From contig JAGQOU010000008.1 in the NCBI GenBank assembly GCA_020427145.1, forward strand, positions 1 through 64,000: a stretch of DNA of 64,000 nucleotides. Reading direction: 5' to 3'. Positions 1 to 64,000 of the stretch are shown piece by piece. The notes beneath the pieces are model-generated. The model ran no database searches and was not told where the DNA came from. It worked only from the letters and a program-made list of their open reading frames with translations. The stretch comes from Planctomycetales bacterium (lineage in GTDB: Bacteria > Planctomycetota > Planctomycetia > Pirellulales > Lacipirellulaceae). The stretch's first letter is position 1. Every line of letters starts with the position of its first letter. Both the position numbers and the translations under genes were made by a program.

Positions 1-1146
1 CTGCGGCGCGCCGGCGGCGGGTTGCTGGCAGGGTTGTTGGCGACCGTGACATTGTGCGCCGCCGATATTGCCGTCACCGACCTGTTCCGAGTGCGCACCT
101 TTGCCGAAGAGGTCTACACGCAAGCCGCATTCGGTTCGTTGCTGGCAGGCGTTGCCGGCGACGGGGCGTGGGGCGATCAGCGCGATCTCGTTGTCGGGAC
201 AGTGATTCACTTTCTCCTGGGCGCCGCCACATTGCTGCTGGCAGCGCCGCTCGTGCCGCGTCCTGGCGACGGCGATCCCGACGCCGGGTGGCGGTTGTCG
301 CGGCGCTCGAGCCCCCGACTCAACGCCCTGCTGGCAGCCGCGGGTTGGCTGATCACGCTCGCGGCCATCGCGTTGCCGATTGCGGGCTTGGCGTGGAAAG
401 CCGGCCTCGCGACGCAGCGCACGGCCGAAGGGGCGAGCGTACAGTGGTCGGCTCGCAAGGCGATTCAGATGACGGCTCGCGCACCGCTGGAACATGGTCG
501 CGAGATACTTTGGTCATTGGCAGTGGCGGCCACGGCAGCCTCGGCCGTCTTGATCGTCGCGTCAATCGCCTCCGTCTGGGGACGAACACGAAGGTGGCCG
601 GCGTTCGCGGCCGGCGTCGTCGCAGCGGCCGCGCTTGCAATTCCGGGACCGCTGGTGGGCGTGGGCGTCATTGCGCTTCTCGCCCATGGCGACGACTCGA
701 TGTGGTGGTGGCTGACGCCGTTGTACGACAAAACGATTCTGGCGCCCGGATTGGCGCAGTTTGTCCGCGCGTTGCCGCTGGCCGGGCTGGTGATTTGGAA
801 CCAAGTGGCCAGCGTGCCGCGCGATCTGCTCGAGGCGGCTGCCAGCGAAGGTTCCGGGCCTGTTGGCCGATGGTTGTGGGTGGGCTTTCCGCTGCGTGCT
901 CCCGGCTTGGCGGCCGGTTGGCTGTGCGCCTTCGCCCTCGCCGTGGGGGAGGTTTCCGCCACGCTGCTGGTCTATCCGCCCGGCACGACGCCCTTGTCGG
1001 TGCGGATTTCCCAATTGCTGCACTACGGCGTCGACGACCGCGTGGCGGCGTTGTCGCTGGCGGTTTTGCTGGCCGTGCTCGCGCTGGGATTATCGGCGAA
1101 TTGGCTGGTGACCAACAGGCGGCGCCGCGATGTGGCGAAATCCTGA
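1..1146 (+). CDS. ABC transporter permease, C-terminal part (iron(III)/thiamine type)
   Basis: The reading frame is open from base 1, so the gene is cut by the left edge; about 381 residues are visible. It is very hydrophobic with roughly eight membrane segments. The cytoplasmic EAA loop that docks on the ATPase is visible as EAAASEGSGPVGRWLWVGFP, followed by the usual hydrophobic hairpin with GEVSATLLVYPPG. This matches the second half of the two-domain permeases of the FbpB/ThiP family, which import iron(III) or other small solutes with a periplasmic binding protein. The binding protein and ATPase that would fix the substrate are not visible upstream. The ATPase at 4377 looks like a different (exporter-type) class, so I do not pair them firmly. 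Confidence 0.8.
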   Translation: MRRAGGGLLAGLLATVTLCAADIAVTDLFRVRTFAEEVYTQAAFGSLLAGVAGDGAWGDQRDLVVGTVIHFLLGAATLLLAAPLVPRPGDGDPDAGWRLSRRSSPRLNALLAAAGWLITLAAIALPIAGLAWKAGLATQRTAEGASVQWSARKAIQMTARAPLEHGREILWSLAVAATAASAVLIVASIASVWGRTRRWPAFAAGVVAAAALAIPGPLVGVGVIALLAHGDDSMWWWLTPLYDKTILAPGLAQFVRALPLAGLVIWNQVASVPRDLLEAAASEGSGPVGRWLWVGFPLRAPGLAAGWLCAFALAVGEVSATLLVYPPGTTPLSVRISQLLHYGVDDRVAALSLAVLLAVLALGLSANWLVTNRRRRDVAKS

Positions 1147-1280
1147 GCATGCCATGCCGACGCGGCGTCGGTCGGGTAGAATGGGGCGGCCGTTGGATTG
1201 GCTCGTTCGATTGAGCCGTGCTGTGATTTCGGCGGCGCTGTCGCGATTTTCCACGCTCCCACCATTCGTTTGTTGTGCCG

Positions 1281-3848
1281 ATGACGCGTTACGGTTCCGC
1301 CCGCCGCCCGCCGCAGAATGCCCGTTGGTGGTTGCTGGTGCTGCTGGCGGCTTGCCTGGGCGCCAGCGGGTGCAGTGGTTGTCGGCAGGACGCCGCTCAA
1401 AATGCGGCCGGGAAAAACAATGCCAGCAAGGACGAGGACGCCAAAGAGAAAGACGACGAGGACGAGGAAAAGAAGAAGATCCCGGATTTTGAAATCACGC
1501 CGCTGACGCCGCTGTTGAGCGAGTCCATTGTCGAAACCGAGGGCGGACAGTCGCTCGCGCTGGCCAAACCGGGACATTGGACGGCGACGTCGCAGCGCAT
1601 GAAGGCGAATGCCGACGATCTCGAAGCGCGCACCATCTTGGAGGTGCTCGATTCGAAGGGCGAACCTCAGCCCCTGCCCCATACGCCCTACGATCTTGTG
1701 TCGAGCCGGCCGGCGGTGCTCGCTAAGGGCCAGGAGAAACGGATCGAGGCGGGGTTGCTGATTCCTGACCAGTCGGGGCGGTTTCAGGTTGAAGCGCGGC
1801 TGGAGCGGGCCTCGGGGAGCGCCGTTCGCGAGGCGCCTCCGCCAGCATCATGGCGGGCGATGCCGTCCTATCAATATTTCCTGGTCGTGCTCGCCGCGGA
1901 GCCGGCGCAGTATACCTTTCTCAAAGTGACCAATTCCGTTCGCGCGCCGTGGGAGAGCAGCTCCGGGCGGTACGCGTTGCACTACCGGGTTGTGCTGGCC
2001 GACGGCGATCAACCGCCGCCGCTGCCGAGCAATCCCCTGGAGTGGACGAGCGTCGCGCAGCTGTGGTGGGACGAGCCGAATCTCATTCGCATCAGCCCCG
2101 AGCAACAGCAAGCGCTGGTCGATTGGCTCCATTGGGGCGGGCGGCTGGTGATCAACGGTCCCGATTCGCTCGACGCGCTGCGGGGTTCGTTTCTCGACTC
2201 CTATCTGCCGGCTTACCCTGGCAAGGCGCGCGAAATTGGCAGCGCCGACCTGTCCGAACTCAACGACACGTGGACAGCTCGCGAGCGCGGCCGAGTCGTT
2301 TCGCCGCTGGCGCCGACCAAGCCTTGGTCGGGCATCGAATTGGAACTTCGCGACGGCGCCCAGCGCGTGCCGGGAACGGGCGGATTGCTGGTCGAGCGCG
2401 GCGTGGGGTTGGGAAGCATCGTCGTGTCGGCCATGCAGCTCGCTCAGCGGGATTTGGTGAACTGGCCGGGCTACGACAGTTTCCTCAACGGGGCCGTCAT
2501 GCGGCGCCCGCCGCGCGTGTTTCGCGTGGAGCAGGACCAGTTCTTCACCGGGTTGGAGGTCGATTGGTTCAACGTGGCCGACCACCGACTCGACGCCTAT
2601 TTCACCACCCCGCTGCGCTGGTTCGCCCGCGACGCCGGAGCCAAGGCGAATGCCCGCGACGAACCGGTTCCGGTCGATCCCCAGGCCGTCAATTGGGGCA
2701 TGGCGGGCGGCACGGGCGAGACGCGCACGGTGGTCGATCGGGCCGGCGGGATGGGCGCGTGGAGCGAATTCGGCGACGTCGCCTCGGCGGCGCGGGCCGC
2801 GCTGCGCGAGGCCGCGGGCGTGCGCGTGCCGGGCGCCGGGTTTGTCGTCGGGTGTTTGGCGATCTACCTCGTGGTCTTGGTGCCGTTCAATTGGATGGTG
2901 TTTCACGCGCTGCGGCGGATCGAATGGGCGTGGATCGCCGCGCCGATCATTGCCTTGCTTGGCGCGGCGGCCGTGGTGCATCAGGCTCAGCTCGACATCG
3001 GCTTCGTCAGTTCGCAGACCGAAATCGCGCTGTTGGAATTGCAGGGCGACCATCCGCGCGGTCACCTGAGCCGCTTTGCCGGGCTGTACACGTCGCTCTC
3101 CTCGACGTTCGACGTGGAGTACGACCAGCCCACGGCCGTGGCGGCGCCATTTCCGCGCGACGAGGAATTTAGCTTAGGTTTCGGCGACAGCTACTCCACG
3201 GTGGCGTTTGAGAAGTACGCCGAAACGAAACTGCGCGGCCTGGCCGTCTCGTCGGCCAGCACGCAGTTTGTCCACAGCGAGGAAATCCATCCGCTGGAGG
3301 GCGCCGTGCGGCTGACAACCGCGACGAATCGCATGCGGCAGTTGGAAAACCGCACCGGCTACCATCTCAGCGACGTGGCGCTGGTTCGTCGCGAGGCCGA
3401 TGGCACGCTGCTGGGGTGCTGGATTGGCGATCTCCGCGACGGCAACGTGACCATCGTGTCGTTTCGGCCAATCAGTTCTGATCCGAAGTCCGTGCCCTTT
3501 GCCGAAGAACGTCAGGCCGCGGCCGAGAAAGCGGCAAAGTCGGGGGAAGCCCGCTTGAACGTGGAAGACCTCGTGAAGGTGGCGTTGCAGTTTCCCGACG
3601 ATGGCGATCCGCTTTATGGCGGACGAGCCGAGACGCGGTTGGTGGCCCGAATCGACGGCGCGCTGCCCGGCGCCGGGCCGGAGCCCGCGGTGTCGCAATC
3701 AACCGGCGCCACGGTGGTGTTGGCCCACCTCGACTACGGCCCCCTGGCCCCCCCGACGCCGGACGCCAACTCCCCCAGCGACGTGATGCCCGCGGGCGAA
3801 GTGCGGGACGCCTTCGAGGAAGACCAAGGCAGCGATCTCTTTGAGTAG
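1281..3848 (+). CDS. Large lipoprotein/membrane protein with GATase-like region
   Basis: The ATG at 1281 is chosen over a GTG six bases earlier because it gives a compact signal peptide ending in a lipobox-like LGASGC. A charged Lys/Asp/Glu linker follows. Around residues 255-300 the stretch ISPEQQQALVDWLHWGGRLV resembles the glutamine-amidotransferase-like fold found in DUF4159/DUF4350-type proteins, without a visible catalytic triad. Two adjacent membrane segments lie near residues 515-565, after which a soluble domain of almost 300 residues continues. Proteins of this layout often sit beside ABC-type exporters such as the gliding-type systems, which fits the ATPase gene downstream. The substrate and function are unknown to me; co-function with the 4377 ATPase is inference. 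Confidence 0.65.
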   Translation: MTRYGSARRPPQNARWWLLVLLAACLGASGCSGCRQDAAQNAAGKNNASKDEDAKEKDDEDEEKKKIPDFEITPLTPLLSESIVETEGGQSLALAKPGHWTATSQRMKANADDLEARTILEVLDSKGEPQPLPHTPYDLVSSRPAVLAKGQEKRIEAGLLIPDQSGRFQVEARLERASGSAVREAPPPASWRAMPSYQYFLVVLAAEPAQYTFLKVTNSVRAPWESSSGRYALHYRVVLADGDQPPPLPSNPLEWTSVAQLWWDEPNLIRISPEQQQALVDWLHWGGRLVINGPDSLDALRGSFLDSYLPAYPGKAREIGSADLSELNDTWTARERGRVVSPLAPTKPWSGIELELRDGAQRVPGTGGLLVERGVGLGSIVVSAMQLAQRDLVNWPGYDSFLNGAVMRRPPRVFRVEQDQFFTGLEVDWFNVADHRLDAYFTTPLRWFARDAGAKANARDEPVPVDPQAVNWGMAGGTGETRTVVDRAGGMGAWSEFGDVASAARAALREAAGVRVPGAGFVVGCLAIYLVVLVPFNWMVFHALRRIEWAWIAAPIIALLGAAAVVHQAQLDIGFVSSQTEIALLELQGDHPRGHLSRFAGLYTSLSSTFDVEYDQPTAVAAPFPRDEEFSLGFGDSYSTVAFEKYAETKLRGLAVSSASTQFVHSEEIHPLEGAVRLTTATNRMRQLENRTGYHLSDVALVRREADGTLLGCWIGDLRDGNVTIVSFRPISSDPKSVPFAEERQAAAEKAAKSGEARLNVEDLVKVALQFPDDGDPLYGGRAETRLVARIDGALPGAGPEPAVSQSTGATVVLAHLDYGPLAPPTPDANSPSDVMPAGEVRDAFEEDQGSDLFE

Positions 3849-3866
3849 GACTCACTTCCGCCGGGA

Positions 3867-3892
3867 ACCACAAAGGCACGAAGGGCACAAAG
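3867..3892 (+). repeat. Left inverted repeat of GxxExxY unit
   Basis: A 26-bp repeat beginning ACCACAAAGGCACGAAGG. It is two near-copies of a shorter motif (CACAAAGGCACGAAGGGC) and starts 19 bp after the stop codon of the upstream lipoprotein gene. Compared with the right copy it differs at only three positions. Confidence 0.8.
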
Positions 3893-3894
3893 TG

Positions 3895-4301
3895 ATGCCT
3901 AACGCAGGGCAAACGTTTGAGCCATTATCGGAAGAGATAGAGAATACCGCCCGCGTCGTTGTCGATGCGGCGATGAAGGTGCATCGAACGCTGGGGCCCG
4001 GGCTACTCGAGTCGGTCTATGAGGCGTGTCTTTGCAGGGAATTGCAGATGCGAGGAATCGATTTTCGACGTCAGGTTGCCGTGCCAGTGAAGTATGCTGG
4101 CGAATCCGTCGAGTGTGGATTTCGCATCGACATTCTCGTGGCGGAGTCGATCGTGCTGGAACTCAAGGCGGTCGAACACGTGTTGCCGATACACGAGGCT
4201 CAGCTACTCACATACATGAAGCTCTCGCGACATCGACTAGGATTATTATCAACTTCAATACGACATTGCTGAAGCATGGAATCAAACGAATGGTCTTGTG
4301 A
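3895..4301 (+). pseudogene. GxxExxY protein (PD-(D/E)XK-like fold), frameshifted
   Basis: The start at 3895 gives the usual family N-terminus with the signature GPGLLESVYE (G-x-x-E-x-x-Y). The nuclease-like core shows FRIDILV followed by IVLELKAVE, the D...ExK pattern of the PD-(D/E)XK superfamily. The frame runs off into an early stop at 4272 after GLLSTSIRHC. Moving to the -1 frame at base 4248 gives GLL followed by INFNTTLLKHGIKRMVL and a stop at 4301, which is the normal family C-terminus. A single-base deletion near 4248 explains this. No slippery heptamer is seen, so programmed frameshifting is unlikely. A sequencing error is the other possibility. The biochemical role of the family is not established. 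Confidence 0.85.
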
Positions 4302-4330
4302 GGCCTTTGGCCAGCCTCGCCGTTCACGTT

Positions 4331-4356
4331 CTTCGTGCTCTTCGTGTCTTTGTGGT
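4331..4356 (-). repeat. Right inverted repeat of GxxExxY unit
   Basis: On the minus strand it reads ACCACAAAGACACGAAGAGC and onward, 23 of 26 matching the left copy. It lies 29 bp past the end of the GxxExxY gene and 20 bp upstream of the ABC ATPase start, so it sits in that gene's leader region. Confidence 0.8.
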
Positions 4357-4376
4357 CGAGGGATTCACACGGCTCA

Positions 4377-5303
4377 ATGATCGAACTCACCAACTTTGGC
4401 AAGCAGTACGGCGACTTCACCGCCGTCGCCAACCTGAATTTGAAGATCGAAGCCGGCGAGATGTTTGGCTTCATCGGCCCCAATGGCGCGGGCAAGAGCA
4501 CCACGATCCGCTTCTTGGCGACGTTGCTCAAGGCGACGCACGGCGAGGGCGTGGTCGCCGGGCATAGCGTGACCCGCGATCCGATTGGCGTGCGCCGCGC
4601 AGTGGGCTACATGCCGGACCACTTCGGCGTGTACGACGGCATGAAGGTGTGGGAGTTCTTAGACTTCTTCGCCGTGGCCTACCAGGTGCCGCGCGCGCGC
4701 CGCAAGTCGGTGCTCTCCGACGTGCTGGAGTTGCTCGATCTGACGCATAAACGCGACGATTTCGTCAACGGGTTGTCGCGCGGCATGAAACAGCGGCTCT
4801 GCCTGGCTAAGACGCTGGTCCACGATCCGCCCGTGCTCATTCTCGACGAACCGGCGAGCGGGTTGGACCCGCGCGCGCGATTGGAAGTGAAGGCGCTGCT
4901 CAAGGAGCTGCGCAAAATGGGCAAGACGATACTCATCTCCAGCCACATCCTTACCGAGCTGGCCGACTGCTGCACGTCGATTGGCATCATCGAGCGGGGC
5001 CAGCTGTTGCTGCACGGGCCGATCGACAAGGTCTATCGCAAGCTCCAGCGCAATCGGCATCTCGAGGTGCGATTCACGGGCAACCCGGCGCCGGGGATCA
5101 GCCTGATTCGCAGCGATCCCAAGGTGCGCGAGGTGGTTGAGAATAGTCGCAGCTGCGTGGTGGAACTCGCGGGAGACGACGCCGACGTGCAGCGATTGAT
5201 GCGGCAACTCGTGGCCGCTGACTGCGGGCTGGTCAGCTTTGCCGACAAGGAGCCGACGCTCGAAGACGTGTTTATGTTGGTGACCAAGGGGTTGGTGACC
5301 TGA
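4377..5303 (+). CDS. ABC transporter ATP-binding protein (export type)
   Basis: A 308-residue ABC ATPase. Walker A is GPNGAGKST (residues 34-42), the signature is LSRGMKQR (133-140), Walker B with catalytic Glu is LILDEPASGLDP (about 154-165), and the switch His is in ILISSH. The single nucleotide-binding domain with a ~90-residue C-terminal extension is typical of the CcmA/NatA/GldA class, which drives export or membrane remodelling with a separate permease. The ATG at 4377 is preferred to an upstream start at 4335, because the earlier codons overlap the GxxExxY repeat. Its probable partner is the lipoprotein gene at 1281; the permease partner is not in the window. Confidence 0.9.
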   Translation: MIELTNFGKQYGDFTAVANLNLKIEAGEMFGFIGPNGAGKSTTIRFLATLLKATHGEGVVAGHSVTRDPIGVRRAVGYMPDHFGVYDGMKVWEFLDFFAVAYQVPRARRKSVLSDVLELLDLTHKRDDFVNGLSRGMKQRLCLAKTLVHDPPVLILDEPASGLDPRARLEVKALLKELRKMGKTILISSHILTELADCCTSIGIIERGQLLLHGPIDKVYRKLQRNRHLEVRFTGNPAPGISLIRSDPKVREVVENSRSCVVELAGDDADVQRLMRQLVAADCGLVSFADKEPTLEDVFMLVTKGLVT

Positions 5304-5406
5304 ACGTGCAGAACGGCAATGCCGGCGAACGCCACGGGGCGTGCCGCGGGCCCGTCGGTTGCTGCTGACTCTTGCCTCTCAGCTGTCCAGAAAAATCGGG
5401 GGCGAC

Positions 5407-6141
5407 ATGTTCGGCCAAGCGGGAATGATAGTGCGTTGCGTGCTCGGTTCGTTGTGCCTGCTCGTCGGCTGCGCCGGGACTTGTGCGGCTCAGCCGGCAA
5501 CTGCCGCCCGCGATGCACAGAGCGTCAAGCCGGGCATCAACGAGCGGTTTCTCGATCCCAATCTCGACGTCGACCAGTGGGTGCAGCGATTCGAGATCGA
5601 GAGCCGCGAGATCTACGCGGCGCGCAATGAGATCGTGACGCGACTTGGCGTCAAGCCGGGCGACCGAGTCGCCGACGTGGGGACGGGCACCGGGCTGTTT
5701 GTCGAGCCGTTCTCCGCAGCCGCCGGGCCCACGGGGTGGGTCTACGCGCTGGACATTGCTCCGGCGTTTCTTGCGCGAGTGGGCGCCATGATCGACGTAC
5801 GCGGGCTGACCAACGTCACGCCCGTGCTCGCCGGGCAGGACGACATTCGCATGCCGCCCGAGAGTCTTGACGTCGTGTTTATCTGCGACACCTACCATCA
5901 TTTCGAGTATCCCAAGTCATCACTGGACTCGATCCGCCGTGCGCTGAAAACAGGCGGGCAATTGGTCGTCATCGACTTCGAGCGCATTCCCGGCGTTTCG
6001 CGAGAATGGACTCTGGGGCACGTGCGCGCGGGAAAGGACGCCTTCCGCAACGAAATCGTTGCGGCGGGGTTCCGGTTTGAAGAAGAAGTTCCAATCCGCG
6101 GATTCGAAGAAAACTATTTTCTCCGCTTCCGCAAACCCTGA
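5407..6141 (+). CDS. Class I SAM-dependent methyltransferase with signal peptide
   Basis: The 244-residue product starts with a hydrophobic leader (VLGSLCLLVGCAGTCAAQ) that looks like a Sec signal or lipobox. The methyltransferase core has the SAM-binding motif I VADVGTGTGLF, an acidic residue at the end of strand 2 (VYALDIA), and a post-motif DVVFICDTYHHFEYP. The C-terminal half follows the usual Rossmann pattern (LKTGGQLVVIDFER). Start ATG 5407 is preferred over 5341 because it places the leader at the N-terminus. The substrate is unknown. An exported SAM enzyme is odd, since SAM is cytoplasmic; the leader could instead be a membrane anchor. Confidence 0.8.
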   Translation: MFGQAGMIVRCVLGSLCLLVGCAGTCAAQPATAARDAQSVKPGINERFLDPNLDVDQWVQRFEIESREIYAARNEIVTRLGVKPGDRVADVGTGTGLFVEPFSAAAGPTGWVYALDIAPAFLARVGAMIDVRGLTNVTPVLAGQDDIRMPPESLDVVFICDTYHHFEYPKSSLDSIRRALKTGGQLVVIDFERIPGVSREWTLGHVRAGKDAFRNEIVAAGFRFEEEVPIRGFEENYFLRFRKP

Positions 6142-6170
6142 TCGCCGTGCGTTCGTAGTGGCAGTTGGCG

Positions 6171-7598
6171 TTACGCCGCGCGCTGCTCGCCGCAGGAGCA
6201 GGGGCCGCGCAAGGGACGCCGGTCTCGGGACGAAGCGGCCGCGTCCGCCTCGTGCGCCGTGCGGAAACGCCGTCCCAGGCCGAGCTTTCGCAGCCACGGC
6301 CACAGCAGGTGGGCGTTGTCAAACAGATAGGGCCACCGCGAGTAGTAGCTTGTGAAGCACTTCGCGTGCAGCTGGAGAACGTCCGCGCGAGTCAACCGCT
6401 GGTAGTTCATCACCGGCGTGTACATGTCGTAGTGCGACCACGGCGCGTCGCTGACGTTTGACGTGGATTCGGCAAAGAACGCCGTGCCCGGGTAGGGCGT
6501 CACGATGTTGAAGTTGGCAAAGGTCGGATTGAGCCGCTTCGCGTACCGCAGCACGTCGAGGATCGACTCGCTGGTGTCGCCGGGGAAGCCGATCATGAAC
6601 CCGGCCGCGGTGCGGATGCCCAATGCCCGGCACGCGGCAATGAATTCGTGCTGCCGGTCGTCGGCGATCGGTTTGCGGCGATACTCGCGCAACGTCTCGT
6701 CGCTGGGCGTTTCGACGCCGACGGTGATGCTTGTGAGTCCGACGTCGCGCAGTTCCTGCAGGATCTCGCGGTTGAGCAAGTCGATGCGAGTTTCAATCGA
6801 GAACTGGATCTTGTGCGGCAGACGCCCCAGGTTGTCGATCAATCCGATCAGGTGACGGCGATTCAGGCCGAACAGCGGGTCGCGAAACTTGAACGAACGA
6901 AAGCGATGCGTTCGCATGCCGCGGGCGATCTCGTCGACGACCGCCTCGGGTGCGCGATGGCGCGTGCGGTTTTCGACAAGAATGTACGGACAGTAGTTGC
7001 AGGTGAACGCGCAGCCGCGGCTGGCTTGGACCAGCGCCGTGGGGAATTGCGTGAAGTCGTAGCCGACGCGGAATTGGCGGGGGCGAAATGGCGCCCAGTC
7101 GGGGTGCGGCAACGCGTCGAGATCGGCGACTCGGCCCGCGTCGAACACGCCGGCGCCGTGGGCGAGCGCTTCGTCGAGCTTCCACAGCAGTTGTTCCGGT
7201 TCGCCGCGAACGAGGGTGACGTTCAGGCCGTCGAATTCATCGGGCAGCGTATGGGCGACGACGCCCGCGACGAGAATCGGAGCATCCGGTCGTTTTGCAC
7301 GGAGTTGGCGGATTGCGGCCACTTCCAGGTCGAGCGTCGGCAGCGACGGCAGGAAGACGTACGAATCGGCGGCGTCCGGCAAGCAGTCTTCGGCGTACTC
7401 GACGGAGTGCCCCAACTGCCGAAAAATGCCCGCAAGGTAGGCGTAGGCGAGAGCGACCGGCCGGCGATCGCGGACGTACCACCGGCGGATCAACTTTCCG
7501 CGAAGTCCGCCCAAGCCGTGATAGGCTCCCATCCCGAAGCCGGCGCCAAACTCCTTGGTGACGTGGCGACGGCGGGTATCCCACAGTGCGATGTGCAT
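6171..7598 (-). CDS. B12-binding-domain radical SAM protein
   Basis: A 475-residue protein. The N-terminal ~150 residues form a cobalamin-binding-like Rossmann region (AYAYLAGIFRQLGHSVEYAE, then an ILVAGVVAHT strand). The radical SAM domain has the 4Fe-4S motif C196-x3-C200-x2-C203 in SRGCAFTCNYC, followed by family motifs such as FKFRDPLFGLNRRH and GFMIGFPGDT. Such enzymes often do methylations or lipid and natural-product modifications. A Shine-Dalgarno AAAGGAG lies directly after the stop codon of the glycosyltransferase gene upstream (7614), so the two genes appear translationally linked. The pairing recalls hopanoid or glycolipid tailoring genes, but the substrate is not determinable here. 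Confidence 0.9.
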   Translation of the reverse strand: MHIALWDTRRRHVTKEFGAGFGMGAYHGLGGLRGKLIRRWYVRDRRPVALAYAYLAGIFRQLGHSVEYAEDCLPDAADSYVFLPSLPTLDLEVAAIRQLRAKRPDAPILVAGVVAHTLPDEFDGLNVTLVRGEPEQLLWKLDEALAHGAGVFDAGRVADLDALPHPDWAPFRPRQFRVGYDFTQFPTALVQASRGCAFTCNYCPYILVENRTRHRAPEAVVDEIARGMRTHRFRSFKFRDPLFGLNRRHLIGLIDNLGRLPHKIQFSIETRIDLLNREILQELRDVGLTSITVGVETPSDETLREYRRKPIADDRQHEFIAACRALGIRTAAGFMIGFPGDTSESILDVLRYAKRLNPTFANFNIVTPYPGTAFFAESTSNVSDAPWSHYDMYTPVMNYQRLTRADVLQLHAKCFTSYYSRWPYLFDNAHLLWPWLRKLGLGRRFRTAHEADAAASSRDRRPLRGPCSCGEQRAA

Positions 7599-7613
7599 CG
7601 TCGAAAAGCTCCT

Positions 7614-8945
7614 TTAGGCGGCTCGAGAGAGCCTGATTTCAGATTTCGGCGCGGCGGCGATTGCCGAGGCGGCGTCAGCGGGCCTGGCGACTGGCGACTG
7701 ATCGTCGATGTCGGCGAGCCGCAGACGAAAGTCGCGACCGACGATGCGCGCCCTCCCGTCGCGAAGGACCTCGTATTCGATTCCGCGCCACGTCATCCGC
7801 CGGGTGATGATACTGCTGACGATGGCCGCCCAATTCACGGTCGCAGCGAGCGGCGCGGCCCAGGCGTCAAAGCGATTGGCGGCGGCCAGTTGCGACGTTC
7901 GCTCCGGCAAGTAGATGCGTGAGAGGTCGCGGCGAATGGCGGCGCGCGCCAAATTGATGGCGTACCACCCGGCGCACGCGGCGGCCGGCGCCCACGCCCA
8001 CGCGGCGCCCAGCGTCCATCCCGCGATCGCGGCGACCAGACCGCCCCAGAACCCCACCACGGTCAAGGTGGTGGCGCACAGCGCCAAGGTCCACCACCGT
8101 CGGGCGTAGAGCCGGCCGATCAGGTATTGGCGTCGCAGGAACTCGAACATCGTCGGCCAGGTGGCTTCCAGCGGCGAGGCGATCATGCAGCCCGGCTCGA
8201 ACGCCACGCGCAGGCCTGCGTTGGTCACCGCGTTGGTGGCCACGAGGTCGTCGGTAAGACGTTCTTCCCACTCGGCAGCAATGTCGAGCCGTTCAAACAC
8301 GTCGCGGCGCATCGCCCACGAGCCGCCCCAAATTGGTTGAAAGGTCTTGGGCGTATAGAGCGAGGCGGCGGTGGCGTTGATGCTGTAGAGAATTGCCGCG
8401 GCCGGCGAGAATTCCTGCGGCACGAACCAGCGATAGCCGGTGACGACGCCGACGCGGGGTTCGTCGACTTGCGCCACGATCTGCCTCAGCCAGCCAGCAT
8501 GCGGTCGCGCATCGGAGTCGACAAACGCGTACACCTCGGCGTCGGTTGCCACCGACGCGGTTGCGGCGCGCAGGTTGTGAACCTTCTGACAGCCGCTTTG
8601 CGCGAGTCCCGCATCGACCAGCCGAGCATGGATGTCGGGGTACGCGGCGATGAGCGACGCGATTGTCTCGCAGGCCGCATCCTGGGCGTCCTCCACCACG
8701 AACACAATTTCGTATTCGGGGTAATCCTGCTGAAACAGGCAGTGCAGGTTTTCTCGCAGTCCTAGTTCGACACCCTTGCACGGCGCAAACAGCACGACGC
8801 GCGGCAACGGGCCAAGGGACGGCGGCTCGTTGAGCCGCTTTCGCGCACGGCGACGATGTTCCCAGGACTGACATCCCAGGAGGAACGTCTGCAGCAAAGC
8901 AGCCAGCGCTGCTGCGGTGAGCAGCGTTGCAAGGTGGACCGTCAT
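7614..8945 (-). CDS. Glycosyltransferase family 2/21, membrane-bound (ceramide glucosyltransferase-like)
   Basis: About 443 residues from the ATG at 8945 (an upstream start at 8984 is possible). There is an N-terminal membrane segment, then a GT-A fold: VVLFAPCKG, the nucleotide-sugar region YEIVFVVEDAQD, and the metal-binding motif AFVDSDARP. Two or three C-terminal membrane helices follow a segment FLRRQYLIGRLYARRW that resembles the (Q/R)xxRW catalytic region of ceramide glucosyltransferases and HpnI-type enzymes. It probably transfers a sugar to a lipid on the cytoplasmic face. It is the first gene of a two-gene operon with the radical SAM protein downstream. Confidence 0.85.
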   Translation of the reverse strand: MTVHLATLLTAAALAALLQTFLLGCQSWEHRRRARKRLNEPPSLGPLPRVVLFAPCKGVELGLRENLHCLFQQDYPEYEIVFVVEDAQDAACETIASLIAAYPDIHARLVDAGLAQSGCQKVHNLRAATASVATDAEVYAFVDSDARPHAGWLRQIVAQVDEPRVGVVTGYRWFVPQEFSPAAAILYSINATAASLYTPKTFQPIWGGSWAMRRDVFERLDIAAEWEERLTDDLVATNAVTNAGLRVAFEPGCMIASPLEATWPTMFEFLRRQYLIGRLYARRWWTLALCATTLTVVGFWGGLVAAIAGWTLGAAWAWAPAAACAGWYAINLARAAIRRDLSRIYLPERTSQLAAANRFDAWAAPLAATVNWAAIVSSIITRRMTWRGIEYEVLRDGRARIVGRDFRLRLADIDDQSPVARPADAASAIAAAPKSEIRLSRAA

Positions 8946-9278
8946 GGCATGCGGGCGGGGCGCGGCAGTCGTTCGCCGGCGCATCCGTGGAGGTTTGGGG
9001 CTGGATTCGAACTCGCTTCATGCGCGGGCGAAGCGAGGCGAGACCGAGCGCCCCCTCGGCTCGGCTGCTTGTTCATTGCCGCTTATCGGAACGAGTCCGA
9101 CGCGTTGATGACACCAACCGTTGCGGAGTCGAGAAATAGCAGGCCGCTGTGCGGTCGGGCGGCAGTTGCACTCGTCATCGTGCGGCGACGCACGCTAGCA
9201 CGGATCGAATTTGCAGCCGAGTATTTGGCGAGAGGCGTCGTGTTTCCGCGGCCAGACTGCGCACCTCCGCACAGCCGT
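8946..9278. other. Non-coding gap between glycosyltransferase and rhamnosidase genes
   Basis: Both neighbours are transcribed leftward, so this 333-bp stretch should hold the promoter of the glycosyltransferase/radical SAM pair and the end of the rhamnosidase transcript. A weak hairpin (CCGAG/CTCGG) is present near 9050. I see no convincing gene. Confidence 0.4.
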
Positions 9279-11519
9279 CTAGCCCGCGGGAGTTCCGGAG
9301 ACGGCTTGCGTAATCACCGGCGCCAGCGTGGCGACAACGGCGTGCGGTCCGGCGGAGACGTTATCGATCCATGCATGTCGTCCGCGAAGAACGATAGGCG
9401 TATCCACGCCGTCGACCGTGACCGATTCAATGCGGTCGGTCGCCGCCAGCGGCACGGCGACTGTGGCGGTCGCGTTGCCCGGGATGGAAATCGCCATCTG
9501 GATCTCGTTGCCGGACCGCTCGTAGCTCACGTCAATGGGTCCGCGAATCGACGGCACTTGGGCGGCGAACTGCGTGAGGTCGGCCGGCCGCGGCTGAACG
9601 AGCACCTTGGCGAAGCCCGGTTCCAGCGGCCGCACGCCGACCAGGTACATGGGGATGAGGTTCGCCGGAGCGGCGCCCCAGGCGTGATTCCAATCGAGAT
9701 TGGGTTTGTAGGCGATGTCCCACGCCTCCAGCGTGATCGTCGACCCGCTTCGCAGCATGTTGTACCAGCTGCGTTTGCTGCGCGAGGTCAACAAGCCCAG
9801 GGCGTAGTCGTCGGCGTCGTGTCGATACAGACCCTCAAGCAGGAACTGCGCCGCATACACGCTGCAGGCCATGTCTCGCGATTTGACAAACTCAAGCACC
9901 GCCTCGACGCGCTCCGTCGGCACGAGTCCAAACGCCAAGGGAAACAGATTCGAATGAATCGAACTGTGCTCGGAACCAAGGCCGTCGACATAGGCGCCGG
10001 TTGCGTCGTCCCAGAGCGAGTCATTGAACACCTTGTGCAGCCGGTCGGCCTTGCGACGGAACATGCGCGCGTCGGAATCGCGCCCGAGCGCCTCGGCGAT
10101 GAGCGCCATCTTGTCGAGCGTGGCGTAGTGAAAGGCATTGACGACCGTATTGACCGGCAACATTTCGTGACCGTCGCGTTCCTCCTCCGGCCAGTCGACG
10201 ATATCTCGGTACTCGCCCGTGGACGTATCGACCAAACCGTTGGGCAACTCGGCGTCGATCAGAATCTTGTCGCGGCAAAGCACCTCGTAGTTGCGTGCGA
10301 GCGACTCGAGGTTGCCCGTGTATTGGTAGTCGGCCCAGGCCATGAGCACGGAATGTTGTTTCCACTCGGTGGGCCAAGTGGGCCGCCGCAGCAAATACTC
10401 GTGCGAGTAGCGCGCCAGCGCATATTCCTGGTCGACGCCGTAGTGGGCGAGTTGGTTGATGTAGGCGTCCGCTTCATAGGGGATCCGCTCGCGATCGCCG
10501 TCGACATAGATGCCGCAAAACGTCGTCGCGGCGATCGAGTACTTGCAGAGGTCCCAGATTTGATTGAGCGTCTCGTCGGAACACGTGAACGAAGACGCGT
10601 TTTCGTCAAACGGATATTGCACCGCGATGCGAGTCATGTCGTCCGTTCTGAGTTGCAAATCGGCGCCGACAATCTCAACGTAACGAAAGGGCGCGAGCAC
10701 GCCCGTCGAGGCCGGCAGCCGGACGGCGTCGCCTGTTGTGTTGCGGCGGTCGCGCGGCGGACGGACGACAATTTCACTAGCCCCGCTGGGGACGTCGGCA
10801 TCCACAGAGTAATACCGAATCGAGCCGCCCGGCTTCTTGTCGATGCGCCCGTTCGAAAGCTTTTCGCCAAAACGAACCGTTAGCGACCGCGGCGAGTCGC
10901 ACGGTTCGAGGCGTAGTCTCAGGTAGCCGAACGCCGCTTTGCCGAAGTCCGCGAAAGTCGTCCCGTCGGGAAGCGATTGCAGGGACTCGGCCGCCTGCGG
11001 TATCTCAAGGAGTTGATGCCGCGACGTCGTGGCGACGTTCAAGAACCGCGCCATGGTGAACCGCTGCGGGGCCGACCAGTCGCTCGGCTGCCCGGCGGCG
11101 TTCCAAACCTTGACGCGCCATTCATACGACGTGGCAGGCTGCAGGAGTTGGCCGTCGTATTCGACGTCGATTGACTGGCGGCTCGCGACGCGCCCCGTGT
11201 CCCAGAGGACGGAAGCGTCTTGTTCGTCGTCTGCTTTGCGGACCTCGATGCGGTATGCGGTCTGGAGAAACGCGTCTTCGCCTGACCCGCACTGCCAGCC
11301 GAACTCTGGGGCGGGGTCATAAATGGGCGTACGATCGGGGCGCCGCAGGAACTCGCACGTCAGTTTGCGCGGCGCCGGGCAATGGTTCGCCGGTTCCGCG
11401 GCGATCAACGAATCGATCCCTCCGACCTGCAATAGAGCGCCCGCGACCGCGAGGCAGATTGGCAAGGTGTTCCAAGTGTATCGACTGCAGGCCATGGCAA
11501 GCGTTGCCGGATTTGTCAC
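9279..11519 (-). CDS. GH78 alpha-L-rhamnosidase, secreted
   Basis: A 746-residue protein with an N-terminal hydrophobic signal (LPICLAVAGALLQVGG). The order is typical of GH78: a fibronectin-like N-terminal domain (SYEWRVKVWNAAGQPSDWS), a beta-sandwich region, an (alpha/alpha)6 barrel with the catalytic motif DGDRERIPYEAD (residues 340-351), and a C-terminal beta-sandwich (VLVQPRPADLTQFAAQVPSIRG spans its start). GH78 enzymes cleave terminal alpha-L-rhamnose from glycans or glycosides. The start used is GTG 11519; ATG 11495 is a plausible alternative. It begins eight bases after the stop of the PEP-CTERM beta-propeller gene, so the two form an operon and may act on the same rhamnose-containing polymer. 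Confidence 0.9.
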   Translation of the reverse strand: MTNPATLAMACSRYTWNTLPICLAVAGALLQVGGIDSLIAAEPANHCPAPRKLTCEFLRRPDRTPIYDPAPEFGWQCGSGEDAFLQTAYRIEVRKADDEQDASVLWDTGRVASRQSIDVEYDGQLLQPATSYEWRVKVWNAAGQPSDWSAPQRFTMARFLNVATTSRHQLLEIPQAAESLQSLPDGTTFADFGKAAFGYLRLRLEPCDSPRSLTVRFGEKLSNGRIDKKPGGSIRYYSVDADVPSGASEIVVRPPRDRRNTTGDAVRLPASTGVLAPFRYVEIVGADLQLRTDDMTRIAVQYPFDENASSFTCSDETLNQIWDLCKYSIAATTFCGIYVDGDRERIPYEADAYINQLAHYGVDQEYALARYSHEYLLRRPTWPTEWKQHSVLMAWADYQYTGNLESLARNYEVLCRDKILIDAELPNGLVDTSTGEYRDIVDWPEEERDGHEMLPVNTVVNAFHYATLDKMALIAEALGRDSDARMFRRKADRLHKVFNDSLWDDATGAYVDGLGSEHSSIHSNLFPLAFGLVPTERVEAVLEFVKSRDMACSVYAAQFLLEGLYRHDADDYALGLLTSRSKRSWYNMLRSGSTITLEAWDIAYKPNLDWNHAWGAAPANLIPMYLVGVRPLEPGFAKVLVQPRPADLTQFAAQVPSIRGPIDVSYERSGNEIQMAISIPGNATATVAVPLAATDRIESVTVDGVDTPIVLRGRHAWIDNVSAGPHAVVATLAPVITQAVSGTPAG

Positions 11520-11526
11520 GGGGAAG

Positions 11527-14500
11527 TTAACGCGTTGCGATGAACTGACGAAGCGCCACGACCGCGCTGGCCAACAGGGAACAAATTACGGCGGCGGTCG
11601 GTTCGGGCACTGGCTGGGCTCGCGCCGGCGTCGGCGCAACCAGTTGGTTGCCAAGCTGCCGTTGCCACTCAGCGATCAGCGCCGGGTTGGATCGTTGGAT
11701 CGCCAGGAAATCGCTGCCGGTGACGAGCCCATCGTTGTCTAAATCAACGTCCGTGACAACGGACAACTCGCCAGTGACCAACAGATCCGTGACGCTCCAG
11801 GCGAGTCCGGCGTCGAGCGATGGCAACTGGTAGGCGTTAAACGCCCCGCTGGCTGACGCGAAATCGAGCACGTCGAACACGTCGCCGAGCGTCGGCGTCG
11901 CGGCCGCCGCATCCAGCAAAACCTCGATCGTTCCCGCCGCGGTCAGGTGACCGCCGACTTCCAGTCGATCGCCAATCAACGGGTTGAATACGTCCAAGGC
12001 CAGGGTCGTGTCGGCCGACAGGGTGACGTCGCCGTCGACCAGCAGGGTTTCGCCCGCCACCAGAAAGTCTTCGCCCTGGATTCGCAGGTTGTCAAATTGT
12101 CCCCGGACGCCGGCGTTTCGTACGTCGGAGTAAAAGCCGATGGCGTCGCCGATGGCCGTGTTGCCCACGTCGCGCGTGGCGACGATGTTGCGCAATCCGT
12201 TGCTGTAGTAGCCCAACTCGAAGGTGTTTTCATCAACCCGGGCGATAAACAGCGAGTCGAGCGTCCCCGGCGAGCCGCCTGACACGAGGTTGAATTCGCT
12301 CGATCCGTCGAAGCCGCGGGAATAAACCTGCCCGCTGTTGCGCACGTAAATCGTGACGTAGTCGGCTCGCACGTCGGGCGTCGGCGTCCCCGCGCCGACG
12401 TAGAGGCCAATGTCCTGCGAGTCCAGATTTGCATGGTCGTAGTCCGCGAGGAGTTCCTGTCCCACGCCGAGCGTGACGTCCGTTCGCGTGAGCGCCGCTT
12501 GCTCGATGCCAATGTAGTTGGAGGTGGCGATTTCCAGCGCACCGCCTGAGACTTGCCATTGGTAATCGTTGGGAGTCCCGCCGTGGGCGTCAAGAATTCG
12601 CGTGTCGGCGTAGGCAGACAGATCGCCGCTGAAATCGTCAATGACCGTGATGTTGGGCTGCATCGACGCGGGCAGGCCGAGTCCGCCGACTTGCAAACGC
12701 GCTCCCGATTGCAATTGCAGGCTTCCAGCGATGCTGCCGGCGCCGGTCACCAGCGAGTTGGAACTGCCGACGACGTTGCCGAGCACGGCGTTAGCGGCGT
12801 TCACATGCACCGCCGAGCCGTTGGTTGCCTCGATATTCCCGGCGACCTGGCCGGCGATCGCGAGCGTCTGAATGTTTAGCGTCAATCCGCCGGACGCGGC
12901 GCCTGATGCGTTGAGCGAAGCCCCGGCGGCAACATTGATGTTCGGCGACGCGGCGATCGACGCGGATCCCACAAGATTGAGCACGCCGTTGTCGATGGTC
13001 GTATCGCCCGTGTATGTATTGGTCCCGTTGGCCAGGGTGACGGCCCCCCCGCCGGTCATCTGCAGCCCGCCGGAGCCGCCGATGCCTTGGCCGGTCAGCA
13101 TGTAGTTGTGCCCGACCGTGTTGCGGAACTCGCTGGCCGCGGGAGCGACGGGCGTCGCCACGTTCACGTTGAACGAGCTTGCTCCGTCGTCGAATGTCGC
13201 TCGAAATCCGTTGGCAAACTGAACGTCGCCGACATCGTCGTTGTCGTTGTCCCAGTCCGTCCCGCCCGAGGTGCTCCAGGTCCCGGCGTCGTCGCCCACC
13301 CAGACGACGAGATTTGCCAGTTTGTTGTATTCCAGCACCCGCAGCGGCGTGCCCGTGGCGCCCGGTTCGTTTGCGTCGTTTTCCTGAATCACGACAGAGA
13401 CGACGCCGCTGTTGAGAAGACGGCGCTGATCGATGAAGGGCTCGCCTGCAAAGTCGCGCGTATCGGTCGACACGATTTGCCAGTCGGCGTAGCCGGTCGC
13501 TTTGGACGCGGCGGCAATGATCAAATCGCCATTGGTATAGTAGCCGCCCGGATCGTTCTCGCTGGGCGACAGATAGGCGACGTACAAATTGCCGTTTTCG
13601 TCGTAAGCGACGTCCGGTCGCGAGCCGACTTCCCGTTCGGTCGGCAACTCGTTGCGCGACCACGCGCCCGTGACGGGATCGCGCATATAGTGGAAGTACG
13701 CCGCCGGGGCGGTCGTGAACCCCGTCACGGGGGCCGCTTCGTCGGTCTTGTGCCACATGATCGCATGCACGCGCCCGTCGGCGTCGACCGCCTGGGTTTG
13801 CTGATTCATGAGCGTGTTGCCGCGATCCATCGGCACGACGGTGATGCCCGGCGAGCCGTAGTCGACGGGGTTGCCCGCTGTGCCGACCACCGCACCGGCG
13901 TTGTTCCGCCACGTGTCGCCGCCGTCGTCGCTGTAGGCATAGGCGATGTCGTGGTTCGAACTTCCCGTGGCCTGCTCGCGCCACGTCCAGGTTGTATGCA
14001 GCCGTCCCGTGGAATCGATATCGATTCCGTTGAGATACGCGTTGCGATTGTCCGAGGGGGCTCCATAGGCGTCGGTGTAAACGTAGGTGGAATCCGTGCC
14101 GTTGATGATCTCGTGGGGCGCATTCCAGAGCCCGGTCGCGTCGTCGCGCGTGGCGAATTGCATGTCGCCGTTGCCGCTGCCGCCGGTGCGGTAGGTGAGC
14201 ATCATGTCGCCGGTGGCCGGGTCGGTGAGGAATCGCGGGTAGGTGACCCCGCCCAGCGTGCTGCCGCCGACGTTCAGCGCGTTGCGTTCGGCGCCGAAGA
14301 GGCTGCCGTTCCAAGCGCCGGAGGTCGCAGCGCCCGCGGCGGTATCGATGTATCGCAGGGTGTTCCCGTGCATATCCCACATCAGATGCAGGCTGCCGTC
14401 GCCGGCCACGCCCATTGAGATCACGTTGTGGGCGTCCCAGGCGTTGGCATCGCCGTTGACCATGTTCGCGCCAGTGTCGAGAACTTCCCATGCCGTGCCG

Positions 14501-14790
14501 GAGATTGCGCGACGACCGGCGTACACGTCTTCGTTGCCGCCCAGGTGGTACCAAGTGGCATATTGGTAGTCGCCGACGGTGAGCAGCGACTCGGTTTGAA
14601 ACGACACGCCGTTGATCGCCCGCCCGTAGGTCGCGTTCGCGGGCATGAGCAGCGCATTGGCGTCGAGCACCATGTCGTTGATCATGTTCAACTCGGCGGC
14701 GACGGTCGAACCGGCCCAGAGCGCCGCCCATGCTGCCAGCAGGGTCAATCGCGTGCGGAAAACAGCAATACGTTTCATAGGTGTCATCAC
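11527..14790 (-). CDS. PEP-CTERM protein: BNR-type beta-propeller, PATR repeat, lectin-like module
   Basis: A 1087-residue exported protein with signal peptide (LTLLAAWAALWAGSTVAAE). Residues ~35-480 look like a BNR_4-type seven-bladed propeller, with repeated sialidase-like blades (GRLHTTWTWRE; DGRVHAIMWHK; NGNLYVAYLSPSEND); the same fold is used by some polysaccharide lyases, including ulvan lyases. A passenger-associated-transport-type repeat (GGAVTLANGTNTYTGDTTID) follows. Next comes the ~190-residue module shared with two other proteins here (about 12070-12650), a dockerin-like Ca-binding stretch (DLDNDGLVTGSDF) and a C-terminal PEP-CTERM sorting tail (VPEPTAAVICSLLASAVVAL). It is the operon partner of the GH78 rhamnosidase; a lyase role is inference. 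Confidence 0.8.
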   Translation of the reverse strand: MMTPMKRIAVFRTRLTLLAAWAALWAGSTVAAELNMINDMVLDANALLMPANATYGRAINGVSFQTESLLTVGDYQYATWYHLGGNEDVYAGRRAISGTAWEVLDTGANMVNGDANAWDAHNVISMGVAGDGSLHLMWDMHGNTLRYIDTAAGAATSGAWNGSLFGAERNALNVGGSTLGGVTYPRFLTDPATGDMMLTYRTGGSGNGDMQFATRDDATGLWNAPHEIINGTDSTYVYTDAYGAPSDNRNAYLNGIDIDSTGRLHTTWTWREQATGSSNHDIAYAYSDDGGDTWRNNAGAVVGTAGNPVDYGSPGITVVPMDRGNTLMNQQTQAVDADGRVHAIMWHKTDEAAPVTGFTTAPAAYFHYMRDPVTGAWSRNELPTEREVGSRPDVAYDENGNLYVAYLSPSENDPGGYYTNGDLIIAAASKATGYADWQIVSTDTRDFAGEPFIDQRRLLNSGVVSVVIQENDANEPGATGTPLRVLEYNKLANLVVWVGDDAGTWSTSGGTDWDNDNDDVGDVQFANGFRATFDDGASSFNVNVATPVAPAASEFRNTVGHNYMLTGQGIGGSGGLQMTGGGAVTLANGTNTYTGDTTIDNGVLNLVGSASIAASPNINVAAGASLNASGAASGGLTLNIQTLAIAGQVAGNIEATNGSAVHVNAANAVLGNVVGSSNSLVTGAGSIAGSLQLQSGARLQVGGLGLPASMQPNITVIDDFSGDLSAYADTRILDAHGGTPNDYQWQVSGGALEIATSNYIGIEQAALTRTDVTLGVGQELLADYDHANLDSQDIGLYVGAGTPTPDVRADYVTIYVRNSGQVYSRGFDGSSEFNLVSGGSPGTLDSLFIARVDENTFELGYYSNGLRNIVATRDVGNTAIGDAIGFYSDVRNAGVRGQFDNLRIQGEDFLVAGETLLVDGDVTLSADTTLALDVFNPLIGDRLEVGGHLTAAGTIEVLLDAAAATPTLGDVFDVLDFASASGAFNAYQLPSLDAGLAWSVTDLLVTGELSVVTDVDLDNDGLVTGSDFLAIQRSNPALIAEWQRQLGNQLVAPTPARAQPVPEPTAAVICSLLASAVVALRQFIATR

Positions 14791-14913
14791 AATCCGGGCG
14801 CCTGCTCTCTGTTCATTTACGCTTCCGTCGCTCCGTGCGGGGGCGATTGGTCTTGCCTCTCATCGCGCAACCGCCCCCGATCCGTCGGGCGGCGTCTACC
14901 CCAGCGCGGGCCG

Positions 14914-15360
14914 TCACATCCGTTCGGTGAACGGGTGTTTGCCGTCCCACGTGAGATTGATCTCCAGGTCGTCCGTCGGCCCGTCGATTGTCACGGTCAG
15001 GCCGGAACTGCCGGCGTTGTTGTATTTTTTTGGAACCAGCCAGCGCGTCTCTCGTTCGCTAAGATGCTCGGTTGCCGCGACGGTGACCTTGTGCGTGCCG
15101 ACGACGACTCCGTCGTTGGGTTCGTAGGAGGTGAGCGTGAAGCGGCCGTCGGGACCGATGCTGCCGCCGGCGGGGCGATCATTTGCAGGAATCACCATGA
15201 CGGAGCCCTGCGAAAGCGGCTTGCCGTCGATCTTGACGATGCCTGAAACGGGCACGCGATGCGGCAGGCCGTCGGAACAGCCAGCCAGACCCGCCAAGCC
15301 GCACGTCGCCAAAGCGACGACGGTCCACCCCGCGTGAATCTGAGAAAATGGTTGGTTCAT
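14914..15360 (-). CDS. Small lipoprotein with carboxypeptidase-regulatory-like beta-sandwich
   Basis: A 148-residue protein with a lipoprotein signal ending in LAGLAGC. The mature part VSGIVKIDGKPLSQGSVMVI, GPDGRFTL and VVVGTHKVTV is the typical carboxypeptidase-regulatory/transthyretin-like fold, which is very common in planctomycete lipoproteins. It follows the DUF1559 gene in the same direction, a pairing frequent in this phylum. The function is unknown; a structural or surface role is likely. Confidence 0.8.
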   Translation of the reverse strand: MNQPFSQIHAGWTVVALATCGLAGLAGCSDGLPHRVPVSGIVKIDGKPLSQGSVMVIPANDRPAGGSIGPDGRFTLTSYEPNDGVVVGTHKVTVAATEHLSERETRWLVPKKYNNAGSSGLTVTIDGPTDDLEINLTWDGKHPFTERM

Positions 15361-15439
15361 TGCTTCTCGTTCCGTGAACTAAACATGTCGCGGCTCTCAC
15401 ACCGCGTGGTCGCCGTCGCCTTTCGACGGTCGGCGTTCC

Positions 15440-15455
15440 GCTCGCAGCCGCGAGC
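15440..15455 (-). terminator. Short hairpin after DUF1559 gene
   Basis: A perfect GCTCGC/GCGAGC stem with a 4-base loop lies 16 bp past the stop codon of the DUF1559 gene. There is no U-run, so it could be a weak terminator or an RNA-end stabiliser. Confidence 0.35.
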
Positions 15456-15471
15456 TAAGACGCCCAGCGCG

Positions 15472-16536
15472 CTACCGCCCGGAGCCGCCGGTGTTGCCAG
15501 TGCCAAGGTTCGTCAGCCCCTGCCCGCCGTCGCTACGGCCCGCCATCGCGGTATAGGTGGCCAAGTCGATGGAATCGGTCAGAAACACCACGCGACCGTC
15601 GCCGTAGGCGAAGTTGCATCCGCCGGGATGGTGGCTGGCGAAGCCGCCATTGCTCTTGGCAGAGCCGTCGAGTTCTTCGATCACCCCCGCGCCTCCGTCG
15701 AGCCCGGGATAGGTATTCAACGGCGTCGCCGTGGTCCGCATCGTGGATTGCATTCGATTGCCGTGCGACCAGATGTTGGAATTGACCGCCTTGCCGCCGT
15801 CCATCAGGTTGGCGTCGCGAACTTCGCCCACGAAGAGCGTGTTACTCATGCCGTCGGTGATTTCGCGGATGCCAATCTTGCGTTGATAGAAGAACACGCC
15901 ATCGCCGCAGAACTTGATGGTGGCGAAGGCGGACCGCGGCGTGAGCGTCCCCAACACGTTGGCGTAGCTGCCGAGGCCAATGGAATACTGCGAGGTGTTG
16001 ACGTTGTGCGCCCACTCGGCGAAAACGCCGCGAATCGAATCGCTGGGGCAGATGTATGCATCGGGAGTTTGCGCCAACGCGTTGGCGATTTCCGGATAGG
16101 CGGTCAGCCATGCCGTGTCGGGGCCCCAGATCGGCACGTTGTCGGCGTGCAAGGCGTCGAACAGCGCCTGCTGCTCCATGTAGGGCAGGATCATCACCAA
16201 CGCGCTCGCCCCGCTGCGTGCCAACGGTCCCGACGTCGACACGACGTAAGTTTCGCCATTGCCGCAATCGACCGTACCGCCGCTGCCGTCGGTGCCGAGC
16301 CGCGCTGCAGGGAAGTTTTTCTTGGATCCCTCGTAGTTTAGCAACGCCAGCGCGATGTTCTTTTGGTTGTTCGTGCATTGCATGCGCCGCGCCGCTTCGC
16401 GCGCCGCTTGCACGGCTGGCAGCAGCAGCGCCACAAGCACGCCGATGATGGCAATCACCACCAACAGTTCAACCAAGGTAAACGCCCGCTTAGCGGCCAT
16501 CGGGGCAAGCCGTCCGTTATTTGCTTTCATTGTCAC
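15472..16536 (-). CDS. DUF1559 prepilin-like protein with H-X9-DG motif
   Basis: A 354-residue protein. It has a type IV prepilin N-terminus (AFTLVELLVVIAIIGVLVAL) cleaved before Phe, then the planctomycete-specific continuation AAREAARRMQC. The C-terminal motif HHPGGCNFAYGDG is the H-X9-DG processing-associated signature. These proteins are hugely amplified in Planctomycetota and are thought to be exported and assembled by pseudopilus machinery; the individual function is unknown. ATG 16536 or 16527 could be the start. It lies downstream of a PEP-CTERM gene and a strong hairpin, and upstream of a small lipoprotein gene. Confidence 0.93.
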   Translation of the reverse strand: MTMKANNGRLAPMAAKRAFTLVELLVVIAIIGVLVALLLPAVQAAREAARRMQCTNNQKNIALALLNYEGSKKNFPAARLGTDGSGGTVDCGNGETYVVSTSGPLARSGASALVMILPYMEQQALFDALHADNVPIWGPDTAWLTAYPEIANALAQTPDAYICPSDSIRGVFAEWAHNVNTSQYSIGLGSYANVLGTLTPRSAFATIKFCGDGVFFYQRKIGIREITDGMSNTLFVGEVRDANLMDGGKAVNSNIWSHGNRMQSTMRTTATPLNTYPGLDGGAGVIEELDGSAKSNGGFASHHPGGCNFAYGDGRVVFLTDSIDLATYTAMAGRSDGGQGLTNLGTGNTGGSGR

Positions 16537-16743
16537 GATTTCCCTCGTGGGATAGTGGGTTGCATCGGGGCTTCGGTTCGTCCGAGAATCGACGGATCAA
16601 GTTGCCCGATACTCGCTTTGTCGACAAAAAACCGAGATGCGCGCCCGGGATGCAGTGTTGTTGCAGTGGGTCGTCTCGCGATGGTCGCCATCGTGCGTGA
16701 AATGGCGTCCATCGAAAGACGTTTCATTTGTTTGGTCCAGCAG

Positions 16744-16774
16744 GCCTCGCGGACGCTTGGTGCGTCCGCGAGGC
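16744..16774 (-). terminator. Strong 13-bp hairpin after PEP-CTERM gene
   Basis: A perfect inverted repeat GCCTCGCGGACGC / GCGTCCGCGAGGC with a 5-base loop sits 54 bp past the stop of the 16829 gene. No U-run follows on the minus strand. It may terminate or attenuate transcription before the DUF1559 gene, or stabilise the upstream mRNA end. Confidence 0.6.
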
Positions 16775-16828
16775 TGCCAAGACCGCTTTCGCTCACGACT
16801 TTCGCTAGGCGACGAAAGTCGCTCTCCA

Positions 16829-17614
16829 TTACTTGCGGCGGCGCACCACGGCCAGGCCAGCCAGGGCGAGCCCGGCGAGCGCCAGCGAAGCCGGCTCCGG
16901 GACGATCCGCAGGTTGTCGAGGTTGCCAAGCGTGCCAAGAGCGCGCACGTCGGCGTAGAAACCAACCACGTCGCCGTCATTCGGGGTCGTCGGAGTACGG
17001 GTCGTCACGATGTTCCGGACGGCGCCGTTGTAGTAGCCCGCTTCATAGGTGTTCGCGGCGGTGCGAGCGATGAACAGGCTGTCGTACGGCTGTACGCCGA
17101 CGCCTGCCAAGCCATATTCACTTGTTCCGTCGAAACCACGGGAATAGATGCTGCCGTCGCCGCGCGCGTAGACGGAGACATAGTCCTGACGCATGTTAAC
17201 AACCGGGGTCGTGCCGCCGACGTACAGGCCAAGATCTTGCGAAGCGCCGCTGTGGGTCAGATCGACTTGCACCTCTTGGCCGACGCCCAGGCTCAATCCG
17301 TTGTAGATCATCGCGTACTGCTCGATGCCGTCATAGGCGGTTGTATCGAGTTGGAGCGACCCGCTGGGGCTTGACCACGTGGCCGTATTCGAGCCGGTTC
17401 CGCCGGCGTCGAGAATCACGGTGCTTGTGTACTGCGACAGGTCCGTGTCGCTAAAGTCGTCGATCAGCGCGGCTCGCGCCGAACTGCCGCAGACCAGCGA
17501 CAGCGCCACGGCCGCCGCGATTCCGGTTGTCAATCTCGTTGTCATCTTCATCAGACATCTCCATGGAACAAGAAAAGTAGAACACGCGAAAGGGCACACC
17601 GACGCAGTGCGCAA
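16829..17614 (-). CDS. PEP-CTERM protein consisting of one lectin-like module
   Basis: A 261-residue protein. After a signal peptide (IAAAVALSLVCGSSARA) nearly the entire mature protein is the ~190-residue module found also in the 11527 and 17634 proteins: LIDDFSDTDLSQY, SGSLQLDTTAYDGIEQ, LGLYVGGTTPVVNMRQDYVS, IYSRGFDGTSEY, VGFYADVRALGTLGNLDNLR. It ends in VPEPASLALAGLALAGLAVV plus RRRK, a classical PEP-CTERM tail for exosortase-dependent surface sorting. The start may be at ATG 17614 or 17554 (MKMTTRLTTG). The fold is probably a concanavalin-type beta-sandwich; ligand unknown. It follows the giant 17634 gene by 19 bp, so they likely share a transcript. Confidence 0.85.
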   Translation of the reverse strand: MRTASVCPFACSTFLVPWRCLMKMTTRLTTGIAAAVALSLVCGSSARAALIDDFSDTDLSQYTSTVILDAGGTGSNTATWSSPSGSLQLDTTAYDGIEQYAMIYNGLSLGVGQEVQVDLTHSGASQDLGLYVGGTTPVVNMRQDYVSVYARGDGSIYSRGFDGTSEYGLAGVGVQPYDSLFIARTAANTYEAGYYNGAVRNIVTTRTPTTPNDGDVVGFYADVRALGTLGNLDNLRIVPEPASLALAGLALAGLAVVRRRK

Positions 17615-17633
17615 GTGTTACGAAACAAAACCA

Positions 17634-20600
17634 TCAAGCGGCCGCCCGGAAGCGGCTCACACGCGCGACCGCCAAGCCGCCTGCCGCCAGCACCGCCAAC
17701 AGTGCGGCCGAGGTCGGTTCGGGGACGGCGCCCACGGCGGTCGTCGCAGCGGTCGTGCCAAAGTTCGATTCCCAGTCAGCCAGGTCGGTTGCATCGTAGG
17801 TGCTGCCAAAGCCGCGCTGCCAAGCAAGGAAGTCGGCGCCGTTGACCGATCCGTCAGTATTGAAGTCGCCTGCCAAGCCGGCGGCGACGACGCTGAGCAC
17901 GCCGTTGTCGGCAAAGGTTGACGTATCCCAGACCAACCCGCTGGTGAGCGCGGGCAAATTGAAACTGAATCCCGAATCGACGATGCCGAGGGCGGCTGCG
18001 ATCAGGTCGTACGAGGCGCCCTCGGCCGGCATGAAGCTGTCCAGCAGATTGACCTGGATCGTGCCTGCGAGCGTGGCTGTGCCCGTCAGGTCCAGCGAGG
18101 TGAAGCCAGACCCCGAGACGTCGAATTCCAGGATGCCGGTCCCGGCCAGGGCCAAGTCGCCATCGATGCTCAGCACATTGCTGGCGCTGCCGCTGCCGAT
18201 GCTCAGATTGTCGACGTTGCCGCGAACGCCGACGCCGCGAACGTCGGAGTAGAACCCAACGGAACTGCCGATCCCTGCCGCGTTGCCGTTGGTGATCGTC
18301 CGCGTCGTGATCACAGTTCGAACGCCGCTGGCGTAGTAGCCGGCTTCAAACACATCGTCGGCGAGCCGTCGGACGAACAGACCGTCTAGGTTCTCGGGCG
18401 TTTCGCCGCCGGCAAGCCCAAACTCAGTGGCGCCGTCAAACCCACGCGAGAAGACCTGCCCGTTGTTGCGGGAGTACATGGCGACGTAGTTCTGTCGTAC
18501 GTCCGCAGTCGGCGTGCCGGCGCCCACGTACAGGCCGATGTCCTGCGAATCGACGTTGTCGGCCGAGTAGTCGACCCGCAGCTCCTCGCCGACCCCCAGC
18601 GTCACGTCGGTTCGGGTCAGGGCGCTCTGCTGAATACCGTCGTAAACCGTTGTGGCGATCTCCAGCGAACCGTTGGTAATTTGCCATTGGTAAGTGTTGG
18701 AAGCGCCGCCGTTGGCGTCGAGGATGCGAGTGTTGGTATAGGCGGCCAGCGAGCCACTGAAGTCGTCGATGACGGCGCTGTTGAGGTTGTTCTTCACAGC
18801 CAGCGTGCCGTTGACGTTCATGCCGCCGGTTGAGGCGGTCGTCACTTCCAAGCGAGCGCCACTCGCAACGGTCGTCGCGCCGCGGTAATTGTTGCCCTCG
18901 TTGAACAATTTGACGGTCCCTGCATTGACGTTGACAGGTCCATACCCGGTCATCCCGCCCGTGCCGGAGAACGCGTAGGTCGAAGCGCTGTTGAAGGTGA
19001 CCATGCCCGGCGACACGACCGAGTTGATCACGACCTGTTTGCTCCCGCCGGCGCCGAAAGTGACGTCGTCGAGGTCGCGGAAGGTGGAAGCGCCGCCGGT
19101 CCAACTGGGGGTCGAGTTGACGTCCCATGCGGCACTGGCGCCGGCGCCATTCCATGTGAGAGCCGCCTCATTCCCCGAGACAACGAGATTGACTTGGCCG
19201 GCCGTGGCGCCGCTCACCGACAGGCTCTGCCGGGGATTGAGCACGTTACCCGCGTTGTCCACGACCTGCGGAGTGACGCCGCCAAACGTGGTGGTTCCGC
19301 CTGCATGCGAGATCAGCCGATAGCTGTCGCTGGCCAGATCGCCTTCCACGGGCGTTACATTCAAAGTCATCGTTGGCGAACCCGTTGTCGTGAGGGCGCC
19401 GGTGATGCTGATGAGGTCGTTTTCCGTGCCGCCGATCGTCGTGGCGGTGTTGCCCAGGTCGTAGTTGAGCGTGCCGGGCGTGGCCGGGTTGATGCCGTTC
19501 AGAGAGGCGGCGCCTTGAATCGTGAGGGTCCCGACGCCGTTGTCGCCGGGCGTGAGACTGTTGTCGTCATAGATATCCACCGTCTTGCCGGTGGCGCCAA
19601 CCGTGCCGCCGCCGCCCAAGGATTGCAATTCCTGCAGAGCGTAATTCCCGAAGTGGTCGACGTCGAACACCGCTCCCGCCCGCACGGCAATCGAGGCGCT
19701 CTTGAGCTCGCCGTTATTGGCGCCGTCGGAGATGACCTCCAGCGTGCCTTGCTCAATGACGGTATCGCCCAGCCAGAAATCGTCGTTGTTGTTCGTGGCG
19801 GTGCGAATCGTCAGCGTGCCGGAGCCTCGCTTCACGACGTTCACATTGTTGGCGTTGTTGACGGGGCCCGGCTCGGGATCGCCTTCGGCGTTAGTCGCAA
19901 GGTCCGTGATCTTGCCCGTGACGTTGACGTTGCCGGCGCCGCTGAACACGAAATTGCGTTCGCCGCTGTCGGGCGCCGACAGGATGCCGCTGAGTTGCAG
20001 CGTGCCGGACGTCGATTCGATGTTGTACTGCGAACCGCCCGCATCGCCCTTGATATTGCCGGCCCAGCTATTGCTGCCGGCGCTGGTCACATGAACGGCG
20101 TCGGCCGCGGTCAGTTGGCGCGCCCCGAGGACGAGCAACTCGTCGCCGACGGAAATGCCGCCGGGAAGCTGCAACTGGCCTGTCGCCTCGTTGCCTGTGA
20201 TCACGGTTTGCGCCGCGGCCGTTCCATCCGAGGCGCCCAGCGTGCCGGCGCCTGTCAGCCGCAGCGAGCCGCCGTTGATCGTAGTCTGACCGGTGTAGGT
20301 CTTGGCCGTGGAGACGGTCGCCACGCCGCCGTTGACGGCCACGCCGCCGGCGCCAGTGATCGCGCCAGAAAGCGTCATTACCGCGCCGTCGTTGATCGCC
20401 AACTGGCTCGTGGCGTCGATCGAGATTGCACTGCTGATCGTGCCGCTGGCGTAGCCCGTCGAGCCCTGGTCGGTGAAGAAGCCGTTGTCGGGGCCCCAGA
20501 ACTGCACCTGGCCGTTGTTCTGGATCGTGATGGCGTTGCCGCTGGGAAGCGCCTGAGTATTCACAATCGCCAAATTGGCGTCGTCAACGGTCACTCCGCC

Positions 20601-21683
20601 AGTGAAGGTGTTCGCGGCGTCGAGAACCAACTCGCCCGCGCCCGACGCGTTCAGGCCACTGGCGCCGGCCACGGGGATCCGCAGCCAATGCCGACCGGAG
20701 GTGACGATCGAGGCGTCGCCCGCGAGGGTGAGCGTTTCGCTGGCCTGCGGAACGAGGAAGTAGTCGCCGTCGCCGGCGTTGTTGAAGTTGATGCTGTTGA
20801 GCGAGGCCGAGCTTGAGAGCGTGACCGTGCGGTTGGCGGTAATGATCGGACCAAACGACACGTCGGAGTTGGCCGTCGGGGCGCCCTGCGTCCAATTGGC
20901 GCCATTGCTGAAGACGCCGTCCGCGTCCACGTTCCATTGGTTGATGACCGGGCCGGTAATCAGTTCGGTCAGCAGGAAATTGTCGTAGGAAACCGGCGTG
21001 GCGGTCGCATTGTCAAACGTGAGGCCGACGTATTGGATCGTCGACGTCGGCAGATTGATCAATTGCGGTCCGGAGGAGATCGAAGCGCCGTTGAGGAAGA
21101 AGTCGGCCGTATACGACGAGCCGTTCCCTGTCGTATCGAGCACGATTTTCAGGTTATTTGACACGGCGTTGTTGAAGGTCACATCGTTGTCGGCGATGGC
21201 AGGGTCAACATTGGGGCCGCTGAAGAGTTGAATGTCCTGCGTAGGGTCAGTTAAGTGATCACGGTAGAGCATCCAGGAGACTCCGCCGCCGTTGGAGAAC
21301 CGATCCGCAAAGTCGTTTCCGCCTGGGGTGGCCAGGGCGCTGTTCTTGAACCCCAAGCCAATCCAGCGATCCGTGGTATTGGTGACATCCATGCTCAGCG
21401 TGTACGTCGCATTGAGCTGCGGCGAGAAGGGCAGGATCGCACTGCCTTCGTTGGCTCCGTCGATCGAGCCGTTGTCGAGGAATGCAGAGTTCGCCGACCA
21501 GGCGACCGCGCCCGTTTGCAGCGAACCGCCTTCGACCAGCACGCCGTTGAGAGCGGCGCCGCTGCCGCCGAACGTGTCGGAATACAGAGTTGTTTGGGCC
21601 TGCAGCGCGGCGGTCATTGAGATCGCGAGAAAAGCGGAGAGCGCCGACGACAAAAGAGTCCTTGATGCGTTCACGGGAGGCAT
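17634..21683 (-). CDS. Giant PEP-CTERM autotransporter-type beta-strand-repeat protein
   Basis: A 1349-residue exported protein with an N-terminal signal (LSSALSAFLAISMTAALQAQ). Residues ~30-240 form a LamG/concanavalin-like domain (TTLYSDTFGGSGAALNGV ... DNFLLTE). A long beta-helix with passenger-associated-transport repeats follows (GAGELVLDAANTFTGGVTVD; GGVATVSTAKTYTGQTTING; KRGSGTLTIRTAT; GTVKLFNEGNNYRGATTV). The ~190-residue module common to two other proteins here lies at about 18190-18778. The C-terminus has a dockerin-like Ca-binding pair (DFNTDGSVNGADFLAWQRGF) and a PEP-CTERM tail (VPEPTSAALLAVLAAGGLAV). It is probably a surface adhesin or scaffold. It lies downstream of the ECF sigma/FecR pair, a common planctomycete and Verrucomicrobia arrangement. 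Confidence 0.85.
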   Translation of the reverse strand: MPPVNASRTLLSSALSAFLAISMTAALQAQTTLYSDTFGGSGAALNGVLVEGGSLQTGAVAWSANSAFLDNGSIDGANEGSAILPFSPQLNATYTLSMDVTNTTDRWIGLGFKNSALATPGGNDFADRFSNGGGVSWMLYRDHLTDPTQDIQLFSGPNVDPAIADNDVTFNNAVSNNLKIVLDTTGNGSSYTADFFLNGASISSGPQLINLPTSTIQYVGLTFDNATATPVSYDNFLLTELITGPVINQWNVDADGVFSNGANWTQGAPTANSDVSFGPIITANRTVTLSSSASLNSINFNNAGDGDYFLVPQASETLTLAGDASIVTSGRHWLRIPVAGASGLNASGAGELVLDAANTFTGGVTVDDANLAIVNTQALPSGNAITIQNNGQVQFWGPDNGFFTDQGSTGYASGTISSAISIDATSQLAINDGAVMTLSGAITGAGGVAVNGGVATVSTAKTYTGQTTINGGSLRLTGAGTLGASDGTAAAQTVITGNEATGQLQLPGGISVGDELLVLGARQLTAADAVHVTSAGSNSWAGNIKGDAGGSQYNIESTSGTLQLSGILSAPDSGERNFVFSGAGNVNVTGKITDLATNAEGDPEPGPVNNANNVNVVKRGSGTLTIRTATNNNDDFWLGDTVIEQGTLEVISDGANNGELKSASIAVRAGAVFDVDHFGNYALQELQSLGGGGTVGATGKTVDIYDDNSLTPGDNGVGTLTIQGAASLNGINPATPGTLNYDLGNTATTIGGTENDLISITGALTTTGSPTMTLNVTPVEGDLASDSYRLISHAGGTTTFGGVTPQVVDNAGNVLNPRQSLSVSGATAGQVNLVVSGNEAALTWNGAGASAAWDVNSTPSWTGGASTFRDLDDVTFGAGGSKQVVINSVVSPGMVTFNSASTYAFSGTGGMTGYGPVNVNAGTVKLFNEGNNYRGATTVASGARLEVTTASTGGMNVNGTLAVKNNLNSAVIDDFSGSLAAYTNTRILDANGGASNTYQWQITNGSLEIATTVYDGIQQSALTRTDVTLGVGEELRVDYSADNVDSQDIGLYVGAGTPTADVRQNYVAMYSRNNGQVFSRGFDGATEFGLAGGETPENLDGLFVRRLADDVFEAGYYASGVRTVITTRTITNGNAAGIGSSVGFYSDVRGVGVRGNVDNLSIGSGSASNVLSIDGDLALAGTGILEFDVSGSGFTSLDLTGTATLAGTIQVNLLDSFMPAEGASYDLIAAALGIVDSGFSFNLPALTSGLVWDTSTFADNGVLSVVAAGLAGDFNTDGSVNGADFLAWQRGFGSTYDATDLADWESNFGTTAATTAVGAVPEPTSAALLAVLAAGGLAVARVSRFRAAA

Positions 21684-21967
21684 TCCTAGTTTGTCAACGT
21701 GACCAAGAGTGGTGAATCAGCGGGGACAACGCGGCAGCGACCGGAACCAAGACCGGGCGCCGCTTCTGCATGTCCGCAGACGACGAGCAGAGAAACGAGG
21801 GGGCAAATCGTTAATAAGTTTGATGTATGACGGGCGAACGCCCGATTGCGCGACAAGCAAACGAGCTGGCCGTGCGGGTCTTCAATTGCAGGTCTCTTGC
21901 CGCGGAAGATTCGATTTGAGCGACTGCCCCGTGGAGTTCTCAGTCGTGAGACGAGAACCCACTTCGC
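21684..21967 (-). promoter_or_regulatory. Leader region of the giant PEP-CTERM gene
   Basis: This 284-bp non-coding stretch lies between the FecR-like gene and the 17634 gene, both leftward. It contains the start-proximal part of a large hairpin (21912-21975) and an AT-rich patch near 21800-21830 that could hold a promoter. I see no gene in it. Confidence 0.35.
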
Positions 21968-21975
21968 TCAAATCG
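21912..21975 (-). terminator. 64-nt stem-loop spanning the FecR-like gene stop codon
   Basis: The outer arms CGATTTGAGCG / CGCTCAAATCG (21912-21922 and 21965-21975) are perfectly complementary. Inner arms at 21931-21941 and 21953-21962 pair with one bulged base. The stop codon of the FecR-like gene (21968-21970) lies inside the outer arm, so translation to the stop would disturb folding. No U-run follows on the minus strand. Confidence 0.6.
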
Positions 21976-23437
21976 TTGAATCTCCTCCGACGGCAGGTAG
22001 TGGCGTGCCGAATGCTTGCCACTCCACGCGAAGTGCCATGGGATTCGGCGTTGGCGCTTGCTTCGGGGCCTTGGGATCGAAGTGGTAAACGCCGTTGAGG
22101 ACGTCGATTTCAATGACATTCCGCCCCGGCACGAAGCCGTCGACGATTTCGGCCCGGCGAAAGCGACTGAACTCTTGCAGGTACTCGTTGTCGCGCCAGG
22201 GCGCCAAGTCGACTGTGCGACCGTTAATCCGCACCTCGGCCACGCCGTTGTCGGCCAGCATGTCGGCCAGAATCGTCACGGTCGACAGATCGTAGCCGGT
22301 CAAATCAACTTCTGTTTGGAAGGTGTAGATCGAGTTGGGCAAGCAACCGGGGCGCAGATCCCGGGCCACTGACATCCATTGCGAGACCAAGGCGTGATTG
22401 GGCAGATAACGCTCGTCCGCTTCGCACACCACGGCGTATTGAGGGCCTTGATAGCTGGCCCCCACGGCGCCGTTGACGATCCGCCAATTCGGGTCCTCGT
22501 CGCCGACCGCCAGGTCCCGGCCCGTGTTGTGAATTTCGATGGGGCGGTAGGGACGAAATGCGCCATGGCTCAGCACGAACCGTTCCTGCTGGGCGGGCAA
22601 TCGGGTCGTCGTCAGCGCGGCGCGGTTCACTCGCACCGCCTCGCCTTCAGTCAGCAGGAAGCTGGTGCGCGACGTGTCGACCTCGGCCAGGGGTTGCACG
22701 CGCACGCTGCCTTCAAGGGCGTGCGCTTCGGCATTGCCCTTGGCGTCCACGGCCACGGCGAACAGGGCGCCCAGGTCCACAACGGTTAGCGATTGAGTTT
22801 CAACAGTGAAGCCCGACGCCCAATCGGCCATACGGGCGGTCAATTTGCCCTCGTGCAGCACGACGCGATCGGGCGCTTCGAGCACGACGTCGCAAGGTCC
22901 TTCGATCAGCAACTCCGCTCCGGTGGGCGTGTTAACCTTCACCAAGCCGCGTTGCAGGCGAATGTGGCTGCCGATGCGCAGCGATTCGCCGTCGGCGTAA
23001 CTCTTGACGTTGTTCTGCCAAATTGCGTCTTCGGCCGAGACGAGACTGGCCACAATTGTTGGTTGCCTCAGACCCACCTGCGGACTTGGCCGATTGCCTC
23101 CCCGAAGCCATGGAAACGCGATCGCGACGCTTGCGGCGAGGGCGAACAAGAACCAGACGCCCCGATTGCGTTTGACGGAGCTTTTGGGGCCGTTGAGCGG
23201 CTCAGGGGCGTCCGTCCCGGGGCTCAGCGCCCGGGATGCAATGTTCCCCAGGGCGCGCCGTTCGGCCCCGTCGGCGGACGCCAAGTAGGCCAGATCGCAG
23301 TGGACTCGGCAGTATTGCAGGTACGCTTCGCGCTCGTCGGGATGCTCCGCCAGACGAACGCTCAATTCCTGGAGCGCCGCTTCGTCGCCGGGGTCCTGAA
23401 AGACTCGTTCAATCAGTTTGTCGAGCTGGGAATTCAT
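21968..23437 (-). CDS. FecR-domain transmembrane protein (putative anti-sigma factor)
   Basis: About 489 residues from ATG 23437. The first ~75 residues are cytoplasmic (LERHP-like segment: LAEHPDEREAYLQYCRVHCDLA), followed by a membrane segment (residues 93-110, VWFLFALAASVAIAFPWL). A FecR-like beta region comes next (LRIGSHIRLQRGLVKVNTPT, AELLIEGPCDVVLEAPD, VVDLGALFAVAVDAKG). The last ~140 residues are a separate beta-sandwich-like domain (VAEVRINGRTVDLAPWRDNE) in the position where LamG domains often occur. It is encoded 56 bp after the ECF sigma gene and in the same direction, the usual sigma/anti-sigma pairing. It probably transmits an outer-surface signal to the sigma factor. Confidence 0.85.
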   Translation of the reverse strand: MNSQLDKLIERVFQDPGDEAALQELSVRLAEHPDEREAYLQYCRVHCDLAYLASADGAERRALGNIASRALSPGTDAPEPLNGPKSSVKRNRGVWFLFALAASVAIAFPWLRGGNRPSPQVGLRQPTIVASLVSAEDAIWQNNVKSYADGESLRIGSHIRLQRGLVKVNTPTGAELLIEGPCDVVLEAPDRVVLHEGKLTARMADWASGFTVETQSLTVVDLGALFAVAVDAKGNAEAHALEGSVRVQPLAEVDTSRTSFLLTEGEAVRVNRAALTTTRLPAQQERFVLSHGAFRPYRPIEIHNTGRDLAVGDEDPNWRIVNGAVGASYQGPQYAVVCEADERYLPNHALVSQWMSVARDLRPGCLPNSIYTFQTEVDLTGYDLSTVTILADMLADNGVAEVRINGRTVDLAPWRDNEYLQEFSRFRRAEIVDGFVPGRNVIEIDVLNGVYHFDPKAPKQAPTPNPMALRVEWQAFGTPLPAVGGDSTI

Positions 23438-23493
23438 GGCGAAATACCAATGGCTTCCGAATGAAGCTTCGGATTGGATTCGAACTGCGGTTT

Positions 23494-24042
23494 CTAGCTC
23501 AGCGAAGGCGATCGTCGATCGTCGGACGAAAGTGTTCTTTTCACGCATTCCATCAGGGCGCGACGAATGCGGTGGAGCGCCGCGTACAGGGATCCGGCCG
23601 ATTTGCCTTCTTGTGCGGCGACATCGGCAATTTGCTGATCGTCGCCGTAGCAACGCTGCACCAGCGAGCGATCCGCGTCTTTCAGTTTTGTCAGGCAGTG
23701 CTTGAGGGCGTCGAGCCGTTCCTCGTCGCCGGCGTCCGCTGAGGCGAGACTCGTTTCGTAAATCGCGTCGATGGCCGCGGTCGCGAGCCGTCGTCGCTCG
23801 CGGTAACGTCCCCGGACAAAGTTGGCTGAGTTGAATCGGGCCACTCGCAGGGCCCAGGCCGTGAAGTCGGTGCCCGACTCAAACTCGTCGAATTTTTCCC
23901 ACAACAACGTCGCGGTCTGCTGAAACAGGTCCTCGGCGTCGGCCATATTGAGCACCACCGCGTAGATCAGCCCAAACACGCGGCTCCTGCTCTTTTGCAG
24001 CAGCTCGCTGAACTCCATCACACGGTCGTCGTTTTTCGCCAT
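23494..24042 (-). CDS. ECF RNA polymerase sigma factor, Rhodopirellula/Verrucomicrobium family
   Basis: A 182-residue sigma-70 family protein. Region 2 is seen in RVFGLIYAVVLNMADAEDLF with the core-binding and -10-recognition helix FTAWALRVARFNSANFVR. Region 4 shows QIADVAAQEGKSAGSLYAAL with a helix-turn-helix (LHRIRRALMECVKR). Length and spacing match the planctomycete-specific ECF family. An internal start at 24018 is possible. It is the first gene of the sigma/FecR pair and may direct transcription of the downstream PEP-CTERM genes or of the divergent heparinase-like gene. I did not identify its promoter motif. Confidence 0.9.
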   Translation of the reverse strand: MAKNDDRVMEFSELLQKSRSRVFGLIYAVVLNMADAEDLFQQTATLLWEKFDEFESGTDFTAWALRVARFNSANFVRGRYRERRRLATAAIDAIYETSLASADAGDEERLDALKHCLTKLKDADRSLVQRCYGDDQQIADVAAQEGKSAGSLYAALHRIRRALMECVKRTLSSDDRRSPSLS

Positions 24043-24454
24043 GGTCGTGGGGAGATGCTGCGTGACCCAACGGGTCAGTCGAGAAGGGATATGTCCGCGG
24101 GGGACGGGATTTTAGGGCGATTCCTCAAGAATCCGCCAGTCTTGTCGAAAAACGCGGTCTCCTTTGAATAACGCTCGGGGTTCAGGCACGAGACGGGCAG
24201 GGCGCTGGCCCCGCAGCCCAACGCGAAAACGACGCCTCAAGACAGGACATGTCCGCCGAGGGGCCGATCTTACGGAAGAAGCGGTGAGAATTCTCAAGAA
24301 GGTTGGCCAGCGTCGCACGCCGCGGCTTCTGTGAGCAAGCGGCGAGCTCATACGCTATTTTCAGGATTCAAAATGGGTTGCATCAACATTCTATTATGGC
24401 GTTGTCGTTCGAGTGGACTCGTCGCAATGTCGGCGCGTCATAGGGGGCTATTTC
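24043..24454. promoter_or_regulatory. Divergent intergenic region, sigma factor / heparinase-like gene
   Basis: A 412-bp gap between two divergently read genes, so it must carry both promoters. The part from 24335 to 24405 is more AT-rich than the surroundings. A Shine-Dalgarno-like AGGGGG lies at 24442-24447, just before the heparinase start. No gene or RNA was recognised. Confidence 0.45.
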
Positions 24455-26404
24455 ATGGGCAGAGTTTCGCTTCTCACTGCACTGGCGATTGTCTCGGTCT
24501 TCGCTATCGGGCGCCCCGAGGCGGCGGCGCAGGATGCGGTTTACCCCCCGAACGCGACGCTCCAGCAGGTTCGGGATCGAATTGACGCGAGCTCGTCCGC
24601 ACACCCGCGACTTTTCGCGTCGGCAAAGGAACTGTCAGAGTTGGCTCAGTCGGTCGGCGCCGATCCGCTCCGGCGACAGATCGCCGATGCTGTTGTCGCG
24701 GAGGCGGTCGCGCTGCAGGGCGTGAAGCCGGTCGAGCGCGTCATGCTGGGCAAGCGACTGCTCCATGAATCGCGCCGCTGTTTGCAGCGCGTCCTTATCT
24801 TGGCGACGGCATACCACCTGACGGGCGATCCGATGCACGCGGAGCGTTGCCAGCAGGAAATGTTGGCGGCGGCTCGTTTCAGCGATTGGAATCCCGCGCA
24901 TTTTCTTGACGTCGCTGAGATGACCTTGGCCTTGGCCATCGGGTACGACTGGTTGTACGACCAGCTCGACGAGCCCGCCCGCCGCGAGATTCGCGAGGCC
25001 ATCGTCACGAAGGGCGTGTCGTTGGCGTTTGATCAACGGCACGCTGGATGGAAGCGACTGACCAACAATTGGGCGCAGGTGTGCCACGGCGGACTCACGG
25101 CCGGCGCGTTGGCGGTGATGGACCACGAGCCCGAGCTGGCGGCGCGCACGGTTCACAATGCATTGCACAACATCGTGCCGGTCATGAACAAATACGCTCC
25201 TCGCGGCGGCTATCCCGAGGGGCCGTCGTACTGGGGATACGGGACCACATTCAACGTGATCTTGATTGACGAGCTGGAAAACGCACTGGGCAGCGACTTT
25301 GGTTTGTCGCTGGCGCCGGGCTTCGAGCAGACTGGCGGTTTTCCCCGGTTGGCCACTGGGCCGTCGGGTCGGTACTTCAACTACGCTGATTGCGACGATC
25401 ACCGCGAGGCGGAACCGGCGCTAGCGTGGTTTGCGACACGGTATGATCGCCCCGACTGGTTGCAAGGCGAACGTTCCCGCTGGGATCAAGAGCTCAGCAA
25501 TCCGCGCTCCCGTCGTGGCGAGTCGCATCGGTTTCTCCCGCTGATGTTGCTGTGGTTGGGCGACGTGCGAGAGTCGACCGCGACGGACTTGCCGCTGCAA
25601 TGGTTCAGCGGCGACGACGTTCCCGTCGCCATCCACCGGAGTTCCTGGACCGATCCCCGCGCGACATACGTGGGTCTCAAAGGAGGCTCCCCCTCGTCGA
25701 GCCATGGCCACATGGACAGCGGTTCGTTCGTGTTGGAAAGCGATGGCGTCCGCTGGGCCGTCGATCTGGGGCGGGAATCGTACTACTCCATTGAATCGCG
25801 CGGAATGAATTTGTGGAGCAGCGCGCAGAAATCCGATCGCTGGAAGATCTTTCGCTTGGGGAGCCTTGGGCACAACACGCTGGTGATCGACGATCAGCTG
25901 CAGACTGCCGCCGGCAAGGCGCCGATCGTCGAATTTGTTGCCCGCGAGACGGAGCCCTATTCAGTCGTCGACCTGACCGGCGTCTATCAGGGGCAAGTGG
26001 AATCAGCGCGCCGCGGCGTGATGTTGCTGCCCACGGGCGAAGTGCTGATCCAGGACGAGTTGACCGGACTTTCGCCCGGGAGCCGCGTGCGGTGGGGGAT
26101 GGTGACGCCCGGCGCACCGAGCGAGTTGGGGCGTCGTGACACGGTGCTTGAGCGCCAAGACAGGCGACTTGCGATGAAACTGCTCTCGCCGCCACGCGCT
26201 GCCTGGAGCGAGATTGACACGGCCGCACCGCGCCACGAGTGGGATTCGCCGAACCCGGGAACCCGCATGATCGCCTGCGAGGCGATCGCTCCCGAGTCCG
26301 GCGCGATGACGATTGCCGTTGTGGCCACGCCCGGTTCGTGCCGGGAACCGCTCGCCGGGAAATTGAACGTGAAGCCGCTGGCTGCGTGGCGCGGCGGCGA
26401 CTAG
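24455..26404 (+). CDS. Secreted heparinase II/III-family polysaccharide lyase
   Basis: A 649-residue protein with a Sec signal (LLTALAIVSVFAIGRPEAAAQ). The N-terminal (alpha/alpha) toroid carries LTNNWAQVCHGGL and YPEGPSYWGYG, which hold the conserved Asn/His and Tyr of this fold. The C-terminal heparinase II/III beta-sandwich contains SSHGHMDSGSFVL and VRWAVDLGRESYYS, including the conserved His. The family includes lyases for alginate, heparin/heparan and other uronic-acid polymers (PL12/15/17/21 type); the exact substrate cannot be told from sequence alone. ATG 24455 is chosen because it has a ribosome-binding site and begins the signal peptide. It lies divergent to the ECF sigma gene. Confidence 0.87.
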   Translation: MGRVSLLTALAIVSVFAIGRPEAAAQDAVYPPNATLQQVRDRIDASSSAHPRLFASAKELSELAQSVGADPLRRQIADAVVAEAVALQGVKPVERVMLGKRLLHESRRCLQRVLILATAYHLTGDPMHAERCQQEMLAAARFSDWNPAHFLDVAEMTLALAIGYDWLYDQLDEPARREIREAIVTKGVSLAFDQRHAGWKRLTNNWAQVCHGGLTAGALAVMDHEPELAARTVHNALHNIVPVMNKYAPRGGYPEGPSYWGYGTTFNVILIDELENALGSDFGLSLAPGFEQTGGFPRLATGPSGRYFNYADCDDHREAEPALAWFATRYDRPDWLQGERSRWDQELSNPRSRRGESHRFLPLMLLWLGDVRESTATDLPLQWFSGDDVPVAIHRSSWTDPRATYVGLKGGSPSSSHGHMDSGSFVLESDGVRWAVDLGRESYYSIESRGMNLWSSAQKSDRWKIFRLGSLGHNTLVIDDQLQTAAGKAPIVEFVARETEPYSVVDLTGVYQGQVESARRGVMLLPTGEVLIQDELTGLSPGSRVRWGMVTPGAPSELGRRDTVLERQDRRLAMKLLSPPRAAWSEIDTAAPRHEWDSPNPGTRMIACEAIAPESGAMTIAVVATPGSCREPLAGKLNVKPLAAWRGGD

Positions 26405-26653
26405 TCGCTCGCTGACGCCGCGTGACACGGGGTTCGTTGCGGCCGACGCATGTTCACGTAGCGCCCTGCCCGGGCGCGCTGCTGGCGTGCGGCATTGACA
26501 CGCAATACGTGGGCCTTCGTGCGTCGCCGCACGGTGTTGCATGGACCGAGCAGTCTCGCCCAATTCCCGTTGAGTTGTGCTGCGAAGCCAGCCGATTGTG
26601 TCACTGACGTGGCAGCCAGCCCGTCGTGGACTAGAGAACGGACGGGGGCCAAC

Positions 26654-27898
26654 ATGTGGCGGGCGATTGCGCGGACCAGTCTTGGAGTCCTAATTCTTAC
26701 CGGGGGCGGCGCGGCGAGCGCGACACCGGCCGTTTCGCAACCGAATTCGTTGCGAGTTGTTGACGAGCAGGGCGCCAGCGCGCCGACGGTCGGCGGGGAA
26801 GCGCCGGCGGCCGCGGCAGACGACGATCCGCCCGCCGAATTGAACGAGGCAAACGCCGATCACGACAACTCAACGGACAAGGAGTCTCACGACGCGGTCA
26901 GCGTCTCCCCGCTCGCCGCGCTCGTACGACAGGTGCTCGACGAATATCATCAGCAGCCGCTCAACACGCGCGACGATCCGCCGTGGTCGGTCTTGCATTG
27001 GTCAATTGCGTACGGCGTCGATGCAACCGTGTCGGTTGGCGATCCGCAGGGAAAACGGGTCACCGCGATCGGTTGGCTCTGCTGCAACTATCCCGCCGCG
27101 GGAAAGCAGTTGATCGGGGTCAAAGGCGACCGGTTCGAACTGCCGATTGCCCCCGGACGGCAGGGACACGACGGGCAGTTTCTCTCGATGCTCGCCCAGT
27201 CGCGCGTCAATCGCAGCTACCTGTTGCGAATCGGCGACCAGGAGAAAACGGTCGCGGACCTCATCGAGTACGAAAAGGCGACCTGTCGTAGCGAGATGGA
27301 ACTGACGTTCAAGCTCACCGGTCTGGCCCACTACGAAGGAACCGAGGCCGTCTGGAAAAACGCCCGCGGCGAGCCGTGGTCGGTGCGTCGCCTGCTGGAA
27401 GAGGAACTACAGCAACCGATTGGTCGCTACGAAGCGACATGCGGCGGATTGCACCGGCTGTTCGCGATCAACTACGCGGTCGATCGCCGCCGACGGGAAG
27501 GCCTGACAATTGATGGTCCCTGGCGTGCGGCAGAACTGAAGACCGTGAAATACCAACAGCGGGCGTTCAAGCTGCAAAATCGCGATGGTAGCTTCAGCAC
27601 TGCCTGGCTCGACGAGGCGGAGCAGCGCGGCGACGTCACACGGCGACTCACCACCACCGGCCACGTCCTGGAGTGGCTCGCATTTTCGCTGCCAGACGAA
27701 CAGTTGCAGGACCCGCGATTCGAGCGCGCCGTTCGCTTTGTTGCCGGACTGTTGAAGGGACGCGCCGACGACGAGTGGCACCCCGGGGCGCTGGGGCACT
27801 CGCTTCATGCGTTGGCGATCTACGAACAGCACGTCCTGGATTCACAGCCGGGCGACCGCAGCGAGCGCTTGGCGCAAAACGCCGCGGCAGCCCGATGA
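26654..27898 (+). CDS. Conserved planctomycete secreted protein of unknown function
   Basis: A 414-residue protein with a signal peptide (TSLGVLILTGGGAASATPA) and a low-complexity acidic linker. The remaining ~320 residues are alpha-helical with repeated segments (PPWSVLHWSIAYGVDA, IGRYEATCGGLHRLFAINYA, RLTTTGHVLEWLAFSLPDE, GALGHSLHALAIY). This suggests an alpha/alpha-toroid like that of terpenoid cyclases or prenyltransferases, but no catalytic DDxx motif is seen. Similar proteins recur in planctomycetes with misleading GTPase-activator names. ATG 26654 is chosen because it directly precedes the signal peptide. It follows the heparinase-like gene by 249 bp in the same direction. Function unknown. 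Confidence 0.6.
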   Translation: MWRAIARTSLGVLILTGGGAASATPAVSQPNSLRVVDEQGASAPTVGGEAPAAAADDDPPAELNEANADHDNSTDKESHDAVSVSPLAALVRQVLDEYHQQPLNTRDDPPWSVLHWSIAYGVDATVSVGDPQGKRVTAIGWLCCNYPAAGKQLIGVKGDRFELPIAPGRQGHDGQFLSMLAQSRVNRSYLLRIGDQEKTVADLIEYEKATCRSEMELTFKLTGLAHYEGTEAVWKNARGEPWSVRRLLEEELQQPIGRYEATCGGLHRLFAINYAVDRRRREGLTIDGPWRAAELKTVKYQQRAFKLQNRDGSFSTAWLDEAEQRGDVTRRLTTTGHVLEWLAFSLPDEQLQDPRFERAVRFVAGLLKGRADDEWHPGALGHSLHALAIYEQHVLDSQPGDRSERLAQNAAAAR

Positions 27899-27940
27899 CG
27901 GATGCTCGGCCTGCCGCCACGTGAGTCGTCTTGAACAGAC

Positions 27941-27973
27941 GGCTTGGGACCGCCGTTGTCAGGGTCCCAAGCC
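27941..27973. terminator. 11-bp hairpin between convergent genes
   Basis: The stem GGCTTGGGACC / GGTCCCAAGCC with an 11-base loop lies between the convergent genes ending at 27898 (+) and 27993 (-). Its position suits a bidirectional terminator, though no T-run flanks it on either side. Confidence 0.6.
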
Positions 27974-27992
27974 CTCAGCCCCGGGATTCATT

Positions 27993-29132
27993 TCAGGTCG
28001 TCGCAAGCTGCGCGAAAGCTCCATCTCGTGCTTGCCGTTGCGTCCCTGCATTCTGCTGCCCCGTCGCCTGCTCGGCCCCGATGATCGACGCATAGAGTGC
28101 GTCGAGATCGCCCAATTCGGCGTCCATCCCCGTCATCAGCACGGGCTCGTAAGGATTGCCGACCGCCTCAAGGCGGGCGTTGAAAGCGCGCAGGTGGTTT
28201 TCCGATCCTGCCAGCAAGTTGGCGAAGACGTTGGCCACGTCCGGCGCGGCGATGTCGTCCTGATTGCGCATCAGGTCGAGAATGTCAAACTCCTCGATAA
28301 ACGCGCCGACCTGCAGCGCCGCCAGATAGGAACTAGCGCCTCCTTGCATCTGTACGTCGACGCCCGCGTAGCTCAAATCGACCACCGCATCGCTGGTCAG
28401 GTCGTCGTACAGCTGTTGCAGAACGGGATTCGTGAAGACGCCAACGGAATCGTCGGTTACCGGGTCGACGATTTCGTGCTTGTCGAGCAGCGTCTTCACG
28501 GCATCCATGTGGTTCTGCTCAGCGACGGCGATGTTCGAGAACACGGCATCGCCCCAGGCGGCCCCCAGCGTGGCGTAGACGTCGCGGGCTAGCTTCTCTT
28601 CCTCGCGCACGAACACCAGCGCATCAATCTCGGCGTCCGTCAACGCCTGAATCTGCACCGGATCTTGCACTTGGTCTCGTTGACGCAGTTGCGATTGGAA
28701 CTGCTTCTGATCGTGCTGGCGATCGCGCGGCAGCAGCTGGTCGCGCTGTTGGTCCTGTTGTTGCTGCTGATCGCACTGCGGATCCTGGAGCCGCGATTGA
28801 TCCTGTTGTTGGTCTTGTTGTTGGTCCTGAGTTCGAAGTTGGTCCTGCTGCGCGTCGCAAATCTGCTGTTGATCGCCGATTTGCAGTTTGTCCTGCTGCA
28901 GCGTCGCGTTCTGTCGAACGGCATCGACGGCTGTCTGCAGTTGCTGCTGAAGTTGCGTCAGCGCTGTTGCTTGAGATTGCGCTATGAGTTGTTGCTGTAC
29001 CTGCGCGGCAGTGCAATCGACCGCTCCGGCAGCGGCTCCCTGTTGAAAAAAGTCGGCCGCGAGCAAATCGCGACGTTCAAGAGTCTCAGCGACGAGCGAT
29101 CGTCGCGACGCGTGGAACCGTTGGGCTTTCAT
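27993..29132 (-). CDS. DUF2202 (ferritin-like) protein with Gln/Asp-rich spacer
   Basis: A 379-residue protein. The N-terminus has SRRSLVAETLERRDLLAAD, a variant of the planctomycete LEPR-x-LL sorting motif, so it is probably exported by a phylum-specific route. Residues ~60-165 are extremely rich in Gln, Asp and Arg with short repeats such as DQQQDQQQDQ. The C-terminal ~190 residues match DUF2202, a ferritin-like four-helix bundle with conserved acidic/His residues (FVREEEKLARDVYATLG; VAEQNHMDAV; GSENHLRAF). DUF2202 proteins are suspected metal-binding proteins. It follows the Gly/Arg-rich exported protein (29238) and both are divergent to a ZraSR-like two-component system, so a metal- or envelope-stress role is inferred. 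Confidence 0.82.
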   Translation of the reverse strand: MKAQRFHASRRSLVAETLERRDLLAADFFQQGAAAGAVDCTAAQVQQQLIAQSQATALTQLQQQLQTAVDAVRQNATLQQDKLQIGDQQQICDAQQDQLRTQDQQQDQQQDQSRLQDPQCDQQQQQDQQRDQLLPRDRQHDQKQFQSQLRQRDQVQDPVQIQALTDAEIDALVFVREEEKLARDVYATLGAAWGDAVFSNIAVAEQNHMDAVKTLLDKHEIVDPVTDDSVGVFTNPVLQQLYDDLTSDAVVDLSYAGVDVQMQGGASSYLAALQVGAFIEEFDILDLMRNQDDIAAPDVANVFANLLAGSENHLRAFNARLEAVGNPYEPVLMTGMDAELGDLDALYASIIGAEQATGQQNAGTQRQARDGAFAQLATT

Positions 29133-29170
29133 TGTTGACCTCCAAGTTTCCTTTCAATGTCAGATGTGGG

Positions 29171-29200
29171 CGGCAGCCGCCGAGTGGTCGACGGCTGCCG
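29171..29200 (-). terminator. Hairpin between Gly/Arg-rich and DUF2202 genes
   Basis: A perfect 9-bp stem CGGCAGCCG / CGGCTGCCG with a 12-base loop lies in the 105-bp gap between two same-direction genes. It might attenuate readthrough into the DUF2202 gene or protect the upstream mRNA. Confidence 0.5.
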
Positions 29201-29237
29201 GTTTCAATCGATCCGCCGTGCAAAAGGGCGGGGCCGA

Positions 29238-29975
29238 TTACCAGCGGCCGCCGCGTCCTTGTCCTCTGCCAGGTCCCCGGCCAGGGCCCCGTCCGTTCCC
29301 GCGACCGTATCCGTAGGTTTGGTGCGAGTCGGTCGGTTGGCTGGCGACTTGGCTGGCCTGGCCGCGGCCGTAGCCCCGTCCCGGCCCGCGCCCCAATGTT
29401 TGCCCGTAAGCCGGGTCAACTGAGTTGGCGCCCGCCGCTGCGTTGGCGCGGTAGCACCCGCCGCGGCATCCTCGTCCGCCGCCGGCTCCCCGACCGCCGC
29501 GTCCCATTCCCTGTCCCTGATTGCCGCCGCGTCCGTAGCCGGCGCCGGCAGCCCATTCAGGGCGTAGCGTGGCGTCGCGCAGTGCGACGATTTTGCCGCC
29601 GGCCTCAACGCTTTGGGCGACGTACTCGTCCGTTCCGAGCTTGGGAGTCTGGAAGGCCTTCGCCACGACGGCGTCGCCCACCACCAAGCTGTTCAGCAAG
29701 TCGCGCACGGCGTCGGCGGGCCCAAGATGCAGGTTGAGCTTCTCGCCCGAGGCTGTGGCCACGACAAGGTGAGCTCCCGTTGCGGCGCGACCGGTGGTGC
29801 GCTCGCACGGTCCGATGTTGATTGCCTCCAGCGTGCCGGTCACTTCAACGACCTCCGGCCGTGTGGCTTGGCGGGCCACGCCGGTCTGTTCGCCCGTGCC
29901 TCGTTGGGCCCAAGCGGTCGCGGCGAAGGTCGCCGCCGCGACTGTGACCAATGTTGTGAAAATTGAGGTTCTCAT
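29238..29975 (-). CDS. Exported Gly/Arg-rich protein with N-terminal beta domain
   Basis: A 245-residue protein. ATG 29975 is chosen because a strong Shine-Dalgarno (GAGGAGG) precedes it and it opens a signal peptide (TLVTVAAATFAATAWAQ). Residues ~40-140 are a compact beta-rich domain (VVEVTGTLEAINIGPCERTT, LHLGPADAVRDLL) that may be OB-like. The rest is Gly/Arg-rich with many GRG repeats and two Cys in GRGCRGGCYR. It is exported, with no recognised enzymatic motif. It is preceded by a candidate sigma-54 promoter and is divergent to a sensor kinase/sigma-54 activator pair, a layout reminiscent of the zraP-zraSR zinc-stress locus. A metal-binding or envelope-stress role is inference. Confidence 0.6.
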   Translation of the reverse strand: MRTSIFTTLVTVAAATFAATAWAQRGTGEQTGVARQATRPEVVEVTGTLEAINIGPCERTTGRAATGAHLVVATASGEKLNLHLGPADAVRDLLNSLVVGDAVVAKAFQTPKLGTDEYVAQSVEAGGKIVALRDATLRPEWAAGAGYGRGGNQGQGMGRGGRGAGGGRGCRGGCYRANAAAGANSVDPAYGQTLGRGPGRGYGRGQASQVASQPTDSHQTYGYGRGNGRGPGRGPGRGQGRGGRW

Positions 29976-30052
29976 GGGAATGCCTCCTCGGCTGAATATG
30001 AGTAGCTGACCCGGCGTCGTCCCCGCGGCACGAATCGCCGTCAGTCGCATAA

Positions 30053-30068
30053 CGCAAACGATGGACCA
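30053..30068 (-). promoter_or_regulatory. Candidate sigma-54 (-24/-12) promoter
   Basis: On the minus strand the sequence TGGTCCATCGTTTGCG has the invariant GG and GC exactly 10 bases apart and matches TGGCACG-N4-TTGCA at most other positions. It would start transcription near 30042, giving a ~67-nt leader before the Gly/Arg-rich gene. The nearby sigma-54 activator gene supports it. Confidence 0.5.
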
Positions 30069-30137
30069 GCGAAACGGCGTTGTTCAGGCGGGGATTCCCG
30101 CGGTGTTTTCCCTGTTTGCGGGGGCGACCCGCGCAGG

Positions 30138-30154
30138 AGCTGCACTTTGCAGCT
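30138..30154. promoter_or_regulatory. Perfect dyad, candidate enhancer site for the NtrC-type regulator
   Basis: AGCTGCA-CTT-TGCAGCT is a perfect 7-bp inverted repeat centred about 100 bp upstream of the predicted sigma-54 transcription start. A second half-site TGCAGC lies at 30174-30179. This spacing is typical of activator sites for sigma-54 promoters. Confidence 0.45.
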
Positions 30155-30317
30155 TGCCGGGGTGCGCAAAAATTGCAGCGCTCGACGATCGGCGGCGTGC
30201 CGGCTCGCCAAGGCGCGCACGGCGGACTACGATCACAGGGAGAGAGGCTGCCTCGGCACGACGTGTGCTCCGCGTCTATTGAGACGAAACAGCGGCGCCG
30301 CCCAGAAAGATCAAATC

Positions 30318-31662
30318 ATGTTCGCCAGGAAATGGTCGCCGATTCTTGCGATACTGGTCGTGTTGGGGCTGTGGTGCGGGTTTGCGGCATGGCAGTACGC
30401 GGGCTATCGCCACGAACGCGACGTGCTGCGCGAGTCGTTGCGACAACAGACGCACTCGGTGTTGCACGCGTTGATCGGCGGCGCCGGGTCGCATCGTCGC
30501 CGCGGACAGTTCTACGAGGATCAACTGCAGGGCATGCTCGACGAATTGGTTGATTCGGGCGACGTACTGGCGGCCGCAATCTTCGCCGCCGACGGATCGA
30601 TCGCGGCGTCCGCCGGCTCGAGCGACCTACTGCGAGCCGTCCCCGACGATTCGCCAGGCGCCTACTGGGACAACGCGGGGCTGCGACTCATCGAGCAGTT
30701 CGAGCTGGAGCCGGCCGATGCCCCCGGGATGGGCGGTCCCGGAGGGCGTTTTGGTCGCGGTCAGGGGCCGCGGGCACGGCTTCTTCAGGCCATGGAAGAC
30801 GGCGCGCCGAACGCGGGCGGGACCAAGCAATACGTCGCCGCGCTGGTCGTGGATCGCGCGGGCGTCGACGCGCTGGTTCGCCGCGCCGCCCGGTCGCACT
30901 TGGCAGTGACGTTGGCGGGGGGACTCGTTTTGGCGCTGGCGGCGTGGGCGTGGCGTGCGAGCGTCAAGACGGTGGCTGCCGAGGGCCGCGCCGATCTACT
31001 AAAAAAAGAAGCGCGTTTCCTTCGCGACTTCCGCCAGGCGGCCGCGGGATTGGCGCATGAGACGCGCAATCCGCTGGGGTTGATCCGCGGTTGGACGCAG
31101 CGCTTGGCTCAGACCGAAGCCGACCCAGCCCGGCGCGAACAGGCGCAAGCGGTGATCGAGGAGTGCGATCGGCTGACAGCGCGGATCAATCAGTTCCTGG
31201 CCTTCGCCAAGCCGCCGGCCGTCAATCTCGTCGCCACGCCGCTGGCGCCGCTGGTTGCCGAGCTGGCCATGTTGTTGCAGCCCGACCTTGATGACAAACA
31301 ACTGCGCCTTGAACAATCGCTGAGCGAGGCGTGCGCTTCGGTTCGCGCGGATCGCGAGCTGCTGCGGCAGGCGCTATTCAACTTGCTGCAAAACGCGATT
31401 CATTTTTCGCCGGCCGGGGAGAGCATTCACGTCGCCAGCGCGATGGACGCCGCAGGGCAGTGTCGCATTGACGTGAGCGACCACGGACCGGGCGTGGCCG
31501 CGGAGGCGGTCGACTCGCTCTTCACCCCGTATTTCACGACGCGCGCCGACGGCACGGGGCTGGGGTTGGCCATTGTGCAACAAATCGCCAACGTCCACGG
31601 CTGGCAGGTGCGCTACGAGCCGCGGCCGGGCGGGGGCGCCCTCTTTTCACTGGTAGGCATTC

Positions 31663-31670
<8 letters not shown>
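30318..31670 (+). CDS. Sensor histidine kinase, ZraS/NtrB-like
   Basis: A 450-residue membrane kinase. A first membrane segment (WSPILAILVVLGLWCGFAAW) and a second (HLAVTLAGGLVLALAAWAW) flank a ~180-residue periplasmic region with a Gly/Arg-rich patch. The dimerisation domain contains LAHETRNPLGLIRG with phospho-acceptor His247. The ATP-binding domain shows NLLQNAIHFSP (N box), DHGPGV (G1) and GTGLGLAIVQ (G2). The gene overlaps the response regulator by 8 bp (ATGGCTAA), a translationally coupled pair. ATG 30318 is chosen because it precedes the first membrane segment; upstream starts would add an unlikely Arg-rich N-terminus. The signal is unknown; by analogy it could be metal or envelope stress. 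Confidence 0.88.
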
Positions 31671-32997
<1,327 letters not shown>

Positions 32998-33331
32998 CGC
33001 AATGTCGCCTGGCGACCAGTCGTCAGGCGATTTGCTTCGCTTTCTCCCCAAAGGAGGGTGCGAAGTTCCGGCGAGGCAGCGACGCGGAGAATTCTTCCGG
33101 GCTCGGCAGAGCCTCGCACTCCCCGGTTACTTGGCGGAGGTCTCCATTGCCGGCGCTGCTAGCGGCTGGAGTGCCGTTTTGGTCTTCGGTCCGCGGCGAG
33201 TCAGGCGCGATCTGCCCAGTTCCGACGAAGCGATCGCCAGCGAATAACCGATACAACCGAAAGAGTTTGCCTCGTTACGCGCCGCTATCACTGCTGGCGT
33301 GCTGGGATATTCGTTCCTCGTCTGCTGCGCT
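32998..33331. other. Non-coding gap before the secretin gene
   Basis: A 334-bp gap between the response regulator and the secretin, both rightward. It should contain the secretin promoter. I see only short GC-rich hairpins (for example GGCTC/GAGCC near 33103-33116) and no gene. Confidence 0.35.
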
Positions 33332-35413
33332 ATGACCTCCTCTCGCTCCCGAGAACCTACCGCCGCGAACTACGCCCTAGGTCGGTCCCAGTGGACTGGC
33401 TTGGCGCTGGTCGCGTGCGCTCTGACGGGATTTGCAGGTTTCATGGCGGCGCGACGTGGTTCTCTGCCCGGCGAGGCGCCTGGCCTGGTTTGGTCGGCGC
33501 GATGCGAATCGACTTGCGGCGACGAGACCGCGCTGGCGCGCGCTTCCACATTCTCGTTTGAACAGGCGCCGGAGGAGGCGCCGCTGGGGCCCGTTGAGGC
33601 GCGGCCGTTGGTTGACCCCATGGTGCGTCCCGCGGTCGCCGCGGCGACGGAACTGCCGGTCCCCGCCGCAGACGGCTCGACGCTCTTGCTCGCACCTTCG
33701 CCGGTGCCGCAGGAACCAGTGTCGCCGCCGTCGCAGGACCGGGCCGAAGCAAACGCCGCGGCTGCGGACGACGCCGCGGAGGGACGCGCAGAACCTGCCG
33801 AGGCCGGCGCCGACGACGCAGCCGTGCGACTTGTGCCGCTGGCGTCGGGGCCGTCGTTCAAGGGGACTGTCGAATCAAATAATGGATCGGTGTCGATTGC
33901 GGTGCGCGAAGCGCCGCTCAACTCGGTGTTGTCGCTGCTGGCGCAGCAGCAGGGCCTGAGCATCGTCGCCAGCAGCGACCTGACGCAGACGATCACGGTC
34001 ACCCTGCAGCCCACGGCGTTGGACGACGCACTCGACGCCTTGTTGGCGGTGGCCAATTGCACTTGGATGCGCCGCAACGACGTGATTTACGTCACGCCGG
34101 TATCCAAAGACAAAGCGAGCAGCCCGTTCTTTCAGGGTCGCGAAGTGCGGGTCTTCACGCTCAACTACGCCGCCGCGGCCGATATCGAGAAAGTGATTAC
34201 CGGGCTGCTATCGCCTGTGGGCAAGGTGTTCATTCGCGAGGTCAACGCGACGGACCGCCGTCGCACGATCGAGCAATTGGTGGTCGAGGACATGCCGGAG
34301 TTTCTCGAGCGGGCGGCCCAATATATCGCCCAGGCTGACGCCATGCCGCGGCAGGTGATGGTCGAGGCGCACATCCTGCAGGTCAAGCTCGGCAAGGACA
34401 GATCGCACGGGGTGAACTTCGACGGGTTGGCCCGTCTGAGCGGCGCTCGATTGCAACTGTGGAACAAGGGCCTTTCGAGCGATGCCGGGCCGGGCATGGT
34501 GTTCACGGTCGACGGGACCGACTTCAACGGGTTGATTGATTGCCTCACCTCAACGACCGACGCCAAGACGCTCGCGTCGCCCAAAGTGTTCGCGGTGAAC
34601 GGCCAGGAGTCGCGGATCCAAATCGGCCAGCGGCTCGGCTATTTTGTCACGACCACCACGCAAACCAGCACCATGCAGGACGTCAGGTTCCTGGAAACCG
34701 GCATTGTGCTGACGGTCACGCCGTACATCACAGACGACGGGCAGGTGCTGATGCGCGTGCAGCCCAAAGTCTCGAAGGGCGAAATCAACCCGGAGACGTC
34801 GCTGCCTGAGGAAGAGACCACCGAGGTCGAAACCTCAATCCTGGTTCCCGGCGGGCAGGGCATCATCATCGGCGGCCTGATCCAGGAGACCGACATCGAG
34901 CACCAAAGCAAACTGTCTTACTTGGGCGATCTGTGGGTCGTAGGGCGCCTGTTCCAACGCCGCACGATCGACAAAGAACGCAACGAGGTGATCGTGGCGC
35001 TGTTGCCGCGGATCGTCGACTGTCCGCCCTGCACGGGACCGACCGCATGCACTGAGTTGGAGCGCGCCACAACGCCGTTGTTGCGGCCGCATCTTGACGA
35101 GGCGCTGCGTCCTTGGGAGCCGGTGTTGCCGGACGCCGGGCATCGGCCGATGTTGATGCACAGGGGTTGCACGTGCGAGCCGGAGTCTATCGAGGGCGAA
35201 GCGCCCGGCCCGCTGCCGCCGCCCCGTGAGCCGGAGCCGGCCGTCGAATTGTTGCCGCCCACCGCGCCCGACGGAGTCCGCACCACGGAGATGCAGGAAT
35301 CGATTCCTTGGTCGCCGCAGCAGCCGGTCCGTTTTCGACCGCAACGTCCCTCTCAAGGGGCGACTACGGCCGCTGCGGTCGAGGTTCGCCAGGGAAGTAG
35401 CGCTTCCCGGTAA
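33332..35413 (+). CDS. Secretin (outer-membrane pore, GspD/PilQ-like)
   Basis: A 693-residue protein. An N-terminal membrane or signal segment (WTGLALVACALTGFAGFMAA) is followed by ~150 Ala/Pro-rich residues. Next come a STN/N0-like segment (APLNSVLSLLAQQQGLSIVA), an N1-type KH-like domain (VRVFTLNYAAAADIEKVITG), then the C-terminal secretin domain with VFTVDGTDFNGLIDCLTSTT, VLTVTPYITDDGQVLMRVQP and VPGGQGIIIGGLIQET. This is the gated outer-membrane channel of type II secretion or type IV pilus systems. A long Pro-rich tail (about 100 residues) is unusual. It is next to pseudopilin genes and overlaps a convergent gene by 50 bp. The start is at ATG 33332 rather than the earlier GTG/TTG-type codons. 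Confidence 0.93.
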   Translation: MTSSRSREPTAANYALGRSQWTGLALVACALTGFAGFMAARRGSLPGEAPGLVWSARCESTCGDETALARASTFSFEQAPEEAPLGPVEARPLVDPMVRPAVAAATELPVPAADGSTLLLAPSPVPQEPVSPPSQDRAEANAAAADDAAEGRAEPAEAGADDAAVRLVPLASGPSFKGTVESNNGSVSIAVREAPLNSVLSLLAQQQGLSIVASSDLTQTITVTLQPTALDDALDALLAVANCTWMRRNDVIYVTPVSKDKASSPFFQGREVRVFTLNYAAAADIEKVITGLLSPVGKVFIREVNATDRRRTIEQLVVEDMPEFLERAAQYIAQADAMPRQVMVEAHILQVKLGKDRSHGVNFDGLARLSGARLQLWNKGLSSDAGPGMVFTVDGTDFNGLIDCLTSTTDAKTLASPKVFAVNGQESRIQIGQRLGYFVTTTTQTSTMQDVRFLETGIVLTVTPYITDDGQVLMRVQPKVSKGEINPETSLPEEETTEVETSILVPGGQGIIIGGLIQETDIEHQSKLSYLGDLWVVGRLFQRRTIDKERNEVIVALLPRIVDCPPCTGPTACTELERATTPLLRPHLDEALRPWEPVLPDAGHRPMLMHRGCTCEPESIEGEAPGPLPPPREPEPAVELLPPTAPDGVRTTEMQESIPWSPQQPVRFRPQRPSQGATTAAAVEVRQGSSASR

Positions 35414-36266
35414 GAAGTTCGCTGCGGTCGCGATTCCAGGAGGGGAGCGTTAGCAGCACGTCGCTGAGCACCGCGTCGTAGGCGCCTTGTCCCGGCACGA
35501 TGAGTCGCATTTGCAGCACACCCAACGGTGGGAATTCGGTGCGAGCCTCGGGCCGCAAGTGGCGAAAGGGGAGTTCGAGCACCGCGCCCTCGGGGCCGAA
35601 TGCGGTGGTGGAGAGTTCGCGCTGCCAACGTTCTTCGACCGCAAAGCGGCGATTGGCCGGCCGCGCGTCGCCGGTTTCCACCAGCAGTTCGCCGCGCAGC
35701 GAGCCGCCGATTGCGACCAGCTCGCCGTGAGCGTTGCGCGGCAGGACCCACACGCGCAGGCCGTCGATCTGAGGATCGGCGTCCCAGTTGGCGGGCATTG
35801 CGAACAGTTCCAGCGACTGCACGCGATCGTTCGCAGCGATGGGCGCCTCTGCCGGCGACGGGGCAGGGCGGTCGTCGATGATCTCAGTCCACAGGGGCGG
35901 CAGCGTCACCGGCGTCGCGGCGACGACTTCCAGCACGTCTGCCGCCGGCGTGGTGCTGGTGATCGTGATGCCCGCCGCCTCGGCGGCCAGCCACAGCGTG
36001 TCGTCGCTGCTGCGAGGGTCGATCCGCCCGCGCAGTGTGCGCCCGTCATGAGTGCGCACCGCCACGTCGGTGTCGGGGGCGAACGACGACCACGGCGCGG
36101 CCGCCGCGGGCGTGGCGGTTGCCAGGCAGCAGAGCAGGGCGAGTCGAGCGAAGCGAGCGGCGGGTTGGGACACGACGGCGATCTCCCGGACGAACGAAGA
36201 GCAGTTCGTCGGGGGGGAAACGCAAGCGGGGCGCCCAGGGCGGCGGGAGAGCGGCGCAGGCCGCAT
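35364..36266 (-). CDS. Putative secreted protein of unknown function
   Basis: A 300-residue frame from ATG 36266; a GTG at 36173 would give a more typical signal peptide directly upstream of RLALLCCLATATPAAAA. The mature part begins with a VRTHDGRTLRGRID segment resembling small beta-barrel (SH3-like) proteins that bind to cell wall or act in pili. The rest is unrecognised beta-rich sequence (LRVWVLPRNAHGELVAIGGS). It lies between the secretin and the minor pseudopilin operon and converges on the secretin gene with a 50-bp overlap. A role in the secretion apparatus is suggested only by location. Confidence 0.55.
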   Translation of the reverse strand: MRPAPLSRRPGRPACVSPPTNCSSFVREIAVVSQPAARFARLALLCCLATATPAAAAPWSSFAPDTDVAVRTHDGRTLRGRIDPRSSDDTLWLAAEAAGITITSTTPAADVLEVVAATPVTLPPLWTEIIDDRPAPSPAEAPIAANDRVQSLELFAMPANWDADPQIDGLRVWVLPRNAHGELVAIGGSLRGELLVETGDARPANRRFAVEERWQRELSTTAFGPEGAVLELPFRHLRPEARTEFPPLGVLQMRLIVPGQGAYDAVLSDVLLTLPSWNRDRSELLTGKRYFPGEPRPQRP

Positions 36267-36506
36267 TCAACTCGCCGCGGCAAGTCGCAACTCGTTTTTA
36301 GGTAAGGGATTGCGGCGATCCTGTTGCCACCCTGTATCTGGCCGACCGGCGCCAAGTGGCGGTGGACTCCGTGGACGGCTCGCCACGGCGCGTGGCGTTT
36401 TCGCCACATCGGAAAACCGGCTGCTCTATGGCGCCGATTCCCAGGTCCACGTTTTTTCGACCAGTTCGCACGGCGACTCGGCCAGCGTGTACACGCCGTA
36501 CAACTT

Positions 36507-37418
36507 TTAACGCAGCGCCTTGTTGGTTGCGTACGCGCTCCACGCCGGCGTGCCGGTGATCAGCGCCGAGTCGGCCTCCGCCACGCCGCCTGTGAGGTAC
36601 TGAAACTGGATCGGAGCACTGGATTCCGTCGTTGTCAGCGCAATGCACACTCCTTGGTCAGGCGGCATGCTGGTCGTGCCGGCGAAGGCGAAGCTATTCC
36701 AGCTCCAGTAGTTGCTTACGACTTTGCTCTTAAAGGTCAGCGAGTCAATCACGGTGCCCGACGGCCAGTTGCTGGCGACCGGTTCGTACAGCGTGATGCT
36801 CATGTTCTTGTCATTGCTTTCGACGCAATAGAACTCGACGCCAGTGACCCGCCAGCTGACGGCTGTCTCCGGCAGGGTGGGTTTGACGTATTGGCACCAC
36901 CACTGCGAACTGAGCAACTGACCGGTCGCCGCGCTGGAGGTGCTGGTCATGCTGCGCAACTCGACAGGTCCGGTGCCGGCCACCAGGACTTCGACGCCAG
37001 AGACCTGCACGGCGTCGCCCACGCGGCCGACGCCGCGAAGCGTGAGTCGCGTGTCAGAATCGTCGAGGTTGCCGTCGCTGTCGGTGACAATCCAACTGAC
37101 GGTCCCGCCGCCGGGGTCGCCGAGCGTGAGGCCGGCCGACTCGACGCCGCTAGGGTAGGTGGTGCGCCAGTTGGCGTCGCCGGCGATCCGCTGCAGCGCT
37201 AACTCGACGGCCGACTTGGAATAGTACCGAGCGGCGATGCGATCGCTCAGTTCGACCGATTCGCGGCGTTGGATGCCCACCGCCACGAGCCCGGCGAGCC
37301 CCAGCACGGTCACCAGCAGCGCGGTGGCCATCACGGCGATGTACAGCGCCATCCCTCGCCGGGGCGCCCGTCGGGGCGATCTCCCGGCAACATTCTGGCG
37401 AGGTCCGCCGTTCATCAA
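36507..37418 (-). CDS. Minor pseudopilin, GspK/PilX-like
   Basis: A 303-residue protein. A short basic leader (APRRGMALYIAVMATALLVTV) contains Gly before a hydrophobic helix, the pattern of GspK/PilX-type minor pseudopilins, but lacks the Glu at +5, as is known for GspK-type proteins. The rest is a large globular domain with aromatic residues and no recognised motif. It is the last gene of the minor-pseudopilin operon and overlaps the preceding gene by 4 bp (ATGA). Confidence 0.7.
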   Translation of the reverse strand: MMNGGPRQNVAGRSPRRAPRRGMALYIAVMATALLVTVLGLAGLVAVGIQRRESVELSDRIAARYYSKSAVELALQRIAGDANWRTTYPSGVESAGLTLGDPGGGTVSWIVTDSDGNLDDSDTRLTLRGVGRVGDAVQVSGVEVLVAGTGPVELRSMTSTSSAATGQLLSSQWWCQYVKPTLPETAVSWRVTGVEFYCVESNDKNMSITLYEPVASNWPSGTVIDSLTFKSKVVSNYWSWNSFAFAGTTSMPPDQGVCIALTTTESSAPIQFQYLTGGVAEADSALITGTPAWSAYATNKALR

Positions 37419-37927
37419 TTGTTCCCCTTGAGAATCGACGCTTGCGCCACCACGACCCCGTTGTGGATCGCCTGGACCGTGGCTCGCTTGACGCCCTGCT
37501 CGCTGCCGATCTGGATGCTGGGATCGGCCGGGTTGACCCAGTCGACGTCAATTTTGCGCGTCCAGTCGCTGCAGTTCAGGGGGACCTGGTTCAGCAGGTT
37601 CTTGGGAGGGCTTTCGACGTAATTGTCATAATCATCGAAATCGTCGAATGTCGAGCGGTTAGAAGATGATTCGCCCCAATCGGGACCCCACCACAGATAC
37701 CATGAAGGTTCTTGGTAGGCGACGGTCTGCAATTCCGCGAGCATGTGCTGCACCAGCAACATGCCGCGGACGCGTTCGGCGTTGTCCGTGCGGCCCTCGA
37801 CCGCGGCGCCCACGCAACGCAGCGCAGCCACGAACACCAGCCCGACCAACAGCGAACTGATGGCGGCTTCCAAGAGGGCGAACCCTCGCGGCGTGCGGCG
37901 TTGCGCGGTGTGTTTGCGAAGGGTCAC
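37415..37927 (-). CDS. Minor pseudopilin, GspI/PilV-like
   Basis: A 170-residue protein. The prepilin signature GFALLEAAISSLLVGLVFVA has Gly before the cleavage site and Glu at +5. A globular C-terminal domain follows. It overlaps the 36507 gene (ATGA) and starts 9 bp after the stop of the 37937 gene, so all are read on one transcript. Confidence 0.85.
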   Translation of the reverse strand: MTLRKHTAQRRTPRGFALLEAAISSLLVGLVFVAALRCVGAAVEGRTDNAERVRGMLLVQHMLAELQTVAYQEPSWYLWWGPDWGESSSNRSTFDDFDDYDNYVESPPKNLLNQVPLNCSDWTRKIDVDWVNPADPSIQIGSEQGVKRATVQAIHNGVVVAQASILKGNN

Positions 37928-37936
37928 GCTGTTTGC

Positions 37937-38446
37937 CTAGGGTTCGTTCCACATGCGAGTGATCGTTTCCATGCCGGCCCGCGAGTTGTCACCCACCTGA
38001 ATCCAGCATTGGACGTACTCCAGCGTCGCGTCGGGCGCGTAGTAGGAAAATCCAAAGTCGTAAACGTTGTCGACGAGCACTTCATCGTCACCGCTGTTGA
38101 GTTTGCGCGTGACCGGATCGCCCGCCTTTCCTTTCCATTTGATCTTGACGGTTTCCGGCACAAGGTTGCCGTCGCGGTCGGGGACGGTGAATTCACACTC
38201 GGCCGACTTCTGTTTTGTCACTGCCAGCGCGTATTGCAGTTCGCCGGAAATATCCGCCAGCACCCGCGCCGATTCCAAGGCAGCCGCGTCAGGCGTCACT
38301 GCGGCATTGTTGGATTCCAGGGCCAAGTACAACGGCGCCGACATTCCGGCCAGGATGATGCAGGAGATCAGCATGGCGATCGTCAACTCGACCAGCGACA
38401 TGCCGCCGCGATGCGACTGGCGTTGTGTGGCGGAGTGTTGCGTCAT
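37937..38446 (-). CDS. Minor pseudopilin, GspJ/PilW-like
   Basis: A 169-residue protein. The start is at ATG 38446, where a signature GGMSLVELTIAMLISCIILA lies near the N-terminus with Glu at +5. Longer versions of this frame upstream overlap another pseudopilin gene and are not real. It overlaps the 38443 gene by 4 bp (ATGA). GspJ/PilW-type proteins form part of the tip complex of the pseudopilus. Confidence 0.85.
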   Translation of the reverse strand: MTQHSATQRQSHRGGMSLVELTIAMLISCIILAGMSAPLYLALESNNAAVTPDAAALESARVLADISGELQYALAVTKQKSAECEFTVPDRDGNLVPETVKIKWKGKAGDPVTRKLNSGDDEVLVDNVYDFGFSYYAPDATLEYVQCWIQVGDNSRAGMETITRMWNEP

Positions 38447-38931
38447 GGGATCGACGCCCGGCCCGTTTCGGCCCAAAGCGTGACGGTTTGCTGGTAGGAA
38501 CCCGAACCGAACGTCACCACGCCGCCGTGGTCCGGGGCGCCGTAGTGATCGAACACGACTGTGGCGCTGCCGCCGAAGTCGGCCGAGACGATGTCGGCCG
38601 CGTAGGGCGAGTCGCTGAGGTCCACGCTGTAGGCGGCGCCGGGGCGATTGACGTTGGCGAGGCCCGCCGCCAGGTAAGTCTCGGTGGCGGGATCGAACGC
38701 GACGGATTGACTGGTGCTGAGCGCCAGCGCCGTCGTGCGGGCCAGTTGCAGGTCGGCGCGCACCCGCTCGGCGGCGGCCTCGACCCGTTGCTTGTTCAGC
38801 GCGGCGATGAACTTGGGCGACGCCACCGCGGCCAGGATGCCGAGGATCAGCACGCTGATCGTCAAATCGATGAAGGTGAATGCGCGGCGCGTCCGTTTCG
38901 GAGCAGTCGACGGCAAGCGGCGGAGGGACAT
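38443..38931 (-). CDS. Minor pseudopilin, GspH-like, with Asp at +5
   Basis: A 162-residue protein. The prepilin-like start is RRAFTFIDLTISVLILGILA; the normally invariant Glu at position +5 is Asp here. The body matches GspH-type pseudopilins (EAAAERVRADLQLARTTALA), with a C-terminal beta domain. It is encoded 21 bp after the HD-GYP gene and forms one operon with the GspJ, GspI and GspK genes. Confidence 0.87.
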   Translation of the reverse strand: MSLRRLPSTAPKRTRRAFTFIDLTISVLILGILAAVASPKFIAALNKQRVEAAAERVRADLQLARTTALALSTSQSVAFDPATETYLAAGLANVNRPGAAYSVDLSDSPYAADIVSADFGGSATVVFDHYGAPDHGGVVTFGSGSYQQTVTLWAETGRASIP

Positions 38932-38952
38932 GGCAGGGCGCCTCGGGCAGCG

Positions 38953-40623
38953 TCAGACGGGATTCGCAGGGAGCTCCAGCGCCGCGGGTTGCGCTGCTTC
39001 GGCGGCTGCTTCCGGTTCGCGACGCGGTTGCGCACCGCCGCCTATCGTGTCGGCGTCCCACGGAGCCGCGAGGATGTTTCGCAAGTCGTCGCGCCACTGG
39101 GCCAGCACCTCGCGTATGGTTTCGCGAGCGGCGAAGAACGCCGCCACGGCGTCGGCGTCCCACTGTTGCCCGGAGCCGCTGCGCAGGATTGCCTCGGCCT
39201 TTTCCTCCGGCATGCCGTTGCGATAGGGGCGGTCGCTGGTCATCGCGTCCCAGGCGTCCGCGACGGCGAGAATCCGGGCCATCTGGGGAATGTCCTCGCC
39301 GGCGAGTCCATGCGGATAGCCGGAGCCGTCCATCGATTCGTGGTGGTGCATCACGCCCGGCAACAAGCGCCGTAAAGGCTTAAGCCGTTGCAGCAATCGC
39401 TGACCCACCTCGGGATGGCGGCGGATTTCCGCGAATTCTTGTTCGGTCAACCGACCGGGTTTCAGCAGTACGTCGTCCGACACGCCCACCTTGCCGATGT
39501 CGTGCAGCAGTCCGGCCAAATAGATGTCGTGGCACTCGGCGACGGACAACCCCATCTGCTCTGCGATTTCCCGACCCAACAGAGCGACCCGATCGCTGTG
39601 ACCGCTGGTGTAGGAGTCCTTCGCCTCGATGACGCCGACCAACGTGTGGATCGTGTCGACGACCAACTGCTCTTTCTCTTGAAACAGCTGCACGTTCGCG
39701 GCGTGCGTGGCCAACATGACGGCGGCGGACTGCAGCAGCGTGGCCTCGATCGTGCCAATTTCATCAAACCCCAGCGAGTTGGCAGGGGTTTGTGATTCAT
39801 CGTCGGCGTGGCGCTTGTTGATGCCGACGAGCCAGCCAAAGACTGTCTTCTCTTTCACAATCGGCGCGATCACAACCGACCGCACGCGGGCCAGCGGCAC
39901 GTTCGAAGCGTGTCGCACCGCCAGCGGCGGAAAGTTCTTCACGACGATTCTCGTGCCGGCTGCCGTCAACGATTCGATCGCATGAAACCACTCCTCCTGG
40001 GCGTCGCAAAGTTTGCCGCTGAGGTAGGCCAACTCCGTCACGCGCGGCCGACCGGCAACATCGTATTCGGCGGTGAACAGCGCCAAGCCTTCGACGGCCA
40101 TCAACTCGCGCAGCGAGGGGATCATCGCCTCGGCGACTTCCACCAGGGAGTTCGAGGCGTCGCAATACTCGACGTGCTGCGACAGCCGACGCAGGAACGA
40201 CAGTTCCTCGTAGCTGTCGGCCAATTTGTTGGCGTAGCTTTCTAGCAGGACGCGCTGCTCGGCTTGTTCATGGATCGAGTTTTGCGTCGAGACGGCGACT
40301 TGGGCGAGATGCATCGCCAGAGTCGTCGCGTCGGCGGGCGCCTCGCCGGCAACGACGACCTCGCCGCCGCCCTCGTCCACAACACAGGCCCCGATCAGCA
40401 GCTTGGCCGCATCGAGCTGAGTGATTGTCGGACGGCCCGGCTCGCAGGTCGCCGCTCGATCGAGATGCCGCTGCAGTGCGTCCGCAGGCCGGCAGGCGGA
40501 ATCTTCGAGACAACTCCACGTGCCGTTACGTTTGCGCCAACGATGGAACGGCGCGCCAAACATGCTGGACAGGCCGTCGCACACTTCGTCCGGGGTTGCC
40601 GTCTGGGGGAATTCGCCAATCAT
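38953..40623 (-). CDS. GAF/HD-GYP domain protein (putative c-di-GMP phosphodiesterase)
   Basis: A 556-residue protein. A GAF-like sensor domain lies around residues 155-310 (LARVRSVVIAPIVKEKTVFG). The HD-GYP domain covers residues ~320-485 with HSDRVALLG, LLHDIGKVGV (H374-D375), HHHESMDGSGYPHGL and ADAWDAMTSDRPYR. The HD pair and the GYP-type motif are intact, so it is predicted to hydrolyse c-di-GMP. It heads the minor-pseudopilin operon, so second-messenger turnover may be tied to assembly of the apparatus. Confidence 0.9.
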   Translation of the reverse strand: MIGEFPQTATPDEVCDGLSSMFGAPFHRWRKRNGTWSCLEDSACRPADALQRHLDRAATCEPGRPTITQLDAAKLLIGACVVDEGGGEVVVAGEAPADATTLAMHLAQVAVSTQNSIHEQAEQRVLLESYANKLADSYEELSFLRRLSQHVEYCDASNSLVEVAEAMIPSLRELMAVEGLALFTAEYDVAGRPRVTELAYLSGKLCDAQEEWFHAIESLTAAGTRIVVKNFPPLAVRHASNVPLARVRSVVIAPIVKEKTVFGWLVGINKRHADDESQTPANSLGFDEIGTIEATLLQSAAVMLATHAANVQLFQEKEQLVVDTIHTLVGVIEAKDSYTSGHSDRVALLGREIAEQMGLSVAECHDIYLAGLLHDIGKVGVSDDVLLKPGRLTEQEFAEIRRHPEVGQRLLQRLKPLRRLLPGVMHHHESMDGSGYPHGLAGEDIPQMARILAVADAWDAMTSDRPYRNGMPEEKAEAILRSGSGQQWDADAVAAFFAARETIREVLAQWRDDLRNILAAPWDADTIGGGAQPRREPEAAAEAAQPAALELPANPV

Positions 40624-41006
40624 CGAAGTTTCGCGTCTGCCGAAGGTAGTGTTGTGCGAATTGCTCGGATTGCGCCGCTGGGTTGCGCGGCGGCGCCGTA
40701 TTGCGACGTATCTATTGAGTGCGGGAAAACCCCGTTGCCGTCACGCGAGGAACTGTCCCCGATGTGTATAGCTTGCGGGGGCGTCGAAACAAACTGGCGA
40801 GGAATTGCCACAAAATTCATGGTGGTTGTCCGCAGTGAGGCCCGCGGCGACGAACCGTAACCTAGATATAGATGATGGACGCTGGGTTTGATGGAACTCG
40901 GCTGGCGTTCCGCGGGGAACAACATAAGAGAGAATTGAACTTCAAGGGCAACGAGTCTCGCATCAGACGATGGTCGAGAACGGACCCCGGTTGAGAGGCA
41001 AGGGCA
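40624..41006. promoter_or_regulatory. Divergent region between HD-GYP and major pseudopilin genes
   Basis: A 383-bp non-coding stretch between the HD-GYP operon (leftward) and the pseudopilin operon (rightward), so it must hold both promoters. A TGGC...TTGCC element near 40795-40809 resembles a sigma-54 site but its spacing is 9 rather than 10. No gene is seen. Confidence 0.4.
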
Positions 41007-41432
41007 ATGATGACCTCACAAAAAACGGGTATGAAACACCGTGCAGCGTTCACGCTCGTCGAGTTGGTGATCGTGATTCTGATCCTCGGCATCTTGGCCG
41101 CGGTGGCTGCGCCGAAGATGTTTGACACGGCCGGCGACGCGCGAACCAACGCGACGCGTCACTCCTTGACGGTGGTGCGGGACGCCATCCAGTTGTATCG
41201 CGCCAAGAACAACGCATTGCCGGGCGAGGCGGGCTCCGAGGCGGATCTCAAAGCCGACCTGGCAACCATGCTCAATGGACCGTTCCCCGAAGCAGCGGTC
41301 GGCAACACCGGCAACACGGTGCGGGTCGCCACGGCTGGGACGGCTTTGTCAGCCAGCGGCACCGAAAGCTGGGCATACGACAACGTGTCGGGCGAGTTCA
41401 TCGTGAACCACAGCGTCGGCGCCAGTTGGTAG
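41007..41432 (+). CDS. Major pseudopilin, GspG/PilA-like
   Basis: A 141-residue prepilin with the signature HRAAFTLVELVIVILILGIL, cleaved before Phe. The C-terminal part (LPGEAGSEADLKADL) is the short globular domain of GspG-type major pseudopilins. Two adjacent ATG codons (41007 and 41010) are possible starts; a purine-rich ribosome-binding site (GAGGCAAGGG) precedes them. It is the first gene of a long rightward cluster. Confidence 0.87.
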   Translation: MMTSQKTGMKHRAAFTLVELVIVILILGILAAVAAPKMFDTAGDARTNATRHSLTVVRDAIQLYRAKNNALPGEAGSEADLKADLATMLNGPFPEAAVGNTGNTVRVATAGTALSASGTESWAYDNVSGEFIVNHSVGASW

Positions 41433-41508
41433 CGACGTGCGTGCAACGCAAGGCGCTTGTCCCCCAGTTGAAGTCCCTCTCTGATTGAACGCATCAAACG
41501 GCGCCATC

Positions 41509-41910
41509 ATGACGACCGACGCCTTGTCCCGACCGCATGCCTTAGTTGCAGAAGACGACCCGGCCCTGGCCGACGTTCTGCGGCTGGCGTTCACTCGCGC
41601 CGGGTTCGAAGTGCAGGTCGCTCGCAACGGTTTGGATGCACTGCGCCTTGCGACCGACAATGCGTACGACGTTGTGTGCAGCGACTTTCAGATGCCCAAG
41701 CTCAACGGCGAGCAACTGCTGACCGCCATCCGCGAGGGCGGTCCGTCGCAGGACGCCGTGTGTCTGCTGTGCTCGGCCAAGTCGTACGAACTGGACTGCC
41801 AACGCCTTAAAGACGCGCTCGGTTTGTGCGCCGTTTTCTACAAGCCGTTCAGTCTGGCGGAAATCGCCGCCGCAGCGAAAGACGGACTCGCTGCGCGGGC
41901 TGGCGTTTAG
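41509..41910 (+). CDS. Stand-alone receiver-domain response regulator
   Basis: A 133-residue single receiver domain: acidic pocket E15-D16-D17 (VAEDDPALAD), phospho-acceptor D59 (VCSDFQMPKL), Ser89 and conserved Lys112 (FYKPFS). It has no output domain, as in CheY-type or pilus-regulatory (PilG/PilH-like) proteins. It lies between the pseudopilin and the histidine kinase in the same orientation, so it likely works with the kinase downstream. Confidence 0.9.
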   Translation: MTTDALSRPHALVAEDDPALADVLRLAFTRAGFEVQVARNGLDALRLATDNAYDVVCSDFQMPKLNGEQLLTAIREGGPSQDAVCLLCSAKSYELDCQRLKDALGLCAVFYKPFSLAEIAAAAKDGLAARAGV

Positions 41911-42163
41911 CGCGCCCGTCCGCAGCCTCGCTTGTCGAGGCGCTCTGTACCGCCGAGACCGAGATCGCGGGTTCACCGGATTTCTCCGCCTGGAGGGGTA
42001 GGGGCCCATGGGTTCTAGCGGCGCCTCCCGCGGCCTGCCGCAGTTCGCGTCGCCCAGTCGTAAGCTACGTTTCTGGGGGGACTTGCGCCCCGATGCGCGA
42101 CTTGCGAATGCGCTAAAGCGCCGCAAGTCTCGGAACACCGCCACGCAAACGCACGATCGTTCT

Positions 42164-43603
42164 ATGACTACCATGCCCTTCAAGTCGCAAGGCGTGCTGA
42201 CCCGCGCGGTGACGTTGCACGCAGCCGCCGTCGCGGCCGCCGTGGCGTTGGGCGCGGGGACGGTGCTGGCCAGCCACCGCAACTCGTGGGAGACGACCGT
42301 CGCTGCGATCGGTGCGGGCCTTGCCGTGTTGTTGGCGATGAGCATCGTCAGTCTGCGGCGGCAACTCAAACCCACGGCGATCGTCGAGAAACTGCTTGCA
42401 CGACTTGGCGAGGGGACCGTTGATCCATTCGAGTTGCCTGACCTGGGGGTTGCGTCGCCCGCGGCCGAAGGTTGGAGCCGGCTCAAACGATTGGCCAAAC
42501 GGTGGACAACGCTGCACGAACTGGAGCAGCGCGTAGCCGAGGGATTGTCGCACGCCAACTCGACCGCCGCCGGCAACGTCATCGATTGCTTGCCGGACGG
42601 GGTTGCCGTGACCGACGAGACGGGCCGGATCGTGCAGGCCAACGCCCCGTTTGCGGCGATGTGCGGCAAGGTCGACTTCGCCGAACTTGACGGCTCGAAT
42701 TGCTGTGAGACGCTGCAACTGCCCGCGGAGTGCACTGCGCGACTCGGCGAATCTGCAGCCGGTAAACGGACATCGTTCGAATTCGCCGTCGCCGCGGACG
42801 GAGCGGCGCGGACGCTGCGGGTGACCCGGTCGCCTCGCCATGGCGCTCGCGAGGAGATTGCGGGGCATGTCTGGGTTGTCCGCGACGTGACTCAGCAGCG
42901 TCTTGCCGATGGCATGCGCGACAACTTTCTCGCCACCGCGACCCACGAACTGCGTACGCCGCTGGCGAACATTCGAGCGTATGCCGAATCGCTGGCGACA
43001 GTGGACGATATCGACGCCGAGTCGCAAAAGAAATTCTACAACATCATTCAGTCGGAAGCCGTGCGGCTCTCGCAGTTGATCGACGATTTGCTCGACGTAA
43101 GTCGCATGCAGGCCGGAGCCTTGGCGATTGATCGTCGCGAGACCGATCTGGGCCGATTGGTCGAAGAGGTGTCGCAAAAGGTCGAAGAGACGATGCGTTC
43201 GCGGCAGATCGACTTTCGTTGCGAACTGCCGCCTAAGTACCCGAAGTTCGTTGCCGACAAAAGCAAGCTGGCGGCCGCGATCGTCAATCTGCTGGGCAAT
43301 GCGGCGAAGTACACGCCCGAAGGGGGGCGGGTCACGTTTCGCGTCGAGGTGAGCGAGCGACAACTCGAGTTCTCGGTGGCTGACACTGGCATCGGCATTG
43401 CTGCCGACGAGTTGGACCGCGTGTTCGAGCGCTTCTTCCGCAGCAACGACGATCGAGTCCGTGATATCACCGGCAGCGGATTGGGGTTGTCGCTCACTCA
43501 GGAAGTCGCCCGGCTGCATGGGGGCGACTTGACGGCCGACAGCGAACTGAACGTCGGTTCGACGTTCCGCTTGACCATTCCGATCGAAAGCACGGAGCAG
43601 TAG
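42164..43603 (+). CDS. PAS-domain sensor histidine kinase
   Basis: A 479-residue kinase. Two N-terminal membrane segments (LHAAAVAAAVALGAGTVLA; VAAIGAGLAVLLAMSIVSL) enclose a very short loop, so it probably senses within the membrane or cytoplasm. A PAS domain (VIDCLPDGVAVTDETGRIVQ) precedes the dimerisation domain with His261 (ATHELRTPLANIRAY). The ATP-binding domain has NLLGNAAKYTP, DTGIGI and GSGLGLSLTQ. ATG 42164 is chosen because it precedes the first membrane segment. It lies between the receiver protein and the STAS protein in the secretion cluster. Confidence 0.9.
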   Translation: MTTMPFKSQGVLTRAVTLHAAAVAAAVALGAGTVLASHRNSWETTVAAIGAGLAVLLAMSIVSLRRQLKPTAIVEKLLARLGEGTVDPFELPDLGVASPAAEGWSRLKRLAKRWTTLHELEQRVAEGLSHANSTAAGNVIDCLPDGVAVTDETGRIVQANAPFAAMCGKVDFAELDGSNCCETLQLPAECTARLGESAAGKRTSFEFAVAADGAARTLRVTRSPRHGAREEIAGHVWVVRDVTQQRLADGMRDNFLATATHELRTPLANIRAYAESLATVDDIDAESQKKFYNIIQSEAVRLSQLIDDLLDVSRMQAGALAIDRRETDLGRLVEEVSQKVEETMRSRQIDFRCELPPKYPKFVADKSKLAAAIVNLLGNAAKYTPEGGRVTFRVEVSERQLEFSVADTGIGIAADELDRVFERFFRSNDDRVRDITGSGLGLSLTQEVARLHGGDLTADSELNVGSTFRLTIPIESTEQ

Positions 43604-43624
43604 CGCCTCGCCGCACGCAATGCT

Positions 43625-43960
43625 ATGCCGAAGAAATATCAGCAAGGCTGCGTTGACGTCATCGCGCTGGATGACCGCCTGACAAGCGAAAACGTCGAGG
43701 AAGCCCGCGGTGCGCTGACGGAATCGCTGCGCGCCGGCGTGCCGCAAATGATTGTCGACCTGCGCATGGTGCGGTTCGTCGATAGCGCCGGGTTGGAATG
43801 CCTGTGCGAAGTTCATGCGGCGTGTCGGCAACGTGGCGGCGAGTTGCGGCTGGCGTCGCCCGGTCGGCTGGTGCGCGACGTGCTGCGCATCACCGGGCTG
43901 GACGAACTGCTGGGCGTGTCCGAGGACGTGATTGCCGCTGCCGGGGAGTTTGCCCAATGA
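43625..43960 (+). CDS. STAS-domain anti-sigma-factor antagonist-like protein
   Basis: A 111-residue single STAS domain. The core FVDSAGLECLCEVHAACRQR carries the conserved D53-S54 phosphorylation site of SpoIIAA-type antagonists. It overlaps the GspE gene by 4 bp (ATGA). STAS proteins usually act in partner switching with a serine kinase; no such kinase is in this window. Confidence 0.9.
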   Translation: MPKKYQQGCVDVIALDDRLTSENVEEARGALTESLRAGVPQMIVDLRMVRFVDSAGLECLCEVHAACRQRGGELRLASPGRLVRDVLRITGLDELLGVSEDVIAAAGEFAQ

Positions 43961-45693
43961 CTGCTGAGCTCCTATCGCCGCCGCCGAACGCACCAAGGCC
44001 CGGTATGCGCCGCAAGCTGCGCCTCGGCGAACAGCTGATCGCCAGCGGCAAGATCACCGAGGCGGAACTCCAAGCCGCGCTGAGCGAACAGCGCACCGGC
44101 CAGCGGCTGGGTGAATCGTTGGTGAAATTGGGTTTCGTCGAAGAGTCCGACCTGTTGCCGTTTTTGGCGGAGCAGTTCGAGGTTCCGTACGCCCAGCTGC
44201 GCGAAGGTCTGGTCGATCCGCAGGCCGCCCGGCTGATCCCGCGCTCTCTGGCCGAGGCGACGTGCAGCTTGGGCCTGTTTTGCGTGCGCGGCGTGCTGAC
44301 TGTGGCGATGGCCAATCCCCGCGAACTTGCGCTCATCGACCGACTCGAACAGCACACCGGATTGCGAGTGCGCCCCGTGCTGGCCTTGGGGGCGGCGATT
44401 GTCGATCTCGTGGGGCGCGTCTACGGCGAAGGGTTTCAAGTCGAAACCGTGACGGCTGATCTCGAAGAAGGCGCGGTTTCGCTTAACGACGAGGCAATTG
44501 AGCTTGATCTCGAGGGCCTGGCCTCGGCGGCCGACGAGAGCCCCGTGATCAATTTGGTCAACTATATCATCCTGCAAGCGGTGCGGCAGCGAGCCAGCGA
44601 CATCCACATCGAGGCAGGGCCTCGAACGACCACGGTGCGGTATCGCGTCGACGGCATGTTGCGCGAGGTGTTGCGCCCGCGAAGAGAGTTCCACGCAGCG
44701 ATTGTGTCGCGTCTCAAGGTGATGGCAAAGATGGATATTGCCGAGCACCGATTGCCGCAGGACGGGCGGATTCACGTGGTCGTCGACCGCCGGGAAGTCG
44801 ACGTGCGGGCGTCGACGCTGCCAACCGTGCTGGGCGAAAAGGTCGTCTTGCGGATCCTCGATCGCGGGAGCGTGACCTTCCGGCTTGACGAGCTGGGCAT
44901 TCCCGCCGACCAGCTGGCGTACCTGAGGGACATGCTTGCCCGTCCGCACGGATTGGTGTTGGCCACGGGCCCCACCGGCAGCGGCAAGACGACGACGCTT
45001 TACTCGGCGATCGAACTGATCAAGTCGGTCGAGCGAAATATCGTGACCGTCGAAGACCCGGTCGAGTACCGGCTCGATCTGATCAACCAGGTGCATGTCA
45101 ACTCGGGCGCGTCGCTGACCTTCGCCACGGCGCTGCGGTCAATTCTGCGGCAGGATCCCGACGTGATCATGATCGGCGAAATCCGCGATCTGGAGACGGC
45201 GGAAACCGCCGTGCAGGCGGCGCTCACGGGACATCTTGTCCTGAGTACGCTGCACACTAACGACGCGGCCAGCGCCGTGGCACGGTTGGTCGATATGGGC
45301 GTGGCGCCATTCAAGATTGCCGCGGCGCTTTTGGGCGTGGTCGCTCAGCGGTTGCTGCGACGCGTCTGCCCCAGTTGTCGCGGGCTGTACTATCCCCCGC
45401 CGACAGTTCTCGACGCTCTCCACTACACGGGCGACCGATCGCGTCAGTTTGTGCGCGGTTCAGGTTGCGAGCGTTGCTTCGACACGGGCTGCCAGGGTCG
45501 CATCGGCATTTATGAAATGTTGCCGGTCAATCGCGCTTTGCGCGATCTGATCGCCGGCGGCGCATCGCTCGACGCCATTCGCGATTGGTCGAGCGCCGCC
45601 GGTTACGACACGTTGCTTCAACAAGGCGTTCGCGTTGCCGAGGAGGGTCTCGTGTCGCCGGACGAGGTTGTTCGCGTTACGGCTGGCGAATGA
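43957..45693 (+). CDS. Type II secretion / type IV pilus assembly ATPase (GspE/PilB)
   Basis: A 578-residue protein. N-terminal MshEN/GspE-N domain (LGEQLIASGKITEAELQAAL). The ATPase has Walker A GPTGSGKT (338-345), the Asp box (TVEDPVEYRLD), Walker B (DPDVIMIGEIRD, ~401-411) and the His box (LVLSTLHTNDAA). The zinc-binding tetracysteine motif is present (C471-x2-C474 and C504-x2-C507). This hexameric ATPase powers pseudopilus assembly. It follows the STAS gene by overlap and precedes GspF. Confidence 0.96.
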   Translation: MTAELLSPPPNAPRPGMRRKLRLGEQLIASGKITEAELQAALSEQRTGQRLGESLVKLGFVEESDLLPFLAEQFEVPYAQLREGLVDPQAARLIPRSLAEATCSLGLFCVRGVLTVAMANPRELALIDRLEQHTGLRVRPVLALGAAIVDLVGRVYGEGFQVETVTADLEEGAVSLNDEAIELDLEGLASAADESPVINLVNYIILQAVRQRASDIHIEAGPRTTTVRYRVDGMLREVLRPRREFHAAIVSRLKVMAKMDIAEHRLPQDGRIHVVVDRREVDVRASTLPTVLGEKVVLRILDRGSVTFRLDELGIPADQLAYLRDMLARPHGLVLATGPTGSGKTTTLYSAIELIKSVERNIVTVEDPVEYRLDLINQVHVNSGASLTFATALRSILRQDPDVIMIGEIRDLETAETAVQAALTGHLVLSTLHTNDAASAVARLVDMGVAPFKIAAALLGVVAQRLLRRVCPSCRGLYYPPPTVLDALHYTGDRSRQFVRGSGCERCFDTGCQGRIGIYEMLPVNRALRDLIAGGASLDAIRDWSSAAGYDTLLQQGVRVAEEGLVSPDEVVRVTAGE

Positions 45694-45745
45694 GCCTTCA
45701 CCAAGCAGGACGACAAATTGCCGCGCTTCGACCGACGGCAACGAC

Positions 45746-46966
45746 ATGGAAACCATGAATCAAGCGTCGACCAACATGGCTGCGGGAATCTCGCTTGGCG
45801 GCGAATCCGCCGGGGTTGCGCGCGCGCCGCTACGGCGCCTTCCCGGCCGTGCGACGCCTGCGGAGCGCGCGGCGCCCGTTCAGCGGTCGAGTGCCGCGAG
45901 ATCAATAACCGGGCAGCGCCGCGAGAAGCCGTTGGCAAAACGCGATCTGCTCATGATCGTCACGCAGTTGTCGATCATGACCCGCTCGGGGGTCGACATC
46001 GCTGACGCAATTCGCAGCATCGCCGGCCGTGCGACCAAGCCGATTGTGCGCGAGGCGTTGCAACAGCTGCACATGTCGCTTGAGGAAGGCAGCCGGCTCT
46101 CGCAAGCGATGGCCGCTCAAGGCGACCGGTTTGGCGGCATTGTCATCGCTTCGATCGCCGCTGGCGAGGCGTCCGGCAAATTGTCGGAGGTGCTGGGGCG
46201 CCTGCGCGTGCTGATGCGGGACGAACTGCGCACGCGCAACGCAATCCGTTCGGTGATGAGTTATCCGCTCGTGTTGACTGTGGTGACCGCTGGCGTTCTG
46301 GCCGCGATGATCTTCTTTGTGCTGCCGCAGTTCGCCGGGATTTACGAGGCGTCGCGCGCTCCGACGCCGGCCGCGACACAGTTGCTGCTCACGGTCGCCG
46401 CGACGCTGCGCCAGTATTGGTGGGCCGTCGCAATGCTCGTCGCGGGGGCGGGGATCGGCGGCTGGCGGCTGTTTCGCTCGGGCTCGGGTCGCCCCTGGAT
46501 CGATCGGATGTTGTATCGACTGCCACTGTTGCGGGACGTCAGTCGCCCGCTCGGCATTGGTCGCGCATTTCGCTTGCAGGGCGCCCTGTTAGAAAGCGGC
46601 GTGCCGTTGCTGGAGGTTCTTCAACTGACCAAGAACGTATCGACCAACACGCTCATGCAGGCTCTCAACGAACGCATGCAGCAAGCGGTGCTTGTCGGAA
46701 AGTGCATGTCGTCGGCGCTGGCCCAGTCGGAGTGCGTGCCCGAGGGAGCCTTGGAAATGGTCGCCACCGCGGAGGCGAACGGCCAACTCGCCGGAGTGCT
46801 GCAAACCGTCGGCGAGTTTTTTGAGTCCGAGGGCGAGCAGCACCTTAAGGATCTCGTCAAGATCGCCGAGCCAGCCATTATTGTTCTGCTCGGATTGGTC
46901 GTCGGCGGGATTGTGCTCGCCGTGATGTTGCCCATGCTCGACCTCTCAGCCGTGGGCGGCCGCTAG
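45746..46966 (+). CDS. Type II secretion inner-membrane platform protein (GspF/PilC)
   Basis: A 406-residue protein with two T2SSF domains: the first (RDLLMIVTQLSIMTRSGVDI ... GEASGKLSEVLGRLRVLMRD), then membrane helices (VLTVVTAGVLAAMIFFVLPQ; WWAVAMLVAGAGIGGW), then the second (RAFRLQGALLESGVPLLEVL ... ANGQLAGVLQTVGEFF) and a last helix (AIIVLLGLVVGGIVLAVMLP). This is the polytopic platform on which GspE acts. An Arg/Ala-rich N-terminal ~60 residues is extra compared with many homologues. Confidence 0.93.
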   Translation: METMNQASTNMAAGISLGGESAGVARAPLRRLPGRATPAERAAPVQRSSAARSITGQRREKPLAKRDLLMIVTQLSIMTRSGVDIADAIRSIAGRATKPIVREALQQLHMSLEEGSRLSQAMAAQGDRFGGIVIASIAAGEASGKLSEVLGRLRVLMRDELRTRNAIRSVMSYPLVLTVVTAGVLAAMIFFVLPQFAGIYEASRAPTPAATQLLLTVAATLRQYWWAVAMLVAGAGIGGWRLFRSGSGRPWIDRMLYRLPLLRDVSRPLGIGRAFRLQGALLESGVPLLEVLQLTKNVSTNTLMQALNERMQQAVLVGKCMSSALAQSECVPEGALEMVATAEANGQLAGVLQTVGEFFESEGEQHLKDLVKIAEPAIIVLLGLVVGGIVLAVMLPMLDLSAVGGR

Positions 46967-47018
46967 ATCAGAATTGGACAGAACGCTTCCAATATTCTTC
47001 GCACCTGCAGAGCCGACC

Positions 47019-48074
47019 ATGTCATCTCTTTCCGCCAACCAGCCGTCTCTACCTCGCGAACCCGGCGGCGTAGCCAGCGTTGCCGGAATCGATCTTGGTT
47101 CGTACGCAGCGAAAGTGGTGCTGGTTACCGAGACACGCGAACAGCGGTCGATTGTCGCGGCTGCGCGCGTCCCGTTGCCCGCTGAGTTTGCCGAGGACCC
47201 CGTGAGACAGGCGGCGACACTGGGTCAATGGCTTTGCAATTGGTGCGCCTTCTCGGTCGAGTCGACGGCGTGCTCGTTGCCGTCCCAGTTCACCGATTAT
47301 GAAGCGACGCCGAGTAACGCTCTGCAGGATGCGTCCGAAGACATGGCGGCGTCTGTGCTCGATGCGACTCTGGGGGACGCTGCCGCTGATGCGACTTACG
47401 ACTGCTGGCGGACGCCGGCAGTCGTGTGCGACGGTGCTGACGAAACATTGCATGTTGTGTGGACCGCGAACGACGTGGCCCTCGACGTGCCTCGCGAGCT
47501 CGCGCGATGGGGGCTGGCCTGCCGAGTTCTTGAATCGGCGGAATCGGCGCTGGCGCGGGTCCCGCAAGAACCAGGCCAGGGCGAACAATTGGTCGTCGAT
47601 TTGGGTCGCGAAACGGCCACGTTCGTCCTGTCGGACGCCGGCGCCGCGAAGTATGTTCGCCACCGGGTCGCGCTCTCCACGGGGGGAGCGACGTTGCGAC
47701 TTGCGGAGGCGATGGGGATGCCGCCGGGCGCTGCAGAGACGATGTTGGCCGAGTGGGGTTGCGACCCGGCGGCGGGACCGCTCGCTCTGCGGGTCGCCGA
47801 TGCCATCGACGGGTGGCTCCGCGAACTGCATTTTGAGCTGAGTCGAACCTTGGCTTACCTCGATCTGGGCCGCTCGGGGCAGCGGCTGGAGAGGATCGTT
47901 CTGTGTGGCGGCGGCAGCGAGGTGCGCGGCTTGGCCGCCTGGCTTGCGGCCAGACTCGCCAAGCCGGTCGTTACGGCAGCGGCGCCAGTCGCGGCAGCCT
48001 GGAATGCCGCAGAGCCCTACTCGCCAATCTACGCGCAGGCTGCGGCGCTTGCGCTGGGGGAGGGGCAGGCATGA
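47019..48074 (+). CDS. PilM/GspL-like actin-fold protein
   Basis: A 351-residue ASKHA-type protein: phosphate-1 motif ASVAGIDLGSYAAKVVLV, phosphate-2 region LVVDLGRETATFVLSDAG, and an adenosine-type motif IVLCGGGSEVRGLAAWLA. The order and the three genes downstream (PilN-, PilO- and PilP-like) identify it as the cytoplasmic PilM component that links the inner-membrane complex. ATG 47019 is chosen; an earlier start at 46974 would add an unusual N-terminus. It overlaps the PilN-like gene by 4 bp (ATGA). Confidence 0.85.
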   Translation: MSSLSANQPSLPREPGGVASVAGIDLGSYAAKVVLVTETREQRSIVAAARVPLPAEFAEDPVRQAATLGQWLCNWCAFSVESTACSLPSQFTDYEATPSNALQDASEDMAASVLDATLGDAAADATYDCWRTPAVVCDGADETLHVVWTANDVALDVPRELARWGLACRVLESAESALARVPQEPGQGEQLVVDLGRETATFVLSDAGAAKYVRHRVALSTGGATLRLAEAMGMPPGAAETMLAEWGCDPAAGPLALRVADAIDGWLRELHFELSRTLAYLDLGRSGQRLERIVLCGGGSEVRGLAAWLAARLAKPVVTAAAPVAAAWNAAEPYSPIYAQAAALALGEGQA

Positions 48075-48709
48075 ACGCCGTCCAAGTCAATCTGCTTCCC
48101 GCGGCGTGGATGCGCCGCGTTGAACACCGTCGGCAGGCGCGACGGTGGATGCCGATCTGGCTCACAGTGGCGGCTCTGCTGGCGCTGGCGCAGTTTAGCC
48201 TGCGTTTCCGCACCGGCCAGGCCGAGTCAGCCTTGCTTTCTCTTACCGAGTGGACCGCGCCGCTGCGCACCATTGAACGACAATCTGCCAATTTGCAAAT
48301 CGAAAACGCGCGGGTCCGGGGACTTCTCGATCGCCAAGCGTCGGTCGAGCAACCCGATCTGCCGCTGGGGTTGCTGCAGGTCGTGGTTGAAGCGTGCCGC
48401 GCGCCGGCGGGGCGGCTACGACTCGATTCGTATCAAATGGAAGAGGCGACTGCGGCGGCGGCGACGAATGGCGGACCCTTGCTGGCGGCTCCGGGCAGGA
48501 GACTCATACTCGCCGGCGTTGCCGAGAGCGACGCTGACGTTTCCGAGTTTGTCGACAAACTACGCGAATCAAACGTATTTGGAGTCGTTTCTCTGGAGGC
48601 CTCGCATTCCGATAACGCTCGGGTCGGCGCGTCGAGAGCCTTTCAGTTGCGCTGTGAAACGGCGACTAGTCCGGCCAGTCGCGGACCTTCGAATCCTCCC
48701 CAATCGTAG
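48071..48709 (+). CDS. PilN-like inner-membrane complex protein
   Basis: A 212-residue protein starting with the signature MNAVQVNLLPAAWMRRVEHR, in which the NLLP motif is the PilM-binding tail of PilN. One membrane segment (WMPIWLTVAALLALAQFSLR) and a periplasmic coiled-coil plus ferredoxin-like region follow. It is tightly coupled to the PilM-like gene and is followed after 6 bp by the PilO-like gene. Confidence 0.87.
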   Translation: MNAVQVNLLPAAWMRRVEHRRQARRWMPIWLTVAALLALAQFSLRFRTGQAESALLSLTEWTAPLRTIERQSANLQIENARVRGLLDRQASVEQPDLPLGLLQVVVEACRAPAGRLRLDSYQMEEATAAAATNGGPLLAAPGRRLILAGVAESDADVSEFVDKLRESNVFGVVSLEASHSDNARVGASRAFQLRCETATSPASRGPSNPPQS

Positions 48710-48715
48710 AACACT

Positions 48716-49318
48716 ATGTGCCAAGTGCTGACAACCCGAAGGCAACGTCTGACGCGAGCGATAAGCATTTGCTGGTCGATGGCCGGCGTCGTTGGCGTGG
48801 CAACGCTGGCCATTGCGTGGTATGCGCTTTCGGTTCGTCCGTCGGTGGCGAGCCTCGACGCTCTTTGGAGCGAGGTGGAATCCGGCTACGACTACCTGGC
48901 GACCGAAGCGAACTTGAACGCGACTTTGTTTGATTCGCAACGCGAGAATCAGCGATTGCAGGCTCGCTTCGCCGAACGTCAATCGCGCGTCGGCTCGACC
49001 GCCGGCGAGGTCGAGTTTCTCTCGTGGCTCAGTCGGCAGGCTGCCGACTGGGATTTGGCCGTGGACGACTATCATCCGGGCGGCGTCATCGACTATGGCG
49101 ACTACCGCGGATACTCGCTGCTCCTGAGCGGCTCCGGCAGCTACGAGTCCATTTGCCGAATGCTCGGTGGGCTGCGACGAAGCGAGCGGCTGAATCGCGT
49201 GGCGGCGATCACGATGACGTCTGCCGATGCAGGGCGGACGGTTTTGTCCTTCACGATGAGAATCGAACTGCTCACGCAGTCCCCAGAAACGCTCGCTCAA
49301 CGCGAACCCCAGTTGTAG
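48716..49318 (+). CDS. PilO/GspM-like inner-membrane complex protein
   Basis: A 200-residue protein with one N-terminal membrane segment (MAGVVGVATLAIAWYALSV), a predicted coiled coil (NATLFDSQRENQRLQARFAE) and a C-terminal ferredoxin-like region (YSLLLSGSGSYESICRMLGG). Size, topology and position between PilN- and PilP-like genes fit PilO. It follows the PilN-like gene by only 6 bp. Confidence 0.85.
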   Translation: MCQVLTTRRQRLTRAISICWSMAGVVGVATLAIAWYALSVRPSVASLDALWSEVESGYDYLATEANLNATLFDSQRENQRLQARFAERQSRVGSTAGEVEFLSWLSRQAADWDLAVDDYHPGGVIDYGDYRGYSLLLSGSGSYESICRMLGGLRRSERLNRVAAITMTSADAGRTVLSFTMRIELLTQSPETLAQREPQL

Positions 49319-49329
49319 GTTGCAGTTTC

Positions 49330-49956
49330 ATGACGATGGTCAATCGCGGGAAGTCCGGAGCCGACGACAGGGCGAAGCCCGGCGTCAAGAACGCCCTGGC
49401 GGCGGTGTTGGCCGTTGTCTTTGGCAGCGTGTTGATGTGGCGTTTCGGTTCACGAGACGATGCCCCGAACGGCGCCGCGGCGTCTGCGTCAACTGCTCCA
49501 CCGACATCTCAGGCCGAGAGTCAGACGTCCCCGGGGGCCGGCGGACAGGCGACTCGTCTCGCCCCGACGCCTCGCGTCAACCTATCACAGCTGATTGCCG
49601 CCAATCCCTTCAACTCGGCCGAGGTGAGACTTCGCGAGGATCAGTTATCAGCACTTGAGAAGGGAAAACTCTTCGCTGGGCAACGCCGTACGGTGGGCGA
49701 ACCTGACGGCGAGATTGATTCAGCGGAAGAGGACGCGGCATTGGACAGGATCGAAGTTCGCGCCATCGTCCACGGCGGAACGACGCCGTTGGCGTTGGTG
49801 GGCGATCAACTGGTGGGCGCCAACGACGTGATCAACTCGCGTTGGCGCGTACTGAGCGTGCATCACGACGGCCTCGAATTGGAGCCAATCCGTGGAACCA
49901 GCTTGCCGCGGAGTCCAGTCTCACGACCATCGTCCGGCAAGACCATCGCCGACTAG
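49330..49956 (+). CDS. PilP/GspC-like lipoprotein or inner-membrane protein
   Basis: A 208-residue protein with an N-terminal membrane segment (NALAAVLAVVFGSVLMW), a Ser/Pro/Thr-rich spacer and a C-terminal homology-region-like domain (IVHGGTTPLALVGDQLVG ... INSRWRVLSVHHDGLELEPI) as in GspC/PilP, which contacts the secretin. It closes the pilM-N-O-P-type run. No lipobox was seen, so it resembles GspC more than PilP in membrane attachment. Confidence 0.75.
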   Translation: MTMVNRGKSGADDRAKPGVKNALAAVLAVVFGSVLMWRFGSRDDAPNGAAASASTAPPTSQAESQTSPGAGGQATRLAPTPRVNLSQLIAANPFNSAEVRLREDQLSALEKGKLFAGQRRTVGEPDGEIDSAEEDAALDRIEVRAIVHGGTTPLALVGDQLVGANDVINSRWRVLSVHHDGLELEPIRGTSLPRSPVSRPSSGKTIAD

Positions 49957-50259
49957 AATGACCGGGGCGACCTGTGCACTGGGGTCGGCGTCGCGATCGT
50001 CGGGCGATTCGGCAATTTGGGGGCCCTCTTGAGACTCTTGTGGCGCCGCTGATCCGTGTGTTGCGCCGGGGCGGTCCCTGCGGTTGAGCTTCCGACCGGG
50101 GACGCCGCGACGATGCATGCCTCCGAGGATGGCGGTACACTGTTCGGAGCAACCCCGTCGTCGACGCTGCTTGTGGCTCGCGCGGCGTCCTGAGCGGCGC
50201 GGCCCACGGGTGCGCGTCCGCCACGAAGTCTCTTGCCAAGAACAGCAGGATCGATCCAG
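49957..50259. other. Non-coding gap before peroxiredoxin gene
   Basis: A 303-bp stretch between the PilP-like and peroxiredoxin genes, both rightward. It should hold the peroxiredoxin promoter; no gene or clear structure was recognised. Confidence 0.3.
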
Positions 50260-50730
50260 ATGGCAGCTTCTCTTAAAGTTGGCGACCCAGTGCCGGATTT
50301 CACGGTGACCACGGCAGGAGGCGAGTCGCTGCAACTCTCAAAGCTGCTGGCGGAGAAAGCGGTCGTCTTGTTTTTCTATCCCAAAGACGGCACGGCGGTG
50401 TGCACCAAGGAGGCTTGCTCGTTCCGCGATTCCTATGCCAAGTTTGCCGACGCCGGCGTCGAGGTGATTGGCGTCAGCGGCGACTCGGACGCCAGCCACC
50501 AAGCGTTTGCCCAGCAGCACGGCCTGCCGTTTCATCTGGTAAGCGACTCCGACGGCCGGCTGCGCAAATTGTTGGGCGTGCCCAAGACGCTGGGCGTGCT
50601 CCCGGGACGCGTCACTTACGTCATCGACCGTCACGGCATCGTGCGTCATCAGTTTTCTGCACAACTGGCATCTGACGAGCACGTCAGACAGGCGCTTGCC
50701 GCCATTGGTCAGTTGCCGACGACACCGTGA
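50260..50730 (+). CDS. bcp: Peroxiredoxin, BCP/PrxQ type
   Basis: A 156-residue thioredoxin-fold peroxidase. Active-site segment FFYPKDGTAVCTKEACSFRD has peroxidatic Cys48 and the resolving Cys53 at the PrxQ spacing. The usual Pro of the TPGCT motif is changed (TAVCT). It reduces hydroperoxides using thioredoxin. ATG 50260 is chosen to give the family N-terminus (LKVGDPVPDFTV). It appears to be a monocistronic gene. Confidence 0.95.
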   Translation: MAASLKVGDPVPDFTVTTAGGESLQLSKLLAEKAVVLFFYPKDGTAVCTKEACSFRDSYAKFADAGVEVIGVSGDSDASHQAFAQQHGLPFHLVSDSDGRLRKLLGVPKTLGVLPGRVTYVIDRHGIVRHQFSAQLASDEHVRQALAAIGQLPTTP

Positions 50731-50866
50731 TCGAACTGACGTATCTGTCGATGACGGAATGCTTCGGAGCTCTCGCAAAAAGCTCAGCCAATGCGGACGG
50801 CGCCTCAACCCGATCCAATGCTCATAGGTCGCTGCGTTGCATTCGGCGCGGCCTTGCACGACGGCG

Positions 50867-53074
50867 TTACTGCACAGCAGTGGCTTTGATCGTCAGCCGC
50901 TTGCCCTTCGCAAGTTTGCGGTGAGGGATGAAATACCCCGCGATTGGCTCGTCGTCGTAGATGATCTCGCTGATCTTCGTTCCGGCGTTCTCTTTGACAA
51001 TCGTGACCGTGGCGTCGCCCAGGTCCAGTTCGACTTCGTCAAACAACGGCACGCAAACAATGTACTGATCGTCGGCCGGCGAATAAGGATAAATCCCGAT
51101 GGCATTGAAGACGTACCAGGACGACATCTCGCCAGCATCGTCCATGCCGCACAGCGTGCGACCGCCGTCCATGCCGTAGAAGCGATCCATGATCGTGTTG
51201 AGTACGGCTTGCGACTTCTCCTGTTTGCCGACCCAGTAATAGAGATACGGAAAGCCGTGGTCGGGTTGATTGCCGTGGCAATACTGCCCGATAAAGCTGT
51301 TGACGTTCATTGCGATGTGTCGGGGATTCCACGGAATGGAGAACAGCTGGTCGAGTTGTTGTTCAAACGCTTCCTGGCTGGGGAATAGCGCAACGAGCCC
51401 TGCGGTATCATGCGGCGCGAAGAACGACGACTGCCAGGCGTTCGCCTCGCGGTACATGTACTCGTAGTAAGGGAACTGCGGGTCGAACGGCTCGACCCAC
51501 TTTCCATCGTCCAGGCGGCCGCGCATCAGTCCGGTCGAAGCGTCGAAGAGATTGGCGTAGTTGCGGGACCGCTTCATCATGGCTTCGTACGTTGCGTCGT
51601 CGCCCAACTCTCGGGCCAGCAGCGCCACCGCGTAGTCGTCGTACGCATATTCCAGCGTCTTGGTGACGCCGGCCTTGGCTTTGGTCTCGACGTCGGGATG
51701 CGCGACGATCGGCGTCGATATGTAGCCTTTGTCGATGTACTCGGCCAAATGTGGGCGTGCGCGACGGTTCTCGACCGTCGCGTTGTGGACGAGCAAGTCG
51801 TAAGCTTGCTTGACGTCGAAGCCACGGAGCCCCCGCAGGTAGGATCCGGCGATGAATGCCGCTGCGTGATCGCCGTGGAAGAAGGTCGGCATGAAGCCGG
51901 TGATGGTTCCGCGATCGATCATCGACAGAATCACGTCGTTGGTGACCCGCGGCGCGAGCATCCCGAGCAGAACCAGCTTGTTGCGGTAGTCGTCCCACAG
52001 CGAGGGATCGGTGTAGTAGGCGAAATCCTTGCGGACGACGGCGCCGCTCGCGTCGGTAAAATCGCCATTGACGTCGCTCCGCAGCGCCGGCCACAGAAAC
52101 GAGCGGTAGAGGCAGGAATAGAACAGTCGCTTCTGTCGCTCTGCGCCCCCCTTGACGCGAATTTTGGAGAGCAGGGCTTCCCATGTCTTCGCAGATTCCT
52201 CCCGCACCTCGTCGAAACTCCGAGAGCCCAGCTCGCTGTCTACGTTTTGCTTGGCATTGTCGATGCTGACGAACGACAATCCAATCTTGATTTCTAGCGG
52301 CTTGCTGTCGTCGGAGAAATTCACGACCGAAACGGCGCGCCGGCGCCATCCCAACCGTTCGATGCCCTCGATCTTGTGATTCGTCGTCGCGTAGAAATAG
52401 ACCTTTTCGCGCCCCTGCTGGAAGCCTTCAAAGGCGTGGTCTCCTGCCTGTTCGATCTGCCAGTCGGTGATGCGCTCGTTGGAAATGCCCAGGTTGGCGA
52501 TCAGCTTCTTGCGTTGTCCCGCGGGATATTCGTACTTGTGATACCCGCAACGCAGCGTTGTCGTCAGTTCCGCGTTGATGCCATATCTCGACAACAAGAC
52601 CTGATAGTAGCCCGGGCTGGCCGATTCGTCGTCGTGGCTGAACGCCGACGCGAAGTCGCGCGGGTCGACGTTGCCAGTGACCGGCAGCAGCGGGATGTGG
52701 CAAAGATTCCAATGCCCCTTGTTCGTGTGGGTGAAGGCGTAGATCTTCTCGTCTTCGTACTCGTAACCGGCGCCGCTGCCAAACTCCGTGATGGGACTGA
52801 GCTGGACCATCGCATTGGGCCGTGATGCTCCCGGAAACGTGAGGCCCGCCCAGACCCGCCACGGCGGATTAAATCCAATGTCCTTGACGTTGGTCAATGG
52901 CGCCGTGCCGAGGAACGGATCGACATAGTCCGTCAATCGAGTTTCGGCCCCCAACGAACCCGTGCCGAGAAGGATCGCACCGACCAACGCAGCGACGTGA
53001 ACTCGCGTTAGCCAGACGTTTGCGTCGCGAAGCGGTTGCTCAAGAGATGGACCCAGGGCCCTTGAATGGAGCAT
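50867..53074 (-). CDS. GH92 mannosidase-family protein, Gln at catalytic-acid position
   Basis: A 735-residue secreted protein; ATG 53074 places the signal peptide (VAALVGAILLGTGSLGA) close to the start. The N-terminal beta-sandwich begins with the GH92 marker YVDPFLGTAPLTNVKD and GLTFPGASRPNAMVQLSP. The (alpha/alpha)6 barrel contains GMDDAGEMSSWYVFNAIGIY, which carries the conserved Asp of GH92. The motif that normally reads GNEP, with the catalytic-acid Glu, reads GNQP here (CAA codon at 51266-51268 on the minus strand). GH92 enzymes are Ca-dependent exo-alpha-mannosidases. The Gln variant has been described in a phosphomannose-acting member, suggesting another leaving group; this is inference. 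Confidence 0.93.
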   Translation of the reverse strand: MLHSRALGPSLEQPLRDANVWLTRVHVAALVGAILLGTGSLGAETRLTDYVDPFLGTAPLTNVKDIGFNPPWRVWAGLTFPGASRPNAMVQLSPITEFGSGAGYEYEDEKIYAFTHTNKGHWNLCHIPLLPVTGNVDPRDFASAFSHDDESASPGYYQVLLSRYGINAELTTTLRCGYHKYEYPAGQRKKLIANLGISNERITDWQIEQAGDHAFEGFQQGREKVYFYATTNHKIEGIERLGWRRRAVSVVNFSDDSKPLEIKIGLSFVSIDNAKQNVDSELGSRSFDEVREESAKTWEALLSKIRVKGGAERQKRLFYSCLYRSFLWPALRSDVNGDFTDASGAVVRKDFAYYTDPSLWDDYRNKLVLLGMLAPRVTNDVILSMIDRGTITGFMPTFFHGDHAAAFIAGSYLRGLRGFDVKQAYDLLVHNATVENRRARPHLAEYIDKGYISTPIVAHPDVETKAKAGVTKTLEYAYDDYAVALLARELGDDATYEAMMKRSRNYANLFDASTGLMRGRLDDGKWVEPFDPQFPYYEYMYREANAWQSSFFAPHDTAGLVALFPSQEAFEQQLDQLFSIPWNPRHIAMNVNSFIGQYCHGNQPDHGFPYLYYWVGKQEKSQAVLNTIMDRFYGMDGGRTLCGMDDAGEMSSWYVFNAIGIYPYSPADDQYIVCVPLFDEVELDLGDATVTIVKENAGTKISEIIYDDEPIAGYFIPHRKLAKGKRLTIKATAVQ

Positions 53075-53466
53075 GGAAGGTATGCCTTGAAGGTACGGGG
53101 AGAGATGTCTTGCCGACGCAGATATTTTGACAGAATTCCCGGGCGGGCGATATCCGGGCCCATCGAGACTGGCTTGCTTTCGGCATCGCGCAGTGAAGGG
53201 CTCCACTGTGACGCTTTGCACCGTCACGCGAAACAGCCCGTGGAGTCGCGCAACTTACGGCTATCCCCTTCGCGAGAGTTGGGGACAATTGAGCCGTTGA
53301 AAAGCCATTGCAACGGAGCGAGAATAGAACGGTGCGAACGCGACTCGTTTCGACGCCGCCGTTTGTTTCCATTCCCAAACTCGTCTTGATTCAACTCTTG
53401 GCAGCGCATCGAAAGCGATGCCGAGCTCGGGCCCAAACACTGATTTGCCACCGTAGGGAAAACGAC
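53075..53466. promoter_or_regulatory. Divergent region between GH92 and Gfo/Idh/MocA genes
   Basis: A 392-bp region upstream of two divergent genes, so it should hold both promoters. No gene or strong structure was recognised. Confidence 0.4.
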
Positions 53467-54807
53467 ATGCCAGCTCATCAAGTGAAAACCAGACCGTCGC
53501 GGCGTCAGTTCCTAGCGCAGGCCGCGGCCAGCGCGGCGACGCCCTATCTGCTGACATCGTCGCGAGCGAGCGCCGCTCCTAGCGCGAACGACCGACCGCG
53601 CATCGGTTGTATTGGCGTGGGCAGCATGGGGATGGGGGACGCTGGCGATCATGCTCGGTTTGGCGACATCGTGGCCGTGTGCGACGTCGACGGCGGACAT
53701 TGTCAACGGGCGCGGTACGACGACCGCGTCGGTCGCGGTCGCGCCGATGCGTACGAGGACTATCGCCGCATTCTCGATCGCGGCGATATCGACGTGGTCA
53801 GCATCGTGACGCCGGACCACTGGCATGTGAAGATCGCCGTCGAAGCGCTGCAAGCCGGCAAGCACGTGTTTTGCCAGAAGCCGCTCACTTTGACGTTAGA
53901 GGAGAATCGACTGATTCGCCAAGCGTGTCAGAAACATTCCGACCGCGTGTTCTTCGTCGGCACGCAGCAGCGTAGCGATCGGGATCGCTTTCTGCGGGCG
54001 GTCAACATGGTTCAGAAGGGTTTGTTGGGGCGCGTGACGAAAATCACCGCCGGCATCGACGGCGCGCCGACCGGCGGACCGTTTCAAGCCGAGGTCCCTC
54101 CGGCAGAGCTCGATTGGTACATGTGGCTGGGGCAGGCGCCCTTGGTCGACTACATGAAACGGCGGTGCCACTATGAGTTTCGCTGGTGGTACGAATACTC
54201 GGGCGGAAAATTCACCGACTGGGGCGCCCATCACGTCGACATCGCCCTGTGGGCCATGGGACTCGACAAGCAAGGCACGGGGCCCGTGGAGATCGATGGC
54301 ACAGACGCCCATCACCCCGTGGAATTCAAGGACGGCATGCCGCAGCGACACGATTGCTACAACACGTCCGACGACTTCAATGTGATCAGTCGGTTTGACG
54401 ACGGGCTGGAGCTGCATGTCACCAGCCGAGGCGACAACGGGATCCTGTTCGAGGGCGAGAAGGGCCGGCTGTTCGTCAATCGCGGCCGCATTTCCGGCAC
54501 GCCAATCGATGAGCAGTGGGACCGCGACGCCTACGGCGACGCCGAGCTCGCGGAACTCTACAAGGGCAAGCCGCATGAGGGCCACAAGGACAACTTCTAT
54601 CGCTGCATCCGCGAGGGGGGACTGCCGGTCTCTGACGTCTACTCGCACGTGCAAACGATGAACGTGTGTCATCTGTCAGCGATCGCGGCCCGACTTGGCC
54701 GGAAAATCGCTTGGGATCCCAAGAGCGAACAGATCACCGGCGACGATCAGGCCGCGGCGATGATGTCGCGAGTGCGCCGGCCTGGTTTTGACATCCCGGT
54801 CGCGTAA
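53467..54807 (+). CDS. Tat-exported Gfo/Idh/MocA-family oxidoreductase
   Basis: A 446-residue protein. Twin-arginine signal SRRQFLAQAAASAATPYLLT, then Rossmann NAD(P)-binding domain (RIGCIGVGSMGMGDAGDH) with VSIVTPDHWHV and the catalytic-Lys loop VFCQKPLTLTL. The C-terminal alpha/beta domain includes GGKFTDWGAHHVDIALWAMG, typical of the planctomycete expanded family. It acts on a sugar or polyol, probably in the periplasm. ATG 53467 is chosen because it precedes the Tat signal. It is divergent to the GH92 enzyme, suggesting sugar catabolism. Confidence 0.92.
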   Translation: MPAHQVKTRPSRRQFLAQAAASAATPYLLTSSRASAAPSANDRPRIGCIGVGSMGMGDAGDHARFGDIVAVCDVDGGHCQRARYDDRVGRGRADAYEDYRRILDRGDIDVVSIVTPDHWHVKIAVEALQAGKHVFCQKPLTLTLEENRLIRQACQKHSDRVFFVGTQQRSDRDRFLRAVNMVQKGLLGRVTKITAGIDGAPTGGPFQAEVPPAELDWYMWLGQAPLVDYMKRRCHYEFRWWYEYSGGKFTDWGAHHVDIALWAMGLDKQGTGPVEIDGTDAHHPVEFKDGMPQRHDCYNTSDDFNVISRFDDGLELHVTSRGDNGILFEGEKGRLFVNRGRISGTPIDEQWDRDAYGDAELAELYKGKPHEGHKDNFYRCIREGGLPVSDVYSHVQTMNVCHLSAIAARLGRKIAWDPKSEQITGDDQAAAMMSRVRRPGFDIPVA

Positions 54808-55072
54808 TGCGGCGTTTGGCGACGAGAATCGACTTGTTCGACCAGCCGGTTATCGCGGGAGCGCGGAAGCCGTTGCTCTCGCGCGGTTTGGCGTTGGAAA
54901 GAAACTGAAAAGTTCCGACAGCGATTCGAATGGCGTTCGTGCCGTTGCGAATTGACGCAGCGCGCCGCCGGTTCTAGCATGGAATTGGCGAATCGCGTCG
55001 TTGCCAAACTGCGTTCGTTCTTTTCCTGCCGCCTTGCCGTGCGCCGCCTGCGCCTTCTTCTCGGAGCTCTCT

Positions 55073-55753
55073 GTGGCCGCCTTATTGCCGAATGCGACGT
55101 CTCGAAAATCGCAGCCAAGCGCAGCGACAAATCTGCTCCTTCTGGGGTTCCTTATCGCCAGCGCGATCACTGCCGCCGGGTGCAGCAACGGACCGGCTGC
55201 AATTGAACCTGTTGAGTTTGACGCCGATGAAGCGAGCGCCGCGGCGATGGAAGAGTACGATTCGAATCAGGACGATTGCCTCGACGATGCGGAACTGGCG
55301 GCAATGCCCGGCGTGATGAAGTACAAGGATAAGTACGACGTCGATCAAGACGGCTGCGTCAGCCAAGCGGAGATGGCCCAGCGGATTGAGTCGTGGTCGC
55401 ACCAGGGAGTCGGCTTGCGAACGCTACTGATTGAGGTCTTGCTCGACGGGCGTCCGCTTCCCGACGCGGAAGTGCGAATGATCCCGGAAAAGTATCTAGG
55501 CGACGGGCCCAAGCTGGCCACCGGCAAGACGGACGGCGGCGGCGGGGCAAAGATGTCGGTGGATCCCGAGTACCTTCCGGAGAACCTGCGCCAGGCTCGA
55601 ATGCGGGGCGTTTTTGCCGGCACCTACCGAATTGCCGTCACGCATCCGCACGTCAAACTGCCGGAGAAATATACCGAGGGAGTCGCTCTCGGCGATGAAG
55701 TCGCTCGCGACACCATTGGTGATCGGATCTTGCTGGAGTTGAAACGCAAGTAG
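55073..55753 (+). CDS. EF-hand lipoprotein with carboxypeptidase-regulatory-like domain
   Basis: From the GTG at 55073 (226 residues) the leader (LLLLGFLIASAITAAGC) ends in a lipobox. Two EF-hand loops follow: YDSNQDDCLDDAEL and YDVDQDGCVSQAEM. A C-terminal ~110-residue beta-sandwich of carboxypeptidase-regulatory type (LLIEVLLDGRPLPDAEVRMI ... GTYRIAVTHPHVKLP) is similar in design to the lipoprotein at 14914. It converges on the DUF1559 gene at 55854. Starts upstream of 55073 are possible but would give an unlikely Cys-rich leader. Confidence 0.75.
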   Translation: MAALLPNATSRKSQPSAATNLLLLGFLIASAITAAGCSNGPAAIEPVEFDADEASAAAMEEYDSNQDDCLDDAELAAMPGVMKYKDKYDVDQDGCVSQAEMAQRIESWSHQGVGLRTLLIEVLLDGRPLPDAEVRMIPEKYLGDGPKLATGKTDGGGGAKMSVDPEYLPENLRQARMRGVFAGTYRIAVTHPHVKLPEKYTEGVALGDEVARDTIGDRILLELKRK

Positions 55754-55853
55754 ATCCGGCGTTGCGAACAGAGTTGGCTGCGGTAAGGTGCGGGCGGGGC
55801 AGTCGGATCCGTGGGGCGAGTGCGTGTTGTCGGCGAATCGCCTTGCCTTGGCT

Positions 55854-56891
55854 TCAGTCGTGACAATTCTCTGTCAGATTCTTCTGCCGAACAGCGCCGC
55901 CGTCGGAGCGGTGACCCCGTTGGCGATGCACCTCGGCGTCAATGTCGTAGGCCACGTTGCTCACCGAGCCGTCGACCATGGCGATGTAGCACCCGCCCGT
56001 ATGGGCGCTGCCGAACCGCTCGGACGCGCCGTCAATTCCGTCGCGGTCCTGCAGCGGCAAGTAAGCTTCGCCGTTGGGCGATTCGACGTCGTACCACACC
56101 GAACGGTACAGGTCGTCCTGAAAGCCGACGTACATGGGCCAATCGTCCGCGTGGGCTTCGCCCGTTTCGTAGAACTGGGGCTCAATAAAGCGCTCGCCGA
56201 CCGAATATGTTTGGCTCGTCCCGTCGGTGATGTTGCGGAGTTCGACAATGGAACCGGCGAAACCGACGCCTGAATGATCGTCGAGCGCGGGACGCCAATC
56301 GGATTTGCGCCCGTCGGCAACGGTGCGTGGCGAACAATCAAGCACCCAGTACTCGAGCTTTTGGATGTCGCCGGCGTTCTGCGCGTAGTCCGAGCGACCG
56401 TGCTGCGGCGCATAGCGGCTGTTGATCGGCACCTTGGATTGGGCGTTCGGAAAGGGGGTCGTGGGCCGCCGCGACGGGCAATTGAAAGGCTCGAGCGCAA
56501 TTGCGTCGCGGGTCGCCAGTGCCTTGCGTTTATCGAGCCCCGTGAGACCGGAGCCGATATCATGAACGGCCGTCTGTTCGAGATACGGCAGCGTGTTGAA
56601 GATCCAGCCGCCGGGCTGGTTCAGGCCGGCGCCCTCGTCAGGGTCGCCGACCCAATCGCCGCCCCAACCGCCGGCAGGGAGATATCCCAGTGCCGACTCG
56701 TGTTGCAGCATGGCCAACGAAAGCTGTTTGAGGTTGTTTGCGCATTGGGCGCGCCGCGCCGCTTCGCGCGCCGCCTGCACGGCGGGCAAGAGCAGCGCCA
56801 CCAGGACGCCGATGATTGCGATGACCACGAGCAGCTCCACGAGCGTGAAGCCGCTGCGGCGAGGAGTTGTCTGTCGATTACGGTATTTCAC
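55854..56891 (-). CDS. DUF1559 prepilin-like protein with H-X9-DG motif
   Basis: A 345-residue protein with the prepilin signature GFTLVELLVVIAIIGVLVAL and the planctomycete continuation AAREAARRAQC. The C-terminal motif HTGGCYIAMVDG matches H-X9-DG. This second DUF1559 gene sits downstream of a PEP-CTERM gene and a hairpin, the same arrangement as at 15472. Confidence 0.93.
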   Translation of the reverse strand: MKYRNRQTTPRRSGFTLVELLVVIAIIGVLVALLLPAVQAAREAARRAQCANNLKQLSLAMLQHESALGYLPAGGWGGDWVGDPDEGAGLNQPGGWIFNTLPYLEQTAVHDIGSGLTGLDKRKALATRDAIALEPFNCPSRRPTTPFPNAQSKVPINSRYAPQHGRSDYAQNAGDIQKLEYWVLDCSPRTVADGRKSDWRPALDDHSGVGFAGSIVELRNITDGTSQTYSVGERFIEPQFYETGEAHADDWPMYVGFQDDLYRSVWYDVESPNGEAYLPLQDRDGIDGASERFGSAHTGGCYIAMVDGSVSNVAYDIDAEVHRQRGHRSDGGAVRQKNLTENCHD

Positions 56892-56991
56892 AATAGCCTC
56901 GTGCCTGTGTTGCCGCGTTGTGCAACGCTCTGTTCGTTCGAGACAATGCCCTTGTCGTTCTGCAAAATGGCTTCTTTGGACCGTCGGGGTC

Positions 56992-57020
56992 CTCCGGATC
57001 GCGGCCGCGCCGATCCGGAG
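56992..57020 (-). terminator. 10-bp hairpin after PEP-CTERM gene
   Basis: A perfect CTCCGGATCG / CGATCCGGAG inverted repeat with a 9-base loop lies 51 bp past the stop of the 57072 gene. No U-run follows. The spacing and context (before a DUF1559 gene) match the hairpin at 16744-16774. Confidence 0.6.
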
Positions 57021-57071
57021 AACCGCCAGACAAGTCCCGTCGCCTCCAACGATGCATGCTGTTCGCAGCGA

Positions 57072-57836
57072 CTACTCAATGCGACGGCGGCGAAGGGCGA
57101 GCATGCCGCCCAGTGCAATTGCAGCTAAGGCGACCGTCGCCGGCTCGGGAACGGCAACGGCGTCGATTTCCCAAACCAACGGCGAGGCGATCGGAGCGTT
57201 GTAGGTGTCGTCGATACCCGTGTAGGGATTCACGCCGTCGAAGGGATCGCGGTATTCTCCGCCCGTGTTGTCGACCGCGAAGAAACTAAACTTCAAGTTG
57301 GTGACCCCGGTTGCCAGCGGGGCGCCGCCATCGTCTGTGATCGTGACAAGCGTCGATCCCCACTGACCCGCATTGACGGTTCCCGGCAAGTCCGACTCAA
57401 AGTAGCCGAGCTGAGTGAAACTGCCGCCGTTATTCGTCGAGACGTCAATCAACGTCGTCGAGAAGACCCGACCATCCTTGCCGTCATTTCCTGTCAGGAT
57501 CTTGATGGCCGCCAAGTCTGTTGGGTTGGCCAAATCGTACTGAACGATTTTGGTCGGGGCTCCGGCCGGGGGGAAGTCGTTCAAGAGCCCGTCCAAGCCG
57601 CTTCCGCCGCGGTCGTCTGTGAAGATCGGCAATTGTTGGGCGGGGTTCGTATTGGCAGGATGCCAGCCCTGATCACCGGGCAGTTCAGTGCCAATCAGTC
57701 CCGACAGTGCGTCACCGACGGAAATACTGGCGTCAAGGCTGTTTCCAGCAGAGCCGTGAACGGTGCTGGAGGTGACGGCGGCGTTGGCGTTTTGCGACGC
57801 CAGCATGCAAACGGCGACAAGCAAGACTTTCTTCAT
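57072..57836 (-). CDS. PEP-CTERM surface protein, short paralogue
   Basis: A 254-residue protein with signal peptide (LLVAVCMLASQNANA) and a PEP-CTERM tail (VPEPATVALAAIALGGMLAL followed by RRRRIE). The body shares ELPGDQGWHPAN, GLLNDFP, PFDGVNPYTGIDD and TNLKFSFFAVDNT-type segments with the 57892 protein, so they are tandem duplicates. The beta-rich fold resembles a discoidin/galactose-binding type module, but ligand and function are unknown. ATG 57836 is chosen because a Shine-Dalgarno-like GGGAG precedes it. Confidence 0.8.
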   Translation of the reverse strand: MKKVLLVAVCMLASQNANAAVTSSTVHGSAGNSLDASISVGDALSGLIGTELPGDQGWHPANTNPAQQLPIFTDDRGGSGLDGLLNDFPPAGAPTKIVQYDLANPTDLAAIKILTGNDGKDGRVFSTTLIDVSTNNGGSFTQLGYFESDLPGTVNAGQWGSTLVTITDDGGAPLATGVTNLKFSFFAVDNTGGEYRDPFDGVNPYTGIDDTYNAPIASPLVWEIDAVAVPEPATVALAAIALGGMLALRRRRIE

Positions 57837-57891
57837 GAGACTTCTCCCTACCACAAAAGGCAACCAGAAACAGAGGCATACAGAAAAGAGA

Positions 57892-59043
57892 TCAGAGACA
57901 AGCGACAGCATCGAAAGGCGTCGCGTCCCGCCCCCGACGCAGCCACAGGACCAGCGACGCCGCGGCGATCAAGGCGGCGACGACGCCGGACGGCTCGGGG
58001 ACGGCGGTCGCTACGGCGATCGCAGACGCGCCGGTCCCGTACTGAGTTTGCCAGATGGCGAGATCGGCGCCATCGACGTTGTGATCGCCGTTGGCGTCGC
58101 CATCGGTCAGCACGGCGGTCATGTCGTTCACAGGATAGTTGCGCTGCCAGCGCAAGAAGTCGGCGCCGTCAACCTTGCCGTCGCCGGTGAAGTCGGCGTC
58201 GTCGGCCGCAGCTGCCGATTCGAACACGTCAATCTCCCACAGCAGTGGCGCGACGAATGCGGCGGACAAGCCGTCGTCAATACCGGTAAACGGATTGAGG
58301 CCGTCGAACGGGTCGCGATTCTCGCCGAGCGTGTTGTCCACGGCGTAGAAATCAAACTGCAGATTGGTCACGCCGGCGACGAGCGTCTCGGCGGAGTCGT
58401 CAAAGATCTCCACCAGATTGGCCATGTCTTCGGTCACGCCGGGGATGCCGGTCTCATTGTTGATCACGCCCGAGGGGTCGGACTGGTAATACCCCATCGT
58501 GTCGGTGATCACGTTGCCGTCAAAGGTTCGCACGAACCCGCCGAGCGGCGAGAACGAACTGCCGCCGTTGGTGGAATAGCGAATGACGAACGTCGAGAAG
58601 ATTCGTCCGTCGGCATTGCTTCGGTTGCCGGAGAGGACGTTGATTTGCCCAATGTTCGTGGGCGAGGCGAGATCGAATTGGATCACTTTGGTTGGAACGC
58701 CAGCCCCCGGAAAGTCGTTCAGCAGCCCCGTGAGGCCGCCGAAACCGCCGGCGCCGTCCGTGAAGGCCGGCAAGCCGTTGGGGTCGAGCGAGCCGTTGCT
58801 CGTAGCCGGGTTGGCCGGGTGCCACCCCTGGTCTCCTGGCAACTCGGTGGCGATCAGACCGTTGAGGACGTCGGTGCTTGAGATCGAGCCGTCCAACTCG
58901 GAGTAGACCTGCCCGCGCGTACTGATCGCGGTAATCGCCGCCTCTGCGCGGGGGGCTGCGAAGCCCATTGCGATGCAGAGGCTCGCAATTGTGGACCAGG
59001 TTGCCGGTTGAAACGACAGTTTACGGATGACGATGCCCGCCAT
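57892..59043 (-). CDS. PEP-CTERM surface protein with dockerin-like repeats, long paralogue
   Basis: A 383-residue protein with signal peptide (STIASLCIAMGFAAPRAEA). The body parallels the 57072 protein (ELPGDQGWHPANP, LTGLLNDFPGAGVPTK, DPFDGLNPFTGIDD). It additionally carries two dockerin-like Ca-binding loops (DFTGDGKVDGADFLRWQRNY; DANGDHNVDGADLAIWQ) before its PEP-CTERM tail (VPEPSGVVAALIAAASLVLW). It lies 55 bp upstream of the 57072 gene in the same direction. Confidence 0.82.
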   Translation of the reverse strand: MAGIVIRKLSFQPATWSTIASLCIAMGFAAPRAEAAITAISTRGQVYSELDGSISSTDVLNGLIATELPGDQGWHPANPATSNGSLDPNGLPAFTDGAGGFGGLTGLLNDFPGAGVPTKVIQFDLASPTNIGQINVLSGNRSNADGRIFSTFVIRYSTNGGSSFSPLGGFVRTFDGNVITDTMGYYQSDPSGVINNETGIPGVTEDMANLVEIFDDSAETLVAGVTNLQFDFYAVDNTLGENRDPFDGLNPFTGIDDGLSAAFVAPLLWEIDVFESAAAADDADFTGDGKVDGADFLRWQRNYPVNDMTAVLTDGDANGDHNVDGADLAIWQTQYGTGASAIAVATAVPEPSGVVAALIAAASLVLWLRRGRDATPFDAVACL

Positions 59044-59393
59044 GGATGCCTCCTGATTCCTCTCCGTTCGCTGCACGCGTCAAAGGCGGCCTCGTTGGCG
59101 AAGCAACGACTGTCGCTCGGCGCATAGCAGCTCGGCGTGGTGTCGATCTTTGAAAAGGTTCCGCTCCGGTAGCTCGTACTGAGAGCTATGGAGCGCGCGG
59201 CAGATATGTCGACCAAGACGATTCGAACAAGTCACGGCGCTCGCGATCTCAGCGCGGCTCGAGCGACCGTTGTCTATTCAGAATAACCGCTGCCGGTTAA
59301 GATATCGTGTAAAGTTTTTATGATTTGTGGTTTCCTCCGTTCCCGCGGCTGGGAATGCTTGTTATCCCTGAGTAACAGACGGACGCTTTTCGC
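59044..59393. promoter_or_regulatory. Divergent region between PEP-CTERM gene and XylR-type regulator
   Basis: A 350-bp region. The part from 59280 to 59335 is AT-rich and contains the dyad TAACCG-N4-CGGTTA (59284-59299). A second weaker palindrome TTCCC-N6-GGGAA is at 59340-59355. Both are candidate operators for the regulator encoded immediately downstream. Confidence 0.4.
59284..59299. promoter_or_regulatory. Candidate operator dyad upstream of XylR-type gene
   Basis: TAACCG-CTGC-CGGTTA, a perfect 6-bp inverted repeat 95 bp upstream of the regulator start in an AT-rich tract. It may be an autoregulatory site; no second copy was found upstream of the downstream genes. Confidence 0.3.
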
Positions 59394-60575
59394 ATGCAAC
59401 GACGTGAAGTCGCTTTGATTGTCGACCCCGGTCGACCGTACGATCGGCACATCGTGCGGGGCGTGGCGGCGTACGTCCAAGAACAACAGCTTGGCTGGTC
59501 GCTCTACGCCGAGGAAGATCCCGTCGCTCGTTTGCCGGATCTCAAAGCGTGGGGCGGAGATGGGATCATCGCCAACTTCGACGACCGCAGGATTGCCACC
59601 GCGGTGGGCCGCATCGACGTGGCCGTCGTCGGCGTTGGCGGCGGCTACGGATACTTTCCTGGCGACCCCGACATTCCGTATGTGAGGACCGACAACCGCG
59701 CAATTGCCAACTTGGCGGCCAACCACTTGTTCGATTTGGGTTTTCGCTCGTTCGCGTTTTGCGGCGAGCCGCCCAATCGGGCCAACGGATGGGTCCGCGA
59801 GCGGGCCGAGGCGTTTCAAGCCGTGATGGCTTCCATGGGCCATCACTGCGAGATGTTCTTCGGCCGCTACGCTCCGTCGCGCCGCTGGCGCGAGTCGCAG
59901 GAAGCCTTGCAACGCTGGATTGAAAGCCTGCCCGTTCCCGTGGGGGTGATGGCCTGCAACGACGCCCGTGCCCGCCATGTCGCACAAGCGTGCCGCGCTG
60001 CCGGTCGCCGGGTGCCTGAAGACGTGGCAATTGTAGGAGTGGACAACGACGACGTGATGTGTGAATTGACGCAACCACGGCTGACCAGCATCGAACAAGG
60101 CGCGCGGCGCATCGGCTACGAAGCCGCGGCGCTGCTCGATACGATGATGCGCGGCAAGAAGCCGCCGCAGCGATCGATTATCGTGCCCCCAGCGGGCATC
60201 GTGACTCGCCAGTCGACCGACGTGCTTGCGATCAATGACCGAGAAATTGCCGAGGCGCTGCGACTGATCCGCCGCCGGGCCTGCGACCCGATCACCGTGC
60301 AGGACGTACTCGACGCGGCCCAAATGTCGCGATCCACCCTCGAAGCGCGATTTCGTGAAACGCTCGGTCGATCGATCCATGCCGAGATTCGTCGGGTGCA
60401 AGTCGACGCGGCTCAGCGACTGCTGGAGACCACGACGATCCCGATCAAGGAAATCGTCAAGCGCGTCGGAATCTCCTCGGTTCAATACTTTTCTGCTTTG
60501 ATGCGACGGGCCGTGGGAAAGACTCCCGGCGAAATCCGCAGGGAAGCCCAACGGGGCCAATCCGAATCTGGCTAA
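59394..60575 (+). CDS. xylR: XylR-type AraC-family transcription regulator
   Basis: A 393-residue regulator. Residues ~5-275 form a periplasmic-binding-protein-like sugar sensor (VALIVDPGRPYDRHIVRGVA; PVPVGVMACNDARARHVAQA; VAIVGVDNDDVMCELTQPRL), and the last ~100 residues an AraC-type double helix-turn-helix (ITVQDVLDAAQMSRSTLEAR; IPIKEIVKRVGISSVQYFSA). This fusion is the XylR class that responds to D-xylose. It is followed by a Gfo/Idh/MocA oxidoreductase and a xylose isomerase, so it most likely controls them. Confidence 0.9.
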   Translation: MQRREVALIVDPGRPYDRHIVRGVAAYVQEQQLGWSLYAEEDPVARLPDLKAWGGDGIIANFDDRRIATAVGRIDVAVVGVGGGYGYFPGDPDIPYVRTDNRAIANLAANHLFDLGFRSFAFCGEPPNRANGWVRERAEAFQAVMASMGHHCEMFFGRYAPSRRWRESQEALQRWIESLPVPVGVMACNDARARHVAQACRAAGRRVPEDVAIVGVDNDDVMCELTQPRLTSIEQGARRIGYEAAALLDTMMRGKKPPQRSIIVPPAGIVTRQSTDVLAINDREIAEALRLIRRRACDPITVQDVLDAAQMSRSTLEARFRETLGRSIHAEIRRVQVDAAQRLLETTTIPIKEIVKRVGISSVQYFSALMRRAVGKTPGEIRREAQRGQSESG

Positions 60576-60670
60576 CAGCGCGACACTCGCCGCCTTGCCA
60601 CGCGACAGCGCGATTGTCTCGCGCCTGCTCGCCACCGAACATCCTCACTTTTCGCTGAAAGGACCCTCCG

Positions 60671-61936
60671 ATGTCGACCCTCGATCGCCGTAGTTTTCTC
60701 CAGTCCGCCGCCGCCGCGGCCGGTACGGCCGGCGCCTTCGCCAGCGCGATGGGCGCGACCCAGTCGACAAGTCCCAGCGAGAATCTTCATTTCGCGCTCA
60801 TCGGAGCCGGGGGGCAGGGGCGTTGGGATACGAGTTGGTTGCTCAAGACGCCCGGCGCCAAACTGACGGCCATTTGCGAGATCAATCCGCTGCGCGCCGC
60901 CGAAGCGCAACAGATGGCTCCCGAGGCGCGTCTCTATACCGACTGGCACGAGATGTTCGCCCAGGAAAAAGACCTGCAGGCGGCGCTGGTGGCCCTGCCG
61001 GAACATACGCACTCAGCGGCGTCCATCGCGGCGATGAATGCGGGCCTCGACGTGTTCTGTGAGAAGCCGATGGCCTTTTCCACCGAACAAGCGCGAGCCA
61101 TGATCGCCGCTCGGGATAAGAACGGGCGCGTCTTGCAGATCGGTCAGCAGCGCCGGAGCAATCCGCTGTACTACCTTGCCGAACGGCTCGTTCACGAGGA
61201 AGGCCTCATTGGCGAAGTGCTGCGGATCGACGCGTTCTGGGACCGCTGGTCCGATTGGACGTTCCCGCTGCCGGAACTCGACAAGGATTTCAGCGAGTGG
61301 GGCTTCCCCACGCTCAACCACCTGATCAACTGGCGGCTCTACCGGCAGTACGGTCACGGCCTGATTACCGAAAACGGCACGCATCAACTTGACGCCTCCA
61401 GTTGGCTGCTTGGCGAGATGAAAGCCAAACGCGTTGCGGGGATGGGCGCCATCCGCTACCACGACGAACGCGAGACGCACGACATCTGCACGGCGGAGTA
61501 CCTGTTTGAAAACGACACGATCGTGCGCTTCTCGCAAGATTTCCACCAAGGTTTCAACTACGGCTGGAGCTACGGCGAATTGCTGCTGGGTAGCGAGGGC
61601 TCGCTGCGCGTGACCGCCGAGCAGGACATCTTCGTGTACGATCGCAATCGCAAGGAGACGCGGATTCCCATCGAACGCGCCGGCGACGTGGAGATCGCGG
61701 GCATCGCAACGCCGAGCGCTGATCTGCAGGCGGCGGAAGCCGATCGCCGCGGCGGGGGGTTGCGCACCTACAGCTACGCCCACGAGATGCGGATCTTCAA
61801 TCATTGCGTCCGCACTCGTTCGCAACCCGCCTGCACCGGCGAGATTGGCCACAACGCCATTGCCTTCACCGTCACCGGCGCCACCGCCCAGTACGACGGC
61901 GTGGTCTGCAATTTTGAGGAAGGCGACTTCGTCTAA
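60671..61936 (+). CDS. Gfo/Idh/MocA-family oxidoreductase with Tat-like signal
   Basis: A 421-residue protein beginning LDRRSFLQSAAAAAGTAGAF, a Tat-type leader, then the Rossmann motif FALIGAGGQGRWDTSWLL and the catalytic-Lys loop VFCEKPMAFS. The C-terminal substrate domain contains LITENGTHQLDASSWLLGEM. An AAAGGA ribosome-binding site precedes the ATG. It sits between the XylR regulator and the xylose isomerase, so it probably acts on a pentose or derived sugar; an exported enzyme in this position is noteworthy. Confidence 0.9.
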   Translation: MSTLDRRSFLQSAAAAAGTAGAFASAMGATQSTSPSENLHFALIGAGGQGRWDTSWLLKTPGAKLTAICEINPLRAAEAQQMAPEARLYTDWHEMFAQEKDLQAALVALPEHTHSAASIAAMNAGLDVFCEKPMAFSTEQARAMIAARDKNGRVLQIGQQRRSNPLYYLAERLVHEEGLIGEVLRIDAFWDRWSDWTFPLPELDKDFSEWGFPTLNHLINWRLYRQYGHGLITENGTHQLDASSWLLGEMKAKRVAGMGAIRYHDERETHDICTAEYLFENDTIVRFSQDFHQGFNYGWSYGELLLGSEGSLRVTAEQDIFVYDRNRKETRIPIERAGDVEIAGIATPSADLQAAEADRRGGGLRTYSYAHEMRIFNHCVRTRSQPACTGEIGHNAIAFTVTGATAQYDGVVCNFEEGDFV

Positions 61937-62000
61937 TCCTCAACGAACCCAACGCAAATCCTCGAACAAATCTGCCGCCGCGCATATAAGGAATCTCGCC

Positions 62001-63098
62001 GTGAGCGAACTCACTGAATACCGGTTCTCGTTCGGCCCTTGGAACATCAGCGAAGGCGCCGACCCCTTCGGTCCGGAGGTGCGCTCGCCCTATTCGTTGG
62101 AGGAGAAACTCGATTGGTACCGCCCGCTGGGCTTCGAAGGCGTGCAGTTCCATGACGACGACGTTGTTGAAGGACTCAACGACCTGGAGCATTTGCAGAT
62201 CATGAAGCGCGCCCGGGAGGTCGGCCATGCGTTGCGCGATCGCGGGCTGACTCCCGAGTTCGTGGCGCCGCGGCTGTGGTTCGACCCGCGCACGATCGAT
62301 GGCGGCTACACCTCCAACGACGCGGCGCAGCGAAAGTACGCCCTGGATCGCTCGATCAAGGCGGTGGACGTCGCACGCGAGGTCGGGACGCCGAACATCG
62401 TCTTGTGGCTGGCTCGCGAGGGTTCCTACATTCGCGAATCCAAGGACGCCAAGACGGCCTACCAGCGGATTCTCGATGCCGTGAATTTGCTGCTGGAATA
62501 CGACGAGGAGATCCAGGTGTGGATCGAGCCCAAGCCGAACGAACCGATGGACCACGCCTACGTGCCGACCATTGGGCACGCCCTTGCCTTGGCGTATCAA
62601 TCGGTCGATCCCGCGCGGGTCAGCGGGCTGATCGAAACGGCGCACGCCGTTCTGGCGGGGCTCGACCCGTCCGACGAGATGGCATTCGCACTGGCTCACG
62701 ATAAGTTGGCGAGCGTGCATCTCAACGATCAGAACGGGTTGAAGTTCGACCAGGACAAATCGTTTGGGGCCGCCAACCTGCGCTCCGCCTACAATCAGGT
62801 TCGCGTCCTGGAGCGGAGCGGCTACGGTCGCCGCGGCGAGTTTATCGGACTCGACGTCAAAGCGATGCGAACGCAATCGCAGGAAAGTTCGACTGCCCAC
62901 CTGTCCAACAGCCGAGCCCTGTTTCTGCATCTGTTGGACAAAGTTCGTTCGGCGGATCAGCAACTTGAACAAGAACTGATCGCGGCCCGCGATTACGAAG
63001 CGCTCGAGGCTTACACGCTCTGTCTGCTCCTGGGCGTGCCAACAGACGCGTCGTCGCCGCGCGTCGAGACCCCGGCGACAGCCGTGCAACACGCCTAG
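62001..63098 (+). CDS. xylA: Xylose isomerase, class I (actinobacterial-like)
   Basis: A 365-residue TIM-barrel protein starting at a GTG with an upstream AAGGAA. FSFGPWNISEGADPFG and GVQFHDDDVV (catalytic His51, nearby Asp) match the class I enzyme. Metal ligands appear in VWIEPKPNEPMDHAYVPTIG and SVHLNDQNGLKFDQDKSFGA. It converts D-xylose to D-xylulose with divalent metal ions. The xylulokinase gene is not in the window. Confidence 0.95.
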   Translation: MSELTEYRFSFGPWNISEGADPFGPEVRSPYSLEEKLDWYRPLGFEGVQFHDDDVVEGLNDLEHLQIMKRAREVGHALRDRGLTPEFVAPRLWFDPRTIDGGYTSNDAAQRKYALDRSIKAVDVAREVGTPNIVLWLAREGSYIRESKDAKTAYQRILDAVNLLLEYDEEIQVWIEPKPNEPMDHAYVPTIGHALALAYQSVDPARVSGLIETAHAVLAGLDPSDEMAFALAHDKLASVHLNDQNGLKFDQDKSFGAANLRSAYNQVRVLERSGYGRRGEFIGLDVKAMRTQSQESSTAHLSNSRALFLHLLDKVRSADQQLEQELIAARDYEALEAYTLCLLLGVPTDASSPRVETPATAVQHA

Positions 63099-63567
63099 CG
63101 GGGCGACGAGCGCCTGGCGTCGTTGCGCAGCGATTCGCCACGCGCTCGTCCTGAGCGTCCGCAATCGATCATATCGACGTCTCCCTACACGTCGCATTCA
63201 ACTGACAATCACTTGCACGACGGTCGGTCGTTGGGCGCAGGGAGTTTTGGTTCGACCTTCGCCAATGTCCATCGGTCCTACGGAATGCGGTTGTGTGGCC
63301 GTGCGCAATTCCTCGTGCTCTTCGCCGCCTTTCTGGCGGTGGGTCTTCACGTCACATTCACGGAAGCACGATACGATGGGACGCACCGCAGATCTGCGTA
63401 CGTCCAACTGGTCGCCCACGGCGCGGTGAAGTCCGCAAGCACGACGGCCAGCGGCCTCTTGAACCAGGCAGAGGGCGCCCGCGCAGGAATCTGCGGTCGC
63501 GGGCTGCGCGTCATTGGGACGCGAGCCGAACTCTCTTGCGACAGTCTGCCGGGCCGTAGGGTGTGAA
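63099..63567. other. Gap between xylose isomerase and phosphatase genes
   Basis: A 469-bp stretch. It holds only a doubtful small frame (63285-63566). Part of it must carry the promoter of the downstream gene. No repeat or RNA was recognised. Confidence 0.35.
63285..63566 (+). CDS. Possible small secreted protein, doubtful
   Basis: A 93-codon frame whose start is a hydrophobic leader (FLVLFAAFLAVGLHVTFTEA) and which ends one base before the ATG of the next gene. The rest is Arg/Ala-rich without recognisable motifs. No clear ribosome-binding site is seen, so it may be a chance frame in high-GC DNA. Confidence 0.25.
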   Translation: MRLCGRAQFLVLFAAFLAVGLHVTFTEARYDGTHRRSAYVQLVAHGAVKSASTTASGLLNQAEGARAGICGRGLRVIGTRAELSCDSLPGRRV

Positions 63568-64000
63568 ATGAAGAGTCGTCCTTTGCAAGTGGTGCTGGTC
63601 TTGGCGGCGCTATTGCTTGCGGTTTCCACCGGGCGATGCGATCAGCGGGTGCTGGTCATTGGCATCGACGGCGCAGGGGGCAGCTACGTCGAATCGACGC
63701 TCACCCCCCACATCGACGCCCTGGCGGCGGCCGGCGGCGCGAGCTACGAGTTTCTGAATGAGGGGGCGCTTATCGCCAACCCGCCGGGCGGCTACGGCGC
63801 CAGCGGGGTCAATTGGTCGACAATCGCCACCGGGGCGTCGGCGGCCCACCACGGGGTTGTCGACAATAGCTTCTCCGGGAGCGACTTCGACCAGTTTCCT
63901 CACTTCTTTAAGTACCTGAAAGACGCCAACGCGAGCCTGTTCACGGCGTCGATTGTCGACTGGGCTCCGATCAACGACCGGATTTTGGCGGATCAGTACG
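63568..64000 (+). CDS. Alkaline-phosphatase-superfamily phosphodiesterase, N-terminal part
   Basis: The gene runs off the right edge; 144 residues are visible. A signal peptide (LQVVLVLAALLLAVSTGRC) is followed by VLVIGIDGAGGSYVESTLTP and NWSTIATGASAAHHGVVDN. These are the first metal-binding Asp and nucleophile Ser/Thr regions of the type I phosphodiesterase/nucleotide pyrophosphatase family. It is likely a secreted phosphodiesterase or sulfatase-like hydrolase; substrate unknown. Confidence 0.85.
   Translation, partial: MKSRPLQVVLVLAALLLAVSTGRCDQRVLVIGIDGAGGSYVESTLTPHIDALAAAGGASYEFLNEGALIANPPGGYGASGVNWSTIATGASAAHHGVVDNSFSGSDFDQFPHFFKYLKDANASLFTASIVDWAPINDRILADQY

Follow-up and report, generated by a model that had tools for sequence, protein, structure and literature searches.

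Inverted three-unit arms around a frameshifted GxxExxY nuclease gene in a Planctomycetales genome and around its homologues in other phyla

The 490-bp unit and its intergenic site

The window analysed here comprises 64,000 nucleotides (G000:C132:1-64000) of a draft Planctomycetales genome of 5.86 Mb and 72% completeness. It contains a 490-bp unit located between an 857-aa gene (1275-3848, forward strand), for which profile searches returned no Pfam or NCBIfam match, and the gene for a DrrA/GldA-like ABC ATPase (4377-5303, forward strand), identified by its profile matches and its neighbourhood in relatives. The unit is bordered by two 26-nt arms, one at 3867-3892 (forward strand) and its inverted copy at 4331-4356 (reverse strand; reverse complement ACCACAAAGACACGAAGAGCACGAAG), which lie 438 nt apart and are complementary at 23 of 26 positions, as given in a preliminary description of this DNA. 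The left arm is composed of three imperfect 7-nt cores, CACAAAG (3869-3875), CACGAAG (3877-3883) and CACAAAG (3886-3892), arranged as CACAAAG-G-CACGAAG-GG-CACAAAG, and the right arm has the same design in inverted orientation. The arm pair scores 20 (matches minus mismatches); no score above 16 was obtained when the same geometry was placed at random 600 times in related DNA, and the pairing is therefore not due to chance. The right arm falls in the leader of the ATPase gene, its end being separated by 20 nt from the ATG at 4377.

A PD-(D/E)XK nuclease gene of the GxxExxY family (TIGR04256/PF13366; 3895-4272, forward strand) is encoded between the arms, with matches to TIGR04256 (E 3e-38, 130.8 bits, cut-off 35) and PF13366 (PDDEXK_3; E 5e-37, 127.4 bits, cut-off 22). 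The ATG at 3895 is likely its start and the codon at 4270-4272 a premature stop. The profile match extends to position 102-103 and stops at 4248, while the last approximately 13 positions are found in a different frame at 4249-4301 (forward strand), where the displaced C-terminus INFNTTLLKHGIKRMVL ends with the stop at 4299-4301 of an ORF spanning 4026-4301 (...IIINFNTTLLKHGIKRMVL). As judged from the reading frames, the break at about 4248-4249 fits the apparent single-base deletion (4246-4252, forward strand) suspected previously, with an assembly error in this MAG as an alternative. The catalytic residues E, D, E-x-K, Q and Y are intact and are all encoded 5' of the frameshift. The unit thus retains both arms around a broken nuclease gene.

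Comparison of the site in 18 relatives revealed that a homologous C-terminus of the 857-aa protein precedes the ATPase in most of them, and as these two genes are neighbours there, the unit interrupts a conserved pair, in agreement with the earlier suspicion that it splits linked genes. The same-genus genome G001 has a short intergenic region and no element at this place. In G028 a GxxExxY element occupies the site, gene-less arm hairpins are found there in G008, G020 and G025, and in several further relatives the place is taken by hairpins built of other unit families. An orthologous relationship between the genes that the window and G028 carry here was considered and rejected, given that the G028 protein is not the closest relative of the window protein (distance 1.04, weakly supported), and the site has therefore probably been hit more than once or received separate arrivals. 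The preliminary description had interpreted the unit as a decaying non-autonomous mobile element. The insertion and the decay are consistent with the empty G001 site and the disrupted gene; the term non-autonomous is doubtful, as the enclosed gene is itself the best candidate for a mobilising or maintaining enzyme and as four other full-length copies in the same genome have open reading frames without a stop.

The GxxExxY nuclease and its inverted arms in other genomes

Residues E23, D63, E73-x-K75, Q87 and Y91 are invariant in 37 GxxExxY sequences, including that of the window, E23 being the glutamate of the GxxExxY motif itself. The motif order E..D..ExK..QxxxY, together with the fold, matches the nucleases of the Cas4 and RecB/lambda-exonuclease type. 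The best fold match of the AlphaFold2 model (pLDDT 95.5) is 4ic1 (Z 9.3, rmsd 4.4 over 100 residues), the structure of the Cas4 protein SSO0001. Other fold matches have Z scores of at most 7.2 and are not separable from one another, while enzymes of the lambda-exonuclease type are among the Foldseek matches. PADLOC and sequence profiles gave weak matches to Cas4, in the same motif region, and to AbiEii. The cysteines that ligate the Fe-S cluster of Cas4 have no invariant or nearly invariant counterpart in two GxxExxY alignments, and the family is thus not a Fe-S-cluster Cas4. The dN/dS ratios are mostly below 0.2 between orthologous pairs, several of which approach saturation at synonymous sites, and the comparison of coding sequences indicates that the gene is under purifying selection. 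Copies within one genome are mostly diverged and lack signs of recent bursts; no recent identical paralogues were found among the loci compared from six other genomes, a set from which the search motif missed five loci. No relatives were detected in viral contigs with one query protein, in PHROGs, or with a meaningful E-value in a PDB sequence search. An earlier description of the function of GxxExxY, or of its occurrence between repeats, was not found in the literature searched, and the novelty is provisional given that subscription papers and preprints lay outside that search. GxxExxY or its accessions appear in three of the papers covered, none of which has the family as its subject to judge by the titles, and one of which mentions it in passing only (PMC8934634).

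Five further GxxExxY loci are present in the source genome, four of which possess inverted arms of their own, with the cores CGCCAAG, CACGACG, CGCGAAT and ACAGGAT, while the fifth is truncated. When 60 relatives are included, 92 of 94 loci have inverted arms, and the median score of a locus's own arm pair is 22.5, compared with 10 for arms of different loci and 9 for shuffled arms, with 98% of the loci scoring above all shuffled controls. The layout recurs in many other phyla. Eighty loci were taken from the GTDB collection, spanning Acidobacteria, Chloroflexi, Proteobacteria, Verrucomicrobia, Bacteroidetes, Ignavibacteria, Armatimonadetes, others and a Methanosarcinales archaeon, and 65 of the 78 that were testable reach an arm score of at least 14, as against 17 of 78 mismatched pairs, a figure raised by the resemblance of arms across phyla. 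Three annotated plasmid records, from Bacteroides, Bernardetia and Sphingomonas, display the same arm layout by eye. An arm typically comprises three units of about 8-10 nt (period 8-10 nt in 135 of 144 elements), the sequence of which varies between elements and matches between the left and right arms of a single element. The expectation that the window repeat would surround other GxxExxY genes was consequently correct for the inverted arms and incorrect for their sequence, which is particular to each element.

Protein identity and arm similarity are correlated across the 144 elements (rank r 0.45, Mantel; reached by 0 of 199 permutations), also for pairs from different phyla (r 0.42). Correcting for arm GC content leaves the correlation in place (0.44), and the sequence flanking the arm on its outer side, used as control, shows none (-0.03). 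Arm and gene are therefore transmitted together or recognise one another.

Some of the elements appear to recur at the boundary of phosphoglycerate mutase and aspartate kinase genes in several genera (L001, L004 in the source genome, L028, L040, L051, L074 and L084), which suggests a long-held or preferred site. Others, in Sphingomonas (L298 2380-2960) and Bacteroides finegoldii (L296 2900-3460), are localised inside the fabD-fabG operon and after radA, and these genera are sampled well enough to make the sites suitable for comparison with empty ones. Other small ORFs are also found between arm pairs (L408 229-824, L036 3464-4016, L397 244-612 and L396 35-459), two of which share a similar N-terminal membrane segment (RFSLRTLFLLTGLICIACW and RFTLKQVLLGTTLVAVACW), and arms may carry cargo genes.

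Gene-less hairpins and their dependence on the gene

Hairpins with arms of the GxxExxY type and no gene between them are common and dispersed in genomes that bear the gene, and six gene-less loops that were checked contained no recognisable remnant of GxxExxY. Whole genomes were searched with fixed patterns for the arms of three families, and the reversed patterns used as control gave counts that were nearly always zero. Each of the 23 genomes with GxxExxY in which the three families were all counted contains between 6 and 441 arms, compared with 0-1 arms in ten of the eleven gene-less genomes. Arm presence is associated with gene presence for every one of these families of arms (Fisher p 2e-5 to 2e-4) and also among genomes of the same taxonomic family (p 0.003-0.047), these genomes not being phylogenetically independent in either comparison. 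G036 and G030, two species without GxxExxY, have no arms at all, and 14-269 are present in their congeners. The exception is G001, of the same genus as the source, which has 45 arms and no detected GxxExxY; if the loss of the gene was recent, the decay of arms could be watched in this genome. The arm variant of the window unit has no further copies, gene-less or otherwise, in the 72%-complete source genome.

Near-identical arm pairs occur at many unrelated sites in G007 and G019, with unrelated loops, and at an intergenic site common to both genomes, between genes which we take to be pyrH and frr, the arms can be aligned and the loop cannot. Two hairpins of G016 have no counterpart at the corresponding place in G028. 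The syntenic 200 kb of these two genomes (L256-L275) also abound in other REP-like hairpins (TAGCCCCGGGCTCCGCCCGGGGGT; GTAGCCGCGGGTCAACGACCCGCCGG), whose sequences are not related to those of the arms. Many arm copies in G020 and G005 are nested in MITE-like repeats with terminal inverted repeats of their own (L276-L278 and L281-L294 in G020, about 290 bp; L369-L388 in G005), and about half of the arms in the source genome lie within one multi-copy repeat. The latter (L341-L354) often occurs at contig ends and has CACGACG arms nested in CGCCAAG arms. Such hitch-hiking inflates the high-copy arm counts in G020, G005 and the source genome, and the high-copy families were dropped as proof of arm transposition for this reason.

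These hairpins could have existed, for another reason, before the gene entered them. GxxExxY would then act as a homing nuclease that cuts empty hairpins, and homologous repair spanning the arms would place a copy of its gene in the loop. The gene-less hairpins (G008, G020 and G025) and the different GxxExxY (G028) at the window site, the arbitrary loops and the match of arms to protein clade are all consistent with homing, but arms are nearly absent from genomes without the gene and so do not seem to be independent of it, and no pair of sites was found which differs by the gene alone within identical arms. Homing is considered unlikely.

Interpretation and a parallel PF05635 system

The occurrence of GxxExxY genes between repeats in most of the bacterial phyla sampled and in one archaeon suggests an undescribed kind of selfish repeat. 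With confidence slightly above even, the 490-bp unit is interpreted as a member of a very widespread and apparently undescribed class, in which a RecB/Cas4-type nuclease gene is carried between inverted three-unit arms and which operates in the manner of REPIN/RAYT. The two arms could fold into a hairpin in single-stranded DNA and would, as a pair, be the replicating or converted unit; the nuclease encoded within one cognate pair would cut or process single-stranded hairpins of cognate sequence, and host repair would then spread copies of the arms or keep the arms identical. The window copy, with its frame lost, would have become, or be becoming, a gene-less hairpin. The layout of the elements, the joint diversification of arms and proteins, the reliance of arms on the gene, the preserved active site, purifying selection and the variable occupancy of orthologous sites are observed here; action of the nuclease on the arms, single-stranded hairpins as its substrate and movement of the arms are inferred. 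The likeness to REPIN/RAYT lies in the dispersed, extragenic inverted doublets with a less conserved spacer, the cognate gene that lies close to these repeats or between them, and the link of a repeat class to a specific protein (TnpA-REP; PMC3116915, PMC8266576). The reading draws on these inverted doublets with variable spacers, the gene inside one of them, the tie between repeat class and protein clade and the scarcity of repeats where the gene is missing. The known system, however, employs a Y1 HUH tyrosine transposase and a tagged palindrome, whereas a PD-(D/E)XK nuclease of the RecB/Cas4 type and three direct units of about 9 nt per arm are found here; the resemblance is accordingly one of working and not of membership, as the enzyme class differs. 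The unpaired GTAG/CGTC tetranucleotide that tags the REPIN/RAYT repeats was not seen by eye at the ends of the arms inspected. Several observations count against the REPIN/RAYT-like reading, namely that neither an insertion junction at base resolution nor a target-site duplication was seen, that many high-copy arms hitch-hike in other repeats, that G001 has arms without the gene, that gene copies within a genome are mostly diverged and lack recent bursts, that the window arm variant has no gene-less copies, and that the genomes are not phylogenetically independent.

Recombination-promoting nucleases of the Rpn/YhgA type belong to the PD-(D/E)XK superfamily as well. They are similarly DNA nucleases studied as DNA-mobilising enzymes (PF04754; PMC5350276), but constitute another Pfam family, and the abstract of that study mentions no flanking arm arrays. 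GxxExxY is a common annotation to which the literature searched assigns no function, and its arms offer a candidate substrate and a testable function.

Alternatively, the arms may be regulatory hairpins selected for a host function such as mRNA processing, attenuation or chromosome organisation, and GxxExxY, expressed from within the element, may be a nuclease of use to the cell, for instance in repair or in defence. Arms that are alignable where neutral DNA is not, elements held at the boundary of phosphoglycerate mutase and aspartokinase genes in several genera, and purifying selection on the gene would all be expected in this case. Arm mismatches do not, however, have the G-U bias of a selected RNA stem (78 are wobble-compatible and 92 the opposite), which disfavours RNA as the selected form and led to the abandonment of selection on an RNA stem; moreover, presence or absence and arm identity vary freely among related species, and the PADLOC matches are weak and limited to the Cas4 motif and AbiEii. 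A host function is considered about as unlikely as homing.

The unit could also behave at the RNA level like the intervening sequences (IVS) of 23S rRNA, with RNase III excising it from operon transcripts and so making its insertion neutral. Its layout and its insertion within operons accord with this proposal, given that the 23S rRNA IVS likewise consists of a small ORF, of the S23/four-helix-bundle type (PF05635), within inverted ends of about 28 nt and with tandem short units beside the ORF; in Coxiella, three GACAGAT heptamers precede the ORF (PMC4990558). The IVS differs, however, in its protein fold, its 7-nt units (8-10 nt here) and its location in rRNA rather than between protein-coding genes, and no four-helix-bundle ORF in a 23S rRNA gene was found for the window unit by ORF and profile searches. 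The mismatches lack wobble asymmetry in the RNA sense and the co-diversification of arms and proteins would be left unexplained, making this proposal quite improbable. Improbable to a slightly greater degree is the model drawn from the preliminary description, a decaying classical terminal-inverted-repeat unit moved by a transposase encoded elsewhere, which would account for the inverted ends, the frameshifted gene and the empty G001 site but is weakened by the lack of target-site duplications (mean 2.04 nt in 140 elements and 1.89 +- 0.09 for mismatched flanks), by repeats that differ at each GxxExxY locus and by a gene family which itself accompanies the repeats across phyla.

The GxxExxY elements have a counterpart in the same genomes. 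At 27 of 30 loci, PF05635 genes (four-helix-bundle, 23S IVS-type) lie between inverted arms, as against one of 30 mismatched pairs, and the arm period is 7 nt in 26 of these 27. The loci surveyed are L226-L255 in relatives, L237 being in the source genome. The PF05635 genes in their 7-nt arrays are a second, parallel system, with which the Coxiella GACAGAT heptamers (PMC4990558) are in agreement. More speculatively, and with rather less confidence than is placed in the GxxExxY class itself, GxxExxY and PF05635 might represent two classes of selfish DNA that exist in parallel across phyla, each relying on a very small protein, a nuclease or a binder of nucleic acids, to maintain and spread inverted arrays of short tandem units by a mechanism unrelated to known transposases. 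If so, many of the short intergenic repeats of bacterial genomes that still lack an explanation, such as heptamers and 9-mers, would be accounted for, and dispersed short repeats whose spread was left open would have a possible source. The TAACTGA heptamers are an example, being short tandem intergenic units in distant phyla for which their author found no mechanism of transfer (PMC4679880). They differ in being direct repeats with no associated gene in the description, and a cognate relationship is likelier with the PF05635 system than with GxxExxY.
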